From contig NZ_JACGFN010000001.1 of the NCBI RefSeq assembly GCF_016950255.1, positions 496,001-560,000 of the forward strand: 64,000 nt of DNA, given 5' to 3'. This DNA is from Pectobacterium brasiliense (GTDB taxonomy: Bacteria > Pseudomonadota > Gammaproteobacteria > Enterobacterales > Enterobacteriaceae). Position 1 is the stretch's first letter. Each line of letters opens with the position of its first letter. The translations under genes and the position numbers were made by a program. The notes beneath the pieces were generated by a model. It saw nothing but the letters and a program-made list of their open reading frames with translations, ran no database searches and had not been told where the DNA came from. Of this stretch, positions 1-64,000 are shown piece after piece.

Positions 1-828
1 CTCTTTAGAAACGTCTCGATCGAGCGAGATGCAATCCTTCCACAGAGAGCGTCCGGCAATCACGCCAGAGGCTCCATTTTTCAACGCGCTCTCTACCTGA
101 GGGAGAAACGTCGCGTGATCGACACCGGCAGACAGGACGGCCCAGGGAATGTCACCGCAGAGTGCCGTCACGCGAGCACAGGCTTCATCAGATCCCGGGT
201 AAGGGATTTTTAAGACCTTTGCGCCTTGGTCGATACAGGCCTGACAGCCTGCGGGAATGAGTTCGGGCAGGAGGCGGGTATAGGCTTCGCGAGATTCATT
301 TTCCAGAGGATAGGTCAGAAATTCAACGACAAGCAGTAAATCTTCCTGCGCAAAATCCTGAATCACGGTACGGAGTGTGGCAAGGTTCTGGGTATTGGCG
401 TCTGGTCTATCCGGGCGAAGGTAGATCATGATTTTTCCACCAGTGGCACCCCACTCACGCACTTTACGTGCCGTGACGCCTTCAACCATCGTGGAGATAC
501 GGTAGCCTTCTGGCGTTGTTTCCCACCCTGACGCGTCAAGCCCGATTAGCAGTCCCGTATCACGGGGCAGAATGTCTTCGTCTATCAGGCCTGGTATAGC
601 GCAGATCGGATCAACCAGCACACAACCTGCCTCCGCCGCCAGATAGCGAGTGATGTCATATTTTGTTTTGCCTAATGTTTCATTGGTAATTGCGGCCTGT
701 GCTTCTGATGTCGGTGCTAATAATGTTCGCATACCGCCACGTTGATCGCAGGCAATAACCATCATAGCGCCTGTCGCGTTACAAATTAATTGATATCCTC
801 GGTGTTCAGCTGTTGTCATGGTGTTCAT
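1..828 (-). CDS. LacD-like class I (tagatose-bisphosphate-type) aldolase, 3' end outside window
   Basis: The open frame runs off the left edge; 276 codons are visible. It resembles the class I aldolases of the LacD/YihT family, which split a ketose 1,6-bisphosphate (or 6-deoxy-6-sulfofructose-1-phosphate in YihT) into two trioses through a Schiff-base lysine. Seen: an N-terminal MVIACDQRGGMR segment near residues 23-34 (the family's 'A-D-Q-R' motif), a VVEFLTYP strand near 167-174, and VLKIPYPG near 205-212, where Lys207 is the likely Schiff-base residue. The start at 828 is preceded by GAGGG at good spacing; a second in-frame ATG lies three codons on. It is the last visible gene of a PTS operon headed by a PfkA-type kinase, so cleavage of a phosphorylated ketose is the probable role; the exact sugar is unknown. 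Confidence 0.85.
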   Translation of the reverse strand, partial: MNTMTTAEHRGYQLICNATGAMMVIACDQRGGMRTLLAPTSEAQAAITNETLGKTKYDITRYLAAEAGCVLVDPICAIPGLIDEDILPRDTGLLIGLDASGWETTPEGYRISTMVEGVTARKVREWGATGGKIMIYLRPDRPDANTQNLATLRTVIQDFAQEDLLLVVEFLTYPLENESREAYTRLLPELIPAGCQACIDQGAKVLKIPYPGSDEACARVTALCGDIPWAVLSAGVDHATFLPQVESALKNGASGVIAGRSLWKDCISLDRDVSKE

Positions 829-865
829 AATAATTACCCTCATAAAAAGTAATATAAATAAGCGA

Positions 866-1399
866 TTAATCCAGGTGTGTTTTGATCCATTGAATTAATT
901 CCTGATGATTAATTTCCTTATCCTGATCAACCGTGTAACACTTTCCAATACACATCGGTTTCGCCTGATGTGCGAGTGAAATTAATTCCGGGAGATACTC
1001 GTTGCCGGGATGGCCTTTTATTCTTTCATTAACTCTGGCTTGATATCGTGCCGCTACCCGATCGGATGAGATGGCATTCCATATTTCAAGCGTATGGTGG
1101 ATGCCACATGAAGCCAGGTAGTCCTGTAATACGGATCTCTCGCGAAATCCAAACCAGGCGTCGAGAATCAGAATGCTATTTTCAGGTGTCTGTCTAACAA
1201 TATTAAACATGGCCTGATAGGCGGCATATCCCAGTTTTCTGTTTAACGTTCTATCAATGGCATCGCAGAGCTGCATCATGAACGGCTCTTTTATTTCATC
1301 AAGGCTTAACCGTGGGAAATTCAATTCATCCGCAATAATACGTGCTACCGTGCTTTTCCCTGATGCGGGAATACCATTTACTAAAATAAGCTTTTTCAT
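866..1399 (-). CDS. Small P-loop kinase-like protein (AAA_33 / zeta-toxin-like fold)
   Basis: 177 residues with a textbook Walker A, GIPASGKST at residues 9-17, directly after a hydrophobic strand. The overall size and the N-terminal pattern fit the small ATP-dependent kinases (shikimate kinase, gluconate kinase, AAA_33). A DAWFGFRER segment in the middle could be Walker-B-like. Its ATG overlaps the stop of the PTS IIA gene (ATGA), so the two are translationally coupled and it belongs to the sugar operon. It may phosphorylate a sugar, sugar acid or pathway intermediate, but nothing in the sequence shows the substrate. A nucleotide-repair or regulatory role is also possible. Confidence 0.75.
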   Translation of the reverse strand: MKKLILVNGIPASGKSTVARIIADELNFPRLSLDEIKEPFMMQLCDAIDRTLNRKLGYAAYQAMFNIVRQTPENSILILDAWFGFRERSVLQDYLASCGIHHTLEIWNAISSDRVAARYQARVNERIKGHPGNEYLPELISLAHQAKPMCIGKCYTVDQDKEINHQELIQWIKTHLD

Positions 1400-1833
1400 A
1401 ACACCCCGACAATATCATCTGCCGTAGTGGCATTTCGAATACGAGAGAGCATGTCGTCCTTTTCCAATAGATTGATGATTGAGGCGATGCCTTCTGTAAT
1501 ATGCGCATCGCTGTTAATGCCGCCGAACATAATTAAAATATCCACCGGTTCACTGCCCTGAATAGAGAGCGGTGTCTGGAGCGTCAGTAAACTAAAACAA
1601 TTCTCCTGAACTCCACACTCAGGGCGCGCATGGGGAATAGCGATGCCTTCATCAAAAACATAATAAGGCCCGTACTCCTTCGTGCTTTCTATTACCGCGA
1701 TGGGATAGTGCTTTGTGATACATCCTGCGCGAATTAACGGTTGCGCGGCGCAATAAATAGCCTCTTCCCATGTCTCACATATTACGCCGAGTTGAATGCA
1801 ATCATGCTGCAAAAGGAAATTTTTTATGCTCAT
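1396..1833 (-). CDS. PTS sugar transporter subunit IIA (fructose/mannitol-type fold, UlaC-like)
   Basis: 145 residues, the usual size of a free-standing EIIA of the PTS_EIIA_2 family. The phosphohistidine motif is clear: IAIPHARP, with His68 as the residue that accepts phosphate from HPr. It passes phosphate to the IIB protein encoded further upstream. AGG of GAGG sits just before the ATG. It lies 6 bp after the 92-aa coiled-coil gene and overlaps the next kinase-like gene by four bases. Paired with a UlaA-type IIC, this suggests an ascorbate/galactitol-superfamily permease. Substrate not deducible. Confidence 0.9.
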   Translation of the reverse strand: MSIKNFLLQHDCIQLGVICETWEEAIYCAAQPLIRAGCITKHYPIAVIESTKEYGPYYVFDEGIAIPHARPECGVQENCFSLLTLQTPLSIQGSEPVDILIMFGGINSDAHITEGIASIINLLEKDDMLSRIRNATTADDIVGVL

Positions 1834-1839
1834 AAATCC

Positions 1840-2118
1840 TCATATATTTTTCCGAATGGTATTTCTGAGTTCATCTATCTGAATGAAAATACGATCAACG
1901 CGATCCCGATAGTCAGGATGCGCAGAAAATATCTGAATGGCCTGGTTGTATTTAATCATTAGCGTTTTTTGCGTTTCACTATGGGCCGGATCTTGAACTA
2001 AGCGAGACTCAAGCTCCGCTAATTCTTCCTCAATTTCCCTGATGCGATTGTCATCCTTATTATCGCGCGGGTCGGAAGCGGGGCCTGGGGATAAAAAACG
2101 TTTGAGTAGAGAAAACAT
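1840..2118 (-). CDS. Small charged coiled-coil protein of unknown function inside PTS operon
   Basis: 92 residues with a strong Shine-Dalgarno (AAGGAG, 5-nt spacing). After a short hydrophobic/proline N-terminus, residues about 20-45 (rich in Arg, Glu, Leu) and the C-terminal third look helical, with heptad-like spacing of Leu/Ile, so it is probably a small helical bundle or coiled coil. No signal peptide, membrane segment or catalytic motif is visible. It sits between the IIC and IIA genes, an unusual place for a non-PTS protein, and is tightly packed with both. I do not recognise the family. A chaperone, regulator or accessory of the PTS complex is only a guess from position. Confidence 0.7.
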   Translation of the reverse strand: MFSLLKRFLSPGPASDPRDNKDDNRIREIEEELAELESRLVQDPAHSETQKTLMIKYNQAIQIFSAHPDYRDRVDRIFIQIDELRNTIRKNI

Positions 2119-2162
2119 AGTGACTCCTTAAGCTATTTGCATCATGACGGCAGGCCAGTACG

Positions 2163-3500
2163 CTATTGCGATAGTTTACGATTCGCAAGAAAGGCAATGA
2201 AGGCAACGAACGCGACAAAGGCGGCGACAAATAACCAGTCCTGCTGGAAGGCATGTCCTAATATCAGGCCAGTGCCGATGACATCGGAATCACTGAAGGT
2301 GACGCCGGTAAATCCGAAGACTTCCAGTAATGGCACCAGAATAGCGGGCAATAGCGTAATAAAAAGACCATGAACCACGCCGCCGATGACTGCGCCACGC
2401 CGTCCTCCCATGGCATTACCGAAAATACCGGCTGTGCCGCCCGCAAAGAAGTTGGTCAATAAACCTGGCAAAATCATTGCTAGCCCAAACATCGGGAAGA
2501 TCAGCATCCCGAGAATAGAACCGACGGTGGTGGCGAGGAACCCGACAATGACGGCGTTGGGCGCATAGGGGAAGAGCACCGGACAATCCAACGCGGGTTT
2601 GGCGTTAGGAACCAGCCGCATGGCGATACCTCGAAATGCGGGAACCAGCTCATTAAGCAGCAGACGGACACCGCTGTAGAGAACGAAAACGCCTGCGACA
2701 AACTGCATGGACTGCATGAAGGAATACATCAGATAATTGACGCCGTTGGCGTACTGCGCGATGTAGGCCGGTCCCGCCGCCACGGCAGGGATGAGGTACA
2801 TCGGCACCATGACGACGGCCATCGACAGGTAGGTATCCTGTAAGAATTTGAAATTATCAGGCAGCGTTAAATCTTCCGTGGATTTGGAGTTTTTACCGAC
2901 TAACCGCGCGACGGCGGCCTGCACCAGATAGCCGATGGTACAAAAATGCCCGAGTGCAACATCATCGGAATTCGTGATTTTGCGGACAATCGGCTGTGCT
3001 AGTGCAGGCATCAGCACGGCCATAATGCCGCCAAATATGCCTCCGGTTAAGATCAGTGTCGCGCCGGTCAAGCCCGATTTATAGCCGATCACGGTGCCGA
3101 TAGTTGCCATCCACAGCAGTGCCTGTCCCGTTAGGAAGATATATTTAAAGGAAGTAATGCGTGCAATAAGGATGTTGACGGCAAAGATCACCATGAGCGT
3201 CAACGCGACTTCTGACCCAAGTTCACGGTTTGCCAACCCGGCGATGGCGGCGACATCGGTGATGTAGCCTTTCATGCCAAAGCCTTGGGTAAATATGTTG
3301 TTCAAATAAGTCAGGGTATCAACGATGATGTTAATCCCAGCCATCATGATGAGGAAACCCAGCAGCGTCTTGAAGGTTCCCTCTGCAATTTTTCCTACTG
3401 ATTTCTTCTGCAGAATCAACCCGATCATGGCGATCAGTGCGATTAATATGGATGCCTGGCCTAATAAATCTTTCACAATGAAATTGATAACGGTGTTCAT
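2163..3500 (-). CDS. PTS sugar permease subunit IIC, UlaA/SgaT family
   Basis: 445 residues, almost wholly hydrophobic with about ten or more predicted membrane spans. Sequence character (MAGINIIVDTLTYLNNIF near residue 52 onward, the glycine-rich TGGIFGGIMAVLMPALAQP stretch, LFPYAPNAVIVGF near 305-317) matches the ascorbate-type EIIC family (SgaT/UlaA). It carries the sugar across the inner membrane while IIB phosphorylates it. GAGGTG precedes the ATG. It follows the IIB gene by 13 bp. Ascorbate itself is doubtful as the substrate because the downstream enzymes are a PfkA-type kinase and a bisphosphate aldolase, not the ula enzymes. Confidence 0.9.
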   Translation of the reverse strand: MNTVINFIVKDLLGQASILIALIAMIGLILQKKSVGKIAEGTFKTLLGFLIMMAGINIIVDTLTYLNNIFTQGFGMKGYITDVAAIAGLANRELGSEVALTLMVIFAVNILIARITSFKYIFLTGQALLWMATIGTVIGYKSGLTGATLILTGGIFGGIMAVLMPALAQPIVRKITNSDDVALGHFCTIGYLVQAAVARLVGKNSKSTEDLTLPDNFKFLQDTYLSMAVVMVPMYLIPAVAAGPAYIAQYANGVNYLMYSFMQSMQFVAGVFVLYSGVRLLLNELVPAFRGIAMRLVPNAKPALDCPVLFPYAPNAVIVGFLATTVGSILGMLIFPMFGLAMILPGLLTNFFAGGTAGIFGNAMGGRRGAVIGGVVHGLFITLLPAILVPLLEVFGFTGVTFSDSDVIGTGLILGHAFQQDWLFVAAFVAFVAFIAFLANRKLSQ

Positions 3501-3513
3501 TTTTCACCTCATG

Positions 3514-3807
3514 CTATTGATGAGCCTGGATATAAGTTAAAATTTTTTCTTCTATTTCATCTTTATCAGTCAATTTATTAAGAATGATGACTCTTTTTTT
3601 CTCATCTTCACTGGCATCGCTATTCAGGATGTCAGCAAATATCTTCTGGGTTAGAATAACGTCATAATTAAAGGCAGAGGCCTCTGAAATCGTGGTGTGA
3701 TTTATCTCTGCATCAATACCTAATTTTTTTAGTACGGATTTGGCTGTCATTTCGATAGCGAAACTGGAACCTAATCCACAACCGCAAACGCAAAGTACTT
3801 TCAACAT
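3514..3807 (-). CDS. PTS sugar transporter subunit IIB (lactose/ascorbate/galactitol type)
   Basis: 97 residues from the chosen start, which fits the roughly 95-100 aa of UlaB/GatB-type IIB proteins. The N-terminus MLKVLCVCGCGLGSSFA carries the phosphocysteine loop C-G-x-G-x-G-S-S; Cys8 or Cys10 is the phosphorylated residue. A longer frame reaches 3870 but overlaps the kinase gene; the ATG at 3807 has GAGG eight bases upstream and gives a protein that begins directly with the first beta strand. It takes phosphate from the IIA encoded downstream and gives it to sugar bound in the IIC. Confidence 0.9.
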   Translation of the reverse strand: MLKVLCVCGCGLGSSFAIEMTAKSVLKKLGIDAEINHTTISEASAFNYDVILTQKIFADILNSDASEDEKKRVIILNKLTDKDEIEEKILTYIQAHQ

Positions 3808-3817
3808 AATCATGGCC

Positions 3818-4798
3818 TCATATAAGGTGATGGGCTTTCGCGAGCTTATAAAAATGACTTTCGACATCAACCAAGCGTCGTTCGGAATCCTCCAGGTCGA
3901 TAGGAATAGCCTTGTTGTTATTATTGATAATGATAATTTTATTGGTTAGTCCGGCGTTAATACACCGAACCACTTCTTCTGCTAATAGAGTGCCCTGAAT
4001 AATTTCTTCCCCGGTGGGCGCGCCATTTCGTAAACCATATCCCAAAATGGTTTTTCGGATACGGATGCCAATCTTATGCTCTAGTTTCTTGATAATGGTA
4101 TCGATAGCGCCCTGAAAACCAGGCGTATACTCATGGGTATAGCCTTCAGAGCATAAAATTATCACGCTGTTTTGTTCTGCGATTTTATCCCGAATACATT
4201 GTGATAATTTATCAATATCCCACGGTGCTTCTGGAATGAGTGCGATGTCTGCGTTGCTCTTTAATGCCGCCTGCAAGGTTAATTCGCCACAATAACCACC
4301 GAGTAATTCAATCATGAACACCCGGCCTTGTAATCCCCGGCCTGTATTTCGCAATTTTTCTACTTCGCTCATTACCTGTTCGCAGGCGGTAGAAAAACCG
4401 ATCGTATAGCTATTCCCTGAAATGTCATTATCAATCGTCATGCCGACGCCATAGCAATGAACGCCATAGTGACTGAGTTTTTTTAGAAATTGGAATGAGC
4501 CATCTCCGCCAGCCATAATGAGCGCGTCGAGTTTTTGTTTTTGAATGTTTTTGACGATTTGCTCATAGTCTGTTTTTCTACATTTTCCGGTTTTTCTCCC
4601 TGAAGTAATCAGGGGCATTGCCGAGAGGGAATAATCCACTAAATCGCGTCGAGTGAGGACTTTACAGCAGTTATCGATAAGGCCATTAATTCCACCATCG
4701 AAAATGACGATGTCAGAGGCAGTCATTCTATTCACCTGAAAGATGAAGTTATTTATTCCGCTAACGTCGCCACCGCTAATGACTAATCCAATTTTCAT
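3818..4798 (-). CDS. PfkA-family sugar-phosphate kinase, first gene of the PTS operon
   Basis: 326 residues, near the 320 of bacterial ATP-type 6-phosphofructokinases. Seen: ISGGDVSGINN at the N-terminus (family usually GGDAPGMN), AGGDGS (the Gly typical of ATP rather than pyrophosphate users), TIDNDISG with both catalytic Asp, an Arg before the second substrate loop, and RKTILGYGLRNG at the site of the C-terminal Arg motif. Two substitutions stand out: Met instead of Gly just before TIDND, and Gly-Gly where the family has Gly-Arg (MGR motif). The start at 4798 has GAGGG five bases away; the longer frame to 4882 lacks family similarity. It probably makes a ketose-1,6-bisphosphate for the LacD-like aldolase; substrate may not be fructose-6-phosphate. 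Confidence 0.88.
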   Translation of the reverse strand: MKIGLVISGGDVSGINNFIFQVNRMTASDIVIFDGGINGLIDNCCKVLTRRDLVDYSLSAMPLITSGRKTGKCRKTDYEQIVKNIQKQKLDALIMAGGDGSFQFLKKLSHYGVHCYGVGMTIDNDISGNSYTIGFSTACEQVMSEVEKLRNTGRGLQGRVFMIELLGGYCGELTLQAALKSNADIALIPEAPWDIDKLSQCIRDKIAEQNSVIILCSEGYTHEYTPGFQGAIDTIIKKLEHKIGIRIRKTILGYGLRNGAPTGEEIIQGTLLAEEVVRCINAGLTNKIIIINNNNKAIPIDLEDSERRLVDVESHFYKLAKAHHLI

Positions 4799-4939
4799 CG
4801 TCGCCCTCTGGAAATATGAATAACCACCGTGTGAACACAATGTTATTAAACTGATAAGGCGTTTTTTTGATGAATGTCGCAAATTTGTATTTAATTACGG
4901 GACTGAGTGTCTTGACAGTGATGTTGGTTATTCGATTGT

Positions 4940-4955
4940 TGTGATTATTATCACG
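4940..4955. promoter_or_regulatory. CRP-cAMP binding site, near-consensus
   Basis: TGTGATTATTATCACG matches TGTGA-N6-TCACA at nine of ten conserved positions. It lies 142 bp upstream of the start codon of the PTS-linked kinase, which suits a class I or upstream activator position and points to catabolite repression of the sugar operon. Confidence 0.75.
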
Positions 4956-5033
4956 ATTTAAAAATAAGCAATATAACTAACTTATTAATTAACCTGGATT
5001 TTAACATTTTCCCCTTTTTTACTTTTATTTAGC

Positions 5034-5047
5034 TTTTTAGCTAAAAA
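5034..5047. promoter_or_regulatory. 14-bp perfect palindrome, possible repressor operator
   Basis: TTTTTAGCTAAAAA is a perfect inverted repeat between the two CRP sites; TTAGCT is also repeated just to its left. No regulator gene is visible in the window, so the cognate protein, if any, would lie elsewhere, perhaps left of position 1. AT-rich palindromes can arise by chance. Confidence 0.4.
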
Positions 5048-5061
5048 ACGAATACGTATTT

Positions 5062-5077
5062 TGTGAATGATTTCACA
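5062..5077. promoter_or_regulatory. CRP-cAMP binding site, perfect consensus
   Basis: TGTGAATGATTTCACA matches both half-sites TGTGA and TCACA exactly with 6-bp spacing. It is 205 bp upstream of dadA and 264 bp upstream of the PTS operon. E. coli dadAX is known to respond to CRP, so this may serve dadA, the PTS operon or both. Confidence 0.8.
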
Positions 5078-5120
5078 GTTATTTCGTTACGATCCCAATG
5101 GAGAAGCAACGGATCGAAGA

Positions 5121-5143
5121 GATAACAATAGATAAATGTTATC
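5121..5143. promoter_or_regulatory. Inverted repeat GATAACA / TGTTATC, possible operator
   Basis: Two perfect 7-bp arms separated by 9 bp, 140 bp upstream of dadA. The geometry (one helical turn and a half centre to centre) suits a dimeric repressor. No known consensus is recognised. Confidence 0.35.
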
Positions 5144-5282
5144 GTCGAGATTGGTGACAATTCCTTCCCAAATGCTAGAGTAGTCTTCAGTTTTACCTTT
5201 TAACTAGTGTTTTATTCCATTAAATAAGCATTTTTCCAGTAGATTAGACGGTCTTTAACGGAGAGAAAGGGAGAGCGGTAGC

Positions 5283-6536
5283 ATGCGGGTTGTGATTCTG
5301 GGAAGTGGCGTCGTTGGCGTAAGTACCGCCTGGTATCTTGCGCAGGAAGGGCATGATGTTACCGTGATCGATAGGCAGCCGGAGCCCGCGTTGGAAACCA
5401 GTGCCGGGAATGCCGGACAGATTTCCCCCGGCTATGCCGCGCCTTGGGCTGCGCCGGGAATACCGCTGAAAGCGATAAAGTGGATGTTTCAGCGTCATGC
5501 TCCGCTGGCCATTCGGCCGGACTTCACGGCAGCACAACTGTGCTGGATGTGGCAAATGTTGCTCAACTGCGACGCGCGCCACTATAAGACGAATAAAGCG
5601 CGGATGGTGCGGCTGGCGGAATACAGTCGCGACTGTCTGCAAGCGCTGCGGCGAGATACTGGTATCCAATACGAAGGTCGAGAAGGTGGAACGCTGCAAC
5701 TGTTCCGCACTGAGCAGCAGTACGAAAACGCGACACGCGATATCGCCGTGCTGGAAGAGGCTGGCGTACCGTATCAACTGCTGACGCGTCATGAGCTGGC
5801 CTCGGTTGAACCTGCGCTGGCGCACGTGGCGGGAAAGCTGACCGGTGGGCTGCGTTTACCGCATGATGAGACCGGCGACTGCCAACTGTTCACTCGCCAA
5901 CTGGCGGCGATGGCTGCCGATGCCGGTGTCACCTTTAAGCTGGGGCGTAACGTTCGCCAGTTGCGGGTGGAAGGGCAAAGCGTTACGGGCGTCCAGTGCG
6001 ACGATGAAATGATCGTGGCAGATGCCTATGTCATGGCATGTGGCTCCTATTCCACCGGATTACTGCGTCAGTGGTTCGATATTCCGGTTTACCCGCTGAA
6101 AGGCTATTCACTGACGATTCCGCTGGCGGATGACGCTTTTGCACCGGTTTCTACCGTACTGGATGAAACCTATAAAATAGCGATTACTCGCTTTGATCGT
6201 CGCATTCGCGTCGGAGGTATGGCAGAGGTCGTGGGGTTCAACACCGAGCTGAATCCCAAACGCCGTGAAACGCTGGAAATGGTGGTGCGCGATCTCTATC
6301 CTCACTGCGGCCCGATTGAGCAAGCAACCTTCTGGACGGGATTGCGTCCGATGACGCCAGACGGCACGCCGCTGGTGGGGCGCTCACCGCTGAAAAATCT
6401 GTACCTGAATACGGGACATGGCACGTTGGGCTGGACGATGGCCTGTGGATCGGGGAAATTGCTGGCGGATATTCTGTCGAACAAATCACCGGAGATTGAG
6501 TCCGATGATTTGTCCGTGGAAAGGTATGCTCGTTAG
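5283..6536 (+). CDS. dadA: D-amino acid dehydrogenase small subunit
   Basis: 417 residues, as in DadA of other enterobacteria. The N-terminal Rossmann motif is GSGVVG at residues 7-12 for FAD binding, with the acidic strand end VTVIDRQ; the C-terminal region has [14 protein letters not shown] and [14 protein letters not shown] typical of the DAO family. DadA is a membrane-associated flavoenzyme that oxidises D-alanine and other D-amino acids to 2-oxo acids, passing electrons to quinones. A GGGAGAG ribosome site precedes the ATG. In E. coli the alanine racemase dadX follows; here the next gene is on the other strand, so dadA is alone. CRP sites upstream fit catabolite control. Confidence 0.95.
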
Positions 6537-6573
6537 GTTTGAACTACTTAGTTTTTAACTACTTGGTTTTGAA
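6537..6573. repeat. Short imperfect tandem repeat after dadA
   Basis: The 37 bp between dadA and the MFS gene hold three imperfect copies of a GTTTTGAACTACTTG-like unit about 16 bp long (the third continues to about 6577). Probably slippage products; no hairpin or gene role is evident. Confidence 0.6.
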
Positions 6574-7773
6574 CTACGTACGGGGCAGCGATGTAATGCT
6601 GCTCTTATGGTGCCGCGTAAGCAGGCGGGCGCGTATCGCCAGCAGCGCGGCACAGAGCATGACCAGCGCCAGTGATACTTTTGACGGCAGAGGAATGGCC
6701 ATAGCCATCAGGCCCAGCGCCGCGCCGCCCGCCATCTGCACAAACCCTACCATCGCCGACGCAATCCCTGCCTCATTGGAATAAGGCTCCAGCGCATAGC
6801 TGGTGGACGGCCCGATCAAAAATGCCAGACCAGCACAGGCCAGCGCGACGGGCAGCATGTAGGTTGGCCAGGTGTTTTGCATCGCTTCGGGTAAGAGAAC
6901 GACGCCGCTAAGCAGCGAAAGAAACCCAGCCCCCATCAGCAGGCTACCGATAGCCAGGCAGCGCGGTCGGCCGACTTTGCGGATAATGCGATTTGCAAAG
7001 AAGCTGACCAGCATGATCCAAAAACCGTTTACGCCAAAGGCAATGGAAAACTCAAGCGGCGTGAGCCGAGCCTCATTCATCAGCACCACGGGAGAGAAGG
7101 TGACATAGGTCAATGCCATCCCCATGGCACCCGCGTTGACTGAGGCGAATCCCAGAAACTGGCGGTCGGATAACAGACGTGCGTATTGGCGCAGCGGCAA
7201 GCCGTGTACGGGCAGCGTTGAGTCCGGGCGCGTTTCAGGCAGGAAGCGAATGACGAGTGCCAGAACCAGAATGCTGTAACCTGCGAGGAACCAGAAGGGC
7301 GCACGCCAGCCGAAGGCTTCAGCCAAGAGCCCACCCAAGAGCGGTGCCAGCGCCGGCACAATGTTCAGCGTGCCGTTAAGAAAGCCATAGGTTCTGGCGG
7401 CATCGTCGCCGTTCAGTTTGTCACGCACGCTGCTGAAAATGGCGACGGCGGTACAACAGACGGCCAGTCCCTGAAAAAGACGTGAGAGGACGAATAGCGT
7501 GGCGCTGGTGGCTAGGGCGGCCATGATCGCACCGATGAGATAGATAATCACGCCAGCCAGCGCCATAGGGCGTCGACCATACTTATCGACCAGCGGCCCT
7601 GCTAGCAGTTGGCCTAATCCCATGATCAGAATAAACAGTGCGACAGTGGATTGAATCAGCGATTCAGGGCTGTTCAGCGCCACGGCGATGGCGGGAATAA
7701 GCGGTAAATAGATGTCGATGCCCAGAGGGCCGAGTAGAACCAGAGTCAGTAAAATCAGAACAAATCGTTGCAT
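6574..7773 (-). CDS. MFS multidrug exporter, Bcr/CflA (DHA1) type
   Basis: 399 residues with 12 predicted membrane helices. The family motif A appears in the loop between helices 2 and 3 as GPLVDKYGRRP, and the N-terminus has GIDIYLPLIPAIA, characteristic of the Bcr/CflA drug-proton antiporters (Bcr, CmlA). Such proteins export drugs such as bicyclomycin or chloramphenicol, or small metabolites, using the proton gradient. The real substrate cannot be read from sequence. The gene is monocistronic, convergent with dadA. No strong ribosome site is seen before the ATG. A palindrome at 7849-7861 in front of it may bind a regulator. Confidence 0.88.
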   Translation of the reverse strand: MQRFVLILLTLVLLGPLGIDIYLPLIPAIAVALNSPESLIQSTVALFILIMGLGQLLAGPLVDKYGRRPMALAGVIIYLIGAIMAALATSATLFVLSRLFQGLAVCCTAVAIFSSVRDKLNGDDAARTYGFLNGTLNIVPALAPLLGGLLAEAFGWRAPFWFLAGYSILVLALVIRFLPETRPDSTLPVHGLPLRQYARLLSDRQFLGFASVNAGAMGMALTYVTFSPVVLMNEARLTPLEFSIAFGVNGFWIMLVSFFANRIIRKVGRPRCLAIGSLLMGAGFLSLLSGVVLLPEAMQNTWPTYMLPVALACAGLAFLIGPSTSYALEPYSNEAGIASAMVGFVQMAGGAALGLMAMAIPLPSKVSLALVMLCAALLAIRARLLTRHHKSSITSLPRT

Positions 7774-7848
7774 AACAAAAACAGAAATCTATGTTTTATG
7801 GGTTCGACAGGGTAATGCGCACACTGGCGGAAAGAAAGCGTTATCTTT

Positions 7849-7861
7849 GTGACAATGTCAC
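7849..7861. promoter_or_regulatory. 13-bp palindrome upstream of MFS exporter, possible operator
   Basis: GTGACAATGTCAC is a perfect palindrome around a central A, 76 bp before the exporter start codon. It resembles a CRP site with the spacer one base short, which argues against CRP; TetR- or other HTH-type repressors use such sites. Regulator not identified. Confidence 0.4.
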
Positions 7862-7913
7862 GATGATGTGAAGGGAAATAGCGTGGCGAGGTTGCATGAA
7901 GGCGCTAATCAGC

Positions 7914-7939
7914 AGGGCGGAGCAGAGATTGTCCGCCCT
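7914..7939. terminator. Hairpin between MFS and hemerythrin genes
   Basis: AGGGCGGA and TCCGCCCT form a perfect 8-bp stem with a 10-nt loop, 24 bp after the stop of the hemerythrin gene. No run of T follows in the hemerythrin direction, so termination would be weak or Rho-assisted. Confidence 0.5.
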
Positions 7940-7962
7940 TTAGTCAAACGTGCTTAATCCAC

Positions 7963-8373
7963 TCAGACTGTTTCAATACGGGGATAAAAATCGTGATTCT
8001 CCCGCTGCATACGTTCATAGACCTTACGCAACACGTTATTGGCATCAGCCCGGAAATCCCTATCGTGCCCCATCAGTTGTGAAGCCGTATTCCAGCGACG
8101 GGAAAACGCATCGTAATCTGCGGCAATGGTTTGCATTTCATTCTGATAATGCTGACTCATCTTCGTTAACTGCTCGTCACCGCTGCGCTGAAGCGAAGGG
8201 TAAAGCACGCGATCTTCCGCAGAAAGGTGCAGTTTGATAGTTGAACTCATGGCAACAATGGCGCGGGCGATGTCAGTGGCGTTCTCCGTCACGCCTTCTC
8301 GTGATAGCCGACGCAGGGTATCAATGCTTTCGAGTATTTCGTTGTGCTGGTGTTTGAATTTATCAATGTTCAT
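7963..8373 (-). CDS. Hemerythrin-like (HHE) di-iron protein, probably nitric-oxide responsive
   Basis: 136 residues forming one four-helix hemerythrin domain. Candidate iron ligands: His8/His10, the HxxxE pair His49-Glu53 (KLHLSAEDRVLYP), His75-Glu79, and His127 in ENHDFYP. The domain binds a di-iron centre used for O2 or NO sensing, storage or iron-sulfur repair. It lacks the extra N-terminal ScdA domain of YtfE, so it is a minimal version. An NsrR-type operator (8411-8431) lies 38 bp upstream, which supports a nitrosative-stress role. The gene is alone on its strand between an exporter and yeaH. Function beyond iron binding is inference. Confidence 0.85.
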   Translation of the reverse strand: MNIDKFKHQHNEILESIDTLRRLSREGVTENATDIARAIVAMSSTIKLHLSAEDRVLYPSLQRSGDEQLTKMSQHYQNEMQTIAADYDAFSRRWNTASQLMGHDRDFRADANNVLRKVYERMQRENHDFYPRIETV

Positions 8374-8410
8374 AAGCGATTCTCTGTGCAGGTATAATGC
8401 TATTTATAAT

Positions 8411-8431
8411 ACATGTATTTTAAATGCATGT
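8411..8431. promoter_or_regulatory. NsrR-type operator (nitric oxide repressor)
   Basis: ACATGTATTT-T-AAATGCATGT is an inverted repeat with one mismatch and fits the 10/11-1-10/11 NsrR consensus (ATGYATTT-N-AAATRCAT). It sits 38 bp upstream of the hemerythrin gene, where it would cover the promoter. NsrR loses DNA binding when its iron-sulfur cluster meets NO, so the gene should be induced by NO. Confidence 0.75.
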
Positions 8432-8512
8432 TTATAGAAAAATGCCCGGAAAGAGGAAATCAGCCAGCTAACGATTAATCATTAACAGGTAACTGGCTGA
8501 TTGAGAGGTGGG

Positions 8513-9787
8513 TCAATGCCCTACAGTTTGTTTACGGAAGAGTTCACGGAAGACAGGGTAGATGTCATCCTGATCGCGGATATGCTGCATGGCGAAATTG
8601 TCGAACGTATCGCGCAGCGTTTCATATTCGCGCCAGAGCGTCTGGTGTGAACGCCGGGTGATTTCAATATAGCTATAGTACCGCACCATCGGCAGAAGCT
8701 GATTCGCCAGAATCTGGTGACACAGTGGTGAGTCATCAGCCCAGTTATCGCCATCCGATGCCTGTGCTGCGTAGATATTCCACTGTGACGGATCGTAACG
8801 CTCGCGAACCACTTCCTCCATCAGCTTTAACGCACTGGAGACAATGGTGCCGCCGGTTTCCTGAGAGTAGAAAAACTCCTGTTCATCCACCTCTTTGGCC
8901 TGCGTATGGTGGCGAATGTAGACGACGTCGACGTTTTTATAATTTCGGCTTAGGAACAGATACAGCAGAATATAAAAGCGCTTCGCCATGTCTTTCGTCG
9001 CCTGATCCATCGAACCGGACACGTCCATCAAACAGAACATCACCGCCTGGCTAGACGGCTCGGCCCGACGCTCGTAGTTTCTGTAGCGCAGGTCAAACGT
9101 ATCGATAAACGGCACGCGGGCGATTTTCTGGCGCAGCTCGTTAATTTCCTGCCGCAGCCGTTCCTCTTCCAGCAATTGTGCAGGTTCGGTATGCGCAAGC
9201 TGTTCCAGCGTCTCTTCCAGCTCATGCAGCGTACGCCGTTTACCCGCTGTCATCGCCATACGGCGTGCCAGCGAGTTTTGCAGCGAACGTACCACGCTAA
9301 TATTGGCAGGAACGCCGTTAGCGGTGTACCCGGCGCGGTGCGTTTTGTACTCGGTCATCTGCCGATGCTGGGTCTTCTTCAGATTCGGCAGCGCCAGATC
9401 TTCAAACAGCAGGTCCAGATATTCGTCTTTGGAGATCTGAAAGACAAATTCATCTTCGCCTTCGCCATCTTTACTGGCATCCCCCTGACCGGAACCACCG
9501 CCGCCACCTCCTTGTGGCCGCTCAATTTTGTCGTTCTGTACAAAGTGATCGTTACCCGGGTGGACGCGGTGGCGGCGTCCTCCACGGCCTTGATGGAACA
9601 TCGGTTCGTTGATGTCTGCATTGGGGATCGAGACTGACTCCCCGCTTTCGATGTCGGTCACCGAACGCTTATTAATGGCCTCGGAAATCGACTGTTTTAT
9701 TTGCGACTTATAGCGGCGCAGAAAGCGTTGGCGGTTCACCGTGCTTTTGTTTTTGCCGTTCAGTCGTCGGTCAATAAAATAGGCCAT
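8513..9787 (-). CDS. yeaH: YeaH, UPF0229 / VWA-domain protein, partner of the YeaG kinase
   Basis: 424 residues from the start [14 protein letters not shown], which matches the E. coli YeaH N-terminus and has GGGGGAAAC just upstream; the longer frame to 9814 is not supported. The C-terminal half holds a von Willebrand A-like domain with the MIDAS motif MDVSGSMD. The middle is low-complexity (Gly/Asp/Glu rich near residue 90-110). yeaG lies 36 bp upstream on the same strand, and the pair is co-transcribed in enterobacteria as stress and nitrogen-starvation genes. The molecular function is unknown; a scaffold for the YeaG kinase is the common proposal. Confidence 0.93.
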
Positions 9788-9823
9788 GTTTCCCCCAAAC
9801 GCTGTTGCCAGCATCGTGCGTCA

Positions 9824-11758
9824 TTATGATGATTTCCTCACCCGCAGATACCATTCGCACAGCAAACGAACCTGTTTCCGGGTGTAGCCTTTCTCCATCA
9901 TGCGATCGACGAAGTCATCATGTTTTTTCTGTTCATCCGTTGAGGTTTTGGTATTAAACGAAATCACAGGCAACAGCTCTTCCGTATTGGAGAACATCTT
10001 CTTTTCAATGACCGTACGCAGCTTCTCGTAACTGGTCCAGTTTGGATTCCGGCCGCTATTGTTGGCACGGGCGCGCAGGACAAAGTTGACGATCTCGTTA
10101 CGGAAGTCTTTAGGGTTGCTGATACCCGCAGGCTTCTCGATCTTTTCCAGCTCGGCGTTTAACGATTCGCGGTCAAACAGCTGGCCAGTATCTGGGTCAC
10201 GGTACTCCTGATCCTGAATCCAGAAATCCGCATAGGTAACATAACGGTCAAAAATGTTCTGGCCGTATTCGGAATAGGATTCCAGATAGGCGGTCTGGAT
10301 CTCTTTACCGATAAATTCGGCGTATTTCGGCGTCAGATAGCCTTTCAGGTGCTCTAAATACTTCTCTGCCAGCTCCTGCGGGAACTGTTCGCGCTCGATC
10401 TGCTGCTCCAGCACGTAGAACAGGTGTACTGGGTTGGCCGCGACTTCGCTGTGATCGAAGTTAAAGACGCGCGACAGAATCTTGAACGCGAAGCGGGTCG
10501 ACAGACCGTTCATTCCTTCATCTACGCCTGCATAGTCGCGATACTCCTGATAGGACTTCGCCTTCGGATCGGTATCTTTCAGGCTTTCGCCGTCGTAAAC
10601 CCGCATCTTGGAGTAGATGCTGGAGTTTTCAGGGTCTTTCAGACGCGACAGAATGGAGAAACGGGCCAGCGTTTCCAGCGTGCCGGGCGCGCAAGGGGCA
10701 TGCGTCAGTTCGCTGTGATCCAGCAGCTTGTCGTAGATCTTGACCTCTTCAGACACGCGCAGGCAGTACGGCACCTTCACGATATACACGCGATCAAGAA
10801 ACGCTTCATTGTTCTTGTTGTTACGGAACTGTACCCACTCGGATTCATTGGAGTGCGCCAGAATAATTCCGTTGAACGGCAGGGCGGCAATGCCTTCCGT
10901 CCCGTTATAGTTGCCTTCTTGTGTCGCAGTCAGCAGCGGGTGAAGCACCTTGATTGGCGCTTTGAACATTTCGACGAATTCCATAATGCCCTGGTTCGCC
11001 CGGCACAATGCGCCGGAGTAGCCGTAGGCATCGGGATCGTTCTGAGCATAGTGCTCCAGCTTGCGGATATCGACTTTACCGACCAACGCTGAAATGTCCT
11101 GATTGTTCTCATCACCCGGCTCGGTTTTCGCGATCCCGATTTGCGCCAGAATCGATGGCCACACTTTGACGACTTTGAACTTGGTAATGTCGCCGCCAAA
11201 TTCCTGAAGGCGCTTGGCAGCCCACGGTGACATGATGGTGCCGAGGTAGCGCCGTGGGATGGCATACTCTTTCTCAAGTATTGCGGCATCTTCCTGCGGG
11301 TTGAACAGGCAGAGAGGATGATCATTCACCGGGCTGCGTTCGCCGTTGGCGCTGAGGATGTAAATCGGTACGCGCTGCATTAGCGCCTTCAGGCGTTCGG
11401 CAAGAGACGATTTCCCGCCGCCGACTGGCCCCAACAGATACAGAATCTGTTTCTTCTCTTCTAATCCCTGCGCGGCATGTTTCAGGTAAGAGACGATCTG
11501 TTCGATGGCCTCTTCCATGCCGTAAAATTCTTCAAAAGCAGGGTAGCGAGCAATCACCCGGTTTGAGAATAGGCGCGACATTCGTGATTCTTGGGCGGTA
11601 TCCACCATTACAGGCTCACCGATAGCCGTTAACAATCGTTCAGCCGCGTTCGCATAAGCGTTGCGATCCTGCTGACAGATGGTAAGGAATTCCTGCAGAG
11701 TGAACTCTTCGTCCTTGGCAGCGTCGTAGCGCTGGCGGTAGTGATCAAATATGTTCAT
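9824..11758 (-). CDS. yeaG: PrkA-family serine protein kinase YeaG
   Basis: 644 residues, the family length. An AAA+ PrkA domain fills the N-terminal half with Walker A GPVGGGKSS near residue 110; the C-terminal part is the PrkA kinase-like region. YeaG is a cytosolic serine kinase (or AAA+ protease-like ATPase, as proposed for B. subtilis PrkA) linked to survival under nitrogen starvation and stationary phase. A sigma-54 promoter (11859-11874) sits about 100 bp upstream, in agreement with NtrC control of yeaGH in E. coli. It is the first gene of the yeaG-yeaH unit and is divergent from mipA. Confidence 0.95.
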   Translation of the reverse strand: MNIFDHYRQRYDAAKDEEFTLQEFLTICQQDRNAYANAAERLLTAIGEPVMVDTAQESRMSRLFSNRVIARYPAFEEFYGMEEAIEQIVSYLKHAAQGLEEKKQILYLLGPVGGGKSSLAERLKALMQRVPIYILSANGERSPVNDHPLCLFNPQEDAAILEKEYAIPRRYLGTIMSPWAAKRLQEFGGDITKFKVVKVWPSILAQIGIAKTEPGDENNQDISALVGKVDIRKLEHYAQNDPDAYGYSGALCRANQGIMEFVEMFKAPIKVLHPLLTATQEGNYNGTEGIAALPFNGIILAHSNESEWVQFRNNKNNEAFLDRVYIVKVPYCLRVSEEVKIYDKLLDHSELTHAPCAPGTLETLARFSILSRLKDPENSSIYSKMRVYDGESLKDTDPKAKSYQEYRDYAGVDEGMNGLSTRFAFKILSRVFNFDHSEVAANPVHLFYVLEQQIEREQFPQELAEKYLEHLKGYLTPKYAEFIGKEIQTAYLESYSEYGQNIFDRYVTYADFWIQDQEYRDPDTGQLFDRESLNAELEKIEKPAGISNPKDFRNEIVNFVLRARANNSGRNPNWTSYEKLRTVIEKKMFSNTEELLPVISFNTKTSTDEQKKHDDFVDRMMEKGYTRKQVRLLCEWYLRVRKSS

Positions 11759-11858
11759 AGCGATGCCCGTCCTTCGTCGATTAGCACAGATTAAGAGAGC
11801 GTGTGGAATATATGCCTATTAATGTATTGCCCTCCGAAAGAAGAAATCTCCTGAGTCC

Positions 11859-11874
11859 AGCAACCCTTATGCCA
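11859..11874 (-). promoter_or_regulatory. Sigma-54 (RpoN) promoter for yeaGH
   Basis: On the minus strand TGGCATAAGGGTTGCT has the invariant GG and GC exactly 10 bp apart and matches TGGCAYR-N4-TTGCW closely. The predicted transcript start is near 11848, leaving a leader of about 90 nt. In E. coli yeaGH is a known NtrC/RpoN target. No clear NtrC site was found upstream by eye. Confidence 0.8.
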
Positions 11875-12213
11875 ACTTGTCGCGTCAGGGCGTCGTGATT
11901 TTATTCATTCCTGCTGGTCAGGAAGACGTCACCTTCTGTATTAAAGCGTAGTTTGCATCCGTAAAATTTCCTCTAGTCCACAGACGTATTTTTAAGATAT
12001 TTCAAGGACTCACTTTCAGGAAAATCCGTGTAACATTATAGAGAATGGGCGTTGAGCCTTAAGGACACGGCCTATTACCGACGTTAGCGCACGTAAAACC
12101 TATCGAATATATAGGTTATTCGTTAATGTTATTTTTATATAACCTGAACGCGAACGTGTGTAATTGGCTTATCATGTTTCATGATATTTATCTGTGATAG
12201 GAAATAGAAAACT
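11875..12213. other. Spacer between yeaG promoter and mipA
   Basis: No gene seen. It would hold activator sites for the sigma-54 promoter and the mipA promoter. One inverted repeat is visible (AACCTAT at 12097-12103 and ATAGGTT at 12111-12117), 100 bp before mipA. Confidence 0.5.
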
Positions 12214-12963
12214 GTGAAAAAACCTCAACTATGTATGCTGGCCGCACTGGTTTCCGGTGCTGTGCTCCTGCCTTCAGCCTATGCCGCAGATGTCTCTCTG
12301 GGCCTTGGCGCTGCGGGTTCAACGTCCGTGTACCGTGGTGTTGATAATGACGTTTATCCGCTTCCTGTACTGAATTATGAAAGTGAAAATTTTTATTTCC
12401 GCGGGCTGGGTGGTGGATACTACCTGTGGAATGACGGCGCAAATCGTTTCTCTTTAACGGCGTACTACCTGCCTTTAGGGTTTAAGCCGGGAGATAGCGA
12501 CGATCTGCGTATGAAGCAGTTGGACAAACGCCGCGGTACGCTGATGGCGGGTGCGGCTTATCGTCATACTGCAGACTGGGGTGAAATTCGTACCGTGCTG
12601 GCAGGGGATACGCTGGATTACAGCAACGGTTTCGCGTGGGATACCGCTTATCTTTACCGTTTCTCAATGGGCGATCTGAGCATCACCCCAGGTATTGGTG
12701 CGACCTGGTTTAGTGAAAACATGAACCAGTATTACTACGGCGTGAGTGCGCAAGAATCTGCGCGTTCTGGCTTTAACCAATACAGCCCTGGTGATGGCTG
12801 GGCTCCGTATCTTGAACTGAGTGCAGGTTATCAGATTAACGAAAGCTGGAGCGCCTGGGCCGTGGGCCGTTACACGCGTCTGTCTGACGAAATGAAAGAC
12901 AGCCCGATTGTTGACAGTAACCACAGCATCCTAATGAGCGCAGGCGTCAGCTATCGCTTCTGA
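12214..12963 (+). CDS. mipA: MipA, MltA-interacting outer-membrane scaffold protein
   Basis: 249 residues, close to E. coli MipA (248). The start codon is GTG at 12214, preceded by AGGAA; no ATG fits. The first 24 residues are a clear Sec signal peptide ending AYA, with cleavage before ADVSL. The mature part is rich in alternating aromatic/hydrophobic strands and ends in aromatic Phe (SYRF), typical of an outer-membrane beta-barrel. MipA bridges the lytic transglycosylase MltA and PBP1B in murein synthesis. The neighbours yeaE (same strand) and yeaG (divergent) follow the E. coli order. Confidence 0.93.
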   Translation: MKKPQLCMLAALVSGAVLLPSAYAADVSLGLGAAGSTSVYRGVDNDVYPLPVLNYESENFYFRGLGGGYYLWNDGANRFSLTAYYLPLGFKPGDSDDLRMKQLDKRRGTLMAGAAYRHTADWGEIRTVLAGDTLDYSNGFAWDTAYLYRFSMGDLSITPGIGATWFSENMNQYYYGVSAQESARSGFNQYSPGDGWAPYLELSAGYQINESWSAWAVGRYTRLSDEMKDSPIVDSNHSILMSAGVSYRF

Positions 12964-12998
12964 TGCTTTTCGTGAGCATGGTGCATCTGCCGTACAAT

Positions 12999-13020
12999 AA
13001 TGGGGTGATATCACCCCATT
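12999..13020. terminator. 22-bp perfect palindrome after mipA, probable terminator or operator
   Basis: AATGGGGTGAT is followed immediately by its exact complement, so the element has no loop at all. It starts 36 bp after the mipA stop. No T run follows. A loopless perfect palindrome is as suitable for a DNA-binding dimer as for an RNA hairpin, and it is 79 bp ahead of yeaE. Confidence 0.5.
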
Positions 13021-13098
13021 TGCACATTTATGGTGCGCCAAACGCCATGTTAGGTTGACGGCAAACCCGTTACGTTGACGGCAGGCAAGGAGGAACGC

Positions 13099-13950
13099 GT
13101 GACAAAAGCGATTCGTTTTCCAGATGACACTCGCGTACCGGCGATCGGTCAGGGAACGTGGTACATGGGCGAAGATGCCCGAATGAAAGCGCAGGAAGTG
13201 ACGGCGCTGCAAACGGGTATTGACCTTGGACTAACGCTGATTGATACGGCCGAAATGTATGCGGAAGGCAGGGCGGAGGACGTCGTCGGTGAAGCGATAC
13301 GTGGCCGCCGCGATAGCGTTTATCTGGTGTCGAAAGTCTATCCGCACAATGCGGGAGGCGAAAAGGCGATACAGGCGTGTGAACGCAGTCTGAAGCGACT
13401 GCAAACCGAGCGCATTGACCTGTATCTGCTGCATTGGCGCGGTGGTATCCCGTTAGTGGATACACTTGCGGCGATGGAGCGATTACAGCAGGCGGGAAAA
13501 ATCGGCCAGTGGGGTGTCTCCAATCTCGATCTTGAGGATATGCAGGAGCTCTGGTCGCTAAACGGTGGACAGCGCTGCATGACCAATCAGGTGCTTTACC
13601 ATTTGGCGTCACGTGGTATTGAGTTTGATTTGTTACCGTGGTGTCAGCAACAGCAGCTTCCGGTAATGGCGTATTGTCCGCTGGCGCAGGCCGGACGCTT
13701 ACGTGATGGGTTATTCTCGCATCCGGTAGTGAACCGCATTGCACGCGAACATAGCATCACGCCTGCTCAACTGTTACTGGCGTGGGCAATTCGTCAACCG
13801 GGCGTGATCGCGATTCCTAAAGCCAGCTCTGTGAAACATGTTCAGGAAAATGCGAAAGCGCTGGACGTGGTGCTATCGAAGGAAGATATCTCACAGCTCG
13901 ATCAGGCCTTTCCACCGCCGACGCGTAAACAGCATCTGGATGTGGTGTAA
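13099..13950 (+). CDS. yeaE: Aldo/keto reductase YeaE (methylglyoxal-reductase type)
   Basis: 283 residues from a GTG with a consensus AAGGAGG five bases upstream; this agrees with E. coli YeaE (284). A longer TTG-started frame from 13075 is rejected. The (beta/alpha)8 AKR fold shows the catalytic Asp-Tyr region IDTAEMY, the Lys strand YLVSKVYP, and the His motif LLHWRG. The C-terminal NADPH-binding part includes AIPKASS. YeaE reduces methylglyoxal and related aldehydes. A 10-bp direct repeat GTTGACGGCA lies just upstream (13054 and 13074). Confidence 0.93.
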   Translation: MTKAIRFPDDTRVPAIGQGTWYMGEDARMKAQEVTALQTGIDLGLTLIDTAEMYAEGRAEDVVGEAIRGRRDSVYLVSKVYPHNAGGEKAIQACERSLKRLQTERIDLYLLHWRGGIPLVDTLAAMERLQQAGKIGQWGVSNLDLEDMQELWSLNGGQRCMTNQVLYHLASRGIEFDLLPWCQQQQLPVMAYCPLAQAGRLRDGLFSHPVVNRIAREHSITPAQLLLAWAIRQPGVIAIPKASSVKHVQENAKALDVVLSKEDISQLDQAFPPPTRKQHLDVV

Positions 13951-14012
13951 CGGAAGCGAAAGGATTTACAGAAGAGGGTGTATGGCTAGGCCGCCATACA
14001 CCTATCGCGTGA

Positions 14013-14882
14013 TTATTTCTTGATGCGGATAACCGTTGCCAGACGCGCTGGTGCGTTGGCGGATGCGACAAACGGTTGATTAATGCGCGCAGTTTCCACA
14101 CATACGAACGTTTTATATCCCTCATCGGTCATATCACTAATCGTACGAGAGAGCTCAGCACCGGGGTTCCATGACACGACATCGCTATGGTGCGTATGGT
14201 GCACTTCGATAGCACGTTTCAGCACTGCGTCATGTACCACACTGGTGTCCTGCGGCTGGGTATAAATGCGGTCTGTACGCTCGGTAAAGACCAGATCGCC
14301 TTGCTGCGTTGCCAGCTTGCCCTGATCCACCTTATCAATGAAAGACTCGCCCAGGCCAGCAATGCGGATATTGCTGATATCGCCGATATTGAAATAGGTG
14401 TGCAGCGCGCTGGTAATGCTGTAATCGCCATGCGCTTCCAACTCAATGCCACATTCCTTGCCCAGCTTGAAGCGGGCGATGAGCGTGAACGCATGCGGCC
14501 AGCTCTTGCGCGTTTCTTCATTGTCCCGCAGCGTGAACGTGAGCTGTACGCCGTGTTCATCTTCGCTGTGGGCGGTAAATTCCCACGGCAGCAGACGGGC
14601 AAAACCGTGATTAGGATCGGCGAAAGGGCCAAACCAAGGGAAACAGATCGGGACACCGCCACGAATAGCAACGTGATGAGTAAAAGGCGTATTGTCGCTC
14701 AGCCAGAGCACCGGCTCTTCGTTTGTTGGCTGCCAACTGAGCAGATGCGCACCTTGTAATGCGACTGCTGCGCGAACTTCAGGGTGATCAACGACGATGA
14801 TAGGTAATTGGTCCAACTGACGCTGGGTGAGGGTGGCGCTAATTTGCTTCGTGACGGGGAGTGAGAACATTGTGTTATGCAT
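14013..14882 (-). CDS. yeaD: D-hexose-6-phosphate mutarotase YeaD
   Basis: 289 residues from the ATG at 14882, which has AAGG seven bases upstream; family members are about 290 aa, so the longer frame to 14972 (which would run through the gapA terminator) is rejected. Conserved galactose-mutarotase-fold motifs are seen: LQGAHLLSW, RGGVPICFPWFGP, TSALHTYFNIGD (active-site His) and a late CVETA with the catalytic Glu. It interconverts anomers of glucose-6-phosphate. It lies downstream of gapA on the same strand but behind a strong terminator. Confidence 0.93.
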   Translation of the reverse strand: MHNTMFSLPVTKQISATLTQRQLDQLPIIVVDHPEVRAAVALQGAHLLSWQPTNEEPVLWLSDNTPFTHHVAIRGGVPICFPWFGPFADPNHGFARLLPWEFTAHSEDEHGVQLTFTLRDNEETRKSWPHAFTLIARFKLGKECGIELEAHGDYSITSALHTYFNIGDISNIRIAGLGESFIDKVDQGKLATQQGDLVFTERTDRIYTQPQDTSVVHDAVLKRAIEVHHTHHSDVVSWNPGAELSRTISDMTDEGYKTFVCVETARINQPFVASANAPARLATVIRIKK

Positions 14883-14938
14883 GATAGTGCCTTTTTTTGA
14901 TTGTTTTTCGTGGTAAAAAGAAATCTGCAATAAACAAT

Positions 14939-14969
14939 AAAAAAGGGCGACATCACGTCGCCCTTTTTT
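14939..14969. terminator. Bidirectional-looking terminator after gapA
   Basis: Stem GGGCGAC / GTCGCCC with a 5-nt loop, flanked by A6 and T6 so that pairing can extend and a U run follows on both strands. It ends gapA transcription 20 bp past its stop and separates yeaD. Confidence 0.9.
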
Positions 14970-14989
14970 CACAGAATCATCGCTGACGC

Positions 14990-16329
<1,340 letters not shown>

Positions 16330-16749
16330 ATGACTAACGACTCTGCTTCGCGTACCCCATCCGACAATACTGAATTGACAGAGATGCAGCGCTATGTCAC
16401 CCAGCAACGCGGTACGGAACCTGCGTTTTCAGGCAAATTGCTGCATAACAAGCGCACTGGCGCTTATCACTGTCTGTGCTGCCAGGCTCCGCTGTTTTAT
16501 TCCGACAGCAAATACGACTCCGGCTGTGGCTGGCCGAGCTTCGATCAACCGGTCTCCTCAGAGGCGATTCGCTATCTGGAAGATGATTCACACAATATGC
16601 GCCGTATCGAGATCCGCTGTGGGCAGTGTGATGCGCACTTGGGGCACGTGTTCCCTGATGGCCCGAAAACCACGGGCGAACGTTACTGCGTGAATTCTGC
16701 TTCACTGAGTTTCATCGACGACGTTGATGGCGAACGCGTTGACGGGTAA
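16330..16749 (+). CDS. msrB: Peptide-methionine (R)-S-oxide reductase
   Basis: 139 residues from ATG 16330, in line with 137 in E. coli; the longer frame from 16267 is rejected. Two Zn-binding CxxC pairs (Cys48/Cys51 and Cys97/Cys100), the GCGWPSF motif near 65-71 and catalytic Cys120 in RYCVNSAS are all present. MsrB reduces methionine-R-sulfoxide in proteins, with thioredoxin as donor. Divergent from gapA and followed by yeaC, as in E. coli. Confidence 0.96.
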
Positions 16750-16880
16750 TCTGTTTGCGATAGGTGCGACGGCGATAAGCTAGATGATAGCTTGCTTTAA
16801 ACGATTCAGCTACTAAAAACGCTGTTAGCACAGGAACCCAGTAAGAATAAATCTGACCTTTCTCGGAGCAGAAACCGGAT

Positions 16881-17159
16881 ATGGAACTCAATGATCTGAT
16901 CGACGCCATGACGCCAGAAATTTACCAACGGCTAGTCACGGCGGTGGAGTTGGGCAAATGGCCAGACGGTGTCGCGTTGACGGCTGAACAGAAAGAAAAC
17001 TGCCTGCAAATGGTGATGATGTGGCAGGCTCGCCATAACGAACAGGCTGAGCACATGACGATTGGCACTGATGGCGAAATCGTGATGAAGAGCAAGCAGG
17101 AGCTGAAGCGTGAGTTTAACATCGCTGACGCTATTATTACGCTAAAACCCGATGCGTGA
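16881..17159 (+). CDS. yeaC: YeaC, DUF1315 family protein
   Basis: 92 residues; E. coli YeaC is about 90. The motif YQRLVTAVELGKWPDGVALT and the C-terminal SKQELKREF are typical of DUF1315. A small cytosolic, mostly helical protein of unknown function that follows msrB in many gammaproteobacteria. Ribosome site is weak (CGGAG region overlapped by distance). Confidence 0.9.
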   Translation: MELNDLIDAMTPEIYQRLVTAVELGKWPDGVALTAEQKENCLQMVMMWQARHNEQAEHMTIGTDGEIVMKSKQELKREFNIADAIITLKPDA

Positions 17160-17210
17160 AATGTAAGCAGGCAGCCGCAACGGCTGCCGCTATTTCGGTT
17201 GTCAATAGCG

Positions 17211-17858
17211 CTAGTGAGCGGCTGACAATGTAGTAAGAAACTGCGTCATATCTGTCAGTATCGCCCCACGCTGTGCCATTTCCCGTAACGCCGATTCGCT
17301 GTCATCAGGCGAAAGATTCACGCCACGACAGCCATCCACCAAGACTTCGGTGTGATAGCCCAGCGCAATCGCATCCAGCACGCTGAACTTGACGCAATAA
17401 TCGGTCGCCAACCCCAGAATAATCAAATGGGTAATGTGATTGGCGTGTAGCCACGCATCCAATTCGGTTTTCACCCGATGTCCGTTATCGAAAAAAGCGC
17501 TATAGCTATCGATCTCCGGCTGAGTCCCTTTTTGCACTACCCACTGAATAGCTGACTGATGCAGTGCTGGATGAAAATCAGCGCCCGCGGTTCCCTGCAC
17601 GCAGTGAACGGGCCACCAGATCTGCGGCCATCCGTTTAACTCACCGAGTTCTCCGACTTTGGTATTCGCATTAACAGCAAAACTGCCGTGATTAGCGGGA
17701 TGCCAATCCTGACTGGCAATCACTTGAACGCCAGCGGCTACGCAGGCTTCAATAGCGCGGTTAGCCACCTCAATGACGCGGTCGCCTTCGTTAACAGCCA
17801 ATGCACCGTCGGGACAAAAATCATTTTGCAGATCAACTAATAGCAATGCTTTCTTCAT
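17211..17858 (-). CDS. pncA: Nicotinamidase (nicotinamide deamidase)
   Basis: 215 residues of the isochorismatase-like fold. Catalytic triad Asp9 (VDLQNDF), Lys110 (QKGTQPE) and Cys155 (TDYCVKFS); metal ligands Asp51 and His53 (DWH) with His85. It turns nicotinamide into nicotinate and ammonia for NAD recycling. CGGAG lies five bases before the ATG. It starts 18 bp after ansA, and the two are likely co-transcribed, as in E. coli. Confidence 0.96.
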   Translation of the reverse strand: MKKALLLVDLQNDFCPDGALAVNEGDRVIEVANRAIEACVAAGVQVIASQDWHPANHGSFAVNANTKVGELGELNGWPQIWWPVHCVQGTAGADFHPALHQSAIQWVVQKGTQPEIDSYSAFFDNGHRVKTELDAWLHANHITHLIILGLATDYCVKFSVLDAIALGYHTEVLVDGCRGVNLSPDDSESALREMAQRGAILTDMTQFLTTLSAAH

Positions 17859-17876
17859 GACGACTCCGTGATTAAC

Positions 17877-18896
17877 TCAATCTTTATCGCTCAATTCTCC
17901 ATGCAGGTTTTGCTGCATCAATTGGCGAATGTCATTGGCGCTTAAGTCTTGCTGGCTCAGTAAGTAATGCAGTTTGGTCAATGCGGCTTCGACGGTCATA
18001 TCAAAGCCACTGATAACGCCCGCATGCGCCAACGCATTGCCCGTCGCATAGCCGCCCATGTTTACGCGTCCAGAAATGCACTGCGTCAGGTTGACGACCA
18101 CAATACCGCGTGCGGAGGCTTCACGTAATTCGTGCAGCAGCCCGGGGCTTTGCGGCGCATTGCCAACGCCGTAGGAGCGTAGGATAAGCGCTTTCACCGG
18201 CTGACGGAGGAAATTGCTGATGACATCGGCAGAAATGCCGGGGTAAATCGTAATCACCCCGATAGGCTGTGGCGTAATGTGATGCACTTTCAGCGGCGGG
18301 CAGTTGCTACATTCCACGGTCGGTGCCAGCCGACGAATATGGATACCGGCTTCGAGCAGCGGCGGATAGTTGGGGGAGGCGAAGGCATCAAAGCCATCCG
18401 CGTGGGCTTTGGTGGTGCGGTTGCCGCGCAGCAGTTTGTTATTGAAGAAGAGGGCGACTTCATTAATCGGATGATTAGCCGCAACGTACAGCGCGTTCAG
18501 CAGGTTGGTCTGACCGTCCGAGCGCAATTCTGCTAACGGAATTTGTGACCCTGTCACGATAACCGGCTTGGCAAGATTTTCCAGCATAAACGAGAGCGCG
18601 GAGGCGGTGAATGCCATCGTGTCAGTACCATGCAGAATCACGAAACCATCGTAGTCATCGTAATGGTTTTGAATATCGTCCGCGATGGATTGCCAATCCG
18701 CTGGCGTCATATCAGACGAGTCGATCAGCGGATCATATTCATGAATCGTGAACGACGGCATCTCTTCGCGATGGAATTCCGGCATTTTTGCCAACTGCTG
18801 TTGTAAATGACCGGATACCGGAACATAGCCATTAGCAGAGCGCTGCATGCCGATGGTGCCGCCCGTATAGGCGACATAAATGGATTTCTTTCGCAT
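17877..18896 (-). CDS. ansA: Cytoplasmic L-asparaginase I
   Basis: 339 residues, one more than E. coli AnsA. The N-terminal nucleophile motif YTGGTIGM holds Thr14; the second threonine motif is HGTDTMAFTAS near residue 89-99. No signal peptide, so it is the cytoplasmic, low-affinity enzyme that hydrolyses asparagine to aspartate and ammonia. Upstream of pncA in an apparent two-gene unit; a MITE-like repeat separates it from sppA. Confidence 0.96.
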   Translation of the reverse strand: MRKKSIYVAYTGGTIGMQRSANGYVPVSGHLQQQLAKMPEFHREEMPSFTIHEYDPLIDSSDMTPADWQSIADDIQNHYDDYDGFVILHGTDTMAFTASALSFMLENLAKPVIVTGSQIPLAELRSDGQTNLLNALYVAANHPINEVALFFNNKLLRGNRTTKAHADGFDAFASPNYPPLLEAGIHIRRLAPTVECSNCPPLKVHHITPQPIGVITIYPGISADVISNFLRQPVKALILRSYGVGNAPQSPGLLHELREASARGIVVVNLTQCISGRVNMGGYATGNALAHAGVISGFDMTVEAALTKLHYLLSQQDLSANDIRQLMQQNLHGELSDKD

Positions 18897-18985
18897 GGTG
18901 GTGTGAGTCAGGATTAAACCGAGAATTATAGAGGGAAAAGCAGCCCGGTAATACTATCATAAGCAATGACTATTACCGGGCTAGA

Positions 18986-19104
18986 CCCGTCATACTTCAA
19001 GCTGCTTGTGCGTTGGCTTCTCTTACTCACCCCAGTCACTTACTGGTGTAAGCTCCTGGGGATTCGTTCGGTCGCCGCCTTCAAGCAACTCGAATTATTT
19101 AGGG
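18986..19104. repeat. MITE-like palindromic repeat, copy 1 (about 119 bp)
   Basis: Ends are imperfect inverted repeats: CCCGTCATACTTCAAG on the left and CTCGAATTATTTAGGG on the right. Inside is a nested hairpin, CCCCAG...CTGGGG enclosing CTTAC/GTAAG. It lies 25 bp past the sppA stop and could also act on sppA mRNA. Two more copies with the same ends occur at 32294-32568 and 46456-46499. Confidence 0.85.
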
Positions 19105-19129
19105 TACATATGGGCTGCTACTGTAAACG

Positions 19130-20980
19130 CTACCGGACTTCTCCGCAGGTGAGGCAAAATGCATACCGGTTCTGCGGGTCGTTCAGGTTATTCATGATGG
19201 ACGGCTGTGACCGCATCGCTTCAGCCAGCTGTGCGACCGGAGCAGGAAGCATAGACTGGACGGCAACGGGCAGCAGGGCATAAACGGAAGCGTTCACCTG
19301 ATTCAGCATCGTGTCGAGCAAACCTGGCTGTTCGGCATACCAGTTCAACTGATACTGTCCCAGTTTTGCCAGCTCAGCCGCTTTTTTCACGGCATCATCA
19401 AAATCGCCGATCTGATCGACCAAACCATTCTCTTTCGCGTCGCTACCGACCCAGACGTGACCTTGCGCGATCTGATCGATTTGCTCCGGCGTTTTCTTAC
19501 GCGCCTGCGCCACGATATCAATGAAGTTCTTATATCCGCGTTCGATACTTAACTGCATCATCTGCGAGAATTCAGGCGGCAGTGATTTGGTGATCGACAG
19601 ATCGGCCAGTGGCGAGGTGGCTACGCCATCCGTGTGGACGCCAAGGTTTTCCAGCGAATCTTCGAACGTGGTAATCACGCCAAAAATACCGATAGAACCT
19701 GTCAGCGTACTGGCGCTGGAGATGATTGCGTTAGCCGGCGTTGAGATCCAGTAGCCGCCCGATGCCGCCATACCGCCCATGGATACCACGATCGGTTTAC
19801 CCGCCAAACGGAGCGCCATCAGTTCTGAACGAATCAGCTCCGACGCGGTGACGCTACCGCCAGGGCTATTGACGCGCAGTACCAGCGCTTTGACTTTAGG
19901 ATCGAGGCGCGCGGCGCGGATTTGTGCCGCCGTGGTATCGCCACCGACCATTCCCGGTGTTTCCGGGCCATCAATGATGGCGCCATTGGCAAACACAACC
20001 GCGATCTGGTTGTTGTTTTGTGCCGGTGGTTTGATGGTGTAGTCGTAAATGCTGATGAAATTAAAGTTGTTCTTCTGACTATTCCAGCCGAACGCTTTAA
20101 CCAGCGATTGCTCAGTCACGGAACGTGATGCCACTTCATCGACCAGCTTGTTATCCAGCGCATAGCGTGCGGTGTCGCCCTGAACGGCCTGCAAGCCTGC
20201 AATGATGTTGGTTGCACCCGGGAAGAGTTGCTGAGGCGTAATCTGGCGGTTAGCAGAAACGGTATTTAAATACTGTTGCCACAGAGCATTGATCCAACGG
20301 CCATCGGCATCGCGCGCAGCAGGCGACATATCGTCACGCAGATACGGCTCAACAGCTGACTTATAGGTTCCCACGCGGAAGATATTGGTGGTCACTTTCA
20401 GCTTGTCCAGCATGGACTTGAAGTAGAGATTGTTGGTCGCGAAACCGTGTAGATCAACACTGCCTTGTGGCGTCAATGACACCGTATTGGCAAAGCTGGC
20501 CAAATAGTATTGAGACTGGTTGTAGCTGTCGCCGACTGCATAAATAGGCTTACCGCTATCGCGAAATTCGCGCAGTGCTTTACCGATATATTGCAGAGAC
20601 GGCTGGTCGGCACCGGTAAAGTCGCTGAGATCCAGCACCATACCCGTGATGTTGTCGTCATTCTTTGCCTGACGAATACTGTCGACAATATCGAACAGTG
20701 AGTTCTCCTGGCGACGGTTGTTCGATGCGCCGAAGAATTCACGTCCTAATTGACGCAGCTTGTTGTTAACGGTGGGTTGATCAACGACCACGCCCGTCAG
20801 ATCGACCAGCAGCGCACCCTTCGTGGCCTCTTCCGGCGTCGTTTTTACCTGTGAGTAGATCCCAACACCAACTAAAATCAGAGCAATAAGGAAAATATTG
20901 AGAATAAATTCTCTGATAAAATTAAGTAGACGCCATGTCCACTTAAAAAATCCGCTAAAAATTCGCCACAATGTGCGCAT
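19130..20980 (-). CDS. sppA: Signal peptide peptidase A (protease IV)
   Basis: 616 residues (E. coli 618). An N-terminal membrane anchor covers about residues 24-43; the rest is periplasmic with two SppA repeats. Catalytic Lys207 (GTYKSAVEP) and Ser407 (MAASGGYW) form the Ser-Lys dyad across the repeats. It cuts signal peptides left in the membrane after secretion. GGAGATATC precedes the ATG. Divergent from ydjA. Confidence 0.96.
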   Translation of the reverse strand: MRTLWRIFSGFFKWTWRLLNFIREFILNIFLIALILVGVGIYSQVKTTPEEATKGALLVDLTGVVVDQPTVNNKLRQLGREFFGASNNRRQENSLFDIVDSIRQAKNDDNITGMVLDLSDFTGADQPSLQYIGKALREFRDSGKPIYAVGDSYNQSQYYLASFANTVSLTPQGSVDLHGFATNNLYFKSMLDKLKVTTNIFRVGTYKSAVEPYLRDDMSPAARDADGRWINALWQQYLNTVSANRQITPQQLFPGATNIIAGLQAVQGDTARYALDNKLVDEVASRSVTEQSLVKAFGWNSQKNNFNFISIYDYTIKPPAQNNNQIAVVFANGAIIDGPETPGMVGGDTTAAQIRAARLDPKVKALVLRVNSPGGSVTASELIRSELMALRLAGKPIVVSMGGMAASGGYWISTPANAIISSASTLTGSIGIFGVITTFEDSLENLGVHTDGVATSPLADLSITKSLPPEFSQMMQLSIERGYKNFIDIVAQARKKTPEQIDQIAQGHVWVGSDAKENGLVDQIGDFDDAVKKAAELAKLGQYQLNWYAEQPGLLDTMLNQVNASVYALLPVAVQSMLPAPVAQLAEAMRSQPSIMNNLNDPQNRYAFCLTCGEVR

Positions 20981-21248
20981 GATATCTCCATGAACGGGTA
21001 AACAGCGTGTGCCCTACGTCCTTCAACTCGCCCTCTGGCAAGTGATGAAGCACAAGGAGTGATAGTATCCTAATGAGCGGACAGTAAAAAGTCAGCATTA
21101 AATCACCGCAGAAGCGCGCCCTGTCGGGGTTATCTTGTAACAAAACTTCTACTTGTGCTAACGTGGCGCGCAACGTTGCCGTACAGTCGTTTCTACCGTA
21201 GAAGTGGGTTGTACCGCAGAAATTATATTGCCAGACAGGAGATGTGCG

Positions 21249-21800
21249 ATGGATGCTCTTGAATTGCTATTGAATCGTCGTTCGGCCTCGCGCCTGACCG
21301 CGCCAGCACCGACAGGTGACGCATTGAATAACATTATCCACGCCGGTATGCGTGCGCCGGATCATGGTGCGATGCAGCCGTGGCGCTTTTTTATGATCGA
21401 AAATGACGGCTTGGATCGTTTTAGTTCGCTACTGACTCGTGCGGCGCAGCAGGAAGGGTTGGACGAAGCCGGTATCGATAAAGCGCGTCAGGCACCTTAT
21501 CGTGCACCGCTAATTATCACCGTTGTTGCGCATTGCGAAGAGAACCCGAAAGTTCCGCTTTGGGAGCAAATTGTCTCCGCTGGCTGTGCGGTTCAGGCCA
21601 TGCAGATGGCGGCCTTGGCGCAGGGTTTTAACGGTATCTGGCGTAGCGGTGCCTGGACGCACAATTCGCTGGTGCGTGAAGCGTTCAACTGCCGTGAACA
21701 GGATGAAATTGTCGGTTTCCTCTATCTGGGGACGCCACAGCTCAAAGCATCGACGACGGTCACGCCGCTTGATACCGACGCGTTTGTTCACTACTTCTGA
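21249..21800 (+). CDS. ydjA: YdjA, nitroreductase-family flavoprotein
   Basis: 183 residues from ATG 21249, the same length as E. coli YdjA, with AGGAG upstream; a longer frame from 21204 is rejected. Starts [16 protein letters not shown] (FMN-phosphate contacts) and contains [13 protein letters not shown] and a C-terminal [10 protein letters not shown] minimal FMN-binding dimer of the nitroreductase family; physiological substrate unknown. In E. coli selD follows; here topB follows directly. Confidence 0.94.
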
Positions 21801-21848
21801 TCGTCATCTCTTGAATAATATCGATTTCCACCCCGTTTTACAGCGTGC

Positions 21849-21871
21849 TTTCCCGCGAGTTACGCGGGAAA
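21849..21871. terminator. Hairpin between ydjA and topB
   Basis: TTTCCCGCG and CGCGGGAAA form a perfect 9-bp stem around a 5-nt loop, 48 bp after the ydjA stop. Only a weak T content follows. It occupies the place where E. coli has selD. Confidence 0.6.
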
Positions 21872-21896
21872 TGCCCAGTCTGCTTGATGGTGAATA

Positions 21897-23822
21897 ATGC
21901 GACTTTTTATTGCCGAAAAGCCCAGCCTTGCGCGGGCGATTGCAGACGTGTTACCCAAACCGCATCGACGCGGCGATGGCTTTATTGCCTGCGGCCAGAA
22001 TGATGTTGTGACGTGGTGCGTGGGGCACCTACTGGAGCAGGCGCAGCCGGATGTTTATGATGCGCGCTATGCTCGCTGGTCGCTTGCCGATCTTCCTATC
22101 ATTCCCCAGAAATGGCTGTTGCAGCCGCGGCCCTCGGTCAGTAAGCAGCTCAACACCATAAAAAAGCTCCTGAATGATGCTACCGAAGTGATTCACGCGG
22201 GAGACCCCGATCGTGAAGGACAACTGCTGGTGGATGAGGTGCTGGAATATCTTTCCTTGCCGGAAGAAAAACGCCAGCAGGTGCGTCGTTGCCTGGTTAA
22301 CGATCTCAATCCACAGGCGGTAGAACGTGCCGTTTCTCGTCTTCGCGAGAACCGAGAGTTCATCCCTTTGTGCGTGTCGGCGCTGGCGCGTTCCCGTGCA
22401 GATTGGCTCTACGGCATTAACATGACCCGTGCCTATACGATATTAGGGCGGAATGCGGGCTATGACGGCGTGCTGTCGGTTGGCCGCGTGCAGACGCCGG
22501 TGCTGGGGCTGGTGGTGCGACGAGATGAAGAGATAGAAAACTTCGTTTCCAAAGATTACTTTGAAGTGAAAGCCCATATTGTGACGCCTGCCGATGAGCG
22601 TTTTGTCGCGCTATGGCAGCCCAGCGAGTCCTGTGAACCTTATCAGGATGAGGAAGGGCGATTGCTGCATCGCTCGTTGGCGGAACATGTCGTCAAGCGT
22701 ATCGAAGGCCAGCCTGCGATTGTCACCAGCTATAATGATAAACGGGAATCAGAAACCGCGCCGTTGCCTTATTCGCTGTCGACGTTACAGATCGAAGCCG
22801 CAAAGCGTTTCGGGCTTAGCGCGCAGCAGGTGCTGGACGTGTGCCAGAAGCTCTATGAAACCCATAAGCTGATTACGTACCCACGTTCTGACTGCCGCTA
22901 TCTGCCAGAGGAGCATTTTGCCGGGCGTCATGCCGTCTTGAATGCCATATCCGTACACCAGCCCGATCTGCTGCCACAGCCGGTAATGGATGTTGATCGA
23001 CGTAATCGCTGCTGGGACGATGGTAAGGTCGATGCTCACCACGCGATTATTCCCACCGCCCGCAGTGCAAGTGCCTCGCTGACGGAGAATGAGCGCAAGG
23101 TGTATGGTCTAGTCGCGCGGCAGTACTTTATGCAGTTCTGCCCGGACGCCGTGTTTCGCAAGTGCGTCATTGAACTGGATATCGCGGGGGGTAAGTTTAT
23201 TGCCAAAGCGCGGTTCCTGGCCGAAGCCGGGTGGCGCACGTTGTTAGGCGGCAAAGAGCGGGACGAAGAAAACGAAGGTATGCCGTTGCCCGTGGTGGCA
23301 AAAGGTGATGAATTACTGTGTGAGCGCGGCGAGGTCGTTGAGCGCCAAACACAGCCGCCGCGGCCGTTTACCGATGCCACGCTGTTATCGGCGATGACGG
23401 GCATCGCGCGTTTTGTGCAGGATAAAGAACTGAAGAAAATCCTGCGGGCGACCGATGGTTTAGGAACTGAAGCGACGCGCGCGGGTATTATCGAGTTATT
23501 GTTTAAACGGACATTTCTGTTTAAGAAAGCCCGCTATATTCACGCGAGTGAAGCGGGGCGGGCGTTGATTCACTCACTGCCTGCGAGCGCGGCGCATCCT
23601 GACATGACAGCACATTGGGAAGCTACGTTGACGCAAATCAGCGAGAAGAAATGTCGCTATCAGGATTTTATGCAACCGTTGACCTACTCCTTGCAGGAGC
23701 TGATTCAGCAAGCGAAACAGAACGGCGCGGTGAGAGCGTTTAAAGGACTTTCTGCACCACCGTCAGGTGCTTCAAAACGGCGTAAGCCTCAGACTAAAAA
23801 AGCGAAGGAGCAGGAGCAATGA
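21897..23822 (+). CDS. topB: DNA topoisomerase III
   Basis: 641 residues, slightly shorter than the 653 of E. coli, with a basic C-terminal tail (lysine-rich last 20). TOPRIM motifs: Glu7 in IAEKPS and the acidic GDPDREG near 102-108. The active-site Tyr328 lies in ITYPRSD. A type IA enzyme that decatenates replication intermediates. It overlaps the next small gene by four bases (ATGA). Confidence 0.97.
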
Positions 23823-24106
23823 AATCGTTAGTGTCTTTGTGTTTCGCCAGTGTGATGCTGGTGCTGCCCACGCTGGCGCAGGCTAATCGTGGCGGAACAG
23901 ATATTGTGGTTCCTGTTCCACCGGAAGTGTGGGGCGCAGGGACGACGGTGCGTGAGCAAAATAACACCTGCCTGCGCTGCTGCGTATATGAAAATCGGAA
24001 CTATTCTGAGGGCGCGGTGGTAAAGGTCGAAGGGGTGATTCTGCAATGCGTGCGGGACAAGCAAACGCTGGGAACGAATAACCTGATATGGCAGTTGGTT
24101 AAGTAA
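23819..24106 (+). CDS. ynjH: YnjH-like secreted DUF1496 protein
   Basis: 95 residues with a signal peptide ending in AQA (cleavage about residue 22) and four cysteines in the mature part, including a CLRCC cluster and a later VILQC; periplasmic disulfides are likely. The pattern [19 protein letters not shown] fits the DUF1496/YnjH family. Function unknown. Its ATG overlaps the topB stop, so the two are coupled. A terminator follows at 24148-24180. Confidence 0.8.
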
Positions 24107-24147
24107 TAACTGTGCGTTAAAAAGCACGACTACTTCTGCGAATTTTA

Positions 24148-24190
24148 ATCACCGCTGTGACTTTGATGCGCAGCGGTGATGTTATTTTTA
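24148..24190 (+). terminator. Terminator after topB-ynjH
   Basis: ATCACCGCTG and CAGCGGTGAT form a perfect 10-bp stem with a 13-nt loop, followed by GTTATTTTTA. It ends the plus-strand transcript before the convergent xthA. Confidence 0.8.
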
Positions 24191-24234
24191 CTACGCATTA
24201 CGTCTACAACGCATTGCCTTTACAGCGAAAATCG

Positions 24235-25041
24235 CTACAACGAAAACTGTGCCCAGATCGGTGCATGGTCGGACGGTTTTTCCATTCCTCGAATATCGTA
24301 ATCAATACCGGTAGCGACGCAGCGTTCGGCCAGGAATGTACTGGCGAGAATCAGGTCAATACGCAGACCGCGGTTGTCATCGAACCCGGCAGAACGGTAG
24401 TCAAACCACGAAAAACGATCGTTGCTGTCTGGGTTCGCGGCACGGAAGGTGTCGATAAGCCCCCAGCGTTGCAAACGCGCCATCCATTCACGCTCTTCCG
24501 GCAGGAAAGAACATTTACCCGTACGCAACCAGCGCTTACGGTTCTCTTCGCCGATGCCGATATCCAGATCGGTGGGGCTAATATTGACATCACCCATCAC
24601 AATCAGCGGTTGTGTCGCGCTGTGGTGTTGTTCCAGATAGGTTTGTAGATCCTGATAAAAGCGCGTCTTCGCGGGGAATTTCACCGGATGATCGCGGCTT
24701 TCTCCCTGTGGGAAATATCCGTTAACGACCGTAAGCGTGCCGTGCTCGGTGGCAAAGTCTGCCATGATGATCCGGCGCTGCGCATCGTCTTCATCCGTTG
24801 GGAAACCGCGACGAACCGCAATGGGTTGCGTTTTACACAGCAGCGCGACGCCGTAGTGACCTTTTTGTCCGTGGTAATAAACGTGGTAGCCGTATTGGCT
24901 GACATCCTCTAACGGAAACATGTCATCGTGGACTTTGGTTTCCTGCAACCCGATCACATCCGGCTGGTGTTGTTCGATAATGGCGGCCAACTGATGAGGG
25001 CGCGCCCGCAGGCCATTGATATTAAAAGATACAACTTTCAT
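24235..25041 (-). CDS. xthA: Exodeoxyribonuclease III
   Basis: 268 residues from the ATG at 25041, equal to E. coli ExoIII; another ATG four codons upstream is possible, and neither has a clear ribosome site. Catalytic residues are seen: Glu34 in GLQETK, the Asp-Asn pair in [10 protein letters not shown], and the C-terminal SDHAP histidine. It is the main AP endonuclease and 3'-5' exonuclease in base-excision repair. Confidence 0.96.
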
Positions 25042-25207
25042 GTTCGCTGCCATTCGCTAAAAAATGTGACCAGATGGTAGCAGAAAATGAGGGGGGCCGT
25101 CACGGTGAGGCTGTGCTTTCTAACGGCGTTGATGGGCTTCTTGCTGTGGCTCCATAGACGGTTGGCGCAGATGAGAATCGTTAAAAATAAGATTCACTTA
25201 TATTCAG

Positions 25208-25237
25208 TTGAACACGAGGCTTGTCGACCGTTATACT
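25208..25237 (+). promoter_or_regulatory. Promoter of the glycine-riboswitch transcript
   Basis: TTGAAC (-35, 25208-25213) and TATACT (-10, 25232-25237) with an 18-bp spacer. The predicted start is near 25244, exactly where the first aptamer begins. Confidence 0.65.
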
Positions 25238-25244
25238 CCGCACC

Positions 25245-25438
25245 TCGCAGGAGAGAGGGCGTATAGTATCAGTAATACTATGGCGCTCCGCCGAAGGCGC
25301 AAACTCCCATAATCGCTCAGGCTACCCTAACTGCGAATTCCATAGAAGCCAACTGGAGAGAGGTTGCCATGCAACCCACCGAAGGGGCAAGCAGCCTTGC
25401 TGCGTAAACTCTCAGGTAAAGCGGACAGAGGGAGTGGC
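25245..25438 (+). promoter_or_regulatory. Tandem glycine riboswitch
   Basis: Two aptamers in a row. Aptamer 1 (about 25245-25335): P1 CGCAG/CTGCG, then GGAGAGAG, CCGAAGGCGCAAA and CGCTCAGG. Aptamer 2 (about 25348-25438): GGAGAGAGG, ACCGAAGGGGCAAGC, ACTCTCAGG and the terminal GCGGACAGAG. These are the conserved core blocks of the gcvT-type glycine riboswitch. The ribosome site of the transporter gene starts about 10 nt downstream and no terminator hairpin intervenes, so control is probably at translation start. On or off mode cannot be decided from sequence alone. Confidence 0.92.
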
Positions 25439-25459
25439 ACATTTCACAGGATAACTTGT

Positions 25460-26086
25460 GTGCTGATTTACATCTATCTGATCGCGATTACGGCAGAGGG
25501 GATGTCCGGGGCGCTGGCCGCTGGGCGTCGTAATATGGATATTTTTGGTGTAGGCATGATTGCCTTTATCACCGCGCTTGGCGGTGGCACCGTCCGCGAT
25601 ATTCTTCTTGGTAATTATCCCATCGGCTGGACGCAGCATCCCGGTTATATCTACCTCACCATTGGTGCGGGTCTTTTCACGATTATCATTGCGCGCTTCA
25701 TGCATCATCTGCACCGGCTCTTTCTGGTGCTGGATGCGATGGGGCTGATTGCCTTTACGGTCATTGGTTGCAACGTCGCACTGCAACTGAATTATTCAAC
25801 GACGGTGGTGGTTATGGCGGGTATCGTAACCGGAATTTTCGGTGGGATATTGCGTGATATTTTCTGTAACCGTACGCCAATGGTGCTGAAAAAAGAGCTG
25901 TACGCTAGCGTCTCGCTTTTAGTCGCACTTCTCTATCTTGGGCTAAAGTCGCTTAACGTTAATCACGATATTAACCTGCTGGCGTCATTCAGCATTGGCT
26001 TGGCCGTGCGTCTGGCGGCAATCCGCTGGTCGTGGCAGCTCCCTGTGTTCTCTTATGTTCCTGGGCGCTGGAAAGGGAAGGCGTAA
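25460..26086 (+). CDS. YicG-type (UPF0126 / TRIC-like) glycine transporter
   Basis: 208 residues with about seven membrane helices and two UPF0126 repeats, each with the signature GGGTVRDILLG (first) and GGILRDIFC (second). The start is placed at GTG 25460: AGGA lies 8 nt upstream and the protein then begins like E. coli YicG (about 205 aa). A longer frame from 25364 would translate part of the riboswitch and is rejected. Glycine control upstream supports glycine import or export as the role, matching reports that YicG moves glycine. It lies between xthA and tRNA-Tyr, a position not seen in E. coli. Confidence 0.9.
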   Translation: MLIYIYLIAITAEGMSGALAAGRRNMDIFGVGMIAFITALGGGTVRDILLGNYPIGWTQHPGYIYLTIGAGLFTIIIARFMHHLHRLFLVLDAMGLIAFTVIGCNVALQLNYSTTVVVMAGIVTGIFGGILRDIFCNRTPMVLKKELYASVSLLVALLYLGLKSLNVNHDINLLASFSIGLAVRLAAIRWSWQLPVFSYVPGRWKGKA

Positions 26087-26146
26087 GGCTATTTTTCCCC
26101 ATTCGATATAGCGTGCTGATATTGGTGCGAGTGAAGGTGGGGAAAT

Positions 26147-26286
26147 AACGCTGTGCGTTGCTCAAAACCGTGCCGGTTTTGTCGAACCTTGGTCGAAGGT
26201 TCTCACCTTCCCCTAACAGGGATTTGATACTTTGGCGTTGGGATGTAATTCAGAAGTGCTGCTGTGAAATGGTGGTGGGGGAAGGA
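26147..26286 (-). repeat. rtT-type tandem repeat, distal copy, ending in a tRNA-Tyr 3' fragment
   Basis: About 140 bp nearly identical to 26320-26465. On the minus strand it starts with a copy of the last 17-18 nt of tRNA-Tyr including CCACCA (26270-26286) and continues with the same spacer, including a CGGTTTTG-type inverted segment. The same arrangement is described for the tyrT operon of E. coli, where the repeats carry a 19-nt tRNA 3' sequence and yield the rtT RNA. Confidence 0.85.
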
Positions 26287-26319
26287 TAACTCGGTGCTTC
26301 GCACCTCACCCTGCGGGTC

Positions 26320-26446
26320 AACGCTGTGCGTTGCTCAAAACCGTACCGGTTTTGTCGAACCTGGGTCGAAGGTTCTCACCTTCCCCTGACAGGGATTTGA
26401 TACTTTGGCGTTGGGATGTATGTAATTCAGAAGTGTTGCTGTGAAA

Positions 26447-26465
<19 letters not shown>
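26320..26465 (-). repeat. rtT-type tandem repeat, proximal copy, beginning in the tRNA-Tyr 3' end
   Basis: Second copy of the repeat; it overlaps the real 3' end of tRNA-Tyr (26447-26465) and runs downstream of the tRNA on the minus strand. The start-to-start period is 173 bp, and this copy has a 4-bp TGTA insertion relative to the other. Confidence 0.85.
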
Positions 26466-26531
<66 letters not shown>

Positions 26532-26572
26532 ACTGGCCTTGCTGCAAGACGCTTTCGCTTCAAGCGGGGCGC

Positions 26573-26600
26573 ATCATATCAAATGACGCGCCCCTGTAAA
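26573..26600 (-). promoter_or_regulatory. Stringent promoter of tRNA-Tyr
   Basis: On the minus strand TTTACA, 16 bp spacer, TATGAT, then a GC-rich discriminator GCGCCCC, nearly identical to the E. coli tyrT promoter. The GC discriminator makes it sensitive to ppGpp. Confidence 0.9.
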
Positions 26601-26685
26601 GCGGTATATATCAAAAATAAATACGGTTGCGGTTTTTTTATTCCGTTCGGCGCATCCTTATACAAACAGATGTCCGATCAGCCAA

Positions 26686-27534
26686 TTACAGAATAATGGT
26701 ACGGTTACCGTAGACAAAAACACGCTGTCCGAGCACACGATACAGCGCACGACTCAGGACATTTTTCTCAACGTCGCGGCCTGCACGCATCATGTCATCT
26801 GCTGAGTACGTATGGTCGACGTGAATAACGTCCTGCATGATGATCGGGCCTTCATCCAGATTATCGTTGACGTAGTGTGCCGTCGCGCCAATGATTTTTA
26901 CTCCGCGCTCATAAGCCTGATGGTATGGGCGAGCCCCGATAAAGGCGGGTAAGAACGAATGGTGAATGTTGATCACCTGATTCGGGTAGTGCTGAACAAA
27001 CGCAGGTGTCAGAACTCGCATATATTTCGCCAGCACGACGTAATCGGGTTTGTATTGATCGATCTGCGCGATCATCTTTTGATCGTGCTCTTCGCGAGTC
27101 AGTCCTTCATGGCTGACCAAATGGAAAGGAATATCAAATCGTTCAACCAGCGTCTGCAAGGTATCGTGGTTGCCGATGACGGCAGAGATTTCTACGTCCA
27201 GACCACCGTAGGCGCTTTTCATCAACAGATCGCCCAGACAGTGGGCTTCTTTCGTCACTAGAACGACAATGCGACGACGTCCTGCTGCGGTTAATTCGCG
27301 AGAAGAGCCTTCGGGAAGCGCGCTATCCAGATCGGCTAATAGCGTGGTGTCGTTGAAAATCCCTTCCAACTCGGTCCGCATGAAAAAACGACCGGTGCGA
27401 TGATCGACAAACTCATTGTTTTGCACGATGTTCAGTTCGTGCTTATAACAAATATTCGTAATTTTTGCGATGAGCCCTTTTGCGTCGGGGCAAATGGTTC
27501 GTAATACTTTTCTTTGTATATTTTGGGATTGCAT
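26686..27534 (-). CDS. purU: Formyltetrahydrofolate deformylase
   Basis: 282 residues from ATG 27534 (E. coli 280); the frame open to 27672 is not supported by homology. An N-terminal ACT domain begins RKVLRTICPDAKGLIAKIT; the formyltransferase-fold catalytic part carries NIHHSFLPAFIGARPYHQA with the active-site His and the later TAHYVNDNLDEGPII Asp. It hydrolyses 10-formyl-THF to formate and THF, feeding formate to PurT and balancing one-carbon units. Confidence 0.96.
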   Translation of the reverse strand: MQSQNIQRKVLRTICPDAKGLIAKITNICYKHELNIVQNNEFVDHRTGRFFMRTELEGIFNDTTLLADLDSALPEGSSRELTAAGRRRIVVLVTKEAHCLGDLLMKSAYGGLDVEISAVIGNHDTLQTLVERFDIPFHLVSHEGLTREEHDQKMIAQIDQYKPDYVVLAKYMRVLTPAFVQHYPNQVINIHHSFLPAFIGARPYHQAYERGVKIIGATAHYVNDNLDEGPIIMQDVIHVDHTYSADDMMRAGRDVEKNVLSRALYRVLGQRVFVYGNRTIIL

Positions 27535-27616
27535 GAGCGTGTGGATCCTGTCCAAAACGAAAATAACGATCTTATGGTAACGCAGCAATAAGGCCGCGTG
27601 GGCGACTGCCTGTGTT

Positions 27617-28084
27617 CTATTGTCCGCAACACTTTTTGTATTTTTTGCCGGAACCACACGGGCAAGGTTCATTTCTGCCCGTCTGCAAATGAACGCCGTC
27701 TATATAGTACCAGCGATTATGCTGGCGAAGGAAGCGTGAGCGCTCTCGCATCACTTCTGTTCGCTGGTTGTCGCTTTCAGATATATAACGTGCGGCGAAT
27801 TCCACATAGCCCTCATCGGGCGTTTTTCCGGGAGACGTTGCCAGTATAGTAAGGCCGAGCCATTGTGAGTTCTGGCAGCTTTCCGCGAGAGATCCGCGCC
27901 ATTTTTCGGGCTGAAGGTCGGGATGCCAGGTGGCGATAAGGTACTCGACATCGTGTTTGACATAGGCGGTATAGCGCGATCGCATTAATATGGCGGGCTC
28001 AGCCGCTGTTGCGGCATGCGTGAGGTAGGGTTGACAGCATGCGTTATACTGCAATCCACTGCAACAGGGGCAAGATTCTGACAC
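27617..28084 (-). CDS. ychJ: YchJ, UPF0225 protein with SEC-C motifs
   Basis: 155 residues from a GTG at 28084, which has AGGAG five bases upstream; ATG at 28088 is out of frame and the longer frame to 28138 is rejected. Zinc-binding SEC-C-type motifs are found at both ends: [16 protein letters not shown] at the N-terminus and [15 protein letters not shown] at the C-terminus. The middle is an NTF2-like domain. Function unknown. Divergent from rssA, downstream neighbour purU. Confidence 0.93.
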
Positions 28085-28216
28085 GACATCTCCTGAAGAA
28101 AATTTAAGATAAAAACTGATAGATAATAAACAGATCACTATGCAGGATGCCGATATGTTACCTAAGAAACTCTACGTGTAGCAATGTGCGCTAAAATGAA
28201 GACAGGTGGATCGATC

Positions 28217-29122
28217 ATGCAGCGGAAAAAAATTGGAATAGCCTTGGGATCAGGGGCAGCGAAAGGATGGGCGCATATTGGTGTGTTTAATGCGTTAACC
28301 GAAATGGGAGTAAAGGTTGATATTGTGGCTGGTTGTTCTATCGGTGCGCTGGTTGGTGCGGCGTATGCCACAAACAATCTATCTTCGATGGAGCGCTGGG
28401 TGAGGGCGTTTGGTTACTGGGACGTGGTTCGACTGATGGATCTCTCTTGGCAGCGCGGTAGTTTGTTGCGTGGCGATCGTGTTTTTAATAGTGTGAAGCA
28501 CTTGTTACATACAACACAGATTGAAGACTGCGATATCAAATACGGCGTAGTGACGACAAACCTCAGTACAGGGCGGGAACTCTGGCTGACGGAAGGCGAC
28601 TTGCATCAGGCTATGCGTGCGTCTTGCAGTATGCCAGGCCTGCTATCCCCCGTTCGATTTAACGATTACTGGCTGGTGGATGGTGCGGTGGTTAACCCTG
28701 TTCCCGTTTCTCTGGCGAGGGCAATGGGAGCCGATATCGTGATCGCAGTTGATCTCCAGCACGACGCTAGCCTTAATCATCAGGATTTGCTGTCGATCAA
28801 ACCGACGGCGTCAGACATTGATGTGGAGAATGTTCCGCAAGATTGGCGTAGCAGAATTCGGGAACGCTTACTGCGAGGTCGCCGTCAACCAGCGGAAAGT
28901 TCGCCAACGGCGATGGAGATAATGAGTACGTCGATCCAGATTCTGGAAAATCGGTTGAAAATGACGCGGATGGCAGGCGATCCGCCTGATGTGTTGCTGC
29001 AACCGCATTGTCCCCAGATTGCTACCTTAGATTTTCATCGGGCGCAGGAAGGGATTGAGGCGGGTTATAAGGCGGTCAAAAAGATGCGTGATGAATTGTT
29101 GCCGCTAGTGAAAGAGACATAG
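28217..29122 (+). CDS. rssA: RssA, patatin-like phospholipase family protein
   Basis: 301 residues from ATG 28217 (GGTGG upstream), the same length as in E. coli; the longer frame from 28184 is rejected. Patatin motifs: oxyanion loop GSGAAKGW near 11-18, nucleophile elbow GCSIG with Ser41, and the Asp motif VDGAVVNP. A predicted serine hydrolase of unknown substrate that sits just before rssB. Confidence 0.95.
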   Translation: MQRKKIGIALGSGAAKGWAHIGVFNALTEMGVKVDIVAGCSIGALVGAAYATNNLSSMERWVRAFGYWDVVRLMDLSWQRGSLLRGDRVFNSVKHLLHTTQIEDCDIKYGVVTTNLSTGRELWLTEGDLHQAMRASCSMPGLLSPVRFNDYWLVDGAVVNPVPVSLARAMGADIVIAVDLQHDASLNHQDLLSIKPTASDIDVENVPQDWRSRIRERLLRGRRQPAESSPTAMEIMSTSIQILENRLKMTRMAGDPPDVLLQPHCPQIATLDFHRAQEGIEAGYKAVKKMRDELLPLVKET

Positions 29123-29240
29123 TGAAGCGCGCTGCATGCAGTTAGAACACATGCAGTGAAGAATACAGGGTGTGCCGTCTATCCGGCACACTGGCGCTAA
29201 AGCAGGTGTGATTATTCGGTGTTTGAAGTAAGGGGTACTG

Positions 29241-30257
29241 ATGGAACAACCACTAGCGGGTAAGCATATTTTAGTCATTGATGACGAGGCCGTTTTTCGA
29301 TCTGTGCTCGCTGGTTATCTGACTTCTCTTGGGGCTTCAGTTCAGGAAGCCATTAATGGATTAGATGCGCTGAGTACTCTTGAACATTACCAACCCGATT
29401 TAATGATTTGCGATCTGAATATGCCGACGATGGGAGGAATCGAGTTCCTTGAACGTCTGCGCCTGAAAGACAACGACACGCCAATACTGATCATTTCTGC
29501 AACCAGCCAGATGGCGGACATTGCCAAAGTCTTGCGGCTCGGTGTTCAGGATGTGTTGCTAAAACCGATTCGTGATTATGCACGTTTGCGTGAAGCCGTG
29601 ATGTCCTGCCTGTATCCCGATATGTTCACCTCACAGTTGAATGAGATGGATCAGCTCATGCAGGACATGGACTCCCTGAATCAATCTCCTGAAGCGGTCA
29701 CCAAACTGCTTGCTCAGCTACAGCCGCCCGTTCAGCAAACGCTTGCTCGCTGCCGTGTTAACTATCGTCAGTTAACGGCGGCGGAACAACCGGGGCTGGT
29801 GCTGGATATTGCCGCGCTTTCGGAGACTGAGTTAGCGTTCTATTGCCTTGATGTTACTCAGGGCGTCAATAATAGTGGGACGCTGGCAGCCTTACTGCTT
29901 CGAACCTTGTTCAATGGGGTGCTTCAAGAGCATTTGGCCGATCAACAACACCGTTTGCCGTATCTTCCAACGCTGTTAAAGCAGGTAAATCAGTTGTTGC
30001 GGCAGGCAAGCCTAGACGGTCGTTTTCCTTTGCTCGTAGGGTATTACCACCAGCAGTTAAAACAACTGATACTCATTTCCGCCGGGCTAAACGCGACGCT
30101 GAATGTTAACGAACAGCAGATAGCGTTGAATAGCGGCGTTCCTTTAGGCACGCTTGAAGGCGCTTATCTCAACCAGCTGAATTATCAGTGTGAAGCATGG
30201 CAATGCCAGATATGGGGCGGCGGCGGTCGTTTACGACTGATGTTGACTACAGAATAG
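29241..30257 (+). CDS. rssB: RssB, RpoS adaptor response regulator
   Basis: 338 residues (E. coli 337). The receiver domain has DDE near residues 14-16, the phospho-acceptor Asp58 (ICDLNMP) and Lys in LLKPIRD. The C-terminal part is the inactive PP2C-like effector domain. RssB delivers sigma S to ClpXP for degradation in growing cells. The gene is followed by a terminator (30289-30318). Confidence 0.96.
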   Translation: MEQPLAGKHILVIDDEAVFRSVLAGYLTSLGASVQEAINGLDALSTLEHYQPDLMICDLNMPTMGGIEFLERLRLKDNDTPILIISATSQMADIAKVLRLGVQDVLLKPIRDYARLREAVMSCLYPDMFTSQLNEMDQLMQDMDSLNQSPEAVTKLLAQLQPPVQQTLARCRVNYRQLTAAEQPGLVLDIAALSETELAFYCLDVTQGVNNSGTLAALLLRTLFNGVLQEHLADQQHRLPYLPTLLKQVNQLLRQASLDGRFPLLVGYYHQQLKQLILISAGLNATLNVNEQQIALNSGVPLGTLEGAYLNQLNYQCEAWQCQIWGGGGRLRLMLTTE

Positions 30258-30288
30258 TCTGATAGCGCGAGAGGGTACGGATTTCAGG

Positions 30289-30318
30289 TAATACCCATCT
30301 TTCGGTATTATTTTTTAT
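30289..30318 (+). terminator. Rho-independent terminator of rssB
   Basis: TAATACC and GGTATTA form a 7-bp stem with an 8-nt loop, followed by TTTTTTATTT. Confidence 0.85.
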
Positions 30319-30462
30319 TTCCTACTATGTAGGGAGTTATCTTATTTTTATTGAACGGTAACGTTGGGACAAGCGTGCTCTTGTTAAAGTCGTTATACTC
30401 TTGCGGTTATCTTGATTAGATAAATAAAGTTCATTATTTGAACGGTATATAAGAGGCTGTTT

Positions 30463-31374
30463 ATGTCTATTGTGAATAAAAAAGTAAAAAAAGCGGTCAT
30501 ACCGGTTGCTGGATTAGGGACGCGTATGCTGCCAGCCACCAAAGCCATTCCTAAAGAAATGCTGCCGTTGGTAGATAAGCCGCTGATCCAATATGTTGTT
30601 AATGAGTGTATCGCAGCAGGGATTAATGAAATTATTCTCGTTACACACTCTTCTAAGAATTCTATCGAAAACCATTTCGATACCAGTTTTGAATTGGAAG
30701 CCATACTGGAAAAACGCGTTAAACGTCAGCTGTTGGAAGAGATTCAATCTATCTGTCCTAAGCACGTCACCATTATGCAAGTGCGTCAGGGGTTAGCCAA
30801 AGGGCTAGGCCATGCCGTATTGTGCGCACATCCGTTAGTCGGGGATGAGCCTGTCGCGGTTATTCTGCCGGATGTGATTATTGATGAATATGAATCCGAT
30901 CTGAAGAAAGATAACCTGAGCGAAATGCTGCAGCGCTTTTCTACGACAGGCCATAGCCAGATTATGGTTGAGCCCGTTGAAAATGTAAGTAGCTATGGTG
31001 TGGTTGATTGCAAAGGCGTGGAATTAAAAGCAGGGGATAGCGCACCGATGGTTGGTGTGGTTGAAAAACCTAAAGCTTCCGAAGCACCGTCTAATTTAGC
31101 CGTCGTTGGCCGTTATGTCCTTTCTGCGGATATTTGGTCTCTGCTGGAAAAAACACCGCCAGGCGCAGGTAATGAAATTCAGTTAACCGATGCTATTGCG
31201 ATGTTGATGGAAAAAGAAACAGTAGAAGCGTATCACTTGAAAGGTGTGAGCCATGACTGTGGTAATAAATTAGGTTATATGCAGGCATTCGTGGAATATG
31301 GTTTACGCCATGATGGTTTAGGCCAGGAATTTGCGCAGTGGTTGCAGGAAACGATTGAAGCAGAAGAAAAATAA
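30463..31374 (+). CDS. galU: UTP-glucose-1-phosphate uridylyltransferase
   Basis: 303 residues (E. coli 302). The nucleotidyltransferase signature is [19 protein letters not shown] near 20-38, with VDKPLIQY, and VEKP later for sugar-phosphate binding. It makes UDP-glucose for galactose use, LPS core, trehalose and envelope polymers, which in soft-rot bacteria affects virulence. Transcribed alone, flanked by terminators. Confidence 0.97.
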
Positions 31375-31401
31375 CAGAGAGTAATGATTGCTCTCTGTTT
31401 A
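31374..31401 (+). terminator. Terminator hairpin after galU
   Basis: ACAGAGAG and CTCTCTGT form an 8-bp stem starting within the stop codon, loop 9 nt, followed by TTTAC. A further CAGAGAGCAG lies just after and could form an alternative pairing with the same CTCTCTG. Confidence 0.75.
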
Positions 31402-31469
31402 CAAAAAACAGAGAGCAGCCAAAATGGCGACATATCTGTTTTCTCTTTACAATATTCGTTACCAAAGAA

Positions 31470-31499
31470 AAACCCCCGATAGTTATCGGGGGTTTTTTC
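31470..31499 (-). terminator. Terminator of hns (bidirectional shape)
   Basis: CCCCCGAT / ATCGGGGG with a 4-nt loop, flanked by AAAAA and TTTTTT, so it can work on both strands. It lies 22 bp beyond the hns stop. Confidence 0.9.
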
Positions 31500-31520
31500 G
31501 TATTCAATACTTATAAACGA

Positions 31521-31928
31521 TTACAGCAGGAAATCGTCTAAAGATTTGCCTTGCTCTTCGATTGCTTTCTTGATTACTGCCGGTGTACGACCCTGGCCAG
31601 TCCAGGTTTTAAGTTCGCCGTTTTCGTCAGTGTATTGATATTTTGCCGGACGGGCAGCGCGCTTGCTTTTACCTGCAACCTTAACTGAACCTAAAGATTG
31701 CAATAATTCGTTAGGGTCAATACCGTCTGCAATCAGCATATCGCGGTATTGCTGCAATTTACGCGCACGTTCTTCAACTTCAGCCTGAACCTGGCTATCT
31801 TCTTCGCGGCGTTCATTAACCACGACTTCCAGTTTTTCCAGCATTTCTTCCAAAGTATCCAGGGTGCATTCTCTTGCCTGGGCACGCAGAGTACGGATGT
31901 TGTTAAGAATCTTTAGTGCTTCGCTCAT
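31521..31928 (-). CDS. hns: Nucleoid protein H-NS
   Basis: 135 residues (E. coli 137). The N-terminal coiled-coil oligomerisation region spans about 1-65; the C-terminal DNA-binding domain contains TWTGQGRTP with the AT-hook-like Gln112-Gly113-Arg114. It silences AT-rich and horizontally acquired DNA. The large AT-rich region upstream suits autoregulation. Convergent with galU. Confidence 0.97.
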
Positions 31929-32211
31929 TGTGATAATCTCAAATAATATTATTGGTGGCGTGTAGTGAGATAATAGAGTGCTATTTTCCTTTCTGCAATA
32001 GTCAAATTTGTAAGTTTGTTAAAAAACATCATTTTTAAAACAGATCTCACATCGTATGTTACATAAATATAAATACTTTCCTGTTATCAGAAAAATACAT
32101 TTGGTATGCCGTTTTTCTACCTCAAACGGTAGAGAATGACTTATTGATGCGCGCCGTTGTTATAAGGAACGTTTATATCTTTTATCATAACAGACCGTCG
32201 CTGGAGGATGT

Positions 32212-32364
32212 ATGGACAAAATGTGGCCGAGGAATAGCCCATTGCGCAGCGTGAAGACGAGTTGTTACAATAAGTGTTTACGACACGAAGATCATATACT
32301 CCAAATAATTCGAGTTTCAGGCAGGCGACATAGAGAAGGACAAATTCGTTGGGAACGAATTTGA
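32212..32364 (+). CDS. Possible 50-codon small gene, its 3' half supplied by a MITE-like repeat
   Basis: ATG at 32212 is preceded by GGAGG (6-nt spacing region GGAGGATGT), a near-perfect ribosome site. The first 27 codons (starting MDKMWPRNSPLRSVKTS) are native DNA and very basic; from codon 28 on the frame is in the inserted repeat and stops at 32364. It may be a small gene or leader peptide truncated by the repeat, or chance. No family recognised. Confidence 0.35.
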   Translation: MDKMWPRNSPLRSVKTSCYNKCLRHEDHILQIIRVSGRRHREGQIRWERI

Positions 32365-32568
32365 TCAGCCAACGGCTGGCCTCCGGTGAGAGACAAGATG
32401 TCTCTCATTTAATCCTTATGTGCTTACACAGGTAAGTGATTCGGGGGACAAATCTGCCGGGAGCAGATTTGAACGCTGCTTGCAGCGGTCCTTTAGGGCG
32501 AGGCCCACGACGGGCCGAGTATTTAAACGTCACCAACGCACATGCAACTTGAAGTATTATGAGTATAT
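32294..32568. repeat. MITE-like palindromic repeat, copy 2 (about 275 bp), inverted orientation
   Basis: Ends are imperfect 23-bp inverted repeats beginning ATATACTC on each side. Read on the minus strand it shares with copy 1 the left end (ATACTTCAAGTTGC, TGTGCGTTGG), the inner CACTTAC/GTAAGC hairpin and the right end (CTCGAATTATTT). It carries more internal hairpins, e.g. CAAATTCGTT/AACGAATTTG, GAGAGACA/TGTCTCTC and CAAATCTGC/GCAGATTTG. It lies directly upstream of tdk. Confidence 0.85.
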
Positions 32569-32591
32569 AGCCTGCCTTTTGGAGTAACCGA

Positions 32592-33188
32592 GTGGCCCAA
32601 CTTTATTTTTATTATTCTGCAATGAATGCAGGGAAATCGACGGCGCTATTGCAATCGTCATATAACTACCAGGAACGTGGGATGCGCACGCTGGTGTTCA
32701 CTGCAGAAATAGATAATCGGCATGGTGTGGGGATAGTAAGTTCACGGATTGGCCTGTCTTCTCCAGCATTATTGTTTAATCCGCAGACACCGTTATTTGG
32801 ATTGCTGGAGAAAGAGCACCGCGCTCAGCCCGTAGATTGTGTATTAATTGATGAATGTCAATTTTTAACCCGTGAGCAGGTGAGTGAGCTTTCCGATGTC
32901 GTGGACCAATTAGATATCCCGGTATTGTGCTACGGGTTGCGTACTGATTTTCGTGGCGATTTGTTTTCCGGAAGTCACTATTTATTAGCGTGGGCAGATA
33001 AGCTGATCGAGTTAAAAACGGTCTGTCATTGCGGCCGTAAAGCCAACTGTGTATTGCGGTTAGATGCGCAAGGTAATGCCGTTCACGAAGGTGAGCAGGT
33101 CGTTATTGGCGGCAATGAGAGCTATGTTTCCGTGTGCCGTAAACATTATAAAATTGCGCTGGGATTAACCCGTAAAGAAAGCGAGTAA
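32592..33188 (+). CDS. tdk: Thymidine kinase
   Basis: 198 residues, GTG start with GGAG upstream. Walker A near 10-17 (AMNAGKST), catalytic Glu88 in DECQF, and zinc Cys/His in [10 protein letters not shown] plus a C-terminal CRKH. It phosphorylates thymidine to dTMP in salvage. The MITE-like repeat just upstream may alter its promoter or 5' leader. Confidence 0.96.
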
Positions 33189-33261
33189 GTCGATTAAATA
33201 TCCGACAGGCAGGGCGATGAATAAATGGCGTATTGATGCGTGTCTATGCTGAGTTCGAGTA

Positions 33262-33294
33262 ATAAAAATGCCCAACCTTAAAAGGGTTGGGCAT
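33262..33294 (-). terminator. Terminator between tdk and adhE
   Basis: ATGCCCAACC / GGTTGGGCAT is a perfect 10-bp stem; in the adhE direction it is followed by TTTTATT, so it serves adhE, and perhaps tdk as well. Confidence 0.85.
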
Positions 33295-33307
33295 CGTTGA
33301 AAGATAA

Positions 33308-33329
33308 ACCGCCTTTAGGCTAAGGCGGT
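33308..33329. terminator. Second hairpin close to the adhE stop
   Basis: ACCGCCTT / AAGGCGGT perfect 8-bp stem, 6-nt loop, 13 bp after the adhE stop. No T run; may protect the adhE mRNA 3' end. Confidence 0.6.
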
Positions 33330-33342
33330 AACAGCAAGAGCG

Positions 33343-36018
33343 TTAGTGTGCGGCTTTCTTGCTGGTTTTAGCGGCTTTTGCTACAGGCTCAACCGCTTCC
33401 GTTTTTTCTTCTTCAGAGAACTTACGACCGTAGTAAGTATCCAGCAGAATCTGTTTCAGTTCGGAAATCAGCGGGTAACGCGGGTTAGCGCCAGTACACT
33501 GATCGTCGAACGCATCTTCTGACAGCTTATCGACCTTAGCCAGGAAATCGGCTTCCTGTACGCCCGCTTCGCGAATGGACGTTGGGATCCCCAGCTCGGT
33601 CTTCATTTCTTCCAGCCAGTTCAGCAATTTCTCGATTTTCTGCGCGGTACGATCGCTTGGCGCCGTCAAACGCAGGTGGTCGGCTATTTCCGCATAACGA
33701 CGGCGAGCCTGCGGACGGTCATACTGGCTGAACGTCGTCTGCTTGGTCGGGTTGTCGTTCGCGTTATAGCGAATCACGTTTGAGATCAGCAGGGCGTTAG
33801 CCAGACCATGCGGAATATGGAACTCCGAGCCCAGCTTATGCGCCATGGAGTGACAAACGCCGAGGAAGGCGTTGGCAAACGCAATCCCTGCAATCGTCGC
33901 GGCATTGTGCACACGCTCACGGGCAACCGGGTTTTTTGCCCCGTCGCGGTAGCTGTCTGGCAGGTTTTCCTTCAGCAGTTTCAGCGCTTGTAACGCCTGT
34001 CCATCTGAATATTCGTTTGCCAGTACAGAAACATAGGCTTCCAGCGAGTGGGTTACCGCATCAAGCCCGCCAAATGCACACAGCGATTTCGGCATATTCA
34101 TGACCAGATTGGCATCAACAATTGCCATATCTGGCGTCAGCGCGTAGTCCGCTAGCGGATATTTCTGCCCGGTGGCATCGTCGGTCACCACGGCAAACGG
34201 CGTCACTTCGGAACCGGTGCCGGAAGTGGTGGTAATTGCCACCATCTTGGCTTTGACGCCCATTTTCGGGAACTTGTAGATACGCTTACGGATATCCATA
34301 AAGCGCAGCGCCAGCTCTTCGAAGTGCGTCGTAGGATGCTCATACATCACCCACATGATTTTCGCGGCATCCATAGGAGAACCGCCACCCAGCGCAATAA
34401 TCACGTCCGGTTTGAAGGAGTGCATTTGTTCCGCGCCTTTGCGCACGATGCTCAGCGTAGGGTCTGCTTCAACCTCGAAGAATACCTCGGTTTCCAGCCC
34501 GTGCTGTTTCAAGACGGACGTCACTTGATCGACATAGCCATTGTTGAACAAGAAGCGGTCGGTCACGATAAATGCACGTTTTGCGCCATCGGAAGCGACT
34601 TCTTCAAGAGCGATAGGCAATGAGCCGCGACGGAAATAAATGGATTTAGGAAGTTTATGCCACAACATATTCTCTGCTCGCTTGGCTACCGTTTTCTTGT
34701 TGATCAAGTGCTTCGGACCGACGTTTTCGGAGATGGAGTTTCCGCCCCAGGAGCCACAGCCCAGCGTCAGAGACGGAGCGAGTTTGAAGTTGTAGAGATC
34801 GCCGATACCCCCCTGAGATGCTGGGGTGTTAATCAGGATACGCGCCGTTTTCATCATATTACCGAAATGATTTACGCGCTCTGGCTGATTGTCCTGATCG
34901 GTATACAGGCAGGATGTGTGACCGATGCCACCCATTGCGACCAGTTTTTCCGCTTTAATGACGGCATCGTTGAAGTCTTTCGCACGATACATCGCCAGCG
35001 TTGGAGACAGTTTTTCATGGGCAAACGGTTCGGATTCATCGACGACCGTCACTTCACCAATCAGCACTTTGGTATTCGCAGGGACAGTGATACCCGCCAT
35101 TTCTGCGATCTTCGGTGCAGGCTGGCCCACAATGTCGGCGTTCAGTGAACCGTTTTTCAGCAAGATACCCTGTACGGCATGCAGTTCTTTGCCTTTCAGC
35201 ATGTAGCCGCCGTGGGTAGCAAAACGTTCACGTACAGCATCATAAACGCTGTCTACCACGATGACGGACTGTTCTGACGCACAAATTACGCCGTTATCGA
35301 AGGTTTTCGACATCAGAATAGACGCCACGGCACGCTTGATATCCGCGGTTTCGTCAACGACAACTGGCGTGTTACCGGCACCTACGCCGATCGCTGGTTT
35401 ACCAGAACTGTATGCGGCTTTCACCATGCCCGGGCCGCCAGTCGCCAGAATCAGGTTGATATCGGGGTGGTGCATAAGCTGGTTGGACAGGTCGACAGAA
35501 GGCTGATCGATCCAGCCGATGATGTCTTTCGGTGCTCCTGCTGCAATTGCCGCTTGCAGCACAATGTCAGCGGCTTTATTGGTCGCATTTTTTGCACGTG
35601 GATGGGGAGAGAAGATAATCCCATTACGGGTCTTCAGGCTGATCAACGCTTTAAAAATTGCGGTAGAAGTGGGGTTGGTGGTGGGAACAATACCGCAAAT
35701 CAGGCCAATCGGCTCGGCAATCGTAATGGTACCAAAAGTGTCATCAGTAGAGAGGATGCCGCAGGTTTTTTCATCCTGGTAGGCGTTATAAATGTACTCG
35801 GATGCGAAGTGGTTTTTGATGACTTTGTCTTCCACGATCCCCATGCCAGATTCGGCAACTGCCATTTTTGCCAGCGGGATACGGGCATCTGATGCAGCGA
35901 GTGCGGCAGCTCGGAAGATTTTGTCCACTTGTTCCTGAGTGTAAGTGGCAAATTCCTGCTGTGCCTTTTTCACTCTTTCGACCAAGGCGTTAAGTTCAGC
36001 AACGTTGGTTACGGCCAT
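33343..36018 (-). CDS. adhE: Bifunctional acetaldehyde-CoA / alcohol dehydrogenase
   Basis: 891 residues, as in E. coli. The N-terminal aldehyde dehydrogenase half holds catalytic Cys246 (GVICASEQS); the C-terminal iron-dependent alcohol dehydrogenase half has GGGSPMDAAK for NAD and the iron-binding histidines in CHSMAHKLGSEFHIPHG. It reduces acetyl-CoA to ethanol under anoxia and forms long spirosome filaments. GGAG precedes the ATG. Codon use is highly biased. In E. coli ychE lies beyond it; here a gene-free kilobase does. Confidence 0.98.
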   Translation of the reverse strand: MAVTNVAELNALVERVKKAQQEFATYTQEQVDKIFRAAALAASDARIPLAKMAVAESGMGIVEDKVIKNHFASEYIYNAYQDEKTCGILSTDDTFGTITIAEPIGLICGIVPTTNPTSTAIFKALISLKTRNGIIFSPHPRAKNATNKAADIVLQAAIAAGAPKDIIGWIDQPSVDLSNQLMHHPDINLILATGGPGMVKAAYSSGKPAIGVGAGNTPVVVDETADIKRAVASILMSKTFDNGVICASEQSVIVVDSVYDAVRERFATHGGYMLKGKELHAVQGILLKNGSLNADIVGQPAPKIAEMAGITVPANTKVLIGEVTVVDESEPFAHEKLSPTLAMYRAKDFNDAVIKAEKLVAMGGIGHTSCLYTDQDNQPERVNHFGNMMKTARILINTPASQGGIGDLYNFKLAPSLTLGCGSWGGNSISENVGPKHLINKKTVAKRAENMLWHKLPKSIYFRRGSLPIALEEVASDGAKRAFIVTDRFLFNNGYVDQVTSVLKQHGLETEVFFEVEADPTLSIVRKGAEQMHSFKPDVIIALGGGSPMDAAKIMWVMYEHPTTHFEELALRFMDIRKRIYKFPKMGVKAKMVAITTTSGTGSEVTPFAVVTDDATGQKYPLADYALTPDMAIVDANLVMNMPKSLCAFGGLDAVTHSLEAYVSVLANEYSDGQALQALKLLKENLPDSYRDGAKNPVARERVHNAATIAGIAFANAFLGVCHSMAHKLGSEFHIPHGLANALLISNVIRYNANDNPTKQTTFSQYDRPQARRRYAEIADHLRLTAPSDRTAQKIEKLLNWLEEMKTELGIPTSIREAGVQEADFLAKVDKLSEDAFDDQCTGANPRYPLISELKQILLDTYYGRKFSEEEKTEAVEPVAKAAKTSKKAAH

Positions 36019-37026
36019 AATGCTCTCCTGATAAATGTTAAACTCTTTCAGTCAATTGTTCGCCGGATAGAACAGTATAGATAAACAAGCGAGGGGCGTT
36101 TTCGTTACCTTGCTATCTTGTCTGCCTATTTCGCATTAATTGACTCAAAGAGCTTGTCAGCCGCCGTTGTGGCGCGATTGTTGCTTTTTAAAATACTGTA
36201 ACCGCCGATATCGTAAATTTTTGAAATATTGTTTTGAAATTACGTAAAAATTAAGAAGATCTGCGTGTCCGTTACGATATGGGATGAGCATACCCATTTA
36301 TGGGTGCTTTTTTTGTGATCAATATCGAATTTTCTTTAAGCTGACACCATTCAGCAGCTCTGTGTTGATAGCAATTATCATTAACCGCACACAATTAGCG
36401 GTTTTTCTACCCAAAAGGGATTGTAAGGAATGGGGCGGGTATCGGAGCGAGACATTGTTAGGAGGACATTCCGGGCACGACGTTGTGCACATCGTGGAAA
36501 TGACCTGTTCGTATAAAACGTGTTCGTATAAACGATGCTTATATCTTAATCGAGTGAGCTATTTGACTCGCCGCTTACGGTAAGGGAATCGTGCGCTATT
36601 GTCGTGCAAGATGAGTAACTGAATTGTTAAAATAATAACATTACGGCCAGGTAATGACGCGGACAGGTAAGCGTGCATCATCATTTTTGTGCTGTGAAAA
36701 TGATAAAACCCACTACGATGTTTTTTTGTTCAAAATATATAAATTGCTGAATATTTAAAAAATATCTGCAAATAAATAGGAAAAACATTGTTTATCATGA
36801 GGTTAATGATTGTGTCGAATGATTGAAATAAAACGTTTATCGGGCTGTAGTAAAGAAAATTAAGCAACATCAATGTAAAGATATTGGCGAATGTGTCTGC
36901 TTTTGATAGCTTCGAGTGTCGACCTGCTATTCGTTATTCACCCATAAATTAATTTTATGATTTATTTGGATAATGGGCGATCTTTTCTGCTCTATGTGAC
37001 GGCGATTTTTACGCATGGAGTCCGGT
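36019..37026. other. Gene-poor 1-kb region between adhE and oppA1
   Basis: It must hold the adhE promoter (minus) and the opp promoter (plus). E. coli has ychE here; no trace of that membrane protein is seen. The only frame of note (36284-36583, 99 codons) starts inside a terminator hairpin and looks spurious. An orphan terminator lies at 36287-36314, and a 15-bp tandem duplication TGTTCGTATAAAACG lies at 36506-36534. The part from 36700 to 36960 is very AT-rich. Confidence 0.7.
36287..36314 (+). terminator. Orphan intrinsic terminator, possible end of a small RNA
   Basis: ACCCAT-TT-ATGGGT plus outer AGC/GCT with a 2-nt bulge, then T7. No gene upstream on the plus strand ends here, as adhE is on the other strand. 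A promoter-like TTGAAA...TAAAAA pair is seen about 60-70 bp upstream (36215-36250). Confidence 0.6.
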
Positions 37027-38697
37027 ATGGCGTTGTATCAAGACAGGGGCGTTTATAAAGTGAAAACTCGCAAAACAAAACGATGCTTTGTTACCAGTAT
37101 GATTGCCGCAGCAGTGATGGCGTCATGCGTGAATGTTCAGGCTGCTACTGTACCTGCCGGTGTTGAGCTGGCGAAAGAGCAGGTTCTGGTGAGAAACAAT
37201 GGCGCTGAGGTGTCATCGCTGGATCCGCATAAAATAGAAGGTGTACCGGAATCCAACGTCGCGCGTGATTTATATGAAGGGTTGGTGATTTCCGATCCTG
37301 ATGGACACCCGATTCCTGGCGTCGCTGAACGGTGGGAAAGCAGCGATTTTAAAGTCTGGACATTCCATTTACGCAAAGACGCCAAGTGGTCAAATGGCGA
37401 ACCGGTTACTGCACAAGATTTCGTTTATAGCTGGCAGCGTCTGGCCGATCCGAAAACCGTTTCTCCTTACGCTAGCTATTTACAATATGGTCATCTGCTG
37501 AATATCGATGACATTATCGCCAGCAAAAAATCTCCCGATACGCTGGGCGTAAAAGCCCTCGACGACCATACGCTGGAAGTCACATTAAGCGAACCGATCC
37601 CTTACTTTTATAAATTACTGAATCACTCATCGATGTCCCCGGTCAATAAAGCGGCGGTGGAAAAATTTGGTGATAAATGGACTCAGCCTGAAAACTGGGT
37701 AGGAAATGGTGCTTACCGTCTTAAATCCTGGGTCGTGAATGAGCGGCTTGTGCTGGAGCGTAATACCCAATATTGGGATAACGCCAAGACCGTGATTAAT
37801 CAGGTCACCTATCTGCCGATTGCGTCTGAAGTGACGGATGTTAACCGCTATCGCGCGGGTGAAATTGATGTCACAAATAATAAATTGCCCATCGAGCTAT
37901 TTCAGAAGCTAAAAAAAGAAATCCCACAAGAAGTTAACATTAATCCCTATCTCTGCACCTATTATTACGAAATCAATAATCAGAAACCGCCATTTAACGA
38001 TGTCCGGGTGCGCACCGCTCTGCGCATGGGGCTTGATCAAGACATACTGACCAATAAAGTTAAAAATCAGGGCGATATTCCTGCCTATGGCTATATTCCT
38101 CCGTTTACGGACGGCCTGAAAGCGCATACGCCAGAGTGGGTTACCTGGCCTCAGGCGAAACGTAATGAAGAAGCAAAAAAACTGCTGGCAGAAGCGGGCT
38201 ATACCGCAGAGAAACCGCTGACATTTAATTTGCTCTATAACTCATCAGATTTGCATAAAAAAATGGCGATCGCAGCGGCATCGATCTGGAGACAGAATCT
38301 GGGCGTTGACGCGAAGTTGGAAAACCAGGAATGGAAAACCTATCTCAGCACGCGTCATCAGGGCAATTATGACGTTGCGCGTGCCGGATGGTGTGCGGAC
38401 TATAACGAACCGACATCGTTCCTGAACAGCATGCTGTCAGACAGTAGCAACAACACGGCGCATTATAAGAGCGCGGCGTTCGACAAGCTAATGGCGCAGG
38501 CGGTTCAGGCGAAAACGGACGATGAACGTGCGCAAGTTTATCAGCAAGCAGAATCGCAGTTGGATAAAGACGCGGCCATTGTACCGGTCTATTACTACGC
38601 GAATGCCAGACTGATAAAACCTTATGTCGGTGGCATTACCGGCAAGGATCCGTTGGATAATATACGGGTGAAGGATCTCTATATCATTAAGCATTAA
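37027..38697 (+). CDS. oppA: Oligopeptide ABC transporter periplasmic binding protein, first copy
   Basis: 556 residues from ATG 37027 (GGAG six bases upstream). A GTG at 37060 would give a more usual 28-residue signal peptide (MKTRKTKRC... ending VQA), so the start is not certain; an ATG at 37015 is also open. Mature protein begins ATVPAGVELA. SBP_bac_5 fold, with RNNGAEVSSLDPHKIEGVPE at the start of the mature protein and TYYYEINNQKPPFND in the middle. It binds short peptides and delivers them to OppBC. It is closely related to the next gene. Confidence 0.93.
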   Translation: MALYQDRGVYKVKTRKTKRCFVTSMIAAAVMASCVNVQAATVPAGVELAKEQVLVRNNGAEVSSLDPHKIEGVPESNVARDLYEGLVISDPDGHPIPGVAERWESSDFKVWTFHLRKDAKWSNGEPVTAQDFVYSWQRLADPKTVSPYASYLQYGHLLNIDDIIASKKSPDTLGVKALDDHTLEVTLSEPIPYFYKLLNHSSMSPVNKAAVEKFGDKWTQPENWVGNGAYRLKSWVVNERLVLERNTQYWDNAKTVINQVTYLPIASEVTDVNRYRAGEIDVTNNKLPIELFQKLKKEIPQEVNINPYLCTYYYEINNQKPPFNDVRVRTALRMGLDQDILTNKVKNQGDIPAYGYIPPFTDGLKAHTPEWVTWPQAKRNEEAKKLLAEAGYTAEKPLTFNLLYNSSDLHKKMAIAAASIWRQNLGVDAKLENQEWKTYLSTRHQGNYDVARAGWCADYNEPTSFLNSMLSDSSNNTAHYKSAAFDKLMAQAVQAKTDDERAQVYQQAESQLDKDAAIVPVYYYANARLIKPYVGGITGKDPLDNIRVKDLYIIKH

Positions 38698-38769
38698 TCC
38701 GCAGCTGTTTACGGTTTGATGCAAATGAAGTGAGCAAGCAGTGATTAATTTGGTGTTTAATCTCTGGTT

Positions 38770-38796
38770 ACCCATTCCTGCCATGTGGGAATGGGT
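38770..38796 (+). terminator. Hairpin between the two oppA genes
   Basis: ACCCATTCC / GGAATGGGT perfect 9-bp stem, 9-nt loop, 72 bp after the first oppA. No T run, so more likely an mRNA-stabilising or partial terminator structure. Confidence 0.55.
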
Positions 38797-38888
38797 CGTG
38801 AGTCGAATCGATTAATCGTTTTCTCACCGGGCTCTAATTCAGGAATCGTGCTGGGATAACTAGCACGACAACATTACAGGAGAAAATA

Positions 38889-40526
38889 ATGACACACATC
38901 ACAACTAAAAAAAGAGTAGCTGCCGCTATTATCGCGGCATTAAGTAGCACGATGGCTGTTTCTGCCTTCGCCGCGACCGTTCCCGCAGGCGTTCAGTTAG
39001 CAGAAAAACAGGAATTGGTTCGTAATAACGGTGCTGAAGTTTCCTCCCTTGACCCGCATAAAATCGAAGGCGTACCGGAATCCAACGTGTCGCGCGATCT
39101 GCTGGAAGGGTTGGTTATTTCCGATGTTAACGGTAAAACCAGTCCCGGCGTAGCAGAAAGCTGGGATAATAAAGATTTTAAAGTGTGGACGTTCCACCTG
39201 CGTAAAGATGCCAAATGGTCCAACGGTGAGCCGGTTACCGCACAAGATTTCGTCTATAGCTGGCAACGTCTGGCTGATCCAAAGACAGCATCGCCTTACG
39301 CCAGCTATCTGCAATATGGTCATCTGCTGAATATCGATGACATCATCGCCGGCAAGAAATCTCCGGATACGCTGGGCGTGAAAGCGATCGACGATCATAC
39401 TTTTGAGGTTACGCTTTCTGAAGCGGTGCCTTACTTCTATAAGCTGCCTGTTTACGTAGCCATGTCACCGGTGAATAAAGCGGCAATCGAAAAATTCGGT
39501 GAAAAATGGACGCAGCCGCAAAACTGGGTCGGCAACGGTGCCTACAAGCTGAAAAGCTGGGTCGTAAACGAAAAAATGGTGCTGGAACGTAACCCTCAAT
39601 ATTGGGATAACGCCCACACCGTGATTAATCAGGTGACGTATCTGCCGATTGCGTCTGAAGTAACGGACGTTAACCGCTACCGCAGCGGTGAAATCGACAT
39701 GACGTACAACAACCTGCCCATCGAACTCTTCCAAAAGCTGAAGAAAGAAATCCCGGATGAAGTGAAGGTTAACCCGTACCTGTGCACCTATTATTATGAA
39801 GTGAACAACCAGAAGCCGCCGTTTAACGATGTACGCGTTCGTACCGCGCTGCGTCTGGGTCTGAGCCAGGATATTCTGACCAACAAGGTGAAAAATCAGG
39901 GCGATATTCCTGCCTATGGTTTTGTTCCACCGTATATCGATGGCCTGAAAGCGTCAGTTCCAGAGTGGTTCACCTGGCCACAGGCGAAACGTAATGAAGA
40001 AGCGAAAAAGCTGCTGGCAGAAGCGGGCTATACCGCAGACAAACCGCTGACGCTGAGCCTGCTGTACAACACCTCCGATCTGCACAAGAAAATGGCGATC
40101 GCAGCGGCTTCTATCTGGAAACAGAATATCGGTGTGGACGTTAAGCTGGAAAATCAGGAATGGAAAACCTTCCTCAGCACGCGTCATCAGGGAACCTATG
40201 ATGTTGCCCGCGCCGGATGGTGTGCAGACTATAACGAACCTTCAACCTTCCTGAACAGCATGCTGTCAGACAGCAGCAGTAACACCTCGCACTATAAGAG
40301 CAAAGAGTTTGATGCACTGGTGGCGAAATCCTTGCAGGTGAAAACCGATGAGGAGCGCGCTGCGATTTACCAGCAGGCGGAATCGCAGCTGGATAAAGAC
40401 GCTGTCACCATACCGGTCTATTACTATGCGAATACCCGACTGGTGAAACCTTATGTTGGTGGATTAACCGGTAAAGATCCGCAGGATAATGTTTACGTGA
40501 AAGATCTTTATATCATCAAGCACTAA
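38889..40526 (+). CDS. oppA: Oligopeptide ABC transporter periplasmic binding protein, second copy
   Basis: 545 residues (E. coli OppA 543). ACAGGAG sits before the ATG. Signal peptide of about 29 residues ending AFA, then ATVPAGVQLAEKQ. Closely similar to the upstream copy over the whole mature length, with a more optimised codon choice, so this is probably the main, highly expressed copy. Delivers peptides of two to five residues to OppBCDF. A hairpin after it lowers read-through into oppB. Confidence 0.97.
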   Translation: MTHITTKKRVAAAIIAALSSTMAVSAFAATVPAGVQLAEKQELVRNNGAEVSSLDPHKIEGVPESNVSRDLLEGLVISDVNGKTSPGVAESWDNKDFKVWTFHLRKDAKWSNGEPVTAQDFVYSWQRLADPKTASPYASYLQYGHLLNIDDIIAGKKSPDTLGVKAIDDHTFEVTLSEAVPYFYKLPVYVAMSPVNKAAIEKFGEKWTQPQNWVGNGAYKLKSWVVNEKMVLERNPQYWDNAHTVINQVTYLPIASEVTDVNRYRSGEIDMTYNNLPIELFQKLKKEIPDEVKVNPYLCTYYYEVNNQKPPFNDVRVRTALRLGLSQDILTNKVKNQGDIPAYGFVPPYIDGLKASVPEWFTWPQAKRNEEAKKLLAEAGYTADKPLTLSLLYNTSDLHKKMAIAAASIWKQNIGVDVKLENQEWKTFLSTRHQGTYDVARAGWCADYNEPSTFLNSMLSDSSSNTSHYKSKEFDALVAKSLQVKTDEERAAIYQQAESQLDKDAVTIPVYYYANTRLVKPYVGGLTGKDPQDNVYVKDLYIIKH

Positions 40527-40531
40527 TAATA

Positions 40532-40568
40532 ATGGCTGGCACACGCTGTTGTGCTGCCAGCCTTTTAT
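40532..40568 (+). terminator. Attenuating hairpin between oppA2 and oppB
   Basis: GGCTGGCACAC pairs with GTGCTGCCAGCC (one bulged C), followed by TTTTAT. oppB starts 12 bp further on. Such partial terminators let the binding protein be made in excess over the membrane parts. Confidence 0.8.
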
Positions 40569-40579
40569 AGGTACGAGCA

Positions 40580-41500
40580 ATGTTAAAATTTATTCTTCGC
40601 CGCTGTTTAGAGGCGATTCCGACACTATTTATCCTGATCACCATCTCGTTTTTCATGATGCGATTGGCACCCGGCAGCCCTTTTACCGGTGAACGTAATT
40701 TACCGCCGGAAGTAATGGCGAATATTGAAGCCAAATACCATCTGAACGACCCCATTATGACGCAGTACGGCAACTACTTGCTGCAATTGGTGCAGGGTGA
40801 TTTCGGTCCTTCATTTAAATACAAAGACTATTCCGTGAACGATCTGGTCGCGACGTCTTTCCCTGTTTCTGCAAAACTGGGGGCTGCGGCATTCGTTCTG
40901 GCCGTTGTTTTTGGCGTGAGTGCCGGCGTGATCGCCGCGCTGAATCAGAATACGAAATGGGACTATACCGTGATGGGCTTTGCCATGACGGGGGTGGTGA
41001 TACCCAGCTTTGTCGTCGCGCCGTTGCTGGTGCTGATTTTCGCCATTACGCTGCGGTGGCTGCCCGGCGGTGGGTGGAACGGCGGGGCACCCAAATACAT
41101 GATTTTACCGATGGTGGCACTGTCTTTGTCTTATATCGCCAGCATCGCGCGTATTACCCGAGGATCGATGATCGAAGTTTTACACTCTAACTTTATTCGC
41201 ACCGCGCGCGCCAAAGGGCTGCCGATGCGTCGCATCGTCCTGCGCCATGCGTTAAAGCCTGCGCTGCTGCCTGTTCTCTCTTATATGGGGCCGGCGTTTG
41301 TGGGGATTATTACCGGTTCGATGGTCATTGAAACCATTTTTGGTTTACCGGGTATTGGGCAACTGTTCGTAAACGGTGCACTGAACCGCGACTACTCACT
41401 AGTACTGAGCCTGACGATTCTGGTCGGCGGCTTAACCATTTTATTTAATGCGATCATTGACGTGCTCTACGCTGTTATCGATCCGAAAATTCGCTATTAA
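40580..41500 (+). CDS. oppB: Oligopeptide ABC transporter permease OppB
   Basis: 306 residues, six membrane helices; starts MLKFILRRCLEAIPTLFILI. The cytoplasmic EAA loop for ATPase contact is seen at RTARAKGLPMRRIVLRHALK. Forms the pore with OppC. Confidence 0.97.
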   Translation: MLKFILRRCLEAIPTLFILITISFFMMRLAPGSPFTGERNLPPEVMANIEAKYHLNDPIMTQYGNYLLQLVQGDFGPSFKYKDYSVNDLVATSFPVSAKLGAAAFVLAVVFGVSAGVIAALNQNTKWDYTVMGFAMTGVVIPSFVVAPLLVLIFAITLRWLPGGGWNGGAPKYMILPMVALSLSYIASIARITRGSMIEVLHSNFIRTARAKGLPMRRIVLRHALKPALLPVLSYMGPAFVGIITGSMVIETIFGLPGIGQLFVNGALNRDYSLVLSLTILVGGLTILFNAIIDVLYAVIDPKIRY

Positions 41501-41511
41501 TTGGGGGCGTT

Positions 41512-42420
41512 ATGTTTTGGAATCGAAAAAACGTTGAAGCGTTAGAGAACTTCACCGAGCAGGCCGAGATTGAAGGGCGCAGTTTGTGGCAGGATGCGCG
41601 TCTGCGCTTTATCCACAACCGTGCGGCGCTGGCCAGTCTGCTTGTTTTGGCCGTGATTACCCTGTTCGTAATCTTCGCCCCGATGTTGTCTGCATTTGAC
41701 TACGCGGATACGGACTGGGGAATGATGTCAGCGGCACCGGATATGACGTCTGGACACTATTTTGGTACGGATTCCTCCGGTCGTGATCTGCTGGTCCGTG
41801 TTGCCATCGGGGGCCGCGTCTCGCTGATGGTTGGCGTCGCGGCGGCGCTGGTTGCGGTGATCGTCGGAACGCTGTACGGCGCGATGTCCGGTTATCTGGG
41901 CGGGAAAGTGGATTCGGTAATGATGCGTCTGCTGGAAATCCTCAACTCATTCCCGTTCATGTTCTTCGTTATTCTGCTGGTGACGTTCTTCGGGCAGAAC
42001 ATGCTGCTGATCTTCGTGGCTATCGGCATGGTGTCCTGGCTGGATATGGCGCGTATCGTGCGCGGCCAGACGCTGAGCCTGAAACGTAAAGAGTTCATCG
42101 AAGCGGCGATGGTTTCCGGTGTGTCCACGCGCGGTATCGTATTACGCCACGTTGTGCCTAACGTGCTGGGTGTGGTGGTCGTTTACGCCTCTCTGCTGGT
42201 GCCAAGTATGATCCTGTTCGAATCCTTCCTGAGCTTCCTGGGTCTGGGAACGCAGGAACCGTTAAGCAGCTGGGGCGCCTTGCTGAATGATGGTGCGAAC
42301 TCAATGGAAGTGTCGCCGTGGTTACTGTTCTATCCGGCGGCGTTTCTGGTTGTCACGCTGTTTTGTTTTAACTTTATCGGCGATGGCCTGCGTGATGCCC
42401 TCGACCCGAAAGATCGCTGA
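41512..42420 (+). CDS. oppC: Oligopeptide ABC transporter permease OppC
   Basis: 302 residues with six membrane helices and an N-terminal cytoplasmic stretch. The EAA loop reads EAAMVSGVSTRGIVLRHVVP. GGGGGC precedes the ATG, 11 bp after oppB. Partner of OppB in the inner membrane. Confidence 0.97.
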   Translation: MFWNRKNVEALENFTEQAEIEGRSLWQDARLRFIHNRAALASLLVLAVITLFVIFAPMLSAFDYADTDWGMMSAAPDMTSGHYFGTDSSGRDLLVRVAIGGRVSLMVGVAAALVAVIVGTLYGAMSGYLGGKVDSVMMRLLEILNSFPFMFFVILLVTFFGQNMLLIFVAIGMVSWLDMARIVRGQTLSLKRKEFIEAAMVSGVSTRGIVLRHVVPNVLGVVVVYASLLVPSMILFESFLSFLGLGTQEPLSSWGALLNDGANSMEVSPWLLFYPAAFLVVTLFCFNFIGDGLRDALDPKDR

Positions 42421-42431
42421 GGAATATCGAC

Positions 42432-43427
42432 ATGAGCAAGATTGAGTTAACTGGCGCGCACGACGCGCTGCTACATGTTCAGGATCTCCGGGTAACGTTC
42501 AACACGCAGGATGGCGACGTGACGGCGGTTAACGACCTGAACTTCACGCTTAACGCGGGTGAAACACTGGGGATTGTTGGTGAATCCGGTTCCGGTAAAT
42601 CACAAACTGCGTTTGCGTTGATGGGGCTGCTGGCTCGCAATGGGCGTATCGGCGGCTCGGCACGTTTTCGTGGCAAAGAAATTCTCAATTTGCCTGAAAG
42701 CCAGCTGAATAAGCTGCGTGCTGAAGAAATCAGTATGATCTTCCAGGACCCGATGACGTCGCTGAACCCTTACATGCGCGTCGGCGAACAACTGATGGAA
42801 GTGCTGATGTTGCACAAACGCCTGAGCAAAAGCGAAGCGTTTGAAGAATCCGTCAAAATGCTGGATGCGGTCAAAATGCCGGAAGCGCGCAAGCGTATGA
42901 AGATGTATCCGCATGAGTTTTCCGGCGGGATGCGTCAGCGTGTGATGATAGCAATGGCGCTGCTGTGCCGTCCGAAGCTGCTGATTGCCGATGAACCGAC
43001 AACGGCACTGGATGTGACGGTTCAGGCGCAGATTATGACGTTGCTGAACGAGCTGAAGCGCGAGTTTAATACCGCCATCATCATGATTACCCATGATCTG
43101 GGGGTTGTTGCCGGTATTTGTGACAAAGTGCTGGTGATGTACGCCGGGCGTACGATGGAATACGGCGTTGCACGCGATGTCTTTTATCATCCGAGCCATC
43201 CGTATTCCGTCGGTCTACTCAATGCCGTGCCGCGTCTGGATGCGGAAGATGACGTGCTGGCGACCATTCCGGGTAATCCGCCTAACTTACTACGTTTGCC
43301 GAAAGGATGTCCGTTCCAACCACGCTGCCCATATGCGATGGATGTTTGCCATAGCGCACCGGCGCTGGAATCTTTTGGTGATGGCCGCTTGCGCGCCTGC
43401 TTTAGAGCGATTGAGGAGGTGGTATGA
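42432..43427 (+). CDS. oppD: Oligopeptide ABC transporter ATPase OppD
   Basis: 331 residues. Walker A GESGSGKSQ, signature FSGGMRQRVMIAMAL, Walker B LLIADEPTTALD and switch His in ITHDLG. The C-terminus carries the oligopeptide-transporter cysteine domain (CPFQPRCPYAMDVC), which in this family binds an iron-sulfur cluster. Overlaps oppF by four bases. Confidence 0.97.
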   Translation: MSKIELTGAHDALLHVQDLRVTFNTQDGDVTAVNDLNFTLNAGETLGIVGESGSGKSQTAFALMGLLARNGRIGGSARFRGKEILNLPESQLNKLRAEEISMIFQDPMTSLNPYMRVGEQLMEVLMLHKRLSKSEAFEESVKMLDAVKMPEARKRMKMYPHEFSGGMRQRVMIAMALLCRPKLLIADEPTTALDVTVQAQIMTLLNELKREFNTAIIMITHDLGVVAGICDKVLVMYAGRTMEYGVARDVFYHPSHPYSVGLLNAVPRLDAEDDVLATIPGNPPNLLRLPKGCPFQPRCPYAMDVCHSAPALESFGDGRLRACFRAIEEVV

Positions 43428-44458
43428 ACAACGCGGACGAGAAGAAGGTGTTGTTAGAAGTGGACGATCTGAAAGTCCATTTTGATGTCAGAGATGATAA
43501 GCAGTGGTTCTGGCAGCCACCGAAAAAATTGAAAGCGGTCGATGGTGTGACGCTGCGTTTATATGAAGGCGAAACGCTGGGCGTGGTGGGGGAATCCGGC
43601 TGCGGCAAGTCTACGCTGGCGCGTGCCATTATCGGGCTGGTAAAAGCGACGGACGGACGCGTCACCTGGCTGGGAAAAGATCTGCTGGGTATGAGCGCCG
43701 ATGAATGGCGCGCCGCGCGGAGTGACATTCAGATGATATTCCAGGATCCACTGGCGTCGCTGAACCCGCGTATGACCATCGGCGAGATTATTGCCGAGCC
43801 GTTAAAGGTTTATCATCCAGAGCTGGATCGACAGACGGTGAAAGATCGTGTGAAAGCGATGATGCTGAAAGTTGGGCTGCTGCCGAACCTGATCAACCGC
43901 TATCCGCATGAGTTCTCTGGCGGGCAGTGTCAGCGTATCGGCATCGCGCGTGCGCTGATTCTGGAACCGAAGCTGATTATCTGTGACGAACCGGTTTCCG
44001 CGCTGGATGTGTCGATTCAGGCACAGGTGGTTAACCTGCTGCGTCAGTTACAGCGTGAAATGCGCCTGTCGCTGATTTTTATCGCCCATGACCTATCGGT
44101 CGTGAAGCACATTTCCGATCGCGTGTTGGTGATGTATCTGGGTCATGCGGTAGAGCTGGGAACCTACGATCAGGTCTATCAAAACCCGCAGCACCCGTAT
44201 ACGCGCGCGCTGATGTCTGCTGTGCCGATTCCCGATCCCGATCAGGAACGGAACAAGAAGATACAGTTGCTGGAAGGGGATTTGCCTTCACCGATCAATC
44301 CCCCATCGGGCTGTGTGTTCTGCACGCGCTGTCCGATTGTCGGTCCTGAGTGTTCGAAAACCCGGCCATTGCTGGAAGGGAGCTTTACGCACGCGGTTTC
44401 GTGTTTGAAGGTCGATCCGCAGGCGCTGTTACCGGTGGCAGAAGCTGAATCACAGTAA
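43424..44458 (+). CDS. oppF: Oligopeptide ABC transporter ATPase OppF
   Basis: 344 residues, about ten longer than E. coli OppF, mostly at the C-terminus. Walker A GESGCGKST, signature FSGGQCQRIGIARAL, Walker B LIICDEPVSALD, switch His in IAHDLS. Cysteine-rich C-terminal segment CVFCTRCPIVGPEC. It pairs with OppD to power transport. ATGA overlap with oppD; a terminator follows. Confidence 0.97.
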   Translation: MNNADEKKVLLEVDDLKVHFDVRDDKQWFWQPPKKLKAVDGVTLRLYEGETLGVVGESGCGKSTLARAIIGLVKATDGRVTWLGKDLLGMSADEWRAARSDIQMIFQDPLASLNPRMTIGEIIAEPLKVYHPELDRQTVKDRVKAMMLKVGLLPNLINRYPHEFSGGQCQRIGIARALILEPKLIICDEPVSALDVSIQAQVVNLLRQLQREMRLSLIFIAHDLSVVKHISDRVLVMYLGHAVELGTYDQVYQNPQHPYTRALMSAVPIPDPDQERNKKIQLLEGDLPSPINPPSGCVFCTRCPIVGPECSKTRPLLEGSFTHAVSCLKVDPQALLPVAEAESQ

Positions 44459-44483
44459 TCCGTTTTATCGGCTACTGATGTAA

Positions 44484-44515
44484 AAAAGGCGTCTCCTGCG
44501 GGAGACGCCTTACGT
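44484..44515. terminator. Terminator of the opp operon
   Basis: AAGGCGTCTCC / GGAGACGCCTT, 11-bp perfect stem with a 4-nt loop, flanked by an A run on the left. The A run gives a T run on the minus strand, so it also ends yciU transcription. Confidence 0.85.
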
Positions 44516-44529
44516 TTAAGCAAGAGAAA

Positions 44530-44853
44530 TTATTCTTTCCACAAAATGTGGCAAAGTTTGTGGTCTTTTTCCCGGCAAATCAGCACGCGGGCAAAAATAT
44601 CCGTGATCTCTTCACCATCTTCTTCGGCCAGCCCAATGACGACTTCGGCAAAAAAGTCAGGATTCAGGTCGAAATCAACATGCTCTGCCCAGTCTTCAGC
44701 AGGGTCGAATAACTCTGCGCCGCCGCGCTCTTCGAATTGCAGGTTGAACAGCAGAATATCTGCCGGATCGAGGTTATCAGCCGCGAGTTCCAAAAAGATG
44801 TCGTAGGCCTGTTCCAGTGCTTCGTCTTCGGTCAGGCGATTATTCAAATCCAT
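44530..44853 (-). CDS. yciU: YciU, DUF440 acidic dsDNA-mimic protein
   Basis: 107 residues from ATG 44853 (AGGA eight bases upstream); the frame open to 44877 is rejected. The sequence [20 protein letters not shown] and [14 protein letters not shown] is typical of DUF440 (E. coli YciU, H. influenzae HI1450). Very acidic; HI1450 has been proposed to mimic double-stranded DNA. It follows cls on the same strand (55 bp). Confidence 0.94.
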
Positions 44854-44908
44854 AACGTAATTCCTGTTAATTCCCAATAGCCTTATTAGAACACGGGAAA
44901 ACGCGTAT

Positions 44909-46369
44909 TTATAGCAGGGGGCTGAAAAAGTAGAACAGCCGCTCGACGATGCGTTGCCAGTAAGGGCGGTTTTGCCACTGCGTCGCGTTTAACAGACGTG
45001 AACGGGCGATATAGTCTTCCTGTACGCAGGCTAAATCGCTGCCGAATCCGGCATCGTCAATCACCAGCGTAATTTCAAAATTCAGCCACAGACTACGCAT
45101 ATCCAGATTCACCGTACCAACCAGACTGAGCTGCCCATCAACCAGTACGCTTTTAGTGTGCAGCAGTCCGTCTTTGAACTGATAAATTTTTACGCCAGCG
45201 GCCAGCAGTTCCGTGAAGAACGCGCGACTGGCCCAGCCGACCAGCACGGAGTCATTCTTGTGCGGAACAATAATGCTGACATCGACTCCACGCTGAGCGG
45301 CGGTACAGATGGCATGCAGCAAATCGTCGCTGGGTACGAAATAGGGGGTTGTCATGATCAATTGCTTACGTGCCGAATAGACGGACGTCAGCAGCGCCTG
45401 ATGAATCATTTCTTCCGGGTAACCGGGGCCGGAGGCAATAACCTGAATGGTATGGCCGCTCTCCTGTTCGAACGGCATAACGTTAACATCCGGCGGCGGC
45501 GGAAGCAGGCGCTTGCCCGTCTCCATTTCCCAGTCGCAGCAGTAAATAATCCCCAGCGTGGTCGCCACCGGGCCTTCAATACGCGCCATCAGGTCGATCC
45601 ATTGCCCAACACCGGCATCTTGTTTGAATAAACGGGGATCGACCATATTCATGCTGCCGGTATAAGCGATACGGTTGTCGATCAGGATGATTTTACGGTG
45701 CTGTCGCAAATCCATGCGGCGAAGGAAAGCACGGAACAGATTCACTTTCAGGGCTTCGACCACTTCGATCCCGGCGGTGCGCATCAATTCGGGGTGATGC
45801 TGGCGGAAAAATTGTACGCTGCCGGCAGAGTCCAGCAGAATGCGGCAGTGTACCCCGCGTCGTGCCGCGGCGATAAGGGAAGAGGAGACTTGCTCAACCA
45901 GGCCGCCGGGTTGCCAGATGTAGAACACCATTTCGATGTTGCTGCGTGCGAGTTCAATATCACGCAATAGCGCTTTAATGGTGTCATCAAACGTGGTCAT
46001 CAACTGCAACTGATTGCCTTTAACGCCGCCAACACCTTGCCGTCTTTCACACAGCTGAAATAACGCGCTGGCGACTTCACTATTTTCCGTCGCGAAAATA
46101 CGGCGATATTCTTTTAATTCGCGTAGCCATTTTGCCGTTGATGGCCACATTTTGCTGGCACGTTCGGCTCGACGTTTGCCGAGATGGAGCTCGCCAAACG
46201 AAAGATAAGCGACAATACCGACAAGTGGCAGAATATAAATTACCAATAGCCAAGCCATCGCAGAAGGCACAGCCCGACGTTTCATCAGAATACGCAGGGT
46301 CACACCTGCAATCAGCAACCAGTAGCTAAAAACCAGTAACCAACTTATTACGGTATAAAATGTCGACAT
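44909..46369 (-). CDS. clsA: Cardiolipin synthase A
   Basis: 486 residues as in E. coli. Two N-terminal membrane helices, then two phospholipase-D-type HKD motifs: [18 protein letters not shown] and [18 protein letters not shown]. It joins two phosphatidylglycerol molecules into cardiolipin and glycerol in the inner membrane. Followed by yciU, as in E. coli. Confidence 0.97.
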
Positions 46370-46455
46370 AAAAGCAGCATAGTTCCCTTCTGCAAAGAAT
46401 TAACAAAGTGTACTCATAGATTTATGAAAGGGGAAATGCCTTTCCTCTGAATATC

Positions 46456-46499
46456 CCCGTCATACTTCAAGTTGCCTGTGCGACTCGAATTATTTAGGG
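46456..46499. repeat. MITE-like palindromic repeat, copy 3 (about 44 bp, ends only)
   Basis: CCCGTCATACTTCAAGTTGC joined by a short TGTGCG to ACTCGAATTATTTAGGG. The two ends match those of copy 1, with almost all of the inner part missing. It looks like an internal-deletion derivative, or a minimal unit, between cls and yciY. Confidence 0.85.
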
Positions 46500-46548
46500 A
46501 ATAAAAGTGATGAGTAAGAAGATAATAGTTGAGAAAGGGATTCACTGA

Positions 46549-46576
46549 TTGTCGCCGCGTATTAGGGGGGTATAAT
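46549..46576 (+). promoter_or_regulatory. Probable promoter of yciY
   Basis: TTGTCG (-35) and a perfect TATAAT (-10, 46571-46576) with a 16-bp spacer; predicted start about 27 bp upstream of the yciY ATG. Confidence 0.65.
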
Positions 46577-46609
46577 GCCCAGCGCGAGTGTATTAACAAG
46601 AGTCGCATA

Positions 46610-46786
46610 ATGAAACGCAGTCGGAATGAAGTGGGTCGCTGGCGGATGTTACGTCAGGTCCAGCGCAGAAGAAGTCGCTGGTTGGAGGCTCAATCACGTA
46701 CGTATCGTCATATTCGCTCTGCCCGTTATCTGCAACAAAAGCAGCAACGACGCGCATTGCTCTATGCGGTAACCTACGACTGGTAA
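46610..46786 (+). CDS. yciY: YciY small basic protein
   Basis: 58 residues, extremely Arg/Lys rich; E. coli YciY is 57 with the same start MKRSRNEVGRWRMLRQ. ATG 46610 is chosen by this match; a longer frame from 46529 includes the promoter and is rejected. No clear ribosome site. Function unknown; charge suggests nucleic-acid contact. Confidence 0.88.
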   Translation: MKRSRNEVGRWRMLRQVQRRRSRWLEAQSRTYRHIRSARYLQQKQQRRALLYAVTYDW

Positions 46787-46796
46787 GCCAGTGAGG

Positions 46797-46832
46797 AAAA
46801 TAGCGACCCGATGTCTGGTCGCTATTTTTTTA
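46797..46832 (+). terminator. Terminator of yciY
   Basis: AAAATAGCGACC / GGTCGCTATTTT with an 8-nt loop, then further T. Symmetric shape also allows use by the chemoreceptor gene on the other strand. Confidence 0.88.
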
Positions 46833-46873
46833 TCACACGGTTTACTACTCGCGGGGTTTATTTCCTCATCGGC

Positions 46874-48547
46874 TCATCCCATGACTGGAATGCGCTGCGC
46901 CATTGTTCTCTGATCGATCATCGGGTTAATGTCATCTTCCGTCGAGGGCAGGATAAACAGCGATACCGACGTATTTAAGCGTTCCGTTTGCTCCAGCAGT
47001 GAGGCGAAGGTGTGTGCGGAGGCTTCAACCTGTCCCGCATTTTCCCTGACGGTGTCGTTCAGCGTGCTGAGGCGGGCGGTGACTTCATGAATGCTCTCGT
47101 TCTGCTGGTGCGATATCTCCGAAATCTCACTCAGAAACGCGCCCGTGCCTTTCGCGGTCTGAATGATGTGTTGCAGGCTGTCATTCAGTTTGTTCACCAG
47201 TCGTGTTCCTGCGGTTACGCTGTTATCTGAATCACGAATCAGCACATTAATATTTTGTGCAGAATGGCTGCTTTGCGAAGCCAGCGTGCCGACTTCCCGT
47301 GCGACAACGGCAAAACCTCGTCCCATCGTTCCAGCTCGTGCGGCTTCAATGGCGGCGTTCAATGACAAGATATGCGTCTGAAACGCGACGTTCTCTATCA
47401 TCCCAATGGCTTCTGTCATCTCACGCGTTCTGCCTGCAATGTCTGACATCGCCACCTTGACGTCATTCATCATCGTCTCACCCTGTGCGGCGATCTTGCT
47501 GGTATCTTCCGCGTGCAAATTAGCCTGTTGGGTATGCTGGGTATTTTGTTCCAGATGCTGGCTAAGCTGAATAATATGTTCTGTGGTGACTTTGAGCTCG
47601 TGGGATTGGCGGTTTGCCTGTTCGGAAAGCCGATGGTTATCTGCCGCGACCCGATCGACCTGCGTCACCATGTGGTCAACGCCCTGACGAACCTGATTGA
47701 CCAGGTTCACGAGACCTTCCTGCATTTGAATGACGCTGGTATTAAGCTGTTCAACTTCTCGTGTACCGCGCGTCTTTGTATTGACCGCGTGCGAAAGGTC
47801 GCCCGCTGCGATCAATTTTAAATGAGCAATAATATGCGTCAGCGGACGAATAATGATCCGATTCACGCCAATCCACACGGCGATGGCGATCGCCAGCAAG
47901 AGCCCCAGAACCGTAATGAAAATCGTTTTTGCGTTATCGAGAGAGGATAAAAATTGTTGTCCATGTTGTTTTTGCAGCGCATCGGTATCTTGCAGATAGT
48001 GTGAATACTTCTGGGTAAAATCGCTTTGGTAAGCCTGCACCGGAACGGCAAAGAAAATATCGATCTGATTAGTGGTCTTTATTCCCTCGGCCAGCTCGAC
48101 AAGCCCGGAATAAAGCTGGCTGTAGCTCTTTTTCAAATCGATAAACGCCGTGGTGTCGGCTTCAGCCGTCGTGACCGTCCCTAGTAATTGGTAGTGCTCC
48201 TGTGCCTGTTTGAGAGACACTTCCGCTTCATCCATCAGGCTGTGCCAGCTACCTTCAGACCCCGTTTCTTTGTCTACCAACAAATAAATGCCCGCGCGGT
48301 TGAGCTTGTCGCTGGCATTCATTACTTCCATCCGTGCTTTATCCATTAAGGCTTGCTGCTGGCGAAGGCTCTCGTTAGCGGAAATATCCTGCCGAACCTG
48401 AGTCATCGTTTGAGAAATGACGCCGACGGAAACCAATTGCAGTAAAGAAAATAACCCAATGATCAATAACAATCCGGCGAGAATACTGAGGCGATGACGG
48501 CGGCGGATACGTGCAACTCCGTTTCGCAAAATCGCAGGCATTAACAT
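46874..48547 (-). CDS. Methyl-accepting chemotaxis protein, TarH/4-helix-bundle type
   Basis: 557 residues: membrane helix 1 at about 24-46, periplasmic 4HB sensor domain to about 210, membrane helix 2 about 213-233, HAMP, then the coiled-coil signalling domain whose tip reads FQTHILSLNAAIEAARAGTMGRGFAVVA. There is no C-terminal NWETF-like pentapeptide for CheR binding, so methylation would depend on other receptors. The ligand is unknown. Located between yciY and yciI, where E. coli has kch; soft-rot bacteria carry many receptors of this type. AGGG lies ten bases before the ATG; a second ATG follows two codons on. Confidence 0.93.
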   Translation of the reverse strand: MLMPAILRNGVARIRRRHRLSILAGLLLIIGLFSLLQLVSVGVISQTMTQVRQDISANESLRQQQALMDKARMEVMNASDKLNRAGIYLLVDKETGSEGSWHSLMDEAEVSLKQAQEHYQLLGTVTTAEADTTAFIDLKKSYSQLYSGLVELAEGIKTTNQIDIFFAVPVQAYQSDFTQKYSHYLQDTDALQKQHGQQFLSSLDNAKTIFITVLGLLLAIAIAVWIGVNRIIIRPLTHIIAHLKLIAAGDLSHAVNTKTRGTREVEQLNTSVIQMQEGLVNLVNQVRQGVDHMVTQVDRVAADNHRLSEQANRQSHELKVTTEHIIQLSQHLEQNTQHTQQANLHAEDTSKIAAQGETMMNDVKVAMSDIAGRTREMTEAIGMIENVAFQTHILSLNAAIEAARAGTMGRGFAVVAREVGTLASQSSHSAQNINVLIRDSDNSVTAGTRLVNKLNDSLQHIIQTAKGTGAFLSEISEISHQQNESIHEVTARLSTLNDTVRENAGQVEASAHTFASLLEQTERLNTSVSLFILPSTEDDINPMIDQRTMAQRIPVMG

Positions 48548-48678
48548 GATTGTTGACCCTCTATAGATGAATAGCGGTCAAACTATCACGGTTAAATGAC
48601 TAAAATATTTCAGCTTTTGACGGGGGCGAAAAGGGCCATGGCTTTTTCATGCAACCATGACCTGTATCAATTGAACCC

Positions 48679-48975
48679 TTAAAACACTTTCTTGAATGGC
48701 TTCACGCTGACGTGTTTATAGACATCTGCCGCGAGGTAGGGGTCGGCGTTGGCCCATGCTGTTGCCTCATCCAGCGATGTGAATTCGGCGATAATCACGG
48801 AGCCGCTAAAGCCAGCCTGACCGGGATCCTCGCTGTCGATAGCAGGCAAAGGACCTGCGGTAATCAGTCGGCCTTGATCGCGCAATGCCTGTAAACGGGC
48901 AAGGTGGTCTGGTCTGACCGACAGGCGTTTTGCTAATGAATCAACATTATCTTCAGCATAAATGACGTAGAGCAT
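48679..48975 (-). CDS. yciI: YciI-family protein
   Basis: 98 residues from ATG 48975 (GAGG upstream), same as E. coli YciI; the frame open to 49044 is rejected. A ferredoxin-like dimeric alpha/beta barrel with the conserved His in RPDHLARL and Asp in PAIDSEDPG. Biochemical function uncertain. Divergent from tonB. Confidence 0.95.
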
Positions 48976-49185
48976 AGCGACCTCATTGGTGGGAAGGTAC
49001 CCTTTATCGTTTGGGGGGCCGGGTTTGAGGTCCCCAACGGTCAAACGCTATCGGGTAAGAGAAACGAGTTTCTATCATCATACGTGATGTTGTTTAAAGA
49101 CAATAGTGCGAGGACAATAGGTTGATTTGCCAGAGTAATCCCCCCACGACTTCGGTTTTTTTAACAATTCCACGGGTTGTTATTG

Positions 49186-49208
49186 AATATGATTGCTATT
49201 TGCATTTA
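49186..49208. promoter_or_regulatory. Fur box in the tonB promoter
   Basis: AATATGATTGCTATTTGCAT closely matches the Fur-bound region of the E. coli tonB promoter and fits GATAAT-type repeats loosely. It lies 34 bp before the tonB ATG, so iron should repress tonB. Confidence 0.7.
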
Positions 49209-49241
49209 AACTTGGGCGGCATAAGAGGATAAAGACAGACT

Positions 49242-50000
49242 ATGCCGCAAAAAAAGTTTTTTTTGACCCGCCGTTACTCATGGCCATTTATACTTTCAGT
49301 CGGTTTTCACGGTTCACTGATTGCAGGTTTGTTGTACGCATCATTTAATAATTCAATCGAATTACCGCAGGAATCTAAGCCCATCAGCGTTGTGATGGTG
49401 AACCCTGCGGCCTATGAAGCGGCACCTGCTGCGAAATCTGCCCCGGAGCCAGAACCGGTAAAGCAGCCCGAACCAGAGCCGGAACCCATTCCAGAACCGG
49501 AGCCATTGCCGCAGCCGGTTCCTATGCCATTACCTGAACCAAAGCCCAAGCCGCCGAAACCTAAACCGGAGCCTAAGCCGGTGAAGAAGGTTGAGCAACC
49601 GAAACCGGTTAAACGTGAACCGACGGTTGAAAAACAGCCGCCTTCGCCGTTTACCAGCACAGAGCCAACGCGCAATGTGACTAATGCGCCAGTGAAGCAG
49701 GCACCAGCACCCGCAGCAAGCACGCAGTCAAGCGGGCCACGTCCGTTGAGCCGTGCACAGCCTCAGTATCCGGCTCGTGCGTTTTCTCTGCGCGTTGAAG
49801 GGCGGGTAAAAATGCAGTTTGATGTGGACGAGTCAGGACGTGTTGACAACGTGCGCGTGCTTTCTGCTGAACCGCGCAATATGTTCGAACGTGATATCAA
49901 ACAGGCCATGCGTAAATGGCGTTATGAAGCGGGTAAACCGGGCAAAGATTTGGTTGTGACCATCGTATTTAAAATTGACGGCGGGGCGGCAGTCGAATAA
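49242..50000 (+). CDS. tonB: TonB energy-transducing protein
   Basis: 252 residues (E. coli 239). An N-terminal membrane anchor (about 14-33, with the Ser-His face SVGFHGS), a long periplasmic proline stretch of PEP and PKP repeats (about residues 65-125), then the C-terminal TonB domain with [20 protein letters not shown]. With ExbBD it passes proton-motive energy to outer-membrane receptors for siderophores and cobalamin. A Fur box precedes and a terminator follows. Confidence 0.97.
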
Positions 50001-50016
50001 TTCACGCCAGTACAAA

Positions 50017-50055
50017 GAAACGGGACGCCATCTTTAGCAGATGACGTCCCGTTTT
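50017..50055. terminator. Terminator between tonB and yciA
   Basis: AAACGGGACG pairs with CGTCCCGTTT, and inner CATCT with AGATG, with one mismatch; T4 follows. Works for tonB and, by symmetry, yciA. Confidence 0.88.
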
Positions 50056-50102
50056 CGTATCAATCGCTATTCAAGGCAGCTTACGCCGATGAACGCTAAA
50101 CG

Positions 50103-50525
50103 TTACTCGCTTGGCGTGAAGTTGCTTTTACCTGCGGGCAGTTCGCGCGGATGGCCTTCTTCATCTACGGCAACGTAGGTGAATAACGCTTCGGTAGCCC
50201 GATAGCGCTGACCAATCGGCTCAGAGGAGACTTTCTTCACCCACACTTCAACGTTGACGTTGATAGAGCTACGGCCAGTGCGTAAACAACGTGCATAGCA
50301 GCAAACCACATCGCCGACGGCGACAGGTTTTAAGAATGACATCCCATCAACCCGTACGGTAACGACACGTCCCTCGGCAATTTCTTTCGCCAAAATCGCG
50401 CCGCCGATGTCCATTTGCGACATCAACCAACCGCCAAAAATATCGCCGTTCGCATTGGTATCGGCTGGCATTGCCAGCGTGCGGAGAACCAGTTCGCCCT
50501 GTGGTAACACGTTTTGTGTGCTCAT
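50103..50525 (-). CDS. yciA: Acyl-CoA thioesterase YciA
   Basis: 140 residues from ATG 50525, which begins MSTQNVLPQGELVLRTLAMP as in E. coli YciA; the longer frame overlaps yciB and is rejected. Hotdog fold with the catalytic Asp in NANGDIFGGWLMSQMD. It hydrolyses many acyl-CoAs to free CoA in the cytosol. Starts 19 bp after yciB. Confidence 0.95.
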   Translation of the reverse strand: MSTQNVLPQGELVLRTLAMPADTNANGDIFGGWLMSQMDIGGAILAKEIAEGRVVTVRVDGMSFLKPVAVGDVVCCYARCLRTGRSSINVNVEVWVKKVSSEPIGQRYRATEALFTYVAVDEEGHPRELPAGKSNFTPSE

Positions 50526-50544
50526 TGTGTCTATCTCGCTTTGG

Positions 50545-51114
50545 CTATTGCTGTTGCTCGCTTTTTTCTTCTTCTGATTTTTCCTGATCGTTAGGCAAGT
50601 GACGATAGATATAAACGCCACAAATCAGCGTAAACAGCAGCGTCACACCGGTCAGACCAAAGACTTTGAAATTAACCCAAACGTTTTGCGGTAACCAGAA
50701 GGCAATATAGATGTTAACCAGTCCACACACCAGAAAGAACATGGCCCAGGCGAAATTCAGTTTCCCCCAGACGGGCTGCGGCAAGGTTAACTCTTTACCC
50801 AGCATTTTTTGAATCAGGGTCTGTTTCATCACAAACTGGCTAACCAGCAGAGCGGCAGCAAATAACGCATAGATGATGGTGACTTTCCACTTGATAAACA
50901 AATCGTTATGGAACACCAGCGTAAGCGAACCGAAAACGACGACCATGGCAAAGGTGACCAGCGTCATTTTCTCTATTTTACGATACATCACCCAGGTGAC
51001 CACGAGTGACAGTGCCGTTGCGGCAATCAGTGCACCCGATGCGATATAGATGTCATAAAGTTTATAGGCCGCAAAAAAAACGACCAACGGTATAAAATCA
51101 AGAAGTTGCTTCAT
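50545..51114 (-). CDS. yciB: YciB (IspA/IspZ) septation-related inner-membrane protein
   Basis: 189 residues, five predicted membrane helices. The motif [20 protein letters not shown] at the start and [17 protein letters not shown] in the middle identify the family (intracellular septation protein A). It is linked to cell-envelope synthesis and division. The C-terminus is a few residues longer than in E. coli and very rich in Glu/Lys/Gln. Confidence 0.95.
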
Positions 51115-51313
51115 TATGTCAATCCATCACTCAACAGTGTCGTAATTATAACCCGCGAGAGTTATCTGATAGCTCATGCCATTATCCTTTATTGTGGAAC
51201 ACCATTCCCGAGATATTGTAATAATTTGCAGAAAATTACGATTGGGTAGATAGCGAACGGAGATTTGGCAGAACCTATGCCACCAGAGCGATGGCATAGG
51301 CAAAGAGCGGTAA

Positions 51314-52066
51314 TTAAGCGCGCAGCAGCATATAAAGGCGGAACAGATAAATGAGCAGGATCGCGGAGATCAGATTGCCCAAGCCATTCAGAACCACGCC
51401 GAGCACGGTCGGTGAGGAAATCGGTAACTTCGATACGATCAGCAAAATAGCGATTTTAGCCAGTAGCCACATCACGATGGCAGGCGCGGTTGCACGCAAG
51501 TTACCGTAAGCCAGTTTGGTACTCACTTTAATGGCGTTGAAAATCCCGCTTTTTTCCGTGACGACAATCACGGGGGACAAACTCAGCGCAATAGCGAGCA
51601 GCACGCCAGGAATGACCAGAAGCATCATGCCAAGCTGGATGAGCAGGGTGCACAGCAGGATCAGGATAAGCAGACGCAGTAAAAAAGGTGCAGAGGCACC
51701 AATTGCTCGCAGTGCACTGGTGCGCTGTCCGTCAGAAACCAGCTGGATCAGCATCAGAACCCCGCCCGTCAGCAGCGCATTGCCCACTAACGCAGCAAAG
51801 GTGCCTGCTGCCGACATTTTCAGTAACACGGTTTGTTGTTCCGGTGTCATCTGCTGAATCATATCCATCAAGCCAGCTTCGACAGAAGATGACAGATCGC
51901 TGCTGGAACTGCTCAGAATCTGTAACTCGTCTCCAGAAGGCGATAGTGCATGATTCAGTATGACAGTAATGAATGCCGTCAACAGTGACATCATTAAGAT
52001 GCTGATGAACTGGTTGCGGGTGAAATTCATTGTGTCACGGTACAACGTGTTAGCCGTGATAGGCAT
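51314..52066 (-). CDS. yciC: YciC, UPF0259 inner-membrane protein
   Basis: 250 residues from ATG 52066 (AAGGAG upstream); the longer frame is rejected. Six membrane helices predicted, with a Ser-rich loop ([10 protein letters not shown] near 52-61). Family UPF0259; function unclear, with reports linking it and yciB to envelope stability. Stands 199 bp upstream of yciB. Confidence 0.94.
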
Positions 52067-52415
52067 GCAGGCTCCTTGAAAAAGATAAATCGACAGAGAG
52101 AACTTAACTCCCAATTGTAACCTGTTAATTCGCGCTGTGGCACCCCGTCAACGATGCAATGCTGCTTTTCCCCTCACTATGAGGTCAGTGTGGCATGGCT
52201 ACTCATCGTGGCGCTTATCGCCACCTGCGGCATATTCGACATCCTCACACTACTATTGATCTAGATCAATTTCATGGATTTTAATGAGTTAGCGATAAAT
52301 GATTCAGTTCAATTTGGGCGTAAAATCTTTAAAAGATGTGATCTGGCTTAAAACAAGAATACCTACTTAGGGGTATATTTCGCTCGAAATTTAAACCCTA
52401 TAAATGGAGTGGGTA
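52067..52415. other. Divergent control region yciC / ompW
   Basis: No gene seen. It contains a perfect FNR site (52256-52269), 147 bp before ompW, and AT-rich promoter-like sequence up to the ompW ribosome site GGAG at about 52406. Confidence 0.6.
52256..52269. promoter_or_regulatory. FNR box upstream of ompW
   Basis: TTGATCTAGATCAA fits TTGAT-N4-ATCAA exactly. ompW is a known FNR target in E. coli, so control by oxygen is likely here too. Confidence 0.8.
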
Positions 52416-53048
52416 ATGAAAAAGACATCTTTCTTATTGTTGGCAGCGGCGCTCATGCCTGCATTGGCACAGGCTCATCAAGCGGGTGATTTCATTGTTC
52501 GGGCAGGTTCAGCAACCGTACGCCCTGCTGAAAGTTCGGATAACGTACTGGGTTTAGGTGAGTTTCAGGTTAGTAACAATACGCAACTGGGGCTGACTTT
52601 TAGCTACATGGTGACGGACAATATTGGGGTTGAATTACTTGCCGCCACGCCGTTCAAACATAAAGTCGGAACACCGGGAACGGGGACTATTGCGGAGGTT
52701 AAACACCTGCCGCCTTCACTGGTTGCGCAGTACTATTTTGGTGATACTCAAGATAAATTACGTCCTTACTTGGGCGTTGGTTTGAATTACACGATGTTCT
52801 TCGATGAGAAATTTAATGATACGGGGACAAGTGCGGGTCTGAGCGATCTGAGCCTGAAGAATTCCTGGGGCCTTGCTGCACAGGCTGGGTTGGATTACAA
52901 CCTGGATAAAAACTGGCTACTTAATATGTCTGTATGGTGGATGGATATTGATACCGATGTGAAGTTTAAAGCCGGTAACGATCAGCAAAGCATCCATACC
53001 AAACTTGATCCCTGGGCCTTTATGTTTGGTGTAGGTTATCGCTTCTGA
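52416..53048 (+). CDS. ompW: Outer-membrane protein W
   Basis: 210 residues from ATG 52416, GGAG upstream; the 4-codon longer frame is rejected. Signal peptide of 21 residues ending AQA, before HQAGDFIVRAG. An eight-stranded barrel that ends in Phe (GVGYRF). It is a small hydrophobic channel, colicin S4 receptor in E. coli. An FNR box precedes. Confidence 0.96.
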   Translation: MKKTSFLLLAAALMPALAQAHQAGDFIVRAGSATVRPAESSDNVLGLGEFQVSNNTQLGLTFSYMVTDNIGVELLAATPFKHKVGTPGTGTIAEVKHLPPSLVAQYYFGDTQDKLRPYLGVGLNYTMFFDEKFNDTGTSAGLSDLSLKNSWGLAAQAGLDYNLDKNWLLNMSVWWMDIDTDVKFKAGNDQQSIHTKLDPWAFMFGVGYRF

Positions 53049-53150
53049 TTGTTAATTTAGTTTGATGTGAAGAATAAATAATTTCCGGGAGAAATTTTTA
53101 ACGTTGCGTTAGCAACGACCCGGAAGAGGGGCCAAGGATGGCACGCCATA

Positions 53151-53185
53151 AAAAAACGGCGACGTAAGTAACGTCGCCGTTTTTA
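53151..53185. terminator. Terminator between ompW and the KdgM-like gene
   Basis: CGGCGACGT / ACGTCGCCG perfect 9-bp stem, 5-nt loop, flanked by A6 and T5, usable on both strands. A smaller hairpin CGTTGC-GTTA-GCAACG lies at 53102-53117. Confidence 0.88.
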
Positions 53186-53257
53186 TAGACAGGAAATAAC
53201 AAACCAATAAAGAAAACGCTATTTTTATTACAGCAATTATCTAGCTGGCGTTAGCCA

Positions 53258-53989
53258 TTAGAAATTGTATTGTACACCAACGCGGTAGCGAGTTTGACGC
53301 TCATCCGTTGTTGTGCTGCCTTTGACGTTACCGATCTGAGCGTAAGGCGTCCAGTTTTTGTCGAATTTATAAGCCAGTTTAATGTCGTGGCTCATTTCAT
53401 AATTTTCGTTATCAGCCAGATACCACTGAGCGCCTGCTTTGTTGTTCTTGTTGTATTCAAATTCGTATTCAACCACAAAGTTGGCTGGCAGTTTATAACC
53501 CAGCGTACTGGTGATGGTGTAGCCAGTGATAGCAGTAGGGTTTGTAGCAGAATTCGGGTTACCGATGTTATTGCTGTTACGCAGATAGGAGGCACGGTAA
53601 CGCAGACCATAGTACAGGGAATCGGTGATGTTGGCCGTTCCTTTGATATATGGACGATAGTTATTGTTATTGGAAGTGGAAACCATGTTTAAACCACCTT
53701 CCAGCCCGAAAGTTTTATCAAATTTGTACAGGTAGCTGGCAGTGACTTCGGTACCGTTGCTGACTGATTCGTTAAACGGTTTATTTGGCGTCTTGTCGCT
53801 GCCAGATTGCGCCCATTTGGCTTCCATTGACAGGCCAAAACCGTTGTCAAAACGGTGGGACATCAGCAGGCGATCTTTATGATCGTTCTTTACCGTATCC
53901 TGCATTTCATGACGATAGTCAATCGTCACCGCCATGGAGCTTAAGCTGATTAAGGAGGTTACCACCATCGTCAATATTTTAACTTTCAT
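53258..53989 (-). CDS. KdgM-family oligogalacturonate-specific porin
   Basis: 243 residues from ATG 53989 (GGGATAA upstream). Signal peptide of about 20 residues ending SMA, then VTIDYRHEMQDT. Barrel strands with many Tyr/Asn and a C-terminal aromatic (VGVQYNF) fit the KdgM/KdgN monomeric porins that bring pectin fragments through the outer membrane. This function fits a plant soft-rot pathogen. Placed between ompW and trpA, where E. coli has yciEFG. Whether it is KdgM or a paralogue such as KdgN cannot be told. Possible KdgR and CRP sites lie upstream. Confidence 0.9.
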   Translation of the reverse strand: MKVKILTMVVTSLISLSSMAVTIDYRHEMQDTVKNDHKDRLLMSHRFDNGFGLSMEAKWAQSGSDKTPNKPFNESVSNGTEVTASYLYKFDKTFGLEGGLNMVSTSNNNNYRPYIKGTANITDSLYYGLRYRASYLRNSNNIGNPNSATNPTAITGYTITSTLGYKLPANFVVEYEFEYNKNNKAGAQWYLADNENYEMSHDIKLAYKFDKNWTPYAQIGNVKGSTTTDERQTRYRVGVQYNF

Positions 53990-54081
53990 TTTATTATCCC
54001 AAGTCAAAGAGAATTATTATTTAAAAACGCGCTGCTACTTTTGTTCAGCGGTTCCATTCTATTTATTATTTCTTACAGTAA

Positions 54082-54097
54082 TGTGAACAAGATCGTT
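54082..54097. promoter_or_regulatory. Weak candidate CRP site upstream of KdgM-like gene
   Basis: TGTGAACAAGATCGTT has one perfect half (TGTGA) and a poor second half (TC-GTT), 93 bp upstream of the start codon. kdgM genes are activated by CRP in Dickeya; the match alone is weak. Confidence 0.35.
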
Positions 54098-54208
54098 AAA
54101 AAGAGAAAATTTAAAATGATCTCAGTTATGTGATTTTCTTCGTATTTTATTCGTGGGATTTATGCGGTTTCAAAATTAAGAGGTAATTAATTTATTTTTC
54201 TGGCGTGG

Positions 54209-54228
54209 AATTAAATAATTATTTCAAT
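54209..54228. promoter_or_regulatory. Candidate KdgR box upstream of KdgM-like gene
   Basis: AATTAAATAATTATTTCAAT resembles the KdgR box pattern (AATRAAAY..TTTCATT) with several mismatches. It is 220 bp from the start codon, rather far. The region is AT-rich, so chance is possible. Confidence 0.3.
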
Positions 54229-54325
54229 CTGAAAACCTTTCTTACAATTATAATAAAATGGAAACTAAATAATAATTGAAGATGTTTCGCGTTAAATAAA
54301 CAAGAAATAATTTGAAACATTATTC

Positions 54326-54365
54326 GGCGCGCGATAGGACTTGTGTGAAGCACAAATCGCGCGCC
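54326..54365 (-). terminator. Long hairpin just after trpA
   Basis: GGCGCGCGAT / ATCGCGCGCC (10-bp outer stem) and TTGTG / CACAA (inner stem), starting 10 bp after the trpA stop. AT-rich sequence follows on the minus strand but no clean T run. Likely the trp operon terminator. Confidence 0.75.
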
Positions 54366-54374
54366 TAAAAAGTG

Positions 54375-55181
54375 TTATGAACGCGTAGCAGCTTTCATTT
54401 CACTCACAAAGGCGTGTAACTCGGACAGCATAACGTCAGGCTGGTTCAGATTTTTTTCGATAATCCGTACGATCGCGGAGCCAGAAATGGCACCCGCTGC
54501 GCCTGAGGCTAACGTTTCCTGTACTTGAGCGGGATCGGAAATGCCAAATCCTTGTAACGGCGGGGCAGCATGATACGTGTTCAGTTTGGCAACCAGATGA
54601 TTCAGCGGCAGTTGCGCGCGCTTTTCTGCCCCGGTCACGCCTGCACGTGACACCAAATAGGTATAGCCACGACCATAAGAGGCGATTTCGCGCAGCAGTT
54701 CATCGTCAGCATTAGGCGGACAGATAAAAATGGGGGCGATACCGTGCCGCAGGGCAGCCGCACGGAAAGGCGCAGATTCCACCACCGGAACATCCGCCAC
54801 CAAAACCGAATCGACGCCAACCTGCGCGCAACGCTGATAAAATTCATCAATACCGTTGCTGAAAACCAGGTTGGCATACATCAGCAGGCCAATCGGGATT
54901 TCCGGGTATTTCTGGCGTATGGTCGCCAGCATTTCGAAGCATTGGTCCGGCGTGACGCCTGCGGCAAACGCGCGCAGATTGGCATCCTGAATGGTCGGGC
55001 CATCCGCCAACGGGTCAGAGAAGGGCACGCCCAGCTCCAACGCATCGGCACCGGCGGCAATCAGCGTGTCGATAATTTTCAGGGACTGCTCGGGAGAGGG
55101 ATCGCCCAGCGTAACAAATGGAACGAACGCGCCTTCCTTTTTCTCTGACAGGCGGTTAAATAACTGTTGATAGCGTTCCAT
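54375..55181 (-). CDS. trpA: Tryptophan synthase alpha subunit
   Basis: 268 residues. Catalytic Glu49 ([11 protein letters not shown]) and Asp60 are in place. It cleaves indole-3-glycerol phosphate and passes indole to TrpB. Its ATG overlaps the trpB stop (TAATG). Confidence 0.98.
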
Positions 55182-56371
55182 TAGATTTCTCCCCGATCTT
55201 TCAAAATATCGTGCACGGTAAAGATGTCTTTATCACCACGGCCGGACAGGTTGACCACCAGCAGTTGCTCCTTCTCTGGCTCCGCTTTGATCATCTTCAA
55301 GGCGTGTGCCAGCGCGTGGGAGGATTCCAGCGCGGGAATAATCCCTTCACCGCGGCAGAGTGCTTTGAAAGCATCCAACGCTTCATCATCGGTAATCGAG
55401 ACATAGTCGGCACGGCCAATGCTGTTCAGATGGGCGTGCTGCGGCCCTACGGACGGGAAATCCAGCCCGGCAGAAATCGAGTAAGATTCTTCAATTTGCC
55501 CGTCGGACGTTTGCATCATCGGAGATTTCATGCCGAAATAAATACCAACGCGGCCGTGTTTTAACGGCGCGCCATGCTGTCCGCTTTCAATGCCCAAGCC
55601 GCCAGGTTCAACGCCGATCAGACGGACGGTAGTATCATCGATGAAATCAGCGAACATCCCAATCGCGTTAGAGCCACCGCCAACACAGGCCAGTACCGCA
55701 TCCGGCAAGCGACCTTCTTTTTCCAGAATCTGCGCTTTGGTTTCCTCACCAATCATGCGTTGAAACTCACGCACGATAGTCGGATAAGGATGCGGGCCAG
55801 CCGCTGTTCCCAGCAGATAGTGTGCCGTTTCATAGCTGCCGGACCAGTCACGTAGCGCTTCGTTGCAGGCATCTTTCAGCGTGGAAGAACCGCTGTGAAC
55901 CGGAATCACTTCTGCACCCATCAAACGCATACGGAAAACGTTCGGCGACTGGCGCTCAACGTCTTTTGCTCCCATATAAACGCGGCATTTCAGGCCAAGC
56001 AGGGCGCAAGCCAGCGCCGTCGCGACGCCATGTTGGCCCGCACCGGTTTCGGCGATGATTTCACTTTTACCCATACGCTTAGCCAGCAGAGCTTGTCCGA
56101 GTACCTGATTGGTTTTGTGCGCACCGCCGTGCAGCAGATCTTCGCGTTTCAGGTACAGCTTGGTTTTTGTCCCGGCAGTCAGGTTTTGACACAAGGTTAA
56201 CGCGGTCGGACGACCCGCGTAGTTTTTCAGCAGATCGGTAAATTCGGCCTGAAATTCAGGATCTTTTTGTGCGCTGACGAAAGCCTCTTCCAGCTGGCGT
56301 AACGCCGGGATGAGGATCTGCGGAACAAATTGTCCGCCGAATTCACCGAAGTAAGGGTTGAGTAATGTCAT
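55181..56371 (-). CDS. trpB: Tryptophan synthase beta subunit
   Basis: 396 residues from ATG 56371 (E. coli 397); the frame open to 56428 reaches into trpC and is rejected. PLP lysine Lys86 in HGGAHKTNQ; the phosphate-binding GGGSNAIG is present. It joins indole and serine to tryptophan. Confidence 0.98.
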
Positions 56372-56387
56372 AATTTTCCCGTCTGTT

Positions 56388-57755
56388 TTAGTGTTGCGGC
56401 TGACGTAATGTCGCAAAAACCGCAGCAATTTTATGTGAGTCTTTTTTTCCCGGTTCGCTTTCTACCCCGGAATTGAAATCCAGTCCTGCGCAACCTTGCT
56501 GTGCCGCCAGAGCGCAGTTATCGCTATTCAGGCCGCCGGCTAACAGCACGTTATTCAATGACTGATTCGCCAGCAGCGACCAGTTGAAGGTTTTACCGCT
56601 GCCGCCCTGACCGTTGTCAAACACGTAGCGATCGACGTGGGTGAGATTGCGTTCTGGCAGGGTATCCGTGATGCTTAGCGCTTTCCAAATCTGGCAGGCC
56701 GCTGGTAATTGCTGGCGTAGCTTGTCGATGATCTGTTGATCTTCATCGCCGTGTAACTGAACGGCTGCTAATCCCAACTGCGTTGTGATCGCAACGATGT
56801 GTTCAACGGGCGCATTGCGAAAAACACCGACATAGCGCAGTGGGGCTCCTGTCATCACCTCGGCGGCTTGTTTGGCGTCAACATAGCGTGGAGAACTGGC
56901 GACGAAGATTAAACCGCCGTAGAGCGCACCCGCTTGATAGGCGGCCTGTGCATCCGTTGCGCGCGTCAGGCCGCAGACCTTGTTTTCTCCCAAAATAACG
57001 CGACGTACTGCGCCGTTCAGATCCGGCTCAGACATCAGTGAACTGCCGATCAGGAAGCCCTGAGCAAAGGCGCTGAGTTCACGAATCTGTGCCTGGCAGT
57101 TGATACCGGATTCGCTGATCACGGTGACGCCAGCAGGCAGACGCGGTGCGAGCGTTCGGGTTCGGTTGAGGTCAATGGAGAGATCGCGCAGGTCGCGGTT
57201 GTTGATCCCAACGACGCGTGCTTCGAGCTGAATGGCTCGCAGCAGCTCTTCTTCATTACTGACTTCTGTCAACACGCCCAGCTTCAGACTATGCGCGACT
57301 TCAGCCAGTTGCTGATATTGCTCGTCGTCCAGCACGGATAGCATCAGCAGAATGGCATCGGCCTGATAGTAGCGTGCCAGATAGATCTGGTAAGGCGAAA
57401 TAATAAAGTCTTTGCACAACACTGGCTGATGGACTGCCGCGCTAACCTGCGGCAGGAAGGCAAAATCGCCCTGAAAATATTGTTCGTCAGTCAAAACGGA
57501 AATAGCAGACGCGTAATCTTTATAGACCTGAGCTATCGCTACCGGGTCGAAATCATCGCGAATCAATCCCTTCGACGGTGACGCCTTTTTGCATTCAAGA
57601 ATAAAGGCGGGCTTGTCCTGTTTCAGCGCCTGATAAAAATCACGCTGGCTGGGAACGATCTCATGCTGAAAAGAGGCCAGCGGCTGTGCTTTTTCTCGTT
57701 CCGCAACCCAGAGCGCTTTATCACGCACAATTTTATGTAATACGGTTTCCTGCAT
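56388..57755 (-). CDS. trpC: Bifunctional indole-3-glycerol-phosphate synthase / phosphoribosylanthranilate isomerase
   Basis: 455 residues from ATG 57755 (E. coli 453). The N-terminal IGPS barrel contains [14 protein letters not shown] with catalytic Glu/Lys and VVGINNRDL; the C-terminal PRAI (TrpF) barrel starts near [12 protein letters not shown] with the catalytic Cys, and has the Asp in GLDFNSGVE. Fused TrpC-F as in other enterobacteria. It ends 16 bp before trpB. Confidence 0.98.
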
Positions 57756-57762
57756 GGTTCCA

Positions 57763-58761
57763 TTATCCTCTGGCGGACAGGGCGATAACGCGCTGATAAG
57801 CCTGTCCACTATGAATGACTTCAAGCGCCTGTTGCGCATTCTGGCGCAGATCTTCTTGTCCGAATAACCTCAGGAGCAGCGCAACGTTGGCGGCAACCGC
57901 GGCGGCGTGCGCACGTTCACCTTTACCTTGTAGCAGTGACGCGAGAATGTCACGATTTTCTTCTGGCGTACCGCCTTGTAATGCCGATAGCGGATACGCA
58001 TCCAGCCCGAAATCGCGGTGCGTCAGTTCGTAGGTTGCGATCTCGCCATGGTTCAACTCGGCAACCTGCGTTGGCGCATGAATCGCGACTTCATCCATTC
58101 CGCCACCGTGTACAACGGCGGCACGCTGGTAGCCCAGTACCTTCAGCGTTTCGGCGATAGGACGAACCAATTCGGGGCTATATACGCCAATCAGCGCCAG
58201 CGGTGGACGAGCGGGGTTAACCAACGGCCCCAGCACGTTGAAGACGGTGCGCGTTTTGAGCTGCTGGCGTACCGGCATGGCATGACGGAAGCCCAGGTGA
58301 TATTGCGGAGCAAACAGGAAACACACACCCAGGTCGTCCAGCGCCTGACGGGAATCCTGCGCGCTCATATCCAGCTTAATGCCGAAAGCGGAGAGTAAGT
58401 CAGAGGAACCGGAACGGCTGGATACGCTGCGGTTGCCGTGCTTGGCGATTTTCAGACCACAACTGGCGGCAACGAAGGCACTGGCCGTTGAAATGTTGAT
58501 GCTGTTGGTGCCGTCACCGCCTGTGCCGACGATATCGGCAAATAAATAGTCAGGGCGCGGGAACGGCTGCGCATCGGCCAGCAGAGCCGTGGCAGCACCG
58601 GCGATCTCATCGGGATGTTCGCCGCGCACTTTCATGCTAATCAACGCCGCTGCCAGCTGGCTGGCTTCCAGTTCACCACGAATAATGGCACCAAACAGCG
58701 CCTGACTTTCCTGACGGCTGATAGGATTCGCGCCGTATAATTTTTCCAGTATGTGTTGCAT
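57763..58761 (-). CDS. trpD: Anthranilate phosphoribosyltransferase (separate TrpD)
   Basis: 332 residues from ATG 58761 ([19 protein letters not shown]), the usual length of free TrpD; AGGA is about 10 bases upstream. An ATG at 58830, 14 bp after trpG and with AGGG upstream, would add 23 residues and cannot be excluded. Phosphoribosyl-binding [14 protein letters not shown] and KHGNRS are seen. It transfers phosphoribose to anthranilate. E. coli has TrpG fused to TrpD; here they are two proteins. Confidence 0.95.
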
Positions 58762-58844
58762 GGTAATGACATCCTGAGCAGTAGACGGTTCCCGGGTCTT
58801 AGGAGACTGTTGTGTAGAAGACAGTTGCATAATCGTATCCCTCG

Positions 58845-59423
58845 TTAAGCCAGCGCCCAATCCAGCGTTTGTTCCAGCAGTCGAGCGCCGTGCGTGGTCA
58901 GGATCGACTCAGGATGGAATTGAAAACCGCAGACGCGATCGGCATCGTTCCGCACGGCCATGACCATCGTGTTGAAGTGTGCGTTGACGGTCAGCGTCGA
59001 CGGAATATTGCTGCCGACCAGCGAATGGTAGCGAGCGACGGGCAATGGATGCGGTAAACCGCTAAACATGCCGCTGGCATCGTGGTCGATGGCAGACGCT
59101 TTGCCGTGCAGGATTTCACCCGCCTGACCAACATGGCCGCCATAGGCTTCCACGATGGCCTGATGACCGAGGCAAATGCCGATAATCGGTAACTGACCGC
59201 GCAGACGCTGCAGCAGTTCCGGCATACAGCCCGCCTCGGCTGGCGTGCCGGGGCCGGGGGAGAGCATCAGGATCGGTTTTTCCATTTGCTGTAACCGCGC
59301 GATGATGACGTCGGCAGGCAGATGGTTACGGTAAATCACGACCTGATGACCGCTGGCACGCAGCTGATCCACCAGGTTGTAGGTGAATGAATCGATGTTA
59401 TCGAGCAGCAGGATATCGGCCAT
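58845..59423 (-). CDS. trpG: Anthranilate synthase component II, glutamine amidotransferase (separate TrpG)
   Basis: 192 residues. Class I amidotransferase triad: Cys84 in GICLGHQAI, His and Glu in FQFHPESI. It releases ammonia from glutamine for TrpE. Free-standing, as in Serratia, not fused with trpD. Its start overlaps the trpE stop by one base. Confidence 0.97.
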
Positions 59424-60985
59424 CAGAAAATCTCCTTTGCATGGTGCGCGCTGGCAATGGCTCGCAGTACGGCCCGGGCTTTATTGCGTGTTTCGTCGGC
59501 TTCGGCCTGAGGGTTAGAATCCAGCACCACGCCCGCACCGGCCTGAACGGTGGCAATACCGTCTTCGACATAGGCGGAACGGATAACGATGCAGGTGTCC
59601 AGATCGCCGTGAGCGGTGAAGTAGCCCACCGCGCCGCCGTAGCTGCCGCGTCGGGTTTTCTCACTTTCGGCAATCAGCTGCATGGCCCGGACTTTCGGCG
59701 CACCGCTCAGCGTGCCCATATTCATGCAGGCGCGGTAGGCGTGCAGTACATCTAAATCTTCACGCAATGTACCCACTACGCGGGAGACCAGATGCATGAC
59801 AAAGGAATAGCGGTCAACTTTGGTCAAGTCAGCAACGTAACGGCTACCCGGCTGACAGATGCGCGCCAGATCGTTACGCGCTAAATCTACCAGCATCAAA
59901 TGCTCAGCCAGCTCTTTATGGTCAGTACGCATTTCCAACTCAATACGACTATCGAGATCGCGATCCAGCGTGCCATCGGCACGGCGACCGCGCGGGCGAG
60001 TACCGGCAATGGGATAGATTTCGATTTGGCGGCTGTCGGCATCGTATTTCAGCGAGCTTTCCGGCGAGGCACCGAACAACGTGAAGTCCTGATCCTGCAT
60101 GTAAAACATGTAAGGACTGGGATTGTTATCCTTCAGCGTTTGGTAGGCGGCCAGCGGTGAAGGACACGGCAGAGAGAAACGACGTGACGGCACGACCTGG
60201 AAAATTTCACCGATGCGAATAGCTTCCTGCATCTGGCTGACGACTTCCCCGAAGGCCTCATCGCTCTGGTTGCAGCTCAGCGTCATGTCTTCGATGGACT
60301 GACGCGGCAGCGAAGGCGCTGGCTGGGTGAGCTGAAGCTGTAGCTGTTCCAGACGCTGTTGCAGACGCTGCTTTTCGCTATGGTTCGGTGTAAACAGGCT
60401 GGCTTGCAGAGCGGTTACACGTTTTTGGTGGTCAAGCACCAGCAGCGTTTCTGCCAGATAGAAGCAAAAATCCGGGCAACGCTGCTGCTGGCTCAGCGCG
60501 GGTAATTCTTCAAACCCTGCGACCAAATCGTAGGCGAAGAGGCCGCCGAGAAACATGGCTTCACGCTCATCTGTCGGGCAGGCGACCAGCGTCAGAATCT
60601 GACGTAAGGCATCAAACACGGACAGCGAACGCAGGCGAGCATCTTCGTCCTGCATGGCGTCTGCCAGTGGGAACGTGAGTTCACGGCCGTTCGGACGCGG
60701 TTGGTTGATAATCTCTACTGGCAGCGCGGCATCCAGAAGCGGCAGGAGGCTGGCGCCGTTTGCCGTCAGTGCCTGAATGGAAACGTGCTGACCCAGTGCG
60801 GTGATGCGCAGTGCGCTATCTACGATCAACAGGCTTTTCAGGTTTTCCTTGCTGTCGATTTCAGCCGACTCTAACAACAGCGTTGCCGGTCTGGCACCGC
60901 AGAGCTGATGGAAGATAGCGCTGGGGTCGTTACGGTAAACGGCCTCAATACGCAGCAGTTCCAGTTTAGGTTGTGTTGTTTGCAT
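59423..60985 (-). CDS. trpE: Anthranilate synthase component I
   Basis: 520 residues from ATG 60985, as in E. coli; the frame open to 61120 runs through the attenuator and is rejected. The tryptophan feedback site [10 protein letters not shown] (Ser40) is intact, as are the chorismate-binding IAGTRPRGR and GAGVVLDS regions. With TrpG it makes anthranilate from chorismate. First structural gene behind the leader. Confidence 0.98.
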
Positions 60986-61014
60986 TCTTGCTACCCGTTT
61001 AATGTTGTGCCCAT

Positions 61015-61046
61015 CAAATAAAAAGCCCGCTTGGTTAAGCGGGCCT
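61015..61046 (-). terminator. trp operon attenuator (terminator 3:4)
   Basis: On the minus strand GCCCGCTT-AACC-AAGCGGGC, then TTTTTATTT, 30 bp before trpE. The leader peptide with Trp codons is just upstream, which completes a classic ribosome-controlled attenuator. Confidence 0.95.
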
Positions 61047-61082
61047 GGGAATATCTGCATGTGTGATAACAGCGATGCGTGA

Positions 61083-61154
61083 TTAGTCCACCCGCGAGAG
61101 GGAAGAGCGCCACCAACCATGCTTCATCATTTTCTGCGTTGCCATTATCATCAT
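61083..61154 (-). CDS. trpL: trp leader peptide
   Basis: Up to 23 residues; it contains tandem Trp codons (61110-61115, in KHGWWRSS) and ends at TAA 61083. Three in-frame ATG codons (61154, 61151, 61145) could be the start; the ribosome site GTGAG is weak. Ribosome stalling at the Trp codons favours the antiterminator, so trpEGDCBA is read when Trp-tRNA is scarce. Confidence 0.9.
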
Positions 61155-61197
61155 CTCACTGTTTGTATACTGATTACCGTCTGCGCACTGCGCTTGT

Positions 61198-61215
61198 GTA
61201 CTAGTTAACTGGTTC
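61198..61215. promoter_or_regulatory. TrpR operator
   Basis: GTACTAGTTAACTGGTTC fits the TrpR consensus (GNACTAGTTAACTAGTNC) with one clear change. It covers the -10 box of the trp promoter, so repressor and polymerase compete. Confidence 0.93.
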
Positions 61216-61231
61216 GGCGATAAAATGTCAA
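61203..61231 (-). promoter_or_regulatory. trp operon promoter
   Basis: On the minus strand TTGACA (61226-61231), 17-bp spacer, TTAACT (61203-61208): same boxes as the E. coli trp promoter. The -10 lies in the operator. Confidence 0.93.
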
Positions 61232-61329
61232 CACCTTCAATAGGATTATTTTATTACTCAGGGAAACGGCGGGCATTACCATTTACGCCCTATTGATGGC
61301 ATCATGCGCTCTTCGCATTATTCTTGTTA

Positions 61330-62226
61330 ATGGATAGGCTTGTGCCAGAAGATTCTCAACCGATATCGTCGTTCCCACTTTATGATTTGCATAGCCATAC
61401 CACGGCATCTGATGGCCTTTTAACGCCGACGGCGCTGGTCAGTCGCGCGGTAGACATGCGGGTGAGCGTGCTGGCGATTACCGATCACGACACGACGGCT
61501 GGGCTTGACGAAGCGCAGGATGCGATTGCACAACAGGATCTGCCGCTGAGATTGATTCCCGGCGTGGAGATCTCCACGCTGTGGGAAAACCATGAGATCC
61601 ATATTGTTGGGCTGGGGATGGATAGTGCACACCCAGCGTTGACGAGGCTGTTGCAACAGCAGGCGGCGTGTCGGCAGAGCCGGGCGGAGCAGATCGCGGC
61701 TCGTCTGGAAAAAAACCGCATTCCTGATGCGCTGGCTGGCGCACAGCGTCTTGCGACGGGCGGACAGATTACACGCGCGCATTTTGCACGTTATCTGATG
61801 GAACTGGGTATCGCGGCGAATATGAATCAGGTGTTCAAAAAATATCTGGCAAAAGGCAAAATCGGCTATGTGCCACCGCAGTGGTGCACTATCCCTCAAG
61901 CGGTCGAGGCGATTCATCAATCCGGCGGTGTATCGGTGTTGGCGCATCCGGGGCGCTACGATTTGACGGCCAAATGGCTGAAGCGTCTGTTAGTTACCTT
62001 CGCAGAAAGCGGCGGGATTGCGATGGAAGTGGCGCAATGCCAACAGGCACCGGATGAACGGATGCAGTTGGGACGCTATGCGCGTGACTACAACCTGATG
62101 GCGTCGCAAGGATCGGATTTTCACCTGCCGTGTGCCTGGATTGAGCTGGGCCGCAAATTGTGGCTACCTGCCGATGTCGAACCCGTTTGGCACCATCCAC
62201 TATTGGTGGAAGCTGGCAGCGCATAG
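61330..62226 (+). CDS. rnm: RNase AM (PHP-domain 5'-3' exonuclease), formerly YciV/TrpH
   Basis: 298 residues from ATG 61330; the ribosome site is weak, and TTG 61324 or GTG 61342 are other possible starts. PHP metal-binding motifs: DLHSHTTASDG, ITDHDTT, IPGVEIS, VLAHPGRYD and GSDFH. The enzyme trims 5' ends of 23S, 16S and 5S rRNA precursors and degrades short RNAs. Divergent from the trp operon, as in E. coli, and followed by yciO. Confidence 0.93.
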   Translation: MDRLVPEDSQPISSFPLYDLHSHTTASDGLLTPTALVSRAVDMRVSVLAITDHDTTAGLDEAQDAIAQQDLPLRLIPGVEISTLWENHEIHIVGLGMDSAHPALTRLLQQQAACRQSRAEQIAARLEKNRIPDALAGAQRLATGGQITRAHFARYLMELGIAANMNQVFKKYLAKGKIGYVPPQWCTIPQAVEAIHQSGGVSVLAHPGRYDLTAKWLKRLLVTFAESGGIAMEVAQCQQAPDERMQLGRYARDYNLMASQGSDFHLPCAWIELGRKLWLPADVEPVWHHPLLVEAGSA

Positions 62227-62376
62227 CCTCGTTGATGCAATGGATCTCTTTTTGAAATAACAAATTCATGGAATAACAATCTTTTACCGCCAACACGTTC
62301 TATAATAATCCTATTGCACGATGACGCGGGTTGAAATGCACAACGCCGCGCAATGTCAGACGTATGAGGTAGGGTC

Positions 62377-62997
62377 ATGAGCCAGTTTTTCTATATTCAC
62401 CCGCAAAATCCGCAGCCGCGATTGATCAATCAGTCAGTGGAGTTTTTGCATAAAGGTGGGGTGATTGTTTATCCAACGGATTCCGGTTACGCGTTGGGCT
62501 GTATGTTGGGCGAAAAGAACGCGCTGGAACGCATCTGCCGGATTCGCGATCTGGGGAGCGATCATAACTTCACGCTAATGTGTCGCGATCTGTCCGAACT
62601 GTCGACGTATGCCCATGTTGATAACTCGGCTTTTCGGTTGATAAAAAATAACACACCCGGTAATTACACGTTTATTCTGAAAGCGACGAAAGAGGTTCCT
62701 CGCCGCTTAATGAATGAAAAGCGTAAAACCATTGGCCTGCGCGTGCCGTCCAATCCTATCGCACTGGAGCTGCTGGCTGCGCTGAATGAACCGTTGATGT
62801 CGACGACGCTGATGCTGCCGGGAAATGATTTCGCCGAATCCGATCCAGAAGAAATTCAGGACAGATTGGGAAAACAGGTGGATTTGATTATTCATGGCGG
62901 TTCGCTGGGCCAGCAGCCGACGACGGTTATCGACTTGACCGAGTCCGCGCCACGCGTCGCGCGTGAAGGCACCGGTGATGTCACTCCGTTCTTATAA
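62377..62997 (+). CDS. yciO: YciO, Sua5/YrdC/YwlC-family protein
   Basis: 206 residues, full length. The YrdC-type nucleotide/RNA-binding pocket is shown by GGVIVYPTDSGYALGC, KNNTPGNYTFILKATKEVPR and IGLRVPSNP. Related to the threonylcarbamoyl-AMP synthase TsaC; activity and in vivo role less clear than for TsaC. Lies between rnm and rluB as in E. coli. Confidence 0.95.
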   Translation: MSQFFYIHPQNPQPRLINQSVEFLHKGGVIVYPTDSGYALGCMLGEKNALERICRIRDLGSDHNFTLMCRDLSELSTYAHVDNSAFRLIKNNTPGNYTFILKATKEVPRRLMNEKRKTIGLRVPSNPIALELLAALNEPLMSTTLMLPGNDFAESDPEEIQDRLGKQVDLIIHGGSLGQQPTTVIDLTESAPRVAREGTGDVTPFL

Positions 62998-63158
62998 GTG
63001 CAGCGAAGAGCGGTAACAATGGGAATACAAATGGCGCGAAGATCGGTATAATCGCGCCAGTTTTTGATACGACGAACAATTTTTACGTAACCTGCTGAAT
63101 TTTATAAGCAGTTATGACTCCCCCCGACGCCTGGGAAGGCGACACTAGAGGTTGCTCA

Positions 63159-64000
63159 ATGAGCGAAAAGTTACAAAAAGTTCTGGCGCGTGCCGGACAT
63201 GGCTCACGCCGCGAAATTGAAGGTATCATTCAGGCTGGACGCGTCAGCGTTGACGGTAAGATTGCCACTCTGGGCGATCGCGTTGAAGTGACGAAAGCCA
63301 CCAAAATCCGTATCGATGGTCATGTGGTTACCGTTAAGGAAACCGAAGAGTCCGTGTGCCGCGTACTGATGTACTACAAACCGGAAGGTGAGTTGTGCAC
63401 CCGTAACGATCCTGATGGCCGCCCGACAGTATTTGACCGTCTACCAAAAATTCAGGGTTCTCGCTGGGTTGCTGTAGGGCGTCTGGACGTGAACACCTCA
63501 GGCCTGCTGCTGTTCACGACCGACGGTGAGTTAGCCAACCGCCTGATGCACCCCAGCCGTGAGGTTGAGCGTGAATACGCCGTGCGTGTTTTCGGTGAAG
63601 TTGACGACGAAAAGATCAAACAGCTGAGCAAAGGCGTACAGCTGGATGACGGCCCGGCATCATTCCGCACTATCCGCTATCAGGGCGGTGAAGGTTTGAA
63701 CCAGTGGTATAACGTGACGCTGACTGAAGGGCGCAACCGTGAAGTTCGCCGTCTGTGGGAAGCGGTTGGCGTGCAGGTTAGTCGCCTGATTCGCGTGCGC
63801 TACGGCGACATTACGCTGCCGAAAGGTATTCCTCGCGGTGGCTGGACAGAAATGCCACTGGAGCAGCTGAACTATCTGCGTGAATTAGTGCAGCTTCCGG
63901 CAGAAACGGTATCGAAACTGCCGGTTGAGCGCGAACGCCGCCGAGTGAAGGCGAACCAGATCCGCCGTGCGGTAAAACGTCACAGCCAGATCAACACTGC
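63159..64000 (+). CDS. rluB: 23S rRNA pseudouridine(2605) synthase, 3' end outside window
   Basis: 280 residues visible, open at the right edge. N-terminal S4 RNA-binding domain ([18 protein letters not shown]), then the RsuA-family catalytic domain with Asp110 in [15 protein letters not shown]. The visible end is already in the basic C-terminal tail ([13 protein letters not shown]), so only a little is missing. AGAGG lies before the ATG. It forms pseudouridine at position 2605 of 23S rRNA. Confidence 0.97.

Follow-up and report, generated by a model that had tools for sequence, protein, structure and literature searches.

A PTS operon of Pectobacterium brasiliense that probably encodes a ketose-bisphosphate pathway, with D-mannoheptulose as the likeliest sugar

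Which sugar is taken up, and how is it broken down, by the PTS operon at the left edge of a 64,000-nucleotide stretch of Pectobacterium brasiliense DNA (this whole stretch is called the window here)? A preliminary description had reported seven closely packed genes on one strand, and reading of the window ORFs recovered all seven, each on the minus strand and arranged as kinase, IIB, IIC, 92-aa protein, IIA, P-loop kinase, and aldolase. The same order was found in all 25 loci of the window type, the window's own counted, and this conserved arrangement is far above chance. One of these loci (L083) had its PfkA-type gene read as two pieces. Left of the aldolase we observed genes which, from their sequences, we take to be SpoVR/YcgB-like, fadR, and nhaB, and the gene right of the PfkA-type kinase is presumably dadA. 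An isomerase had been reported as lacking, and it was to be sought together with a regulator left of the window; neither an isomerase nor a sugar-type regulator was seen among the flanking genes read on both sides. The database records inspected label such genes as ‘6-phosphofructokinase’, ‘ATPase AAA’ or ‘AAA family ATPase’, and ‘tagatose-bisphosphate aldolase’. Judged from its genes, the operon probably encodes a PTS-fed ketose-bisphosphate pathway, for which D-mannoheptulose is the likeliest sugar.

The PTS components were encoded on the minus strand at 3514..3807 (IIB, 97 aa, with a CGCGLGSS cysteine loop; PF02302, PTS_IIB, 46.9 bits), 2163..3500 (IIC of the UlaA superfamily, 445 aa; PF03611, EIIC-GAT, 406 bits), and 1396..1833 (IIA of the fructose/mannitol/Ula type, 145 aa, with an IPHARPE histidine; PF00359, EIIA_2, 96.9 bits). 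All three share their superfamilies with the UlaABC ascorbate PTS, and IIC passed the NCBIfam ascorbate IIC equivalog PRK09410.1-1 (479.9 bits, cut-off 380), which speaks for an operon of the L-ascorbate (ula) type. However, IIC fitted a separate IIC family, PRK12997.1-3, more strongly (820.8 bits, cut-off 657), and its match to the solved UlaA 4rp8 was distant (151.7 bits). IIB (25 vs 138 bits, UlaB) and IIA (102.3 vs 187 bits) stayed below their ascorbate equivalog cut-offs. The ascorbate-6-phosphate enzymes (lactonase, decarboxylase, epimerases) were absent among the operon's genes, and no UlaG, UlaD, UlaE, or UlaF gene was seen in the operon or among its neighbours. An ascorbate operon is thus highly improbable, as the earlier remark on a misfit to the ula pathway had implied. 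With a ketose as substrate, EIIA, EIIB, and EIIC would bring the sugar in as its terminal phosphate.

The aldolase gene (1..843, minus strand) is cut by the window edge; the full gene (L002:11929-12843, 304 aa) extends 72 bases left of the window. Its product belongs to the class I LacD/YihT superfamily of ketose-phosphate aldolases (PF01791, DeoC/LacD, 56.3 bits, cut-off 23.8), and it could be aligned with YihT 7ag7 at the DQR, Lys, Glu, Lys, S-x-G, and AGR positions. The choice of the lysine that forms the Schiff base is our assumption. By the TIGR01232 equivalog the enzyme is not LacD (50.5 vs 432.2 bits). Family and conserved residues point to a Schiff-base mechanism, in which the C3-C4 bond would be split to give DHAP and an aldose phosphate.

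Four architectures were distinguished across the loci. Type A (25 loci, PFK and class I aldolase) is the window-type operon. Type B (21 loci, IIC and class II aldolase) has a class II ketose-bisphosphate aldolase replacing the class I enzyme, whose gene was absent from 21/21 loci, and the remaining operon is homologous. Type C (9 loci, IIC and SorC) has an added SorC-like regulator and mostly misses the PfkA-type kinase. In type D (19 loci, ROK, P-loop kinase, and class I aldolase), an ABC importer and a ROK sugar kinase take the place of the PTS. Because the types were defined by the genes in brackets, counts of those genes are true by definition, and the other counts are results. Two loci were left out (L137, the same record as L080, and L082, whose contig is as long as that of L046), and two were untyped (L044, cut by a contig end, and L054, with a distant PFK only). 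Wide stretches were read for 30 of the 37 P-loop kinase matches; four of the others have contigs of the same length as typed records, and G151, G188, and G019 were seen as 3.5 kb stretches only and showed type A, B, and B patterns, respectively. Plasmid records with matches numbered 30 in one search and 26 in another, and seven of them were inspected.

The core common to the four architectures is a P-loop kinase and a ketose-bisphosphate-type aldolase, class I in the 53 A, C, and D loci and class II in the 21 B loci, while PTS and ABC importer plus ROK kinase substitute for one another. IIC identity was 77–87% between A and B and 66–71% between A and C. Types C and D shared 44–72% identity in the regulator, 59–76% in the aldolase, and 38–65% in the P-loop kinase; for A and D the values were 57–76% (aldolase) and 35–47% (P-loop kinase). 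A ROK kinase or a type D binding protein was found in 0/25 type A loci, within the stretch retrieved round each locus. The logic already put forward for the window, uptake of a ketose by the PTS, formation of a bisphosphate, and aldol cleavage, with no isomerase step, is best supported by type B, in which an aldolase of the other class sits in an otherwise homologous operon; we regard this logic as likely. All four architectures would then follow one plan, with import and first phosphorylation, second phosphorylation, and aldol cleavage.

The candidate for the second phosphorylation named earlier was the PfkA-fold sugar-phosphate kinase (3818..4798, minus strand, 326 aa; PF00365, PFK, 208.5 bits). 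It has the fold, the ATP site, and the 6-phosphate arginines in common with PfkA 6-phosphofructokinase, and GGDGS and TIDND were also retained in an alignment of 12 type A and B rows. It differs from PfkA in the same rows by G124M, M169L, R171G, and H249Y (F in one), residue numbers that follow what we take to be the E. coli PfkA numbering. Its score was below the TIGR02482 (PFKA_ATP) equivalog cut-off (168.3 vs 371.35 bits), by which it is not a PfkA 6-phosphofructokinase, and its identity with the host's own PfkA was 32%. The kinase keeps the 6-phosphate arginines, but its sugar pocket is changed.

The P-loop kinase (866..1399, minus strand, 177 aa; AAA_33, 32.5 bits) is encoded by a gene overlapping the IIA gene by 4 bases. 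Its fold matches included gluconate kinase and 6-phosphofructo-2-kinase, by shared fold only. It was found in all four architectures; most loci, among them those of types B, C, and D, were retrieved with it as query, so its constancy is partly built in. All 20 complete loci retrieved via the PfkA-type kinase also had it. The claimed second phosphorylation step is supported, but the assignment of this step to the PfkA-type kinase is not settled, as that gene was absent from 8/9 type C and 19/19 type D loci, where the P-loop kinase, to which the preliminary description gave no role, is kept. Either the P-loop kinase or the diverged PfkA-type kinase would place the second phosphate on C1 and so form the bisphosphate, unless the two act on different sugars. 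Types A and B hold two apparently intact second kinases, which counts against our favoured explanation.

In another reading, the P-loop kinase acts on an aldolase product that carries no phosphate (glyceraldehyde, DHA, or a tetrose), and the bisphosphate of A and B comes from the PfkA-type kinase. The presence of both kinases in the 46 A and B loci agrees with this, as do the housekeeping PfkA in 9/9 type C genomes and a PF00365 protein elsewhere in 10/14 type D genomes. However, the other 4/14 type D genomes showed no PF00365 match, and the P-loop kinase was fused behind the ROK sugar kinase in 15/19 type D loci and adjoined it in the other 4 (14 fusions were detected by script, and L124 was added as a 523-aa frame holding both, with its sole stop at the end). 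We consider a product kinase improbable.

Two further parts of the locus were analysed. The 92-aa protein (1840..2118, minus strand) was predicted as a three-helix bundle (AF2 pLDDT 82.9); no Pfam or NCBIfam family matched it, and no convincing fold relative of its model was found. Its gene was present in every type A (25/25) and every type B (21/21) locus. The pathway favoured here leaves this protein without explanation, which counts against it. The upstream region (4940..5077) holds two CRP-like palindromes, at 4940-4954 and 5062-5077. In the whole window, the pattern TGTGA-N6-TCAC matched 5 times, at 3 places, where 0.52 matches would be expected. The distal site was present in 10/10 Pectobacterium-group upstream regions, and a similar site in 4/4 others tested; this conservation suggests catabolite control of the operon.

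For the bisphosphate pathway itself, three answers on the sugar were weighed. D-Mannoheptulose, a sugar of plants whose configuration at C3-C5 is that of tagatose, is tentatively placed first as the main sugar of the operon. A type D binding protein matched PDB 5dkv (547 bits), which we take to be Avi_5339 with tagatose as its crystal ligand. A hypothetical mannoheptulose pathway was proposed in 2017 for Rhodobacteriaceae bin08 in a type D-like locus (PMC5507952, as far as its available part goes), where a ROK kinase, a second kinase, and a COG3684 aldolase convert mannoheptulose to DHAP and erythrose-4-phosphate. According to the same part, the proposal was based on a binding protein with 83% similarity to Avi_5339, and the binding observation cited there was itself unpublished.

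With D-tagatose, the PTS would deliver tagatose-6-phosphate, and tagatose-1,6-bisphosphate would be cleaved to DHAP and glyceraldehyde-3-phosphate. The LacD/YihT membership of the aldolase and the retained 6-phosphate pocket of the PfkA-type kinase agree with this, and GatZ-like and tagatose-kinase-like genes were each found near 6/19 type D loci, counts that hinge on stretches of 15–31 kb and score thresholds. The same neighbours also argue against it: where they occur, type D loci would have a tagatose route already, which ROK kinase, P-loop kinase, and aldolase would only duplicate. We consider tagatose unlikely. We hold the same doubt about another ketose (sedoheptulose, psicose, sorbose, a branched or an amino ketose) handled by the same logic. 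LacD-type aldolases are loosely stereospecific, and unusual products are hinted at by PdxJ-like genes, seen near 4/19 type D loci, and by HAD phosphatase genes, seen near 13/25 type A and 2/19 type D loci; these counts hinge on the same stretch lengths and thresholds, and a HAD gene annotated in L135 falls below the threshold used. Against both, the sole substrate hint found in print, in the available part of PMC5507952, names mannoheptulose.

With mannoheptulose, the full scheme, which we offer with more reserve than the choice of sugar, is that the UlaA-type PTS delivers mannoheptulose-7-phosphate, the PfkA paralogue, a new P-loop kinase family, or both form mannoheptulose-1,7-bisphosphate, and the class I aldolase (class II in B) releases DHAP and erythrose-4-phosphate. 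The ‘trioses’ named as products in the preliminary description would probably be wrong for a heptulose. Its ‘undescribed pathway’ was too strong, because PMC5507952, in its available part, had already proposed the scheme for the ABC/ROK relative. The word applies at most to the PTS form, on which no publication was met in the literature searches, one of which covered the best 20 of 474 matches. If true, our reading describes an enterobacterial, PTS-fed version of a pathway that in other bacteria relies on an ABC importer and a fused ROK–P-loop kinase. It proposes roles and a step order for genes with misleading automatic names, and narrows a vague candidate to a few sugars and enzyme assays. 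To our knowledge, heptulose breakdown in bacteria has hardly been studied.

Among known systems, the LacABCD route has the same sequence of 6-phosphate, 1,6-bisphosphate, and class I aldolase of one superfamily. However, its LacAB isomerase and PfkB-type LacC were not found in the operon or among the neighbours read on both sides, the kinases being PF00365 and AAA_33 proteins, and with the aldolase far under the LacD cut-off the claimed misfit to the lac pathway stands. Judged by the general gene content of the tag and gat pathways, the misfit to them presumably holds too. The YihT sulfofructose-phosphate aldolase shares superfamily and catalytic positions with the window aldolase (about 59 bits), but its system differs in neighbour genes and kinase type, and no sulfosugar genes were seen beside the window aldolase. 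Evolved D-tagatose use in E. coli (PMC10101011, available part) likewise combines PTS uptake of a rare ketose, a sugar-phosphate kinase, and an aldolase, but the proteins are others than those of the window, since laboratory mutants use their fructose PTS and 1-phosphofructokinase. The PMC5507952 locus has an ABC transporter and a ROK kinase, whereas the window operon has a PTS instead of an ABC importer with a mannoheptulose-type binding protein and a ROK kinase; the available part of that paper does not mention the PfkA-type kinase or the 92-aa protein. Its gene set is that of type D, and by gene set only is this locus equated with type D; the type D P-loop kinase and aldolase are homologues of the window-type enzymes. 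As proposed for the window operon, two phosphorylations would be followed there by a COG3684 (tagatose-bisphosphate type) aldolase, which ties the PTS form to this alphaproteobacterial proposal, itself hypothetical.

Seven tightly packed minus-strand genes filled the first 4.8 kb of the window: PfkA-fold kinase (3818-4798), PTS IIB, UlaA-superfamily IIC, a 92-aa protein (1840-2118), PTS IIA, P-loop kinase (866-1399) and aldolase. This order, given in the preliminary description, was borne out by the reading frames and, for six of the seven genes, by Pfam; the 92-aa protein had no family in Pfam or NCBIfam. The P-loop kinase (177 aa) overlapped the IIA gene by four bases. The LacD/YihT-superfamily aldolase gene is truncated by the window edge and was completed from the genome at 304 aa. 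The operon is flanked by what we take to be dadA and a SpoVR/ycgB-like gene, and the adjoining genes inspected included no isomerase or sugar-type regulator. The nearest named relatives of the PfkA-type kinase were from P. brasiliense (98%), P. peruviense (97%) and P. carotovorum (97%). One genome of the same genus (G384) gave no P-loop kinase match in the search of order genomes, so carriage of the operon varies within the genus.

Searches for the P-loop kinase matched 37 of 198 family genomes, 12 of 295 order genomes, 11 of 398 phylum genomes and, around two matches, 11 of 101 and 2 of 100 genomes; these sets overlap. A search for the PfkA-type kinase in a single species-level genome collection gave 22 loci, and both forms of the P-loop kinase were run against plasmid records. 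After removal of duplicates, 74 loci fell into four architectures. Type A (25 loci, including the window's own) has the window's gene order, and type B (21 loci) runs kinase-IIB-IIC-class II aldolase-92 aa-IIA-P-loop kinase. In type C (9 loci) a divergent SorC-type regulator precedes aldolase-P-loop kinase-IIA-IIB-IIC-101-aa protein. All 19 type D loci carry aldolase, ROK kinase and P-loop kinase, with a SorC-type regulator and an RbsB-like binding protein in 18 each; the named members are alphaproteobacteria throughout (Agrobacterium rubi, A. salinitolerans, Rhizobium sp. SL42 and K1/93, Aureimonas sp. AU20). ROK and P-loop kinase form a single reading frame in 15 type D loci and are adjacent in different frames in four (L127-L130). 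At L130 one stop separates the two matches, which could mean two genes or a frameshift.

Several loci showed further peculiarities. A HAD phosphatase gene (6-phosphogluconate-phosphatase-like) followed the aldolase in 13 of 25 type A loci (L041-L043, L045-L048, L051-L053, L079, L080, L083) and, among the type A loci compared, was absent from the Pectobacterium group, L049 and L081. The PfkA-type kinase gene of L083 was read as two pieces. The Klebsiella pneumoniae record CP125156.1 (L133; 5.37 Mb, labelled plasmid) contains a type B operon; its kinase and class II aldolase each matched in two pieces and neither is in the listed gene table. Genes for a Gfo/Idh oxidoreductase, a sugar isomerase/epimerase, an alpha/beta hydrolase and a ribulose-phosphate-epimerase-like protein, partly also a second ROK, recurred beside type D loci (Gfo/Idh-type set: L135:19902-24331, L136:2708-7118, L138:5388-8804, L120, L123, L126).

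Upstream, the 484 bases that separate the operon from the dadA-like gene contain two CRP-like palindromes (TGTGA-N6-TCAC; 5062-5077 and 4940-4954), spaced by about 120 bases. With palindromes counted on both strands, the pattern had five matches at three places in 64 kb, against 0.52 expected. The test covered 14 type A loci out of 25: the ten from the Pectobacterium group, Samsonia among them, all had the distal site upstream, and the four others all had a similar site at about -290. At the proximal site only L039 and L049 complied with a stricter pattern on the operon strand. The conserved CRP-like site suggests catabolite control. A near-palindrome, ATAACATTGTGTTCACACGGTGGTTAT (4820-4846, minus strand), just ahead of the first gene, was largely conserved in the alignment and might serve as operator for a regulator whose gene lies elsewhere.

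Types B, C and D and some of the type A loci were retrieved with the P-loop kinase as query, so finding it there is a consequence of the search. It was also found in all 20 complete type A loci retrieved through the PfkA-type kinase, and every typed locus retrieved through the P-loop kinase had an aldolase gene of class I or II. The type B aldolase is class II, unrelated to the class I enzyme of A, C and D, and differently placed in the operon. In L056, a type B representative, it scored 262.5 bits for TIGR00167 ketose-bisphosphate aldolase (cut-off 215.6) and 292.9 bits for TIGR01859, under the cut-off of 343. Because unrelated classes replace each other, the exchange is best explained by one common reaction, ketose bisphosphate cleavage. 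Likewise the PTS interchanges with an ABC importer plus ROK kinase, so both should yield a terminally phosphorylated ketose. A second phosphorylation would follow, and the aldolase of either class would split the bisphosphate. We consider this logic of two phosphorylations and aldol cleavage probable. The interpretation in the preliminary description was thus supported in part: its general scheme gains from the aldolase swap, and the PfkA-type kinase is one of two candidates for the second phosphorylation.

The PfkA-type kinase, not a query for types C and D, was missing from 8 of 9 type C and all 19 type D loci. The exception (L069:7988-8983) has GGGGS for GGDGS, thereby losing the GGDG aspartate, and its product may be inactive as a kinase. 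All nine type C genomes have PfkA; a PF00365 match was absent in 4 of 14 type D genomes, and the other ten have one (frames 398-463 aa). In the absence of any PfkA-type kinase, the second phosphorylation would most plausibly fall to the P-loop kinase. Across 72 of 74 P-loop kinases (two omitted for stops or length), 33 columns were at least 98% identical, including N8, G9, G14-K15-S16, D34, K37, R50, N53, R54, D80-W82, R118, R122, R126 and H130, which points to an active enzyme whose substrate is conserved. Compared with the host's own PfkA, the PfkA-type kinase retained G11, R72, D103, T125, D127 and D129, which serve catalysis and ATP/Mg binding, and the 6-phosphate arginines R162, R243 and R252. 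The 12 rows aligned, out of 46 type A and B loci, carried G124M, M169L, R171G and H249Y, with F at the last position in L079. Residue numbers follow the E. coli enzyme and leave out the initiator Met, with which each would be one higher. These residues would fit a terminal-phosphate ketose other than fructose-6-phosphate; E. coli PfkA also takes sedoheptulose-7-phosphate. For types A and B, our guess is that one kinase serves a hexulose and the other a heptulose phosphate.

A type D binding protein (L102) matched PDB 5dkv with 547 bits over 302 residues; this entry is presumably Avi_5339 with tagatose in the crystal. Mannoheptulose and tagatose have the same configuration at C3-C5, so both remain candidates. 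GatZ-like and tagatose-kinase-like genes each occurred in the neighbourhood of six of the 19 type D loci, which fits an importer taking both sugars. Tagatose, the main rival, is rather unlikely as the sugar. A 2017 comparative genomics paper (PMC5507952) describes a locus with ABC transporter, COG3684 aldolase, ROK kinase and COG0529 kinase, which by gene set would be type D. Its binding protein is 83% similar to A. vitis Avi_5339, reported there, as an unpublished observation, to bind mannoheptulose, and the proposed scheme runs from mannoheptulose-7-P through the 1,7-bisphosphate to DHAP and erythrose-4-P (PMC5507952). Four of the 19 type D loci (L124, L125, L134, L135) have a PdxJ-like (pyridoxine 5'-phosphate synthase) gene close to the SorC regulator or to the ABC genes. 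Erythrose-4-phosphate is a precursor in the PdxJ vitamin B6 route, and the gene is at most a hint at that product. Mannoheptulose is plausible as the sugar, held with a little less than even confidence.

Among known systems, the lac tagatose-6-P operon was rejected: LacAB and LacC are absent, and the aldolase scored 50.5 bits against the LacD cut-off of 432.2. The ascorbate operon was rejected as well; of the three PTS components only the IIC reached the cut-off of an ascorbate equivalog. The lack of fit to lac and ula put forward earlier was thereby supported. The operon would work like other bisphosphate-aldolase pathways. Among the matches listed from open-licence PMC literature, no paper on the PTS form was found, and the earlier claim of an undescribed pathway would stand at most for that form; the scheme itself was already proposed for the ABC/ROK locus (PMC5507952). 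The operon resembles a PTS form of that mannoheptulose route, and so looks like a variant of a pathway already proposed and itself hypothetical.
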